A stretch of 35,122 nt of DNA. Origin: Candidatus Pullilachnospira stercoravium (GTDB lineage Bacteria > Bacillota > Clostridia > Lachnospirales > Lachnospiraceae). The notes beneath the pieces are model-generated. The model saw nothing but the letters and a program-made list of their open reading frames with translations. It was not told where the DNA came from and ran no database searches. How positions within the stretch are numbered: position 1 is the first letter of the stretch; every line of letters begins with the position of its first letter. This document shows, piece after piece, positions 1 through 35,122 of the stretch. Where the stretch lies: the NCBI GenBank assembly GCA_018713585.1, contig DVON01000029.1, positions 1 through 35,122 on the forward strand, written 5' to 3'. The translations under genes and the position numbers were made by a program.

Positions 1-6
1 CTCTGA

Positions 7-127
7 TTTAGCTGCCTTTTCCATGTCGGATAGCATCTTTTTTCAAGATTTTCTCCTGTTTAGCTGCCTTTTCCACACCTGACAGCATCTTTTTTCAGAG
101 GATTCTCCAATTTAGCTGTTTTTTCAG
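7..127. repeat. 52-bp tandem repeat, two full copies (7-58, 59-110) plus a partial third (from 111)
   Basis: TTTAGCTGCCTTTTCCA...AGCATCTTTTTTCA...TCTCC recurs at 7 and 59; a shortened TTTAGCTGTTTTTTCA starts at 111. Period is exactly 52 bp; the two full copies are roughly 75-80% identical by eye. Confidence 0.8.
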
Positions 128-171
128 TTACAGTAGTACATCCTTCCGGCTTCACTGTTTCCCTTCATTTT

Positions 172-546
172 TCAGGATATGCTGATAACATGATAGCCGG
201 CTTTCTCCACCGTGTCGGTCAGCACGCTGTCCGGAATTTCCCGGTCAAAGGATACGACGGCCTTTCCCCTGGACAGATTCACCTCCGCCCGGACGCCGTC
301 GATCCGGTTCAGAACCATGGTCACGGCAAGAACACAGTGGTCGCAGTGCATGCCGGAAATCTTCAGGGTCTTTTTTCCGATCACCGGACCGTCCAGCTTT
401 TTAACGGGAAGCCTGCCGGCGGAAGGGCAGTTTCCTCCGGCGGGACAGCCGACACATTTCACGCCCCGCTTCTTTGCCCTGATCAGATAGGCTACTGCCC
501 CTCCCACAATCAGAACCAGAAGAATAACCACAATCACATTTTCCAA
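172..546 (-). CDS. FeoB-associated Cys-rich membrane protein-like N-terminus fused to a heavy-metal-associated (HMA) domain
   Basis: N-terminal TM helix, then CVGCPAGGNC Cys cluster, then HMA motif GMHCDHC; directly downstream of feoB. TTG start with AGGAGG upstream. Confidence 0.8.
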   Translation of the reverse strand: MENVIVVILLVLIVGGAVAYLIRAKKRGVKCVGCPAGGNCPSAGRLPVKKLDGPVIGKKTLKISGMHCDHCVLAVTMVLNRIDGVRAEVNLSRGKAVVSFDREIPDSVLTDTVEKAGYHVISIS

Positions 547-662
547 AGATACCGTCCTCCTTTAACGTCAGACGGCGGACAAAGGAGACCGCCGCAGCAA
601 AGCACAAAAGGCCAGACTGCAACAGTAACGGTTCTTTGTCCGCCGCAGCTATACTTTATTGT

Positions 663-2663
663 TTATTGTGCGTGCAGGCTGTATTCCGCAGCAAATTCTT
701 TATCAGATTTGCGGATCCGCCACACGATAATTGCCGCGAATACCAGAACCGCGATCAGGCCGGGAACAAATGCTGTTCCGAGAGATCCGGTGGTGATCAG
801 CGTACCAACCTGGTATACCAGGAAGGCAACCGTGTAACCGGTGGCCAGCTGCAGGCAGATACCGCCGAACAACCATTTTCCGCTCTTCATCTCCGAGTTC
901 ATGGCTCCCAGAGCCGCGAAGCAGGGCGGAGTGTACAGGTTGAACATCAGGTAAGCCAGGGCAGCCACCTTCGTCAGGCCCATAACAACGGCCACTTCGT
1001 TTCCGCTTCCCACCAGGGCCAGTTCATCGGTGTCAATCAGACTGGTGATACCGTAAACGGTTGCCAGCGTACCAACCACGTTCTCTTTGGCAATAAATCC
1101 GGTGATAGCCGCTGCCGCCAGCTGCCATACGCCAAAGCCCAGCGGGATAAACAGGATGGCGAAGGGATGTGCCACGCTTGCCAGGATGGAAGTGTCCTCC
1201 ATGCCTTCCTCCACCAGCTGCAGCTGCCAGTTGAAGCTCTGCATAACCTGTACCACGGTATTGCACACCAGAATGATGGTTCCGGCTTTGATGATGTAGG
1301 CTTTACCACGCTCCAGCATGGAAACCACTGCTCTTTTCAGGCTGGGAACCTTATACTCAGGAAGCTCAATGATAAAGAAAGATTTCCGGTATTTCTGTCC
1401 GGTAATTCTCTTTACCAGCAGAGCGCCCAGCAGAATCAGTACGATACCCACCAGATACATCAGGGGACCCACCCAGGAAGAATCTGAGAAAAATGCTCCG
1501 GCAAACAGCGCAATGACCGGAAGCTTTGCTCCACAGGGCATAAACGGTGTCAGCATGGCGGTGGTTCTGCGCTCTCTCTCGTTACGGATGGTACGAGAAG
1601 CCATAATACCCGGAATGGCACATCCGGTACCGATCACCATGGGGATGACGGATTTTCCGGAAAGACCCACTCTCTTGAAAATGGGATCCAGCACAACAGT
1701 GGCCCGGGCCATGTAGCCGCAGTCTTCCAGAAGCGCGATCAGGAAATACATCACCATTACCAGCGGCAGAAATCCCACAACGGCGCCCACGCCTCCGATA
1801 ATACCGTCCACCAGAATGGCGGAAAGGAACGGATTGGCATCTGCCATCATATCTCCTGCCCAGCCCTGGAATCTCTCAATCCAGGCAACCAGCCAGTCGG
1901 CAATCCAGGTTCCCACCGTGGACTGGGATATGTAAAATACCAGGAACATCACCACCGCGAAAATCGGGATACCGATGATTTTATGGGTGATCACCGCATC
2001 GATTTTATCCTGGAAATTCTTGTCTTTAGTGAGAACCTTTCTCTTTTCCACCTCTTTGACAATGCCGTTGACAAAACCAAACCGCTTTCTGTCGGCAGCT
2101 TCCACGGCATTTTTGTCATGAAGATCAATATCCTCCTGCACATAGGGGGCCTTCTGACCTTTTCCCTTCAGGGCGGCAGCCGCGTTCACGGCTTCTTTCA
2201 GGCCTTCATGTCCGGAAGATGTGGAAATGGTCTTCACCACCGGACAGCCCAGTTTTTCCGACAGGCGTTTCACATCGATTTTGGTCTGCTTCTTCTCTGT
2301 CAGATCACTTTTGTTCAGGGCCACCACCACCGGAACTCCCAGTTCCAGAAGCTGCGTGGTAAAGAACAGGCTCCGGCTCAGGTTCGTGGCATCCACAATA
2401 TTGATAATAGCGTCCGGATGCTCATTCTTCACATAACTGCTGGTGATGCTTTCCTCAGAGGTAAACGGGGACATGGAATAAGCGCCAGGCAGATCCACCG
2501 CGACCAGCTCCTCCCCTCCGTCATAGTACCCTTTTCTGATGGGGCTCTCTTTCCGCTCCACCGTAACACCAGCCCAGTTTCCAACACGTTCATTTCTTCC
2601 TGTGAGCGCATTGTACATGGTGGTCTTACCGCTGTTGGGATTTCCCGCAAAAGCGATTCTCAT
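663..2663 (-). CDS. feoB: Ferrous iron transport protein B
   Basis: N-terminal G domain GNPNSGKTT, DLPGAYS, NKSD; Gate-type membrane domains; ATG at 2663 preceded by GGAGGAGA. Confidence 0.95.
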   Translation of the reverse strand: MRIAFAGNPNSGKTTMYNALTGRNERVGNWAGVTVERKESPIRKGYYDGGEELVAVDLPGAYSMSPFTSEESITSSYVKNEHPDAIINIVDATNLSRSLFFTTQLLELGVPVVVALNKSDLTEKKQTKIDVKRLSEKLGCPVVKTISTSSGHEGLKEAVNAAAALKGKGQKAPYVQEDIDLHDKNAVEAADRKRFGFVNGIVKEVEKRKVLTKDKNFQDKIDAVITHKIIGIPIFAVVMFLVFYISQSTVGTWIADWLVAWIERFQGWAGDMMADANPFLSAILVDGIIGGVGAVVGFLPLVMVMYFLIALLEDCGYMARATVVLDPIFKRVGLSGKSVIPMVIGTGCAIPGIMASRTIRNERERRTTAMLTPFMPCGAKLPVIALFAGAFFSDSSWVGPLMYLVGIVLILLGALLVKRITGQKYRKSFFIIELPEYKVPSLKRAVVSMLERGKAYIIKAGTIILVCNTVVQVMQSFNWQLQLVEEGMEDTSILASVAHPFAILFIPLGFGVWQLAAAAITGFIAKENVVGTLATVYGITSLIDTDELALVGSGNEVAVVMGLTKVAALAYLMFNLYTPPCFAALGAMNSEMKSGKWLFGGICLQLATGYTVAFLVYQVGTLITTGSLGTAFVPGLIAVLVFAAIIVWRIRKSDKEFAAEYSLHAQ

Positions 2664-2698
2664 ACACAAATCTCCTCCTTCACTGCATTTGCCGATGT

Positions 2699-2716
2699 AG
2701 TTAAACTACGCTAACC
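2699..2716. promoter_or_regulatory. Putative operator AGTTAA-ACTACG-CTAACC upstream of feoB
   Basis: Imperfect copy of the GGTTAG-N6-CTAACC inverted repeat seen in four other intergenic locations of the island; lies in the feoA-feoB gap. Confidence 0.45.
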
Positions 2717-2721
2717 GGCTT

Positions 2722-2753
2722 GTAAAAAAAAAGTGAACTGAATCACTTTTTTA
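2722..2753 (-). terminator. Putative intrinsic terminator/attenuator between feoA and feoB
   Basis: Minus strand AAAAAAGTGA-TTCAGT-TCACTTTTTTTTT: perfect 10-bp stem followed by T run, right at the feoA stop codon. Confidence 0.65.
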
Positions 2754-2963
2754 TATTGAAATAGCTTGCGCTAAATCAGTATCGATATTGTATCTTCCAT
2801 CCTTGATGGAGACCACACAGCCGCTCTTTTTGTGAGCGACAACAGTAATCGGCTCTCCACTGTAGCATCCCAGAGAAAAGAGAAAGGCCTCCAGTTCCTC
2901 ATCATTTGTCACAATATCCTTGATGATATATTCCTCTCCCTCTCTGGCATCCAGTAAAGTCAT
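2751..2963 (-). CDS. feoA: FeoA-family protein (ferrous iron transport protein A)
   Basis: Short SH3-like protein MTLLDAREGEEYIIKDI...LFSLGCYSGEPITVVAHKKSGCVVSIKDGRYNIDTDLAQAI; adjacent to feoB. Start reassigned from 3059 to the internal ATG at 2963. Confidence 0.85.
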   Translation of the reverse strand: MTLLDAREGEEYIIKDIVTNDEELEAFLFSLGCYSGEPITVVAHKKSGCVVSIKDGRYNIDTDLAQAISI

Positions 2964-3026
2964 CGCAACATCCTCCCACTGTCTTCGATCTGACCGAAGA
3001 AATAATTTCCATTTCTCCGTTCGCAA

Positions 3027-3044
3027 GGTTAGTCTACTATAACC
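3027..3044. promoter_or_regulatory. Putative operator GGTTAG-TCTACT-ATAACC overlapping the feoA promoter
   Basis: Minus strand TTGACT-N17-TATAGT (or TTGACA-N17-TAGACT) promoter; the inverted repeat covers the -10 region. Confidence 0.6.
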
Positions 3045-3085
3045 AAGGAGGTTTGTCAAGTCAAACTTTATATTTTTTTAATTTT

Positions 3086-5197
3086 TTAAATTCTTTCCGG
3101 ATAGCGCTTCTCTCTTTCCGCTTCATCCAGAAGATTCCTCATGCTTCGAAGTCCGATCATCAGTGTGGAGGCGTTATGGAGAAAAGCGGAAGTCGTCGGC
3201 ATCAGGACGCCGGTCACTCCCAGCAGAATCAGCCCAGTGTTGAATCCCACAATAAATCGGTAATTCATCCGGATACGCCGCACCAGCCCGTCTCCCAGCA
3301 GTTTCAGCGTCACCAGCTCGTCCAGCTGATCGGCGGAAATGGTGATATCCGCGATTTCCCGGGCAATCTCCGCCCCGTCACTGATGGCGATGCCCGCATC
3401 GGAAGCAGAGAGAGCCGGGGAATCGTTGATTCCGTCACCCACCATGATGACGGTTCTTCCCGCATCCTTTTCTTTTCCGATAAAGGCAGCCTTGTCCTCC
3501 GGCAATACTTCTGAATAGTATTCGTCCATGCCCACCTTCCGGGCCACCGCCGCAGCCGTCCGCTGGCTGTCGCCGGTCATCATGACGACCTTTCCGATAC
3601 CGGCCTCCCTCAGCCTGTCAATCACCCGGCAGGCTTCCGGACGCAGCGGATCTTCCACGCAGATCACCGCCGCCAGTTCCCCGTCGATGGCCATGTACAG
3701 ATGCGAGTATTCCTCCGGAAGCTCATGGAATTTTTCCTGATATTCCGGAGCAATCCGGCATTTTTCATCCTCAAAAACAAAGTGATGGCTTCCGATTACC
3801 ACTTTACTGCTGTTGATGTAGGAGGAAATCCCGTGAGCCACGATATACTCCACCTTGGAATGCATTTCTTCATGGACGATGCCCTGATCCTTTGCCGCCT
3901 GCACCACCGCTTTTGCCATGGAATGGGGAAAATGCTCCTCCAGACAGGCCGCCACACACAGCAGCTCCCTCTGGCTTCTGGCGCAGAAGGGCACCACCAT
4001 GGCCACAGAGGGCTGGGCCTTCGTCAGTGTTCCTGTTTTGTCAAAGACAATGGTATCTGCTGCCGCCACCGCCTCCAGATATTTTCCGCCTTTTACGGTG
4101 ATATGATGCAGGCTGGCTTCCCGCATGGCCGAAAGAACGGAGATGGGCATGGCCAGTTTCAGCGCGCAGGAGAAATCCACCATCAGCACCGACAGGGCTT
4201 TTGTCACATTTCTGGTGAGCAGATAGGTGAGTACGGTTCCTCCCAGCGTATAAGGCACCAGCCGGTCCGCGATATGCTCCGCCCGGCTCTCCATGGAAGA
4301 TTTCATTTTCTCCGATTCCTCAATCATCTGTACAATTTTCTCGAATTTGGTGGATCCGGAGGTCTCCCGGACGCAGATGGTCACCTCGCCTTCCTCCACC
4401 ACCGTTCCCGCGTAGACATAGCTTCCCAGAGCCTTGCGGACCGCCGTGGGCTCTCCGGTAAGAGAGGACTGATTCACCATGGCCTCGCCTTTGGCCACTT
4501 CCCCGTCAAAAGGAATCACATTGCCCATATGTACCATGACCCGGTCTCCCGGTGATATGGATTTGGCTGAAACCAGAACCTCTTTATCGTCCTGCACCAG
4601 CCATACCTGGCTGACTCCAAAGGACATGCTTCTGGCCAGATCCGCCACAGATTTCTTGTGGGTCCATTCCTCCAGCAGCTCGCCGATTCCCAGGAGAAAC
4701 ATCACAGAGGAGGCGGTTTCCATCTCTCTTCTGATCACAGAAACCCCGATGGCCGTGGCGTCCAGAACCGCCACCTCCATTTTTCCTCTCGCCAGAGAAC
4801 CAATGCCCTTTGCCAGATATTTCACAGATTTCGCGCCGGTCCATACGGCCCGCACCGGCGCCGGAACAAACAGGCGGCTTCCCATTCTGGCCAGAAGCTT
4901 CAGCACCAGTTTTTCCTGAAATCTGGAATTCATCTCCCTTCCGGAGTGTTCCAGTACCGAATCCGGCACCGGAACCATTTCGTAGGAAAACTCCCGGAGC
5001 GCCCGGAGGATCGGCTCCCTGTCCCCCCGGTAGCAGATCACCGCATCGGCGGTTCTCTCCATCACCTTGGCCATGGTGACATTTTCCGTCTGATATAAAT
5101 AATAAAGCAGGGTGTCCGCCTGGTGAAAGCTCATGCGCTTCTGCGCCATATGCACCCGGATCCGTCCCCTGATTTCATGCCTGATAGTAAATTTCAT
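3086..5197 (-). CDS. Heavy-metal-type (P1B-like) P-type ATPase with HMA-like N-terminus lacking CxxC
   Basis: LTGEPTAVRK, DKTGTLTK, MVGDGINDSPAL motifs; TM4 motif DFSCALKLAMP in place of CPC/SPC. ATG at 5197 with GAGGGAA upstream. Confidence 0.9.
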   Translation of the reverse strand: MKFTIRHEIRGRIRVHMAQKRMSFHQADTLLYYLYQTENVTMAKVMERTADAVICYRGDREPILRALREFSYEMVPVPDSVLEHSGREMNSRFQEKLVLKLLARMGSRLFVPAPVRAVWTGAKSVKYLAKGIGSLARGKMEVAVLDATAIGVSVIRREMETASSVMFLLGIGELLEEWTHKKSVADLARSMSFGVSQVWLVQDDKEVLVSAKSISPGDRVMVHMGNVIPFDGEVAKGEAMVNQSSLTGEPTAVRKALGSYVYAGTVVEEGEVTICVRETSGSTKFEKIVQMIEESEKMKSSMESRAEHIADRLVPYTLGGTVLTYLLTRNVTKALSVLMVDFSCALKLAMPISVLSAMREASLHHITVKGGKYLEAVAAADTIVFDKTGTLTKAQPSVAMVVPFCARSQRELLCVAACLEEHFPHSMAKAVVQAAKDQGIVHEEMHSKVEYIVAHGISSYINSSKVVIGSHHFVFEDEKCRIAPEYQEKFHELPEEYSHLYMAIDGELAAVICVEDPLRPEACRVIDRLREAGIGKVVMMTGDSQRTAAAVARKVGMDEYYSEVLPEDKAAFIGKEKDAGRTVIMVGDGINDSPALSASDAGIAISDGAEIAREIADITISADQLDELVTLKLLGDGLVRRIRMNYRFIVGFNTGLILLGVTGVLMPTTSAFLHNASTLMIGLRSMRNLLDEAEREKRYPERI

Positions 5198-5318
5198 CTT
5201 ATTTTCCCTCACAATTGGATGTGGAAAAAAGCTGCGGTACGGTGTCTCTGCACCCGCCTCTCCCGCAGCTTTCCCACATTATCCGGACAATGTTACTTTT
5301 CCGGACGGCTGTCTTCAC

Positions 5319-5624
5319 TTACTCCTCCGCGTCTTCTTCTCGCGCTTCGGCAGAGGCGTCCTCCATCTCCATGGCTTCCTCCTGTGCCTTTCTGTCTTCA
5401 TTGATTTGCTGAGCCTCGGCAAGAATATCTTCCGCGTTCTCCTGGATTACGGAAGCGGTGTTCATCACGCACTCCTTGGCTCTCAGTACGGCAGCCGTTC
5501 CCTGTGTGTAAATCTTTCTGGCGTCCCTGCTGGACAGCAGTTTGATTCCCGCCGTTCCGAACAGTACACCCGCGGCAAAGATTCCACCTTTCTTCCAGTC
5601 AAAGTTTTTTAAACATTCCAGCAT
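5319..5624 (-). CDS. Small membrane-anchored protein, DUF6110-like
   Basis: KKGGIFAAGVLFGTAGIKLLSSRDARKIYTQGTAAVLRAKECVM followed by an acidic coiled tail; immediately upstream of the P-type ATPase. Confidence 0.6.
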   Translation of the reverse strand: MLECLKNFDWKKGGIFAAGVLFGTAGIKLLSSRDARKIYTQGTAAVLRAKECVMNTASVIQENAEDILAEAQQINEDRKAQEEAMEMEDASAEAREEDAEE

Positions 5625-5636
5625 ATCTGATACCTC

Positions 5637-5717
5637 CTATTTGTGTTTGTAACCCGTATAAAATACCATAGCCATGGAAAACAGCATGACCCATGCCCAG
5701 AATCTGTGTTTTTTCAT
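5637..5717 (-). CDS. 26-aa single-TM microprotein MKKHRFWAWVMLFSMAMVFYTGYKHK
   Basis: ATG at 5717 preceded by GTGAGGGAAGC (RBS); basic ends flanking one hydrophobic helix; resembles DUF6219-type small proteins from memory. Confidence 0.65.
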   Translation of the reverse strand: MKKHRFWAWVMLFSMAMVFYTGYKHK

Positions 5718-5809
5718 GCTTCCCTCACTTTCTGCCCAACAGCCGCAGAGACAGCCCCGCAGGGGTTCCCGGTTCCTGTTAAAACAATGTAAAATCTCTG
5801 GCATTGAAT

Positions 5810-5838
5810 ATGATAGCAACGCATTTTTGCATAGTCAA
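5810..5838 (-). promoter_or_regulatory. Sigma-A-like promoter for the microprotein/DUF6110/P-type ATPase operon
   Basis: Minus strand TTGACT (5838-5833), 17-nt spacer, TATCAT (5815-5810). Confidence 0.7.
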
Positions 5839-5853
5839 TCGCAACACCGGCTG

Positions 5854-5870
5854 ATGATAAATTTTATCAT
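5854..5870. promoter_or_regulatory. Fur/PerR-like 7-1-7 box
   Basis: ATGATAAATTTTATCAT, a perfect palindrome around one central base; compare Fur consensus TGATAATNATTATCA. Confidence 0.6.
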
Positions 5871-5898
5871 TTACAACCACCCTCCGGGCTTATCGCGC

Positions 5899-5941
5899 AA
5901 AAAAAACGCAGTCCGGGGAGTTTGATTTCCTCAGACTGCGG
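5899..5941 (-). terminator. Intrinsic terminator downstream of the Fur-like gene
   Basis: Minus strand CGCAGTC...GACTGCG stem followed by TTTTTTTT. Confidence 0.85.
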
Positions 5942-5942
5942 T

Positions 5943-6362
5943 TCAGTAATCCAGCCGGCACCGGGAAGAATCTTCTTCATCGCCCATGATCACAGAGGCG
6001 ACCTTCCTTCCTCTCAGATAGCCGCATTTGCCCAGGCCTTCCTGAATCACATGTTTCCAGTTTTTTTCTGACAGACGGCAGATGGTCCCGTCATCCAGCA
6101 ATACCACGCACCCCTTCCGGGCCGGATATTCCACTTTGTACATATTTTTCCGGTCAATGGCCCCGATTTCCTCCAGCGCGTTCACCATCCGGTAAACCGT
6201 GGCCAGGCCGATTTTGTGATCTTTGTCAGCCGCCTTATAATAAATCTCCTTGCAGCTGGAGCAGCTGTTTTCCAGAATAATGTCAATCAGCATGCTCCGC
6301 TGTCTGGTAATCCGGCATCCGTTCTTTTTCAGTTTCTCTATAATCTGGTCTTTCCCGCTCAC
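5943..6362 (-). CDS. Fur-superfamily transcriptional regulator, atypical C-terminal domain
   Basis: Fur DNA-binding domain: NGCRITRQRSMLIDIILEN...EIYYKAADKDHKIGLATVYRMVNALEEIGAI. GTG start at 6362 with GGAGG 6 nt upstream. Confidence 0.8.
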   Translation of the reverse strand: MSGKDQIIEKLKKNGCRITRQRSMLIDIILENSCSSCKEIYYKAADKDHKIGLATVYRMVNALEEIGAIDRKNMYKVEYPARKGCVVLLDDGTICRLSEKNWKHVIQEGLGKCGYLRGRKVASVIMGDEEDSSRCRLDY

Positions 6363-6393
6363 AGTATTCCTCCGGCTGGCCTCCAAAGGGCGG

Positions 6394-6756
6394 TCAGGAT
6401 ATGCTCACAACCTGAAAACCTGCTTTTTCCACCGCGCGGCGCAGCGTTTCGTCATCCACCTGCCGGTCACAGGACACCACCGCCGTTCCCTCCTGAAGGT
6501 TCACTCTGACCGAAGCTCCGTCCACTTTATTGATGGCTCTGGTAACACTGTTGACACAGTTTTCACAGTGCATCCCCGATATCCGGATGGTTTTCTGTGC
6601 CGTCACAGGTCCCTCCAAAATCTTATCCTTTGGCTTTCGGACCTTTCCCGAACCTCCGCCGCAGCAGGCGCCCTCGCCTCTGAAGTGCTTGATGGTTCCT
6701 TTCAGGGCGAATATCAGAACCACAATGAGAATCAATACAATCAGTGCATCCGCCAT
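6394..6756 (-). CDS. Membrane-anchored HMA-domain protein
   Basis: MADALIVLILIVVLIFALKGTIKHF TM helix, ACCGGG motif, HMA motif GMHCENC; ATG at 6756 with AGAGGG RBS. Confidence 0.8.
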   Translation of the reverse strand: MADALIVLILIVVLIFALKGTIKHFRGEGACCGGGSGKVRKPKDKILEGPVTAQKTIRISGMHCENCVNSVTRAINKVDGASVRVNLQEGTAVVSCDRQVDDETLRRAVEKAGFQVVSIS

Positions 6757-6940
6757 ACGATCCCTCTTTTCCTCTTCTTTTGTTCCGGACGGCGGCCGCG
6801 GTTTCCCCGGCGGCAGAAGTACCCTGGGCAAACTTTCCATTGCCGGAAACCGAAGGACGCCGGACACACGATGGTATCCGGCGTTTCTCTCAGAATCTCC
6901 CGGTAAACGCCTGAGCAGAACGTTCAGAATCAAACTTTTT

Positions 6941-6958
6941 AGTTAGTAACTTCTAACT
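6941..6958. promoter_or_regulatory. Putative operator AGTTAG-TAACTT-CTAACT
   Basis: Perfect 6-bp arms, N6 spacer; upstream of the HMA/Fur-like operon. Confidence 0.6.
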
Positions 6959-6966
6959 ATATATTA

Positions 6967-6984
6967 GATTAGCAGTGTCTAACC
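6967..6984. promoter_or_regulatory. Putative operator GATTAG-CAGTGT-CTAACC
   Basis: 5/6 arm match, same N6 spacer, 26 bp from the 6941 site; adjoins a TTGACA -35-like hexamer on the minus strand. Confidence 0.55.
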
Positions 6985-7007
6985 GTTTTGTCAATGCCTT
7001 TTTCCTG

Positions 7008-7430
7008 TTATGCCAGCGCTTTTCCCAGATTCCTGCAGGCTTCCTGAGCTTCGTCATCGGGAGCCTCGTTGCAGATCACACTGCCGCAGGCCAGAACCGC
7101 GCCGTCCTGTCTGCACTGGGCTTCCCAGCTTTCCATCCACTCGCCGTCTCCCCAGCCGTAGGAGCCGAACAGGGCGATCTTCTTGCCGGACAGTTTGCTT
7201 TCGCAGGATTGGAACATGGGTTCAAATTCATCCTCCTCCAGCTGTTCATTTCCCATGGACGGGCAACCGAAAGCCACCGCGTCAAACTGATCCATCATAT
7301 CTGCCTGGAAATCCGCACAGGTATAGACACTCACTTCCGCCCCGGCCGCTTTGGCTCCTGCCTCCACCTGCTGTGCCATGGCTTCCGTGTTTCCGGTTCC
7401 ACTCCAGTAAACTACCGCGATTTTGCTCAT
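7008..7430 (-). CDS. Flavodoxin
   Basis: KIAVVYWSGTGNTEAMAQ FMN-binding loop, FGCPSMGNEQLEE, ALFGSYGWGDGEWM. Confidence 0.92.
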   Translation of the reverse strand: MSKIAVVYWSGTGNTEAMAQQVEAGAKAAGAEVSVYTCADFQADMMDQFDAVAFGCPSMGNEQLEEDEFEPMFQSCESKLSGKKIALFGSYGWGDGEWMESWEAQCRQDGAVLACGSVICNEAPDDEAQEACRNLGKALA

Positions 7431-7493
7431 AATACTTACCTCTCTCTCCGATCAACAGACCGCATCCGGCCGTTGTCTTAAATAATATCTATG

Positions 7494-8048
7494 TCAGGCG
7501 GCCACAGTCAGCTGCCAGACACTCCTTCCATTCTGGAACAGTCTCAGATAGACTGCCCCGCACTTTTTGTACCGGCGGAAAAGTTTCTCTTTCTCGCACT
7601 GGTTACAGTACACCTTCCAGCACCCGCTGCAGCAGAAATTCTTTCCTCCGTTTACGATAAAGCCATGCACGTCTTCCACGGGATACCCCAGAAACAGCCC
7701 GATTTCATGGGGAAAATCCCGGTCATTGCGCAGCCGTTCCCTCAGCCGGGACAGGATGCCCGGCAGACCGCCTTTTGAATAACCGCAGGATTCCAGAATT
7801 CTCTCCGCCTCCGGCTGCGTCAGATCCTTTTCCAGACGTTTTTCCCGGTACACATAAAGCAGCATCCGGTTCCGGTGAATTTTCATAATATCCAGCCGAA
7901 CACCCTTTTCCATAAATATCCCGTTCCACCCATCGACGGCCCTGCGGGCCTCCTCAAGATCCGGGCAGGAAAACCAGAACAGGTTTGCCGTCTTAAGCCC
8001 CGCCAACGTGGGAGCGGCATGCACAATCAGCGCTCTCTCCAATTCCAT
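7494..8048 (-). CDS. DUF3793-like family protein
   Basis: HEIGLFLGYPVEDVHGFIVNGGKNFCCSGCWKVYCN signature typical of DUF3793. Confidence 0.8.
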   Translation of the reverse strand: MELERALIVHAAPTLAGLKTANLFWFSCPDLEEARRAVDGWNGIFMEKGVRLDIMKIHRNRMLLYVYREKRLEKDLTQPEAERILESCGYSKGGLPGILSRLRERLRNDRDFPHEIGLFLGYPVEDVHGFIVNGGKNFCCSGCWKVYCNQCEKEKLFRRYKKCGAVYLRLFQNGRSVWQLTVAA

Positions 8049-8050
8049 AC

Positions 8051-8335
8051 TCAGCCCTCCTGCATCTCTTCCAGCAGATTCTGCAGCGCGGAAACGCTGC
8101 TGCTGTGGGTTCTGGCGATGGGGATATTGTTTCTTTTCGCCTCCTGGGAGGCACTGACCACCATCTTATGGGATACGGTATTGGTAAAGAGAATCAGCAG
8201 ATCGGGACATCCCATTTTCTTTTTTATGGAACTGTGCTCCTTTACGAATACCTTTGCCGTGTGGCCGTAATTTTTGCAGATATTCTCATATCTGGTCACC
8301 ATCCGTTCATTTCCTCCGATAATCACTAGACTCAT
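8051..8335 (-). CDS. DUF2325-like family protein
   Basis: MSLVIIGGNERMVTRYENICKNYGHTAKVF...; start moved to ATG at 8335 with AGGAGAGG upstream. Confidence 0.8.
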   Translation of the reverse strand: MSLVIIGGNERMVTRYENICKNYGHTAKVFVKEHSSIKKKMGCPDLLILFTNTVSHKMVVSASQEAKRNNIPIARTHSSSVSALQNLLEEMQEG

Positions 8336-8417
8336 AGGCCTCTCCTTTCCGCTTGCAGTCAGCCGCATGGTTATAGAGGGATCCTTCGGGACTTCTCTTT
8401 GATTTCCCTCAGGATTT

Positions 8418-8435
8418 GGTTAGTTTTACCTAACC
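8418..8435. promoter_or_regulatory. Putative operator GGTTAG-TTTTAC-CTAACC
   Basis: Perfect 6-bp inverted repeat with N6 spacer, upstream of DUF2325/DUF3793/flavodoxin. Confidence 0.65.
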
Positions 8436-8476
8436 CTCTGTGTAAAAAGCAAGGCGTCCCGCGCCTTTCTTTTGTA

Positions 8477-8494
8477 AGTTAGTTTTATCTAACC
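8477..8494. promoter_or_regulatory. Putative operator AGTTAG-TTTTAT-CTAACC
   Basis: 5/6 arm match and near-identical spacer to the 8418 site. Confidence 0.6.
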
Positions 8495-8529
8495 AGAATA
8501 TTACCACAGCTTTCCATCCCCGTCAAGAC

Positions 8530-8570
8530 AAAAATCGGAGAATTCCTCTTTTTTTACTGGGAATTCTCCG
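8530..8570 (-). terminator. Intrinsic terminator of the trk operon
   Basis: CGGAGAATTC...GAATTCTCCG stem; on the minus strand followed by ATTTTTG. Confidence 0.75.
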
Positions 8571-8586
8571 TATGTATAAAAATCTG

Positions 8587-10026
8587 TTAAAATTTTCTCC
8601 AGGTATCCCGCACAAACAGCAGCAGAACCGGAAAGATTTCCAGACGGCCCGCCAGCATATCAAAGGTCATCACCAGCTTTGACACATTGGAGAACATGGC
8701 AAAGTTGGTGGCCGGACCTGCCTGCTCCAGACCGGGTCCGATGTTGTTGAAGGTGGCTGCCACAGCCGTGAAATTGGTGATCATATCCGTTCCGTCAAAG
8801 GAAAGCGCCAGTACGGACAGCGAAAAAATCAGAAGATACGCCACCATAAACACATTGATGCTCCGGATGGTCTCGTGCTCCACCACTTTTCCGTCCATAC
8901 GGATCTTTGCCACCCGCCCCGGATGCAGGAACTGACTCAGCTCTTTTTTTACGGTTTTCAGCAGAATCACCAGACGGGACACCTTCATGCCGCCGCCGGT
9001 ACTGCCCGCGCATGCCCCTACAAACATCAGCAGCACCAGCATACTCCGGGAGGTTTCCGGCCACAGGTTAAAGTCCGTGGTGGCGTAACCGGTGGTGGTG
9101 ATGATGGACGCCACCTGAAAGGCAGACTGCTGCATCGCCTGTCCCAGGTTGTCAAACATTCCCCGGATATTCCAGCCGATGGTAAGGATGGATACCGCCA
9201 CGATCCCCAGGTACCACCAGAGTTCCTCGCAGCGGAACGCGTTTTTCCATTTTCTTGCCAGCATGAAAAAGTATACGTTGAAATTCACACCGAACAACAA
9301 CATAAACACCGTGACCACCACCTGCTGGTACACGGTATAACTTCCCAGGCTGTCATTTTTAATTCCAAATCCTCCCGTTCCTGCCGTACCGAAGCTGATG
9401 GTGAGCGCGTCAAACAGCGGCATCCGGCCCAGAAGAAGCAGTACCACCATCAGCACAGTCATTCCGAAATAAATGATATACAGCACTTTTGCGGTGGACT
9501 GGATGGTAGGAAGCAGCCGGCCCACGGAAGGACCCGGGCTTTCCGCCTTCATCAGATTAATATGGGAACCGCCTGTCATTCGGAAAAGAGATAACAGAAA
9601 TACCAGAACACCCATACCGCCGATCCAGTGGGTAAAGCTTCTCCAGAAAATAATACACCTGGGAACCACTTCCACATCCGTCAGAACACTGGCGCCGGTG
9701 GTGGTAAAGCCCGACATGGTCTCAAACAGAGCGTCCACCGGATTGGTGAAGGTTCCGGAAAACAGGAAGGGAAGTCCTCCCATCACACTGATGGCGATCC
9801 AGCAGAGGGCCACTGCCACAAACCCTTCCCGGATTCTGAAATGAGTATTCTTTCTCCTGATTCTCGACATGGGGATTCCTATAGCCAGACACAGAAGCGC
9901 GGACCACAGCAAAGCCGTCACCGCCCTCTCCTGATAGATCAGACCTGTTACCATGGAAGGCACCATCAACACCGCTTCCATGTTCAACACCCATCCCAGG
10001 ATAAAAATCACATTGCGAAAGTTCAT
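8587..10026 (-). CDS. trkH: TrkH/KtrB-family potassium uptake membrane subunit
   Basis: Multiple TM segments with TTTGASVLTDVE, TAGTGGFG and ACAGSTGGGMKVSR selectivity/P-loop repeats. Confidence 0.92.
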   Translation of the reverse strand: MNFRNVIFILGWVLNMEAVLMVPSMVTGLIYQERAVTALLWSALLCLAIGIPMSRIRRKNTHFRIREGFVAVALCWIAISVMGGLPFLFSGTFTNPVDALFETMSGFTTTGASVLTDVEVVPRCIIFWRSFTHWIGGMGVLVFLLSLFRMTGGSHINLMKAESPGPSVGRLLPTIQSTAKVLYIIYFGMTVLMVVLLLLGRMPLFDALTISFGTAGTGGFGIKNDSLGSYTVYQQVVVTVFMLLFGVNFNVYFFMLARKWKNAFRCEELWWYLGIVAVSILTIGWNIRGMFDNLGQAMQQSAFQVASIITTTGYATTDFNLWPETSRSMLVLLMFVGACAGSTGGGMKVSRLVILLKTVKKELSQFLHPGRVAKIRMDGKVVEHETIRSINVFMVAYLLIFSLSVLALSFDGTDMITNFTAVAATFNNIGPGLEQAGPATNFAMFSNVSKLVMTFDMLAGRLEIFPVLLLFVRDTWRKF

Positions 10027-10039
10027 AATCTGTTTCCCC

Positions 10040-11398
10040 TCATCGTTTCAGTATGTCACGGATATCACGAAGTCCCTTCTGAGTAGTTACCACAATTACA
10101 GTATCACCCACCTGCAGACTGTCATTTCCCCAGGGTATCATAATTCTTCCATCCCTGTTGATGCAGCCCACCAGAAGATTGTCCTTCAGCGAAAGATCCT
10201 TCAGCGGCACATTCACCACCTCGGAATTCTCCCGAATCAGAAATTCCAGCGCCTCAGCCTTATTGTCCAGAATATGATACAGGGTCTCCACATTGCTGCC
10301 GATGGTATTCTGCATAGCCCGGGCATATCTGAGAATATAATCCGCCGTGATATCTTTCGGATAGATCACGCTGCCCAGATCCAGCTTGGTGATCAGGTTA
10401 TCAAAAGAAAGGCGGTTTACCTTTGTCACCAGCTTCGCTTTTGACCTCTCCTTTGCGTAGAGGGTCACCAGAATATTCTCCTCATCCATATTGGTAAGGG
10501 ATACGAAAGCTTCCGTCTGTTCCAGGCCTTCATCCAGCAGCAGCTTTTTGTCGGTACCGTCTCCGCAGATAATGGTGGCGCCCGGAAGCGTTTCCGCCAG
10601 CATTTCGCACCTTTCACGGGATTTATCGATAATCGTAACCCGGATATGCATATTCAAAAGCTGCAGAGCCAGATAGTAGGCGATGGTTCCCCCGCCCACA
10701 ATCATACAGTTTTTTACCCGGTCATTCTTCACACCGATTTCACGGAAAAAAGCCCCCGCATTCTGCGGGGAAGCAATGATAAAAAGAGAATCCCCGTCCT
10801 TCAGGCGGAAATCTCCGTTGGGTATAAACGCCTCCTCTCCCCGCTCCACGCCGGTGATCAGAATCTGGCTTTTGATCCTGCTTTGAAGCTCGGAGATGGT
10901 CAGACCATCCATGTGGAACTCCGGCATCTGCCGGAATCTTAAAAGCTCTACCCTTCCTTTGGCAAAAGTATCGATGTTGATAGCCGACGGGAACCGCAAA
11001 AGACGCGCGATCTCCATGGCCGCCGCCAGCTCCGGGTTAATGATCATGGAAATGCCGAGGCTTTCCTTGATAAAACTGATTTCTTTATTGTAGACAGGAT
11101 TTCTCACTCTGGCCACTGTCTGACAGTTCCCCTGTTTTCTGGCAATCAGACAGCACAGCAGGTTCAGCTCATCGGATCCCGTTACCGCAATAAGAAGATC
11201 CGCGTCCTCCACTCCCGCTTCGGACAATGTGGCGATACTGGAACCATTTCCCACAACTGGCATCGCGTCCAGGTCTTCTGTCACCTGCTGAAGCTTTTCC
11301 GCGCAGGTATCCACCAGCACCACGTCATACTGTTCGCCGCTCAGGCCCTCAGCCAGAGCAACGCCCACTTTTCCGCAGCCGATAATAATAATTTTCAT
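10040..11398 (-). CDS. trkA: Trk system potassium transporter peripheral subunit TrkA
   Basis: Two RCK/TrkA-N repeats (MKIIIIGCGKVG; NCMIVGGGTIAYYLA) and TrkA-C segments; ATG at 11398 with GGAGGAAGTT. Confidence 0.93.
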   Translation of the reverse strand: MKIIIIGCGKVGVALAEGLSGEQYDVVLVDTCAEKLQQVTEDLDAMPVVGNGSSIATLSEAGVEDADLLIAVTGSDELNLLCCLIARKQGNCQTVARVRNPVYNKEISFIKESLGISMIINPELAAAMEIARLLRFPSAINIDTFAKGRVELLRFRQMPEFHMDGLTISELQSRIKSQILITGVERGEEAFIPNGDFRLKDGDSLFIIASPQNAGAFFREIGVKNDRVKNCMIVGGGTIAYYLALQLLNMHIRVTIIDKSRERCEMLAETLPGATIICGDGTDKKLLLDEGLEQTEAFVSLTNMDEENILVTLYAKERSKAKLVTKVNRLSFDNLITKLDLGSVIYPKDITADYILRYARAMQNTIGSNVETLYHILDNKAEALEFLIRENSEVVNVPLKDLSLKDNLLVGCINRDGRIMIPWGNDSLQVGDTVIVVTTQKGLRDIRDILKR

Positions 11399-11546
11399 AA
11401 CTTCCTCCACCGGTATTCTGTTATTTTCTCAATACCATACAGAGCTAGTATATCACCAATTGCAAAATTCGCAAGTATTTCCTTACTACATTCACTGTAC
11501 TGTTACGAACTGTCACAAATGCGGAACTCACGGACATCCGGTCACA

Positions 11547-11588
11547 TAAAAAGGAACCGTCCGGTTTTTCGCCGAAACGGTCCTTTGA
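11547..11588 (-). terminator. Intrinsic terminator downstream of hisIE
   Basis: Minus strand AAAGGACCGTTTCGGCGAAAAACCGGACGGTTCCTTTTT. Confidence 0.75.
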
Positions 11589-11599
11589 AAAAACAATGG

Positions 11600-12883
11600 C
11601 TACCTTCTGGCCAGTTCATCGGTGATATCCTCCCAGGATACCCCTTTTTCCGCCATCAGCACCATCACATGGTACAGAAAATCCGAGATTTCATATTTGA
11701 TTTCTTCTTTGTCGGGATTCTTGGCGGCAATGACGATTTCCGTACATTCCTCTCCCACCTTTTTCAGGATCTTGTCGATGCCCTTGTCAAACAGATAGTT
11801 GGTATAGGATCCCTCCTTGGGATGCTCTTTCCGGTCCAGAATCACCTGGTACACATCTTCGAATACCTTCAGAGGATTGGTATGGCGTCCCGGTTTTGCC
11901 GCCAGTTCTTTAAAAAAGCAGGTTCTGTTTCCCGTATGGCAGGCGGCGCCCACCTGGGAAACCCGGGCCAGGATCGTGTCATTGTCACAGTCCAGCGTCA
12001 GGGACTTCACATACTGGAAGTGGCCGCTGGTAAGTCCCTTCACCCACAGCTCCTGCCGGCTTCTGCTCCAGTAAGTCATCCGTCCGGTAGCCAGCGTGTT
12101 TTCAAAAGCCTCCCGGTTCATATAAGCCAGCATCAGCACTTCGTCCGTCCGGTAATCCTGTACGATCACCGGGATCAGTCCGTCGCCGTTCAGCTTGAAG
12201 TCCTCCCAGGCAATGCTGCTCTCAAAGGTATTCACCGGAATTCCCTGTCCGCGAAGAGATCTCTTCAGCTCCATCAGATCCACCTGGGGGTCGCTGACGT
12301 AACGGCCGCTGATTCCCTCAGCCTGCTCCTCCTTCAGCACCCGGAAAATCTCTTCTCTTCCCATACTGTTGGTATGAAGGATCAGCGGCAGCTTCGTCTC
12401 CCGGCAAATGGTTTCCTGCAGGTTTTCCAGGCAGAGAATCCCCCCTGCGTACTCCTCGATCAGCTCCCGATGGTCCTCATACTCTGAAATCTGGAAAACG
12501 CTCACCAGAATCTTTTCTTTTCCAAAGCGTTTGGACACTTCCTCAAGAAGCTCCACATTGCTTTCCTTGGAAAAATTCAGCACGGCCCTCTCGCATCCCG
12601 CGTAGAGCAGCTTCTTCACGTCTTCCGCCCGCTTCACATTTCCAGCACCGATCAGGGGAACCTCCGCCCTGCGGGCCAGCTTTTTCATGATGCCGATGGC
12701 CTGGTCATGCTCTTCATCGCTGGAAGAAAAGTCGAACACCAGCAGGCTGTCTGCTCCCCGGTTGCCGTAGTCCGCGGCCAGCTGCTCCAGATCGCCGCCC
12801 GCAAAGATATTTTTCTGACCGAATCCGGTCACTGCCTGTCCCTTCCACATGTACAGACAGGGAATGATTTCTCTGTATTTCAT
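11600..12883 (-). CDS. hisIE: HisIE bifunctional phosphoribosyl-AMP cyclohydrolase/phosphoribosyl-ATP pyrophosphatase with N-terminal HisA/HisF-like domain
   Basis: N-term [13 protein letters not shown]...[13 protein letters not shown] (HisF-like); middle [29 protein letters not shown] and [10 protein letters not shown] (HisI); C-term [13 protein letters not shown] (HisE). Confidence 0.9.
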
Positions 12884-12903
12884 ATCCTTTTGTCTCCCTC
12901 CGT

Positions 12904-13521
12904 CTACAGACTTCCTTTGGTGGACAGAACGCCCCGGATCCTGTCATCCTTCCCGGCCGCCTGATCCAGCGCTTTGGCAAATGCCTTGAAGAGAGCCTCC
13001 ATGATGTGATGGTTGTTCCCTCCGTCCAGCACCTTCAGATGCAGGTTCATGGCTGCCGAATAGCTGACCGCATAGAAAAACTCCCGGGCCATCTCCGTAT
13101 CCATCTCTCCCACCTTCGGGGCGGTGAACTCCGCCTGGAAGTTCAGATAGGGCCGCCCGGAGAGATCCACCGCCGCCAGCACCAGGGTCTCGTCCATGGG
13201 CAGGATCATACTGCCGTACCGGCAGATTCCCGCCTTGTCTCCCAATGCCTCCCGGATGGCGCATCCCAACACGATACCGGTATCTTCCACCGTATGGTGG
13301 CAGTCCACCTCCAGGTCCCCTTCCACCTTCAGTTCAAGATCGAAAAATCCATGCCTGGCAAATCCTTCCAGCATATGATTGAAAAATCCGATTCCCGTAT
13401 CCACGGAAGCCTTTCCGGTTCCGTCCAGATTCAGGGAAAGGGTGATCCTGGTCTCCCGGGTATCCCTTTTCACCGTCACCATCCGCAGCCCGTCCTGCTC
13501 CTTTTCTCTGATGATCTCCAT
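12904..13521 (-). CDS. hisB: Imidazoleglycerol-phosphate dehydratase
   Basis: [44 protein letters not shown]. Confidence 0.95.
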
Positions 13522-13522
13522 G

Positions 13523-14821
13523 TTATTCTTCCTCCTCAAAGCGCACGGCGATGGAATTCGCGTGGGCTGTCAGCTGCTCCGACCGGGCAAATTTGCGGAT
13601 ATCCTGCTGAATATCGGCCAGGGCTTCCCTGGAATAATAGACGATACTGGATTTTTTCATAAAGTCATCCACCGACAGCGGGGAGAAGAACTTGGCCGTT
13701 CCGTTGGTGGGCAGAATATGGTTGGGGCCTGCGAAATAGTCCCCCAGAGGCTCGCAGCTGTATTCTCCGATGAAGATTGCTCCGGCGTTGCGGATCTTTG
13801 TCATCACTTCAAAGGGATTTCTGGTGACAATCTCCAGATGCTCCGACGCGATCTCATTGGCAGTCTCAATGGCTTCTTCCATGGTATCCGCCACCAGAAT
13901 GTAGCCGAACTGATCCAGAGACTTCTGAATGATTTCCCTGCGCTCCAGCACCTTGACAAATTCCTCCACCTGGTCATTTACCTGCCGGGCAAGTTCCTGG
14001 CTGGTGGTGATCAGGATGGCGCTGGCCAGCTCGTCGTGTTCTGCCTGGGACAGCAGATCCGCAGCCACATATCTGGGATTAGCCGTCTCGTCCGCCAGCA
14101 CCAGAATCTCGCTGGGACCTGCCACGGAATCGATGCTCACATGACCATACACAGCCTTTTTGGCCAGGGCCACATAGATGTTTCCCGGGCCCACAATTTT
14201 ATCTACTTTGGGGATGCTCTCTGTGCCGTAGGCCATGGCTCCGATGGCCTGGGCTCCGCCCACCTTGTAAATCTCATCCGCGCCGGCTTCTTTTGCCGCC
14301 GCCAGCACAATGGGGTTCACCTGTCCCCGCACGTTGCAGGGAGTACACATGATAATCCGGTCCACGCCCGCCACCTTCGCGGGAACGATATTCATCAGAA
14401 CGGAGGAGGGATACGCCGCCTTTCCCCCCGGCACATAGACGCCCACTGTTTTCAGAGGCGTCAGTTTCTGTCCCAGCATCGTTCCTTTCTCCGTACTCTC
14501 AAACCAGCTGTTCTGTTTCTGCAGAGCATGATAGCTGCGGATATTCTCCAGCGCCTTCTTCATCACCTGGAGAAGTTCCGGATCCACCTGACGGTAGGCC
14601 TCTTCGATCTCCTGATCGGTCACCCGGACATTTTCCGGGCCGATATCCGCCCGGTCAAACTGCTTCGTATAGTGGAAGACCGCCTCATCCTTCTGCTCCT
14701 TCACCCGGTCCAGGATCTCCTGTACGCGGCTTTCGTATTCCCCGTACTGACCGGGGCTTCTCTTCAGCATATTTTCCAGAATATTTTTCTCTGTTTCCTG
14801 TGTAAGCTTTACGATTCTCAC
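13523..14821 (-). CDS. hisD: Histidinol dehydrogenase
   Basis: VPGGKAAYPSSVLMN, VDKIVGPGNIYVALAKK, DLLSQAEHDELASAILITTS, GPNHILPTNGTAKFFSPLSVDDF. Confidence 0.96.
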   Translation of the reverse strand: MRIVKLTQETEKNILENMLKRSPGQYGEYESRVQEILDRVKEQKDEAVFHYTKQFDRADIGPENVRVTDQEIEEAYRQVDPELLQVMKKALENIRSYHALQKQNSWFESTEKGTMLGQKLTPLKTVGVYVPGGKAAYPSSVLMNIVPAKVAGVDRIIMCTPCNVRGQVNPIVLAAAKEAGADEIYKVGGAQAIGAMAYGTESIPKVDKIVGPGNIYVALAKKAVYGHVSIDSVAGPSEILVLADETANPRYVAADLLSQAEHDELASAILITTSQELARQVNDQVEEFVKVLERREIIQKSLDQFGYILVADTMEEAIETANEIASEHLEIVTRNPFEVMTKIRNAGAIFIGEYSCEPLGDYFAGPNHILPTNGTAKFFSPLSVDDFMKKSSIVYYSREALADIQQDIRKFARSEQLTAHANSIAVRFEEEE

Positions 14822-15468
14822 TTCTGTTCCTCCCTGATGATCCGTTTCAGATCCTGAATCATGGCGGAAATCCGCTCATTTTCCATTTTCATGCTCACCT
14901 GGTTCACCACCATGCGGGCCGACAGCGGGCAGACCTCCTCCAGTACCTTAAGTCCGTTTTCCCTCAGTGTGGAACCGGTCTCCACAATATCGCAGATCAC
15001 CTCAGAAAGTCCCACGATGGGAGCCAGCTCAATGGAACCGTTCAGTTTGATGATCTCCACCGTCTGATGCTTCTTATTGAGAAAATAATCTTTGGCGATG
15101 TTGGGATATTTGGTGGCCACCCGGATCAGCCGGTTGCTCTCCAGCAGTTCTCTGGCGCTTTCCGGTCCACAGATACACATCCGGCATTTTCCAAAGCCCA
15201 GATCCAGCACCTCGTAAAGCTTCCGTCCTTCCTCCAGAATGGTGTCCTTGCCCACCACGCCGATATCCGCAGCTCCGTACTCCACATAAGTGGGCACATC
15301 CGGCCCTTTGGCCAGAAAGAACCGCAGTTTTTTCTCCTCATTGACAAAAATCAGTTTTCTGGTATTTTTATCCTTCATCTCCTCACAGGTAATGCCTGTC
15401 TTCTCCAGCAGCTCCAGCGTTTTGCTGGCCAGGCGCCCTTTGGTCAGAGCGATTGTCAGATATCTCAT
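14818..15468 (-). CDS. hisG: ATP phosphoribosyltransferase catalytic subunit (short form)
   Basis: LTIALTKGRL, VEYGAADIGVVGKDTI, ATKYPNIAKDYF, SIELAPIVGLSEVICDIVETGSTLRENGL. Confidence 0.95.
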   Translation of the reverse strand: MRYLTIALTKGRLASKTLELLEKTGITCEEMKDKNTRKLIFVNEEKKLRFFLAKGPDVPTYVEYGAADIGVVGKDTILEEGRKLYEVLDLGFGKCRMCICGPESARELLESNRLIRVATKYPNIAKDYFLNKKHQTVEIIKLNGSIELAPIVGLSEVICDIVETGSTLRENGLKVLEEVCPLSARMVVNQVSMKMENERISAMIQDLKRIIREEQK

Positions 15469-15487
15469 CCTCTACTCCCTTCCGGAT

Positions 15488-16741
15488 CTACCGCAGATCC
15501 TGAATCCTGGCTGTCTGTACCTCATCGGTGAAAAGATTGATCACCCGGATCTCATCCTCATTCACCGGATATACGATTCCGCCGAAATGGTTCTTCCTGC
15601 CGTAGCTTTTGTAATCCTCCAGTGTCCGTCCTTCCTCCATCAGCATACACTGCACATCCATCTGATGCTCCCGGTGTTCCCTGGCAAGGCCGATGGCCAG
15701 CGGACGGGTATCCTCTTTATAGAGAATCAGCGTCCGTCCTTTTGTCACCGGAGCCGGAATCTGCTGCCGCTCCAGGGCGCTCATCACCTGATCCATCACC
15801 AGCTCAAAGCCGATGGCGGGAGCCGGGCGGCCGAAATGGGCCAGCAGACTGTCATACCGTCCGCCTTTCACCAGCGGCTCACCGGTGCCGTAAGTATAAC
15901 CCTGGAAAATAATGCCGGTATAGTACTGGTACTTGCTGAGCATACCCAGATCAAAGGAGACATACTGCTGACAGCCATAGAACTCCAGCACCTGGTAAAT
16001 ATCCTCCAGACGCCCAAGCGCCTTCAGAGCCTTCTCGTTGGAAGTGAGGCTCCTGGCTTTCTCCAGCACCTCCTGGGATCCGAACAGCTGGGGCAGCTGA
16101 GACAAAGCCTGCATCTGTTCTTCGGAAAGCTTCTGCTCCAGCAGCAGTTCTTCCACGCCGAAATGGTTCTTGCTGGAGATCATCTGGCGCAGCCGGGCCA
16201 CCGTCTCCTCATCCATACCCGTTTCTTCCACCAGGGCCTTGAAAAATTCCACCTCTCCGATGCTGATCTGAAACTCTGTGAGGCCTGTGGTTTTCAGAAG
16301 CTCCACCATCAGGGCAATGATCTCCGCGTCCGCGTCGGCCGTGGCGTCTCCCAGAAGCTCCGCGCCCATCTTGGTGGACTCCTTCAGCCGCCCCTGATAA
16401 CTGGAATTATTCACGAAGGTATTCCCCCGGTAGCACAGCCGCACCGGAAAATTTTCGTGGCTGAAATACTGGGAAGCCGCCCGGGCGATGGAAGGTGTGA
16501 AATCCGGCCGCAGCACCAGCGTATTTCCTTCCCGGTCAAAAAATTTATACAGGGCCCTGGAAGGTGTGGTACCCACCTGGGCGCTGAACACATCAAAAAA
16601 CTCAAAGGTGGGAGTTTCGATATCCTGATACCCGAAGGAATGGAAAACCGTCTGAAGCTTTCCCTGCAGATGCAGTTTCTTTTCACATTCGCTGCCGTAG
16701 ATATCCCGGACCCCCTCCGGTGTATGGAATAACTGTCTCAT
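15488..16741 (-). CDS. hisZ: ATP phosphoribosyltransferase regulatory subunit
   Basis: HisRS-like paralog upstream of short hisG: TPEGVRDIYG, LRPDFTPSIARAAS, RLCYRGNTF, GGRYDSLLAHFGRPAPAIGFE; start moved to ATG at 16741. Confidence 0.92.
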   Translation of the reverse strand: MRQLFHTPEGVRDIYGSECEKKLHLQGKLQTVFHSFGYQDIETPTFEFFDVFSAQVGTTPSRALYKFFDREGNTLVLRPDFTPSIARAASQYFSHENFPVRLCYRGNTFVNNSSYQGRLKESTKMGAELLGDATADADAEIIALMVELLKTTGLTEFQISIGEVEFFKALVEETGMDEETVARLRQMISSKNHFGVEELLLEQKLSEEQMQALSQLPQLFGSQEVLEKARSLTSNEKALKALGRLEDIYQVLEFYGCQQYVSFDLGMLSKYQYYTGIIFQGYTYGTGEPLVKGGRYDSLLAHFGRPAPAIGFELVMDQVMSALERQQIPAPVTKGRTLILYKEDTRPLAIGLAREHREHQMDVQCMLMEEGRTLEDYKSYGRKNHFGGIVYPVNEDEIRVINLFTDEVQTARIQDLR

Positions 16742-16820
16742 TGTTTTCTCCCTCTTCGCTTTATCATAGTAGTGTGCTATCACACGAATAAAATGATTAT
16801 ACGTTCCCGCCGGGAAAAAG

Positions 16821-17354
16821 TCAATCCCTGGATGCCAGATCCCGCTGAATCCCGTCCAGATACGGCACCAGAACACCGCTTCGGCGGGGCAGAAAACCCT
16901 CCGGCTTCAGTTCCTCATACCGGAAGCTTTTTCGTCCTCCCGTCTGTCTCCTTTCCCAGAAAACCTTCAGTTCCCTCAGAGACATATAATAAAATTCATC
17001 CCTGCCGGCATAATAGATCAGCAGGAAGGCCACGCCCTCCTGTCCCTCAAATTCTTCCATAAACTTCATCTGATGTTCATGAATATTGGCCAGCGGAAAG
17101 GTGTCGGCGTGACACTCTTTGGCGTCAAAGCAGACCGGAATCCCCTGCACCACGCCGATATAGTCCACGGTACTTTTCTGTTCAAAATATGCCAGGGTAA
17201 TATGGCGGCTTTCTTTATCGATCCGGATAGGAGTGATGGGGGTGGGAACCTTCTGAATCAGCGCCAGGCCCTTCTCCCGGTACTGCTCGTTGCTCCTGTT
17301 GATCAGCTCCTCCAGAGCGGAGCCGCGAAGTCCTCTGGAATTCCACGTACCCAT
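16821..17354 (-). CDS. recU: Holliday junction resolvase RecU
   Basis: NSRGLRGSALEELINRSNEQYREKGLALIQKVPTPI, STVDYIGVVQGIPVCFDAKEC. Confidence 0.92.
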   Translation of the reverse strand: MGTWNSRGLRGSALEELINRSNEQYREKGLALIQKVPTPITPIRIDKESRHITLAYFEQKSTVDYIGVVQGIPVCFDAKECHADTFPLANIHEHQMKFMEEFEGQEGVAFLLIYYAGRDEFYYMSLRELKVFWERRQTGGRKSFRYEELKPEGFLPRRSGVLVPYLDGIQRDLASRD

Positions 17355-17421
17355 TTTTCTTCACCCCTTCCTCTTCTGCAATGGAACCGGGGCTGCCTGC
17401 CCATGGCCGCAGCCCCTTTTT

Positions 17422-18039
17422 TTACTCGATCCTTCCGAATTTGTCCAGAGGGAAATACCTCCAGACGGCTTTGGCAAGGATTTTATCCCGTTTCACATAC
17501 GTGTTGTTCCACCAGCGGGAGTCCCTGGAATCATTCCGGTTGTCTCCCAGCATGAAATAGCTGTCCTCCGGCACATAATAGGGGCCGAAGCTTCCGGTGG
17601 GCGTTTCCTTTAAGTAATCCTCCTCAAGCGGCTCCTCGGAATCATTGATATAAACTTTTCCGTCGATGATCTCCACCTTTTCCCCGGGAAGACCGATGAC
17701 CCGTTTGATAAACAGCTCCTCTTCATTGTCCGGATACCGGAAAATCGCGATGTCTCCCCTCTGGGGATCTCCGAACTCATAGGCCAGACGGCTGCCGAAA
17801 ATCTGATCTCCCGTCATGATGGTATCCTCCATGGAACCGGAAGGAATCACCGCATTGATCAGCACGAACCGCTTCACCAGAAATACCGCCGCCAGCACAA
17901 TCAAAATCAGCAGCGCATCCTCCAGCAGTTCCCGGCCAATACTCTTTTTCGGTTCCTCTTCTTTCTTCCTTTTTCTCCGTTTTCCCCTTTTTTTCTGTCC
18001 GGATACCGGTACCTTCCGTTCCTCGAACATCTCTTCCAT
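17422..18039 (-). CDS. lepB: Signal peptidase I
   Basis: NAVIPSGSMEDTIMTGDQIFGSR, RGDIAIFRYPDNEEELFIKRVIGLPGE, YFMLGDNRNDSRDSR. Confidence 0.95.
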   Translation of the reverse strand: MEEMFEERKVPVSGQKKRGKRRKRKKEEEPKKSIGRELLEDALLILIVLAAVFLVKRFVLINAVIPSGSMEDTIMTGDQIFGSRLAYEFGDPQRGDIAIFRYPDNEEELFIKRVIGLPGEKVEIIDGKVYINDSEEPLEEDYLKETPTGSFGPYYVPEDSYFMLGDNRNDSRDSRWWNNTYVKRDKILAKAVWRYFPLDKFGRIE

Positions 18040-18105
18040 GTTATCTCTCCTCTTTTATCGAAACCGCCGTAACATTTCAACCTTCCGGCTTTCCTGTTGC
18101 AAACC

Positions 18106-19092
18106 TCATTCCCGGATCTTCGGGATGTGTTTCTTCTCCAGCACTGTCCTCAGATCCCCGGGCAGATCCGCCGTCACCGTCCGGCCCGCCAGCGGCGCAA
18201 GGCATCCGTCCGCTTCCCGGAAGGTCACCTGCCAGGCATGGAGAAACTGGCGGGAAAGCCCGCACATCTCCTTCATCTGGCGGTTCCAGACGGGATCCCC
18301 GTACTTGGGATCACCGGCCAGCGGATGGCCAGTGGCCGCCAGATGGCTGCGGATCTGATGGGTTTTCCCGGTGATCAGCTTTACCCGCAGAAGGGTACAG
18401 GTCCCGTCGCTCCACAGCGGCTCCCATGCGGTATGAATCGGCGATGCTCCCGGAGCGTAAGCGTCCAGAACCGTCACCTGATTGCCCACGGCATCTTTTT
18501 TCAGATAGGCGGTAAGATCCCGCTTTTTGCTGATTTTCCCCCGGACCAGGGCCAGATAATACTTGTCTGCCGTCCGCGTCTTCAATGCCGCCGAAAGATC
18601 CTGCAGCCCCCGCAGCGTTTTTCCCGCCAGCACCAGGCCGCTGGTATTCCGGTCCAGCCGGTTGCACACCGAAGGCCGGAAGGTGGCAAGCTGTGTCCGG
18701 GAAATCTCTCCTCTTCTCAGCAGATCCGCCGTCAGATACTCCACCAGAGACACGTCCCGGGGGGACGCTTTCTGGGAAAGCATCCCCGCCGGCTTGTTGA
18801 TGACCATGATGTTTTCATCTTCGTAAACCACCTGATACGGCGCCTTTCCCTCTGGAAGTTTCTCCTGTTTTTTCCCCTGAAAGTTCTCGATGGTCTCCCG
18901 GGCCAGATACAATGTCACCTGGTCATCCAACGCCAGCTTTTCACTGCCGGATGCCCGCTTCCCGTTGAGAAGGATATTTTTCTTGCGGAGCATCCGGTAG
19001 AGAAATCCCGCCGGCGCCTGATCCAGATATTTTTTCAGATATTTGTCCAGCCGCTGTCCGGCTTCATTTTTTCCAATGGTTACTGTCTCCAC
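18106..19092 (-). CDS. RluA/RluD-family pseudouridine synthase
   Basis: VINKPAGMLSQK, NRLDRNTSGLVLAGKT, TGKTHQIRSHLAATGHPLAGDPKYG. Confidence 0.93.
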   Translation of the reverse strand: METVTIGKNEAGQRLDKYLKKYLDQAPAGFLYRMLRKKNILLNGKRASGSEKLALDDQVTLYLARETIENFQGKKQEKLPEGKAPYQVVYEDENIMVINKPAGMLSQKASPRDVSLVEYLTADLLRRGEISRTQLATFRPSVCNRLDRNTSGLVLAGKTLRGLQDLSAALKTRTADKYYLALVRGKISKKRDLTAYLKKDAVGNQVTVLDAYAPGASPIHTAWEPLWSDGTCTLLRVKLITGKTHQIRSHLAATGHPLAGDPKYGDPVWNRQMKEMCGLSRQFLHAWQVTFREADGCLAPLAGRTVTADLPGDLRTVLEKKHIPKIRE

Positions 19093-19103
19093 GCGTCTGC
19101 CCC

Positions 19104-19706
19104 CTACAGAGAAATGGCCAGGATGAGATGACGGATCAGCTCATCGCGGCTAAGCTCCGGATACCTCTCATCCGGCGTAAACTTGATATCCCGTTCCAGT
19201 TCTTCTTTGTGCGCGTTCAGATGATCCAGACGGTCCAGGTAAGTCCGTTTTTCCTTAAACACCTTCACCTCAGTCTTAAAGCCGTTCTGCTTCAGAATTT
19301 TCCGGATATGCTGCTCAATAAATTCCGGGGACTCTTTCATCCGGGAGGAATAGGCCGCCACTTTATTTCCGCAGATGGCCACCGCATCCAGAAACGCATT
19401 CTTCTCATACGTGGTAACCACCAGCTCATATGCCATGGTCAGATCCTTCTGATGCTGGCGGATCTCCCGGTACAGCGTCTCCTCCATGGGCTGCTGCATC
19501 CACATCATGATCACACCCACCATGGACCGGCAGGCCGGCAGACAGCCCACCACCGCAATCACGGTGATCAGATTGTTTCTGGTGCCCGTGACCAGCACTC
19601 CGGCGATAAAAGCAGCCAGCGGAAGCAGAAACAAGCCCAGCGTCACCAGAATCCGCCGCTTCTTCTGCCACCGGATATATCCAAATTCACCTTTTTGTAC
19701 CTTCAT
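19104..19706 (-). CDS. Hypothetical membrane protein (two predicted TM helices, cytoplasmic C-terminal domain)
   Basis: RRILVTLGLFLLPLAAFIAGVLVTGTRNNLITVIAVVGCLPACRSMVGVIMM, then a soluble region; start uncertain. Confidence 0.6.
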   Translation of the reverse strand: MKVQKGEFGYIRWQKKRRILVTLGLFLLPLAAFIAGVLVTGTRNNLITVIAVVGCLPACRSMVGVIMMWMQQPMEETLYREIRQHQKDLTMAYELVVTTYEKNAFLDAVAICGNKVAAYSSRMKESPEFIEQHIRKILKQNGFKTEVKVFKEKRTYLDRLDHLNAHKEELERDIKFTPDERYPELSRDELIRHLILAISL

Positions 19707-19825
19707 GTCTTCTGTCCTCTCTGTCATACTGTTGAAACAGACATTGCCCGTTTCCATTGTACATCCTATCAAATTCTTCCCGGTTTACCAATAGTTTTTG
19801 GGAAATTTCTCAGAAATTTCATATT

Positions 19826-21721
19826 TTACCTGCGGCGCCCATCCTTCTTTCTTTTCTCCGGATGCCGTACGTTTTTTGTCTGTTCCCGCCGTTTTCCCTG
19901 TTTTCCGGACGGATGAGCGCCTCTCTCCGGCCGGATCAGGCAGCGGGGCCCCCAGCCGATCAGATCCGTTCTGTGGGCCTTATGAAGAGCCTCCTCCACC
20001 AGCTTCCGGTTTTCGGGAAGCCGGTACTGAATCAGCGCCCGCTGCATGGCCTTCTCATGGGGATCCCTGGGCACATAAACCGGCTGCATGGTCAGAGGAT
20101 CCAGGCCGGTGTAGTACATGCAGGTGGAAATGGTGGAGGGCGTGGGATAGAAATCCTGGGCCTGCTCCGGCATAAATCCCATATCCCGGATATACTCCGC
20201 CAGCTCCACCGCCTCCTTCAGCCCGCAGCCGGGATGGGAGGACATAAAATAGGGAAGGGCATACTGTTCCTGATGAAGCTTCTTCACGCAGGAGCGGTAC
20301 TGCCGCAGGAATTCCTCGTACACCCCGTGGGAAGGCTTTCCCATCCGCTTCAGCACCGGCTCCGATACATGCTCCGGGGCCACCCGCAGCTGTCCGCTGA
20401 CATGGTATTTCACCAGTTCCTGAAGAAACGGGGTTTTCCTGTCCGCCAGCACATAATCAAAACGGATGCCGGAACGGATAAATACTTTCTTTACCCCGGG
20501 CAGGTTCCTGAGCTTTTCAAGAAGGGCCAGATAATCCCGGTGATCCGCCTCCAGATGAGGACAGGGCGTAGGGAACAGGCACTGCCGTCCCCTGCAGGCG
20601 CCCCGCGTAAGCTGCTTTTTGCAGGCCGGCTGGCGGAAATCGGCGGTGGGGCCTCCCACATCGTGGATATATCCCTTGAAATCCGGCTCCTTCGTCATCT
20701 GTACCGCCTCTTCAAGCAGCGACTCATGGCTTCTGGCCTGGACGATCCTCCCCTGGTGAAAGGTGAGGGCGCAGAAATTACAGCTGCCAAAGCAGCCCCG
20801 GCAGCTGGTAAGACTGAAACGGATTTCTTCGATGGCGGGAATTCCGCCCTCCTTCTCATACATGGGATGGTAGGTTCCCATATAGGGCAGTCCGTACACA
20901 TCGTCCATCTCCTGCATGGTCAGCGGATAGGCCGGCGGATTCTGCACCACATACCCCCGGCTTCCGTAGTCCTCCACCAGTGTTTGGGCGGTGAAGGGGT
21001 CCGTGTTCCGGTACTGGACGGCAAAGCTCTCAGCATACCGGCGGGGGCTGGCGGCAATCTCCTCAAAGGAAGGGAGAAACACCGGGTCCGGGATGTGGTC
21101 CGTGTGGCGGCACCGGTACACCGTTCCCCGTATGAAGGTGAGATCCTGCACCGCAATCCCCGCCTCCAGAGCCTCGGCGATCTCCACGATGGAATGTTCC
21201 CCCATACCGTAGGAGATCAGATCCGCGCCGGAGTCCAGAAGCACCGACCGGCGGATTTTATCCGACCAGTAATCGTAATGGCCCAGACGCCGCAGGCTGG
21301 CCTCAATGCCTCCCAGAATGATGGGCGTCTTCTTATAAACCCGCCGGATCAGATTTCCGTAGACCGTCACCGCCCGGTCCGGCCGAAGCCCCATCCGGCC
21401 GCCCGGGGAGTAGGAATCCCGATGGCGGCGTTTTCTGGCCACCGTATAGTGGTTCACCATGGAATCCATATTGCCCGCCGACACCAGAAAAGCCAGACGG
21501 GGTTCCCCCAGCGCCTGGATGCTTCTCTCGTCCTTCCAGTCCGGCTGGGCGATGATGCCCACCGTATACCCTCTGCTCTCCAGCAGACGGCTGATGATGG
21601 CCGGCCCGAAGGAGGAGTGATCCACATAAGCGTCCCCGGTCACGTAGACAAAATCCAGCTGGGAAATGCCCCTCTGTTCACATTCTTCTTTCGTCACCGG
21701 CAAAAACTGTCTCTCCATCAA
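19826..21721 (-). CDS. YgiQ-family radical SAM protein
   Basis: SCRGCFGSCNFCALTFHQGR radical SAM CxxxCxxC; GGIEASLRRLGHYDYWSDK; RVAPEHVSEPVL. Confidence 0.93.
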   Translation of the reverse strand: MMERQFLPVTKEECEQRGISQLDFVYVTGDAYVDHSSFGPAIISRLLESRGYTVGIIAQPDWKDERSIQALGEPRLAFLVSAGNMDSMVNHYTVARKRRHRDSYSPGGRMGLRPDRAVTVYGNLIRRVYKKTPIILGGIEASLRRLGHYDYWSDKIRRSVLLDSGADLISYGMGEHSIVEIAEALEAGIAVQDLTFIRGTVYRCRHTDHIPDPVFLPSFEEIAASPRRYAESFAVQYRNTDPFTAQTLVEDYGSRGYVVQNPPAYPLTMQEMDDVYGLPYMGTYHPMYEKEGGIPAIEEIRFSLTSCRGCFGSCNFCALTFHQGRIVQARSHESLLEEAVQMTKEPDFKGYIHDVGGPTADFRQPACKKQLTRGACRGRQCLFPTPCPHLEADHRDYLALLEKLRNLPGVKKVFIRSGIRFDYVLADRKTPFLQELVKYHVSGQLRVAPEHVSEPVLKRMGKPSHGVYEEFLRQYRSCVKKLHQEQYALPYFMSSHPGCGLKEAVELAEYIRDMGFMPEQAQDFYPTPSTISTCMYYTGLDPLTMQPVYVPRDPHEKAMQRALIQYRLPENRKLVEEALHKAHRTDLIGWGPRCLIRPERGAHPSGKQGKRREQTKNVRHPEKRKKDGRRR

Positions 21722-22383
21722 AGTACCTCATAACTTTCCCGCAGGATATCGTAATAATCCTGGATATAGTAATCCGCCAGTCTCCGCTTCTCTTCCCTCT
21801 GGTCCCGGCTTGCATCGTCCTCCACGGCGCAGGTTTTCATCCCCGCCCGCCGGCCCGCCAGAAGTCCCATGGGGATGTCCTCCATCACCAGACATTCCTT
21901 TTCGCCGACTCCCAGATCCGAAGCCACCAGCTGATAGATATCGGGACTGGGCTTTCCCCGCTTTACTTCACAGCAGGTATGTACGGAATCAAACAGCGCC
22001 TCCACCTGCTGGGCCTTCAGCACCGTCTGAATCATCTCCATGCCGTTAGAGCTGGCGATACCGGTGCGGATACCCTGCCGCCGAAGCTCCCAAAGAAATT
22101 CCCTGGCTCCCGGCTTTAGTGGCACCTGGCTGCGGTACTTCTCCCTGGCCATATCCATCCACTCTTTTTTGATCTCCTCCAGGTCATCCGGCAGAGCGAA
22201 CCGTTTTTTAAAATAAACGGCCGTCTCCGTCAGGCTCATGCCCTCGATGGACCGCTGAAGATCTTCCGGAAGCGGCAGATGACGGCTTCCCAGATATTCG
22301 ATATCGATATCCTTCCACATCCACATGGAATCCACCAGGGTTCCGTCCAGATCGAACAGAACCGCTCTGATATTGTTCAGCAT
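21718..22383 (-). CDS. HAD-superfamily phosphatase (beta-phosphoglucomutase-like)
   Basis: LFDLDGTLVDSMW, GIASSNGM, KRGKPSPDIYQLVASDLGVGEKECLVMEDIPMGLLAGRRAGM. Confidence 0.9.
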   Translation of the reverse strand: MLNNIRAVLFDLDGTLVDSMWMWKDIDIEYLGSRHLPLPEDLQRSIEGMSLTETAVYFKKRFALPDDLEEIKKEWMDMAREKYRSQVPLKPGAREFLWELRRQGIRTGIASSNGMEMIQTVLKAQQVEALFDSVHTCCEVKRGKPSPDIYQLVASDLGVGEKECLVMEDIPMGLLAGRRAGMKTCAVEDDASRDQREEKRRLADYYIQDYYDILRESYEVL

Positions 22384-22395
22384 ACGTTCCTCCCG

Positions 22396-23127
22396 TCAGC
22401 CGCCGTCCGCATCCAGACCCAGCAGCCGCATTTCCTCCTGTGTCAATTTGCGGTACTGTCCCGGCGCCAGCCTTTCATCCAGTGTCAGCGGCCCCATGGA
22501 CAGCCGTTTCAGCCAGATCACCCGGCCTCCCCTGGCCGCCACCATCCGCTTCACCTGATGATACCGGCCCTCCGACACCGTGATCAGCACCTGGCAGATC
22601 CCATCCGTCTCCCCGCAGATCTGAAGCTTCGCCGGGAGGGCCGGTTTCTCATCCCCGATATCCAGCCCCGCGGCGAAAGCTTTCACATCCTCCGGCCCCA
22701 GACTTCCTTCCACCCGGGCGCAGTAGGTTTTCTCCACATGCTTCTTCGGGGAAAGCAGCCGGTGGGCCAGCGGGCCGTCGTCCGTCAAAAGCAGCAGCCC
22801 TTCCGTATCCTTGTCCAGCCGCCCCACGGGAAAAAGCCCCCGCCGGATGTTGGCCGGCAAAAGCTCCAGCACGGTCCTCTCGGAGGCGTCCTCCGTGGCA
22901 GACACACAGCCGCCCGGCTTGTTCAGCATATAATACCGGTTTTTCTGAAAGGTGAACCGGATCCCCTCCGCCTCCACCACGTCGGAGGCGGGATCCACCT
23001 TCAGCTCCGGCTTCTTTGCCGGCTGCCCGTTCACCGTCACCTTTCCTTTCCGGATCTTTTCCTTCACCTGGCTGCGGGTGCCTGCGCCCGCGTCGGCCAG
23101 ATACTTGTCCAGACGTATTCCTGCCAT
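22396..23127 (-). CDS. RsuA/RluB-family pseudouridine synthase
   Basis: S4 domain IRLDKYLADAGAGTRSQVKEKIRKGKVTVNG; FPVGRLDKDTEGLLLLTDDG; EGRYHQVKRMVAARGG. Start moved to ATG at 23127. Confidence 0.92.
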   Translation of the reverse strand: MAGIRLDKYLADAGAGTRSQVKEKIRKGKVTVNGQPAKKPELKVDPASDVVEAEGIRFTFQKNRYYMLNKPGGCVSATEDASERTVLELLPANIRRGLFPVGRLDKDTEGLLLLTDDGPLAHRLLSPKKHVEKTYCARVEGSLGPEDVKAFAAGLDIGDEKPALPAKLQICGETDGICQVLITVSEGRYHQVKRMVAARGGRVIWLKRLSMGPLTLDERLAPGQYRKLTQEEMRLLGLDADGG

Positions 23128-23239
23128 CTTACTTCCTCCATCGTCTCCGTCTCGCCTTCCGGCCGCTGATATTTTCTCCCGCCCCAGGCTTTTCTCCTGC
23201 TCACCAGGCTTCCCGGCAGCGGCCCTCTGTTTCATTCCG

Positions 23240-24607
23240 TCACTGCCACCGCCAGCCGGCGCTGTATTTGTTTTTCAGCATACCGCCCGCCAGCTTTCCC
23301 CAGCCCAGAGGATGCCCGTCCACGCACACCAGCTGCCATCCCTTTTTCCTTGCCGGGGACAGATCCGACACATCCAGCGTCTCCCCTTTCAGGTAACGGA
23401 TCACCCGGGGATCCTCCCGTTTCAGAAGAATACAGGAGTCATAGGTGTCCGGCCCCAGCGTCATGGCCAGCGCCTGGGAAGGCTCAAACCGGCGGCGGGC
23501 ACAGTCTCCCAGATACAGGCCGGTCCGCAGATACCGGAGCCCCTCCGGCATCCCGTCCCGTTTTCCCTTCAGATAAATCCGCTCCTGTTTCACGTCAAAA
23601 ACAGGATCCTCCACACCCAGACGGCAGCCCTTCAGAAATTCCTCCGCCTCCGGCGAAATTCCGGCCGGAGACGCTACGGCTTCCCGGCGGGATACCTCCG
23701 ACAAATCCGCCGTCTCTTTGGCAAACAGCGCCAGGAAATGCCCTTCCCCGGCCATCCGGTGGGGGAAAATCCGCACACAGTCTGTCAGGCCCAGCCTTCC
23801 CGGTTCAAATCCCTCATAGCCTTCCATGGGAATCAGCCGCATCTTAGGGCGCTTCTTAAGCAGCCAGGCCACGATCTCCTCATCCTCCCGCACGTCAAAG
23901 GTGCAGGTGGAATACATCAGCATGCCGCCGGGCTTCAGAAGATCCGCCGCCTGCAAAATCAGCTTTTTCTGAATCTCACAGTAATACTCCGGCCCCCGCT
24001 CCTGCCAGGAGCGGATCATGGAAGGATCCTTCCGGAACATGCCCTCGCCGGAACAGGGGGCGTCCACCAGCACCTTGTCGAAAAACTCCGGCATCCTTGC
24101 GGCCAGTTTTTCCGGATCCTCGCTGAGCACATAGATGTTGGGAAGGCCTGCCAGCTCCAGGTTTTTCAGAAGCGCCCGGGCTCTGGAGCTGCTGATATCG
24201 TTGGCCGCCAGGAGGCCCTTTCCCTGAAGCTTCGCCCCCAGCTCCGTGGCCTTTCCTCCGGGCGCCGCGCACAGATCCAGCACCCGGTCCCCGGGTTCCA
24301 CCGGAAGGCGGCTGGCCGGGGTCATGGCGCTGGGCTCCTGCAGATAATACAGGCCGGCATAATAATAGGGGTCCCTGGAGGGCTGCGCGCTGCTGTCATA
24401 CGTAAATCCATTGGAAATCCACGGAACCCTCTTCACCCCAAACGGCAGTTTTTCCTCCAGCTCATCCGGCGGGATTTTCCACCGGTTGGCCCGAAGGCCG
24501 CTGCGGGGCTCTTCCCCGCAGCTTTTCAGATAAGCCTCGTACTCTCCTCCCAGAAGCTCCTTCATCTTTTTGGCAAAGGAGGAGGGCAGCTGTATCGTAT
24601 CTCTCAA
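23240..24607 (-). CDS. NOL1/NOP2/Sun-family rRNA cytosine-C5-methyltransferase (RsmF-like)
   Basis: DLCAAPGGKATELGA, VLVDAPCSGEGMFRKDP, YSTCTFDVREDEEIV; TTG start at 24607 with AAGGAG upstream. Confidence 0.92.
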   Translation of the reverse strand: MRDTIQLPSSFAKKMKELLGGEYEAYLKSCGEEPRSGLRANRWKIPPDELEEKLPFGVKRVPWISNGFTYDSSAQPSRDPYYYAGLYYLQEPSAMTPASRLPVEPGDRVLDLCAAPGGKATELGAKLQGKGLLAANDISSSRARALLKNLELAGLPNIYVLSEDPEKLAARMPEFFDKVLVDAPCSGEGMFRKDPSMIRSWQERGPEYYCEIQKKLILQAADLLKPGGMLMYSTCTFDVREDEEIVAWLLKKRPKMRLIPMEGYEGFEPGRLGLTDCVRIFPHRMAGEGHFLALFAKETADLSEVSRREAVASPAGISPEAEEFLKGCRLGVEDPVFDVKQERIYLKGKRDGMPEGLRYLRTGLYLGDCARRRFEPSQALAMTLGPDTYDSCILLKREDPRVIRYLKGETLDVSDLSPARKKGWQLVCVDGHPLGWGKLAGGMLKNKYSAGWRWQ

Positions 24608-24620
24608 ATCGTACTCCTTC

Positions 24621-25439
24621 CTACATCTCCGGATCACAGGTGACCGCCTGGGCCCGGTAGCCCTCCGCGATCACATCCAGCTGCTGGTGAAACCGCTTCA
24701 GCTTCATCAGATCATTGGAAGCATAGATCCTGTAAAATTCATCCTGGATTTTCTCCACCTCCCGCTTGCTGGACTTCCGGTAGAGATTCTCGATATTTCC
24801 CAGAATATCCATCACCAGATTCCGCTGCAGAAGCGAGGAGTTCTGGGCGTTCATGATCTCTCCCCGCACGGAGGACATCTCATTGTCCAGGGCAATGATG
24901 GCCTCCGCGGCCTTGGAAAGCCGCTCCCGCACATGAGGCGGTATGTTGGTCTTGTATTTGTACTGCAGGGAGTGCTCGATGGTGGCCCAGAAATTCATGG
25001 CCATGGTCCGGATCTGCAACTCCGCCTGGATCTTCTTCGGCCCGTTCAGCGTCTCCACGGTGTAGTAAATCACCAGATGGTAACTGCGGTAGCCGCTCTC
25101 CTTCATATTCCGGATATAATCCTTCTCGCACTTGATCTCCATATCCGACCGGTGGGCCACAATATCCGCCACCCGCCAGATATCCTCCACAAACTGGCAG
25201 ATGATCCGGATCCCCGCGATATCCTCCACCTGCTCTTCCATTTCCTCAAAAGGAATCCCCTTGCGCTGCATCTTTTCCAGAATACTGGTGACACTTTTCA
25301 CCCGTCCCGTCACCTGCTCAATGGGGGAATACAGATTCCTCTCCCTGTGTTCCCTGGCCAGGTGGTTGAACTTTTCCACCAGCTCATGGACTGCCAGCTC
25401 ATAGGGGAGCAACCGTTCACGCCATAACTGTATTTCCAT
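24621..25439 (-). CDS. Small alarmone (p)ppGpp synthetase (GTP pyrophosphokinase family, no HD domain)
   Basis: VTGRVKSVTSILEKMQRKG, DIAGIRIICQFVEDIW, SGYRSYHLVIYY, AELQIRTMAMNFWATIEHSLQYK. Confidence 0.92.
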   Translation of the reverse strand: MEIQLWRERLLPYELAVHELVEKFNHLAREHRERNLYSPIEQVTGRVKSVTSILEKMQRKGIPFEEMEEQVEDIAGIRIICQFVEDIWRVADIVAHRSDMEIKCEKDYIRNMKESGYRSYHLVIYYTVETLNGPKKIQAELQIRTMAMNFWATIEHSLQYKYKTNIPPHVRERLSKAAEAIIALDNEMSSVRGEIMNAQNSSLLQRNLVMDILGNIENLYRKSSKREVEKIQDEFYRIYASNDLMKLKRFHQQLDVIAEGYRAQAVTCDPEM

Positions 25440-25506
25440 ATTACCTCTCCTTATTCTGTCCCTGATCGTCCGGTCTCTTTTGTTTTTTCATTATAGCATA
25501 CTTTTC

Positions 25507-26394
25507 TCAGTAAGTGTACTCCCCGGCGGTATTCTCCAGATACCTGAGGACGGCATAGGGGTTGACGCTGATCTCCCTGCGGTTTTGGCTCCGGATATAG
25601 ATGCCGAAATGCAGATGCACCGGAAATTTTCCTCTGGTTCCCTCCGGTCCGTAGCCGGTGTCTCCCATCAGGCCCAAAAGTTCTCCTGCCCGAACGGAAT
25701 CTCCCTCCTGAAAGTCTCTGCTGTAGGAATCCAGATGCGCGTAATAAAAATATCCCCCCGACGGACTGCGGATGCCGATCCGCCAGCCGCCCAGCGGCAG
25801 CCAGCCCACCTTCTCCACCACCCCGTCGGTGACACTGACCACCGGGTAATATCCGCTGATATTTTTGCTGCCGAACAGATCCGTTCCCTCGTGCGTCCGC
25901 TGGCCGCCGTAGGTTCTGGAAGCCCCGAAGGTGTCCTCAAAGACCGCCGCATCCTCCCCGCCCGATGGCCGCGGAACCGGGAAATACTCCAGATCTCCGA
26001 AAACTGCCCGGTATGCTTCCCGGAGTGCGGAAAAATCCGAAGCCCTTTTCTCCTCCAGAAGTTTTGCCTTGCCGGCCAGCTCCTCCCGGGAAATCTTTTC
26101 CCGGCCGTCAAGAGAAAATTCCTCTTCCGTCATCCACGCGGCAAGCCCTGTCTCCATGGAAATTTTTCCCTGATCCGAAAATTCCTTCAGCTGCCTTAAG
26201 TTTTCCTCTCCCACAGACAGCTGCCGGAAAGCGGCCGTTTCCACCGGATTTTCCGGAAGCTTCCGCAGAAAAACTTCTCTCACAAGCCATCCGGACAGCA
26301 GGCTCTGCCCTGCGGACAGCAGAATCGTAAGCGCCAGAAGCAGCAAAATCTGTTTTCCCTTTTTCACGCAGGCATCATCCCCCATCCTATACAT
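25507..26394 (-). CDS. M23-family (LytM-like) peptidase, membrane anchored
   Basis: HEGTDLFG, YFYYAHLDSYSRDFQEGDSVRAGELLGLMGDTGYG, HLHFGIY. Start uncertain. Confidence 0.88.
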   Translation of the reverse strand: MYRMGDDACVKKGKQILLLLALTILLSAGQSLLSGWLVREVFLRKLPENPVETAAFRQLSVGEENLRQLKEFSDQGKISMETGLAAWMTEEEFSLDGREKISREELAGKAKLLEEKRASDFSALREAYRAVFGDLEYFPVPRPSGGEDAAVFEDTFGASRTYGGQRTHEGTDLFGSKNISGYYPVVSVTDGVVEKVGWLPLGGWRIGIRSPSGGYFYYAHLDSYSRDFQEGDSVRAGELLGLMGDTGYGPEGTRGKFPVHLHFGIYIRSQNRREISVNPYAVLRYLENTAGEYTY

Positions 26395-26495
26395 CTTATG
26401 CGGAAAACATGCGGTTCAGAACCATTCAATCCCGGATTCTGAAACCGGTCTTCAGAGGCATATACTGAAGTAACGAACCGGCTGCGGAGCTGCCA

Positions 26496-27470
26496 TTGAA
26501 AAGAATCCTGTTTTTCGCAATGATCTTTGCCACCATCGCTTACCTGCTGTGCTTTCCCGCGGAAGCCTTTGCTGCCTCCGCCGACGGGCTGCGGCTCTGG
26601 TTCGGAACCGTGCTGCCCTCTCTGCTTCCTTTTATGATATTATCGGATTTCCTGATCCATGCAGGGGTGATTCCCCGCCTTCTGGGGCATTTTGAAGGGC
26701 TCAGCCGGCATCTTCTGGGGCTGGATGCTTACGGAATGTATGCTTTCTTTCTGGGGCTTTTCTGCGGTTATCCCATGGGAGCCAGATTGACCGCTGAGCT
26801 TTATGCTCAGAAAAAAATCCCCCGGAAAGAAGCGGAATATCTTCTCACGTTCTCCAATAACGCCAGCCCCATGTTTCTGACCTCCTATGTGCTGACCAAT
26901 ACTCTGCAGGCTCCCCGGTATACCATACCCACCTTTGCGATTCTCTGGGGCTCCAGTATAATCACCTCCATGATTTTCCGGCACCATATCTGCCGCGGAC
27001 AGGAAGAACATTCTTCCGGATTGAAAACACCACTGCCGGATTACGATGGCGTCTCCCGCACAAAAAAGGAGACCTCCATCGGTGCCTCCATTGGGCATCT
27101 GATCGACGTCTCCATTATGAACAGTTTTGAGACTATCACCCGGCTGGGCGGATATATCATTCTGTTCTCCATCGGTGTTTCCATCCTTCTGCAGATTACC
27201 GCTCCTGTTCCCTGGGCAGGCTGGATTCTGCCGGGCGTGGTGGAAATCACCACCGGCATCCGCCAGATCGCTGCCTCCCCACTGCCATTTGCCGTCCGCT
27301 ATCTGCTGATTCTCTGCTGCGCAGCTTTCGGAGGGCTGTCCACCATGGCACAGACAAAGGGAATGCTGGCAGGCACTCCCTTGTCACTTTCTCATTATAT
27401 CAAAGGCAAACTGACTCAGACAACCGTTACACTGTTTCTGGGAATATTATTCCTCATCGTCATCGGCTGA
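26496..27470 (+). CDS. ylbJ: YlbJ-like sporulation integral membrane protein (nucleoside recognition domain)
   Basis: FPAEAFAASADGLRLWFGTVLPSLLPFMILSDFLI, FCGYPMGARLTAEL, FSNNASPMFL; TTG start with GGAG upstream. Confidence 0.8.
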   Translation: MKRILFFAMIFATIAYLLCFPAEAFAASADGLRLWFGTVLPSLLPFMILSDFLIHAGVIPRLLGHFEGLSRHLLGLDAYGMYAFFLGLFCGYPMGARLTAELYAQKKIPRKEAEYLLTFSNNASPMFLTSYVLTNTLQAPRYTIPTFAILWGSSIITSMIFRHHICRGQEEHSSGLKTPLPDYDGVSRTKKETSIGASIGHLIDVSIMNSFETITRLGGYIILFSIGVSILLQITAPVPWAGWILPGVVEITTGIRQIAASPLPFAVRYLLILCCAAFGGLSTMAQTKGMLAGTPLSLSHYIKGKLTQTTVTLFLGILFLIVIG

Positions 27471-28052
27471 AACATCCAGATCCTCTACGGAATCCGTGGT
27501 ATGAGCCGCCGCAACCTGCGGAGCCAGCTCATTCCGGTTCTGGGTCACCACATCATAGCAGCTCTGTACCGCGCTGATATAGCTCTTATACTTCTCACCT
27601 GCATCATTCAGCGCTCCGGACATGATCTGTTCCAGATTCGCCAGCATATCGTCTGTGTATGCAATGGCGCTGAGACGGATATTGTTGGAATCAATAGTAG
27701 CCTCGTCCAGAATCTGCTGGGCCTGTTTATTGGCGTTTGCGATGGTCTCATTGGCCTGAGCGTAAGCCTGCTGCATCACCTCGTGCTGGCTGACCATCTC
27801 CTTCACTTTAGCCTGCGCCTCAGCAATCAGGCCGTCCGCCTTTGACTGCGCGTCCGCCAGAATGGCATCCTTGTTGCTGATGATCTTCTGATATCTCTTG
27901 ATCTCATCGGGGGTTTTCAGGCGCAGCTCTCTGAGAAGCTCCTCCAGTTCCTCTTTATTAACAACGATCTTCGTGGTGGAAAGAGGCTGATACTTACAGC
28001 TCTCCACAAACTCTTCGATTTCTTCAATGATCTGTTCAATTCTGCTGCTCAT
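27447..28052 (-). CDS. Coiled-coil protein resembling V-ATPase subunit H/DivIVA-type cytoplasmic proteins
   Basis: Heptad-rich KVKEMVSQHEVMQQAYAQANETIANANKQAQQILDEAT; AAGGAGAGTGTAATT RBS before ATG at 28052. Confidence 0.6.
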   Translation of the reverse strand: MSSRIEQIIEEIEEFVESCKYQPLSTTKIVVNKEELEELLRELRLKTPDEIKRYQKIISNKDAILADAQSKADGLIAEAQAKVKEMVSQHEVMQQAYAQANETIANANKQAQQILDEATIDSNNIRLSAIAYTDDMLANLEQIMSGALNDAGEKYKSYISAVQSCYDVVTQNRNELAPQVAAAHTTDSVEDLDVSADDDEE

Positions 28053-28136
28053 AATTACACTCTCCTTTGGTATTTATCCCTGCCGCCCGGCAGGTCAGAT
28101 ACCCGCCCCTGCGGGATCCCTGTTTTCTGCTGACAC

Positions 28137-28619
28137 TCAGTGTTGATTCAGCTTCTCATATACTTTCCGGGCCACATTTGCGGGTACAAACTTGGAGATA
28201 TCTCCTCCAAAGCCCGCCACTTCCTTCACCGTGGTGGAGCTGAGATATGCATACTCCAGACTGGTGGTCAGGAAAATTGTATCGATATCCGGCGCAAGCA
28301 CCCGGTTTGTCTGAGCCATCTGCAGTTCATATTCAAAATCTGTGATAGCCCGCAGGCCGCGGATAATTGCCTTGGCGCCGCATTGTCTTGCGAAGTCCAC
28401 GGAAAGCCCGGAAAATGACTGAATCCTGATATTCGGCACCTCCTGGGTCGCTTCCTCTAGTATCTTAACACGTTCTTCCACAGAAAACAACGGACTTTTT
28501 GCAGAATTGTGCAAAACGCCCACAATAACCTGATCGAAAAGAGCCGCCGCACGCACAATCACGTCCAGATGCCCTTTGGTTACGGGATCAAAAGATCCCG
28601 GATACACCGCTATTCTCAT
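28137..28619 (-). CDS. coaD: Phosphopantetheine adenylyltransferase
   Basis: [49 protein letters not shown]. Confidence 0.97.
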
Positions 28620-29179
28620 ACGTACCCTTTCTCTGTTTTCAGAAATATATGCTGATTTGTCTTATACTTCTTGATTTTTTTTACCCGGTATCCCAGCTTT
28701 TCCACCGCTTCCCAGTCCGTATCCAGAGAAGCCTCCGCCACCAGAAGCGTATTTTCATCCACTAGTGTGGTATCTTTAAGAGCCTCCAGCGCTGCCAGCT
28801 CCAGTCCTTTCCGGTACGGCGGATCCATAAAAATGCAGTCAAACGGCTTCTCTCCGTCCAACTGCCTGATCGCGGTCAATACGTCTTCCGTCATCACCCT
28901 GGCCTGTCCGTCCAGATGTGTAAAACGAAGATTATCCCGGATACATCCCGCCGCCTTCGGGCTGCTCTCCACAAACACACAGCAGGCGGCTCCTCTGCTC
29001 AGCGCCTCAATGCCGATGGCTCCGCTGCCGGCAAACAGATCCAGAAAGCGGCAGTCAGCCAGATACGGCTGCAGCATATTAAACAGTGTCTCCTTAATCC
29101 TGTCTGTGGTAGGTCTAGTGTCCATGCCTTCAATGGTTTTCAAACGCAGGCTGCGCGCTTTCCCGGCTATAACTCTCAT
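28616..29179 (-). CDS. rsmD: 16S rRNA (guanine966-N2)-methyltransferase RsmD
   Basis: [51 protein letters not shown]. Confidence 0.95.
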
Positions 29180-29201
29180 ACTGCTTTACCCATCTCCTCA
29201 T

Positions 29202-29603
29202 CTAATCCAGTTTCATCTGATCGCGCCAGTCCAAATCTCCCCGGTCCAGACCCAGAACCAGAGATTCCGCGGTGGCAATATTAGTTGCCACAGGAATGTT
29301 ATAGATATCGCAGCAGCGGGAAATCTGGTACACATCCGGTTCCTTTGGATCGATCATGGCCGGATTATAAAAGAAGATAACCATATCCATATCTCCCCGC
29401 TCAATCATCTCAGTAAACTGTTTGTCTCCCCCTACGGAGCCGGCCAGAAATTTGTGAACGTGCAGGTTTGTTACTTCCTCGATTCTTCTGCCCGTCGTTC
29501 CGGTGGCGTAAATCTCATGTTTGGCGAGAATCCCCTTATATGCGATGCAGAAATCCTCAATCAAACTTTTCTTGCTGTTGTGGGCAATGATTCCAATGTT
29601 CAT
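29202..29603 (-). CDS. mgsA: Methylglyoxal synthase
   Basis: IGIIAHNSKK, YATGTTGRRIEE, AGSVGGDKQFTEMIERGDMDMVIFFYNP. Confidence 0.93.
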   Translation of the reverse strand: MNIGIIAHNSKKSLIEDFCIAYKGILAKHEIYATGTTGRRIEEVTNLHVHKFLAGSVGGDKQFTEMIERGDMDMVIFFYNPAMIDPKEPDVYQISRCCDIYNIPVATNIATAESLVLGLDRGDLDWRDQMKLD

Positions 29604-29724
29604 TTTATAACCGCCTTCTCCTGAAAATTTATTCTATTATAACAAAGTAGACGGTTCAGTGCAATTATTTTTGGCAAAAACAAACAAAAACTTCTGATTC
29701 TTCCATCTCATGAAAAAACTTCTA

Positions 29725-29753
29725 GTGTAAAAAGAGCCGCAATTCACATACTA
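29725..29753 (+). promoter_or_regulatory. Candidate sigma-G-type promoter of the SASP gene
   Basis: GTGTA-N17-CATACTA, close to the known forespore sigma-G pattern (GHATR-N17/18-CATWHTA). Confidence 0.55.
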
Positions 29754-29831
29754 ACAGCGTAACGAAGAACAAATCTTCGCTGCGTAAAACAGGCTGCAAA
29801 GGCAGCCATAATTTCAAGGAGGAAAACCATC

Positions 29832-30056
29832 ATGTCTAACAAATCTACAAACACAGCGGCAGTACCGGAAGCCAAGGGCGCACTGGATCGTTTCAAATTT
29901 GAAGTTGCAAATGAGTTAGGTGTACCTCTGACCGACGGCTACAACGGAAACCTGACTTCCAAACAGAACGGATCTGTGGGCGGATATATGGTAAAAAAGA
30001 TGATCGAAGCCCAGGAAAGACAGATGAGCGGAGGCAGCATGGGCGGACAGTACTAA
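29832..30056 (+). CDS. Alpha/beta-type small acid-soluble spore protein
   Basis: LDRFKFEVANELGVPLTDGYNGNLTSKQNGSVGGYMVKKMIEAQE; AAGGAGG upstream. Confidence 0.95.
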   Translation: MSNKSTNTAAVPEAKGALDRFKFEVANELGVPLTDGYNGNLTSKQNGSVGGYMVKKMIEAQERQMSGGSMGGQY

Positions 30057-30155
30057 TCTGTCCTCCCGCGGCAGGCTGCGCGAAGCGGATGTATCTTTAG
30101 GAGAATCCCACGGCAGCAGCCCGAAAATGCAGCGGCCCTTCCGGCTGTCTGTATA

Positions 30156-30207
30156 AAAGAGGCGGAGAAAGTGTTGATTTCAGCACTTTCTTCGCCTCTT
30201 TACTTTT
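30156..30207 (+). terminator. Intrinsic terminator downstream of the SASP gene
   Basis: AAAGAGGCGGAGAAAGTG / CACTTTCTTCGCCTCTTT stem (one G-U) followed by ACTTTTA. Confidence 0.75.
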
Positions 30208-30243
30208 ATCCGGCCCTGCCGGACAATCTCTGAGTCGCAAAAA

Positions 30244-30618
30244 TTATATGTCAAAACGTCCGGTCACATCATTGTTGATTACATAGTAGGCTGCGTTCTC
30301 TTCTGTCTTTACATAGATCTTCAGATCCACCAGATCTTTCACTTTATTTCCCATCTCTTTGGTCCAGATCTCTTTAACCTTCTCCACCAGATCCTTATCC
30401 AGAATTTCTTTGCCCATATACTGCACATAGATTTCCTGGGTCTTGGCCGGAGCCTTTTTCGCCGGAGCTTTCGCTGTCTCCGCTTTTGCAGCCGGTGCGG
30501 CTGTCTTCTTGGCTGCGGTCTTTTTTACGGTTCTGGCAGCCGGCTTTTTCTCTGCTGCGACGGTCTTGGAAGCCTCCGCGCTCTCCGCTGCCTTTGTAAT
30601 CACTTTTTTGGCTGTCAT
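30244..30618 (-). CDS. DUF6465-like protein with Lys/Ala-rich histone-H1-like N-terminal tail
   Basis: [36 protein letters not shown] tail followed by a folded domain [63 protein letters not shown]. Confidence 0.75.
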
Positions 30619-30697
30619 AATAATTCCTCCTCAATCGATACAGACCAGTTATTACTATTACGAACCTATTTTACTCCGAATTTTCTCAATTTTCAAG

Positions 30698-33600
30698 TTA
30701 TTCCACGCTTTTCATGGATTCTACCATATTCAGCTTCTTCAGCTGGAAATGCATAAAGACATTTACCAACATGGAAAAGAGGAAAGTAAGCAAAATGCTG
30801 TACAAAAAACTGACAAATTTAATATTTCTGCCAAACATCATCATATCCACTTCCGCGGTAAGAATTACAAAACGGTGGAGTACAAGGCCGATCAGCACAC
30901 CCGCTGCCGCTCCGATAACCGTCAGGATCACATTTTCCCGGAAAACATACTGGGAAACCTCGATATCATAAAATCCCAGAACTTTCAAAGTTGCCAGTTC
31001 CCGCCGGCGTTCACTGATATTGATGTTATTCAAATTATACAAAACCACAAAGGCCAGAAGACCCGCCGCGATAATCACCACATAAATGATAGTATCCATA
31101 CTTCTCAGCATATCCGCCACCCGTTCAGCCATGGAGCTGAGGAACGTAACGTTCAGTATGCCAGGAATATCCATATAGCGGCTCTGGAACTGTCTTTCAA
31201 ACGCTTCGTCATCCGCTGTGTTGATGGTAAAAATCTCCGTATATTCCGGATCCTCTCCATACAGCTGCCGGTAAACCTCCGGAGTCATATAAACATAGTG
31301 ATAAAAGTAATTTTCCGCCACATGGGTAACCTTCACCTGAACCGGATCCCTGTCGCCCTCAGTGATCGTCACCGTGTCGCCCACACCCACGTCCAGCAGA
31401 GAAGCAAGTTTTTCCGTGATAATTACCCCGGAATCATCCAGCTGATATGCTTCCTGGGTCTTCCGGTCCCGAAGCTTCACGAAATCTTCCAGACTATCCG
31501 CGTCGGATGCCACCACCATATAGGAACTCCTGGTCTCTTCTCCAATGCTGATATCTGCCGTGGTTTCCACTGCTTCCATGGAGGCGGTTACATCATCATC
31601 CGCCCGGATCTCATCCAGAATCGCCTCACGCTCCTCATCAGAGCAGTCATCTTCAAGAGTAAGAGTGGCGGAATATACGCGGATTTCCCCAAACTGTTTT
31701 TCTCCAATGGCCATGATGGAATCCTTCAGACCGAACCCCACCAGCAGAAGGCCCATGCAGCCGCCGATTCCCAGCACTGTCATCAGGAAACGCTTTTTAT
31801 AGCGGAACAGGTTTCTTGCCGTGGATTTCTGAGAAAACGTCATGTGTTTCCACAGTACGGATATCCTTTCCAGAAAAATCCGCTTGCCGTTTTTGGGTGC
31901 TTCCGGCCGCATCAGCTGAGCCGGAACCTCCCGCATCTCCCGGTTGCAGGCAGACAAAGCGGCTAATGTAATCACCGCCACCGCCAGAAGCGTGGCTGAA
32001 AGCGAATAGCCCGCGTACAGGGGCGCCAGAATTTCCGGAAGGTTATTGTAAAGGATCTTATACGCCTGAATAATCACCACCGGAAGAAATTTCTGTCCCA
32101 CCGTCAAACCGATAATACTGCCGATAAAACTGGCCAGAAAAGCATAGCAGATATACTTCGCGCCGATTCTGGCTTTTCCGTATCCCAGAGCCTTCAGCGT
32201 TCCGATCTGCGTCCTGTTTTCCTCCACCATGCGGGTCATGGTTGTCAGGCAGATCAACGCCGCCACCAGAAAGAAAATCACGGGAAATACATTTCCTATA
32301 GCTTCCACCCGGTCGGCATTCTGTTCGTACTCCACATACGTCTGAAGCGAATCACGGCCCAGAATATACCAGGAGGGAACCTCCAGTTCAGAAAGCTCCT
32401 GCCTTGCGTCCGCCAGGGATGCCTCCCCGTCGGAAATTTCCTCATAGGCATCCGCCGCTTCCTGCTCATATTCTTCTCTGGCATCCGCCAGTTCCTGCTC
32501 TTTCTCCTGAAGCGTTTCCCTGGCATCAGCGATCTGCGCCTCACCATCAGCGATTTCCTGCTGATAAGAGGCAATCTGATTCTCCCCGTCAGCAATCTGC
32601 TGCCTGGCCGCCGCAAGCTGGTTCTCCGCTTCTGCCAGCTGCTGGCGGTAAGCCGCAATCTGTTCTTCGCCGGAAGCAAGCTGGGCTTCCTTGCCGGCAA
32701 GCTGGGCGGCTCCATCGGAAAGCTGCTGCTGGCCGGCGGCCAGCTGGGCTTCGGCATCCTCAATCTGCTGCATGCCCGCTTCGTATTCCGCCCGGGAAGC
32801 CTCCAGCTGACTGCGGGCCGCATCCAGCTGTTCTTTTCCGGCAGCAAGCTGAGCTTCCTTGCTTTCCAGCTCCTGCCAGGCGGCAGCAAGAGCCGCAGCG
32901 CCTTCATCGTATTGAGAAATGGCAGTCTGATACTGGCTGACCGCCTCCTGAAGCGATGTCTTCTGCTCTGTCAGCTGCTCCAGCCGGGTATGTATCTCGG
33001 AAAGCTGGGTGTCGGATGCCGCAATCGCTTCCTGCAGCGCATTGATTTCTTCCTGATTCTGTTCCTCCTGGGGAAGCGACAGTATGGCGTCCAGTTTATC
33101 CTGCTGCTCCTGCCGCTGCGTTTTCAGTGCTTCCTGCTGCTGATTCAATTCTTCCCAGGCAGGGGTAAGCTGCTCCAGCTGCTGCTGAAGAGAGGGAAGC
33201 TGCTGTCTCAGGCCTTCGATGGTCTCCGACTGGAGGGAAAGCTCCTGTTCCTTCTGTTCCAGCTGGGTCCGGCCTTCTTCCAGCTGCTGACTGCTGCTCT
33301 GCCACTGGGCTTCCTGTTGGGCCAGCTGCTGTTCGCCTTCCGTTATCTGTTCGCCTCCGGCTTCCAGTTCCTGACGCACTGCGGCAAGCTGGGCTTCCTG
33401 CTCCTCGAGAGCCGCCTGCTGGGTGGCAATTTCCTGTTTTGCCGCCTCAAGCTGGCTTCGGCCGCTGACAACAGTACTGCTTCGGCTCTCCAGCTCCTTA
33501 CGTCCGCTGGCAAGACTGGCCTCCCCGGACTGCAGTTCTTCCTTTGCCGCCTCAAGCTGCCGCGCCTGTTCCTCCAGCTGGGCGCGGCCCTCCGAAAGCT

Positions 33601-34510
33601 CCTGGCTTCGGCTCTCCAGTTCTTCCTTTCCGTCAGCCAGCTGCTGCTCACCGTCCTGAAGCTGTTCTTCCGCATCCGCCAGCCGGGCTCTGGCATCGTC
33701 AATCTCCTGCTGGCCATCGTCAATCTCTTTCTGTCCGTCTTCCACAATCTGATCATATCTGGCCTGGCAGCGGACATCCTCGATTTCTCCGATCCGGTCC
33801 TGAATCTCATCCACCAGATTTTCATATTCATCGCTGTAGCAGATTTCCCGCTCCGCCTGATCCACCGTCAGATAAACAGATGAGTAAGCCTCCGCAGCGA
33901 AACTCTCCGGCAGCAAAACGGCAAATCCACTGACAGTTCCGTCTCCCACGGTGCTGGTTCCCCGCTCCAGGCTGATATAGAAAGGACTGGATCCCGCACC
34001 CACAATGGTGTAGGTATCATATTTCAGCGTATCCGAAAGATCCCCTTCTCCCGCCTCCAGCGTAATGGATTCTCCCACCTGAAAGCCTTCGCTTTTCAGA
34101 AATTCTTCATCCAGAAAAATCTCATCATCCTTCTGTGGCAGTCTTCCCTCCGACACCGTCAGCTTATTCACATCCTCCGTCAGAGACATCAGTGTCAGCA
34201 CCGGCTGGGAATCCGAAAGGCTGCAAAGCACATCGGCACTATATGCAGGATTTACTGTCCTGACACCCTCCACCTGTCCAAGTGCCTCCACATCCTCATC
34301 GGTAAGCCCCAGACTGCTGATCACCTGAATATCCATCAGAGATGTCTCGTCATAATAGGTGTCCGCCGACAGCTTCATATCAGGGCTGGCAGCACGGATA
34401 CCGGAAAAGAATGCCACTCCCAGCGCCACGATCACCAGAATGGAGAGAAATCTGTTTTTACTTTTTACGATTTCCCGAAAGAAATCCTTGACCATTGCGT
34501 TATTTCTCAT
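30698..34510 (-). CDS. FtsX-like ABC transporter permease with a long extracytoplasmic coiled-coil insertion
   Basis: N-terminal KSKNRFLSILVIVALGVAFFSGIRAASPDM, ~450-aa heptad-like region (QLADGKEELESRSQEL...), two FtsX domains; ATG at 34510 overlaps the ATPase stop region. Confidence 0.9.
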   Translation of the reverse strand: MRNNAMVKDFFREIVKSKNRFLSILVIVALGVAFFSGIRAASPDMKLSADTYYDETSLMDIQVISSLGLTDEDVEALGQVEGVRTVNPAYSADVLCSLSDSQPVLTLMSLTEDVNKLTVSEGRLPQKDDEIFLDEEFLKSEGFQVGESITLEAGEGDLSDTLKYDTYTIVGAGSSPFYISLERGTSTVGDGTVSGFAVLLPESFAAEAYSSVYLTVDQAEREICYSDEYENLVDEIQDRIGEIEDVRCQARYDQIVEDGQKEIDDGQQEIDDARARLADAEEQLQDGEQQLADGKEELESRSQELSEGRAQLEEQARQLEAAKEELQSGEASLASGRKELESRSSTVVSGRSQLEAAKQEIATQQAALEEQEAQLAAVRQELEAGGEQITEGEQQLAQQEAQWQSSSQQLEEGRTQLEQKEQELSLQSETIEGLRQQLPSLQQQLEQLTPAWEELNQQQEALKTQRQEQQDKLDAILSLPQEEQNQEEINALQEAIAASDTQLSEIHTRLEQLTEQKTSLQEAVSQYQTAISQYDEGAAALAAAWQELESKEAQLAAGKEQLDAARSQLEASRAEYEAGMQQIEDAEAQLAAGQQQLSDGAAQLAGKEAQLASGEEQIAAYRQQLAEAENQLAAARQQIADGENQIASYQQEIADGEAQIADARETLQEKEQELADAREEYEQEAADAYEEISDGEASLADARQELSELEVPSWYILGRDSLQTYVEYEQNADRVEAIGNVFPVIFFLVAALICLTTMTRMVEENRTQIGTLKALGYGKARIGAKYICYAFLASFIGSIIGLTVGQKFLPVVIIQAYKILYNNLPEILAPLYAGYSLSATLLAVAVITLAALSACNREMREVPAQLMRPEAPKNGKRIFLERISVLWKHMTFSQKSTARNLFRYKKRFLMTVLGIGGCMGLLLVGFGLKDSIMAIGEKQFGEIRVYSATLTLEDDCSDEEREAILDEIRADDDVTASMEAVETTADISIGEETRSSYMVVASDADSLEDFVKLRDRKTQEAYQLDDSGVIITEKLASLLDVGVGDTVTITEGDRDPVQVKVTHVAENYFYHYVYMTPEVYRQLYGEDPEYTEIFTINTADDEAFERQFQSRYMDIPGILNVTFLSSMAERVADMLRSMDTIIYVVIIAAGLLAFVVLYNLNNINISERRRELATLKVLGFYDIEVSQYVFRENVILTVIGAAAGVLIGLVLHRFVILTAEVDMMMFGRNIKFVSFLYSILLTFLFSMLVNVFMHFQLKKLNMVESMKSVE

Positions 34511-34514
34511 ACGT

Positions 34515-35122
34515 TTACCATTCGATCGTCTCAACGGATACCGGATGCTGGTTCACGTTCATGGCTGTCACCCGGCCGTTCTTGATCTGTATCACCCGGT
34601 CGGCCATGGGCGCGATGGCCGAGTTATGCGTGATAACCACCACCGTCATTCCTTTCTCCCTGCAGGTATCCTGCAGCAGTTTGAGAATCGCCTTTCCTGT
34701 ATTGTAATCCAGTGCACCCGTAGGCTCATCGCACAGCAGCAATTTGGGATTTTTCGCCAGAGCCCTGGCGATGGCCACCCGCTGCTGCTCCCCGCCGGAT
34801 AGCTGGGCCGGGAAATTATCCATCCTTTCTTCCAGCCCCACCTCTCTCAGCACCTGGGCGGCGTCCAGCGGGTTTCTGCAGATCTGGGTGGCCAGCTCCA
34901 CGTTCTCAAGAGCCGTCAGATTCTGCACCAGATTGTAAAACTGAAACACAAAGCCGATATCGTTTCTCCGGTAAGAGGTCAGCTTCCGGTTCCTGTAACC
35001 GCTGATATCCTCCCCGTCCACCAGCACTTTTCCCCCGTCACAGGTGTCCATCCCTCCGAGAATATTGAGCACCGTAGTCTTTCCCGCGCCGCTGGGTCCC
35101 ACAATCACGGTAAACTCCCCTT
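34515..35122 (-). CDS. ABC transporter ATP-binding protein (MacB/LolD-like), 5' end truncated by window edge
   Basis: [17 protein letters not shown] Walker [33 protein letters not shown] signature/Walker B; frame stays open to position 35122. Confidence 0.93.

What the first reader, a model, noticed from the sequence alone, without database searches (positions are those of the whole stretch)
2699..8494. Six copies of an 18-bp inverted repeat (R)GTTAG-N6-CTAAC(Y) in the intergenic regions of the iron island
Seen directly: AGTTAAACTACGCTAACC (2699), GGTTAGTCTACTATAACC (3027), AGTTAGTAACTTCTAACT (6941), GATTAGCAGTGTCTAACC (6967), GGTTAGTTTTACCTAACC (8418), AGTTAGTTTTATCTAACC (8477). All lie upstream of feoB, feoA, the HMA/Fur-like operon and the DUF2325-DUF3793-flavodoxin operon. 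The half-site recalls the DtxR/IdeR core (TTAGGTTAGSCTAACCTAA), but the arms are separated by 6 nt instead of 1. It does not match the classical 7-1-7 Fur box. Where a promoter can be proposed, the sites cover the -10 or spacer, consistent with a repressor. Inference: one metal-responsive regulator, perhaps the local Fur-like protein, controls the whole island through a non-standard box.
Basis: partly seen in the sequence, partly recalled or inferred. Interest (0 to 1): 0.75.

Follow-up and report, generated by a model that had tools for sequence, protein, structure and literature searches.

The report
Gut-bacterial iron switch: single-dimer DtxR box
Six short mirror-image DNA sites in this gut-type bacterium are real switches in front of iron-uptake genes, most likely bound by a small DtxR-family iron sensor instead of the usual Fur; the same switch recurs across the Lachnospiraceae, where I found no published description of it.

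Summary
In detail: all six sites are present at the stated coordinates and are far above chance (3 exact GTTAG-N6-CTAAC against 0.005 expected in shuffles; 6 with at most 1 mismatch against 0.28). The dyad is conserved across the family: 691 RGTTAGN6CTAACY sites in 200 Lachnospiraceae-type genomes against 75 for the reversed pattern. It is strictly N6, and a blind search of dtxR-feoA intergenic regions recovers it as the top dyad. Two parts of the first interpretation fail. (1) The local Fur-like protein is not the likely binder: genomes without it carry the same enrichment (362 vs 39) as genomes with it (329 vs 36). (2) The spacing does not set it apart from DtxR/IdeR: one IdeR dimer contacts CCTAA repeats 1+3 or 2+4, so its single-dimer site TTAGGNNNNCCTAA is TTAG-N6-CTAA. 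The best candidate is a short DtxR-family protein with the IdeR-type Cys in its metal site; all 50 divergent dtxR-feoA pairs examined have the box. Mechanism (inferred): the Fe2+-loaded dimer covers the promoter and represses feo, HMA-FurX and flavodoxin operons until iron is scarce. Binding and metal response are untested.

The parts
2699..2716 (.). Box 1 AGTTAAACTACGCTAACC, upstream of feoB (one arm mismatch)
3027..3044 (.). Box 2 GGTTAGTCTACTATAACC, upstream of feoA, covers the -10 TATAGT (one arm mismatch)
6941..6958 (.). Box 3 AGTTAGTAACTTCTAACT, exact, downstream of the HMA-FurX promoter -10
6967..6984 (.). Box 4 GATTAGCAGTGTCTAACC, in the spacer/-10 of the HMA-FurX promoter (one arm mismatch)
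8418..8435 (.). Box 5 GGTTAGTTTTACCTAACC, exact, leader of the DUF2325 operon
8477..8494 (.). Box 6 AGTTAGTTTTATCTAACC, exact, just downstream of the DUF2325-operon -10 TAATAT
663..2663 (-). feoB, ferrous iron transporter
   Evidence: PF02421, PF07670 and PF07664 over cut-off
2751..2963 (-). feoA
   Evidence: PF04023
172..537 (-). FeoB-associated membrane segment plus HMA domain, downstream of feoB
   Evidence: PF12669, PF00403
6394..6756 (-). HMA-domain protein, first gene of the HMA-FurX operon
   Evidence: PF00403
5943..6362 (-). FurX: Fur-family winged helix with a degenerate second half; probably a regulon member, not the binder of these sites
8051..8338 (-). DUF2325 protein, first gene of the flavodoxin operon
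   Evidence: PF10087
7494..8048 (-). DUF3793 protein
   Evidence: PF12672
7008..7430 (-). flavodoxin
   Evidence: PF00258; TIGR01753 over cut-off

Best explanation
The six sites are operators of a family-wide iron regulon controlled by a short two-domain DtxR-family repressor. In this genome that protein is 128 aa and encoded outside the window, at G000:C142:417-803. Each site binds one dimer, one subunit on each GTTAG/CTAAC arm with arm centres about 10 bp apart; it is the single-dimer version of the IdeR/DtxR box (TTAG-N6-CTAA). With Fe2+ bound the dimer covers the -10, the spacer or the start point and blocks transcription. When iron is scarce it leaves, and Feo uptake, the HMA-FurX operon and the flavodoxin operon are expressed. 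Shown: the sites, their conservation, strict spacing, gene context and link to dtxR. Inferred: the binding, Fe2+ as the signal, and repression.
For: In loci fetched without regard to the motif, 28 of 28 and 22 of 22 divergent dtxR-feoA pairs have the site upstream of dtxR, against 12 of 44 and 9 of 58 other dtxR genes (Fisher p 8e-11 and 7e-13). A blind dyad search of those regions puts GTTAG-N6-CTAAC first. In 0.6 Mb of dtxR loci there are 47 exact N6 dyads against 0-1 for every other spacing from 0 to 20. The spacing equals the published single-dimer IdeR site. The DtxR has the IdeR-type Cys at the metal site and an MntR/DtxR fold. FurX-independent enrichment. Besides FurX the only Fur-family protein found in the assembly is PerR-like.
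Against: No binding or expression data. The window genome's own dtxR is not beside feo and has no box in front; the assembly is 89.65% complete, so another DtxR could be missing. The recognition helix lacks Gln43 of IdeR, and residue 9 is Asn, as in some MntRs, not Met. The inner G/C of the IdeR half-site is not kept (6% G). G196 has two sites and no DtxR found.
Confidence: 0.8

Rival explanations
1. The local Fur-like protein (FurX, 5943-6362) binds the sites.
For: It lies in the island behind two of the sites and has an intact Fur winged helix. Genomes with it have more sites on average, 4.5 vs 2.9.
Against: Enrichment over control is the same with and without it, 329/36 vs 362/39. FurX-less genomes hold up to 14 sites. 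Only 4 of 22 dtxR-feoA loci with the site have it nearby. Its second half is degenerate and in some relatives missing.
Confidence: 0.06
2. The same DtxR-family protein binds these sites, but the signal is Mn2+ (an MntR-type regulon), or both metals.
For: Nearest solved structures by sequence are MntRs. Residue 9 is Asn, as in some MntRs. PgMntR, with an Asp+Cys site, was characterised as a manganese regulator (PMC4805248).
Against: Targets are ferrous transporters and flavodoxin, and the Glu99 position is an invariant Cys in the 28 aligned relatives.
Confidence: 0.12
3. Another regulator, such as a canonical Fur or PerR, or an unknown factor, reads the sites.
For: No direct binding test exists.
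Against: The box is not a 7-1-7 Fur box, and the link to dtxR promoters is complete in 50 of 50 divergent pairs.
Confidence: 0.06
4. The repeats are chance or a generic element (terminator, tRNA piece).
For: Short palindromes are common, and one genomic hit (C133) looks like a tRNA T-loop sequence (by eye).
Against: Shuffle counts, nine-fold family-wide enrichment, strict N6, promoter positions, and arms kept while spacers diverge.
Confidence: 0.01

Closest known systems
IdeR/DtxR iron box and its single-dimer half-site TTAGGNNNNCCTAA (PMC8464063, PMC10317159)
   Same: TTAG/CTAA arms with the same within-dimer spacing (N6 between TTAG and CTAA); iron-uptake targets; placement over the -10 or start; regulator with Cys-x-x-Glu-His metal ligands.
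   Different: Only the single-dimer form is used; the inner G/C is not conserved; outer GT/AC is fixed; the regulator has no SH3-like domain, and position 10 is Asn/Asp (Met in some relatives). Found in low-GC Clostridia, not Actinobacteria.
MntR of Bacillus subtilis
   Same: Two-domain length and fold, TM about 0.8; closest solved relatives by sequence; one dimer per 18-bp site (PMC11275975).
   Different: Glu99 is replaced by Cys; targets are feo and flavodoxin genes; the NCBIfam MntR models are not reached (70.6 and 86.6 bits against cut-offs 138 and 153).
PgMntR of Porphyromonas gingivalis (PMC4805248)
   Same: Mixed metal site (Asp/Cys/Glu/His) in a DtxR-family protein of an anaerobe.
   Different: PgMntR carries two C-terminal FeoA domains and, in the EMSA passages read, Fe2+ inhibited complexes of its site variants; the present protein has no FeoA domain.
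Fur regulon of low-GC Gram-positive bacteria, for example Clostridioides difficile (PMC6311696, abstract only)
   Same: Iron-limitation response under one regulator.
   Different: Different regulator family and box; no canonical Fur besides PerR-like and FurX was found in this assembly.

Membership tests
IdeR/DtxR operator, single-dimer form | TTAG and CTAA arms separated by 6 bp (TTAGGNNNNCCTAA) | tested here: met
   47 exact N6 dyads against 0-1 at any other spacing; published site
IdeR/DtxR operator, single-dimer form | Inner G...C of the CCTAA repeats (TTAGG...CCTAA) | tested here: not met
   G at the inner position in 6% of arms
IdeR/DtxR operator, full 19-bp two-dimer box | TTAGGTTAGSCTAACCTAA | tested here: not met
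   6 matches with up to 4 mismatches in 0.6 Mb of dtxR loci, reversed control 2, against 47 half-site dyads
DtxR family (regulator protein) | N-terminal wHTH PF01325 and metal-binding/dimerisation PF02742 over cut-off | tested here: met
   45.2 and 48.4 bits against cut-offs 26 and 27
IdeR-type iron sensor | Cys102, Glu105, His106 in the primary metal site | tested here: met
   Cys100, Glu103, His104 invariant in 28 relatives and aligned with MntR 99/102/103
IdeR-type iron sensor | Met10 in the primary site | tested here: not met
   Asn9 here; Asp or Met in some relatives
IdeR-type iron sensor | C-terminal SH3-like domain | tested here: not met
   128 aa, two domains only
MntR (Mn sensor) | Glu99 and an MntR equivalog score | tested here: not met
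   Cys at that position; scores below both MntR cut-offs
DtxR family (as the regulator of these sites) | Metal-dependent binding to the six sites | not testable with these tools
   needs EMSA or DAP-seq
Fur regulon | 7-1-7 TGATAATNATTATCA box at the sites | tested here: not met
   the only perfect Fur-like dyad in the window is elsewhere, at 5855-5869
Canonical Fur (for the 5943-6362 protein) | Full Fur model including the C-terminal metal/dimerisation half | tested here: not met
   only positions 1-65 of 121 match; C-terminal half poorly conserved or absent in relatives

The most novel reading that the evidence does not exclude
In Lachnospiraceae iron control has passed from Fur to a short DtxR with a mixed Asn/Cys (or Met/Cys) metal site acting through single-dimer boxes. 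Its regulon reaches into fermentation (pyruvate formate-lyase, enolase), and a relic Fur (FurX) reduced to little more than its DNA-binding domain is kept under its control as a partner or antagonist.
Probability: 0.25. Interest if true: 0.75.

Novelty: new variant of a known kind. Interest (0 to 1): 0.6.

Why it matters
A review states that most low-GC Gram-positive species use Fur for iron and limit DtxR proteins to manganese, and that it remains to be investigated whether single-dimer IdeR half-sites occur in other species (PMC10317159). Here a dominant gut family shows such half-sites in front of feo and flavodoxin genes, tied to a Cys-type DtxR. That gives a testable box and regulator for the iron response of many gut commensals, and predicts which uncharacterised genes (DUF3793, DUF2325, FurX, certain ABC transporters) belong to it.

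Tried and rejected
FurX as binder. The 19-bp IdeR box. A 7-1-7 Fur box at the sites. Chance; the test at up to 2 mismatches was too loose to discriminate. Spacings other than N6; the one-mismatch excess at N2 and N10 looks like A/T-rich spacers re-matching the arms. The C133 hit looks like a tRNA T-loop sequence and the C165 hit has no iron context. Literature for DtxR in Lachnospiraceae, Blautia or feo-linked Clostridia: nothing relevant in the held library, which lacks most subscription journals and regulon databases.

Full report
OBSERVATION. The six 18-mers are present as described. In dinucleotide shuffles of the window the exact dyad is expected 0.005 times (3 seen) and the dyad with at most one mismatch 0.28 times (6 seen, maximum 1 in 100 shuffles); no other spacing from 0 to 14 gives an exact hit. 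The whole assembly (2.98 Mb, 293 contigs, 89.65% complete) has 13 sites with at most one mismatch, 6 of them here. The others lie upstream of a DUF454 gene followed by an ABC transporter pair (two sites), another ABC pair, pyruvate formate-lyase and a CydDC-type ABC pair; two look like chance (C133, C165).

CONSERVATION. In 200 genomes of the same family the pattern RGTTAGN6CTAACY occurs 691 times and its reversed control 75 times; 164 genomes have at least one. That the family is Lachnospiraceae is inferred from the record titles of the nearest DtxR loci. In a draw of 399 genomes from the phylum, most genomes outside this family are near control level, with a few high ones (read by eye, not summed). 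In the same-genus genome G090 the layout is the same (pairs 25 and 59 bp apart, against 26 and 59 here); at 8418 the arms are kept while the six central bases changed from TTTTAC to GTGTCG, and the pfl and ABC-pair sites are kept too.

WHO BINDS. Two candidates were compared. FurX (5943-6362) is a Fur-family winged helix with a degenerate second half; it occurs in 73 of 200 genomes, and enrichment over control is the same with it (329/36) and without it (362/39). DtxR-family proteins occur in 188 of 200. The link to dtxR is direct. In loci fetched without regard to the motif, all 28 divergent dtxR-feoA pairs of the family survey (against 12 of 44 other dtxR genes; seven loci chosen because of known sites were left out) and all 22 such pairs among 80 named loci (against 9 of 58) have the site upstream of dtxR. 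A search for any 5-bp inverted repeat with any spacing from 0 to 20 in these intergenic regions puts GTTAG-N6-CTAAC first in both sets. Near-complete genomes with no DtxR by two searches mostly have no site (G050, G110 and G197 none; G196 two), although the group is small. Two genomes that looked DtxR-less but have sites, G136 and G145, hold DtxR N-terminal fragments.

REGISTER. [quoted passage not shown] a single dimer binds a designed half-site with an apparent KD of 78 nM, and the authors propose TTAGGNNNNCCTAA as the redefined consensus (PMC8464063). That is TTAG-N6-CTAA, the spacing found here. The inner G/C is not kept in the present sites (6%), while an outer purine/pyrimidine is favoured (the arms themselves were fixed by the selection of exact sites).

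THE REGULATOR. The one DtxR found in this genome (128 aa, C142:417-803) belongs to the same clade as feo-linked ones, with the same recognition-helix core as L155 and L160, which do have sites. It has Asn9, Glu12, His78, Cys100, Glu103 and His104 at the MntR positions 8, 11, 77, 99, 102 and 103; Cys at that position is the IdeR ligand associated with Fe2+ selectivity (PMC10317159). Its model (pLDDT 90.7) matches MntR and DtxR/IdeR at TM about 0.8. Besides FurX, the only Fur-family protein found in the assembly is PerR-like, beside rubrerythrin-like genes (the rubrerythrin reading is by eye).

MECHANISM. On the minus strand the 3027 site covers the -10 of TTGACT-17-TATAGT, the 6967 site fills the spacer and -10 of TTGACA-17-TAATCT, and the 8477 site follows TTGACG-17-TAATAT over the expected start (the 6967 promoter read by eye). 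These are positions of a repressor. The targets are what a cell wants when iron is short: Fe2+ uptake, and a flavodoxin that can replace ferredoxin (established knowledge of these families). Binding, the metal and repression remain inferred.

LIMITS. The assembly is incomplete, the window genome's own dtxR is unlinked and has no site, and counts in related genomes are not independent events. Absence from the held literature does not prove novelty.

Noticed in passing
5943-6362 (-); L024-L053 and others: FurX: a conserved Fur-family protein, often behind feoB, with an ECSSCKE motif in its DNA-binding half and a degenerate second half; some relatives are only about 80-95 aa. Present in 73 of 200 family genomes.
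   Followed up: partly
5855-5869: A perfect 7-1-7 Fur/PerR-like dyad TGATAAATTTTATCA upstream of the 5319-5624 ORF and the P-type ATPase (3086-5212), that is, a different box for the neighbouring operon.
   Followed up: partly
L017:4053; L194:2528; L200:2258; L083:1502; L192:2555: The same box stands before pyruvate formate-lyase in this genome, in the same-genus genome and near a pfl gene in another family, and before enolase in two genomes.
   Followed up: partly
L015:4810 and 4977; L016:4037; L020:3587; L059, L064: The box precedes pairs of ABC transporter ATPase/permease genes, once with a DUF454 gene.
   Followed up: partly
6941/6967 and 8418/8477; related loci: Paired boxes recur at preferred offsets (26 bp seven times, 34-35 bp seven times, 59 bp four times; overlapping fetches not removed), which may mean cooperative binding on one face.
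   Followed up: no
G545, G566, G567 (other families of the phylum): Isolated genomes outside the family with 35, 16 and 10 exact sites against 0-2 control matches.
   Followed up: no
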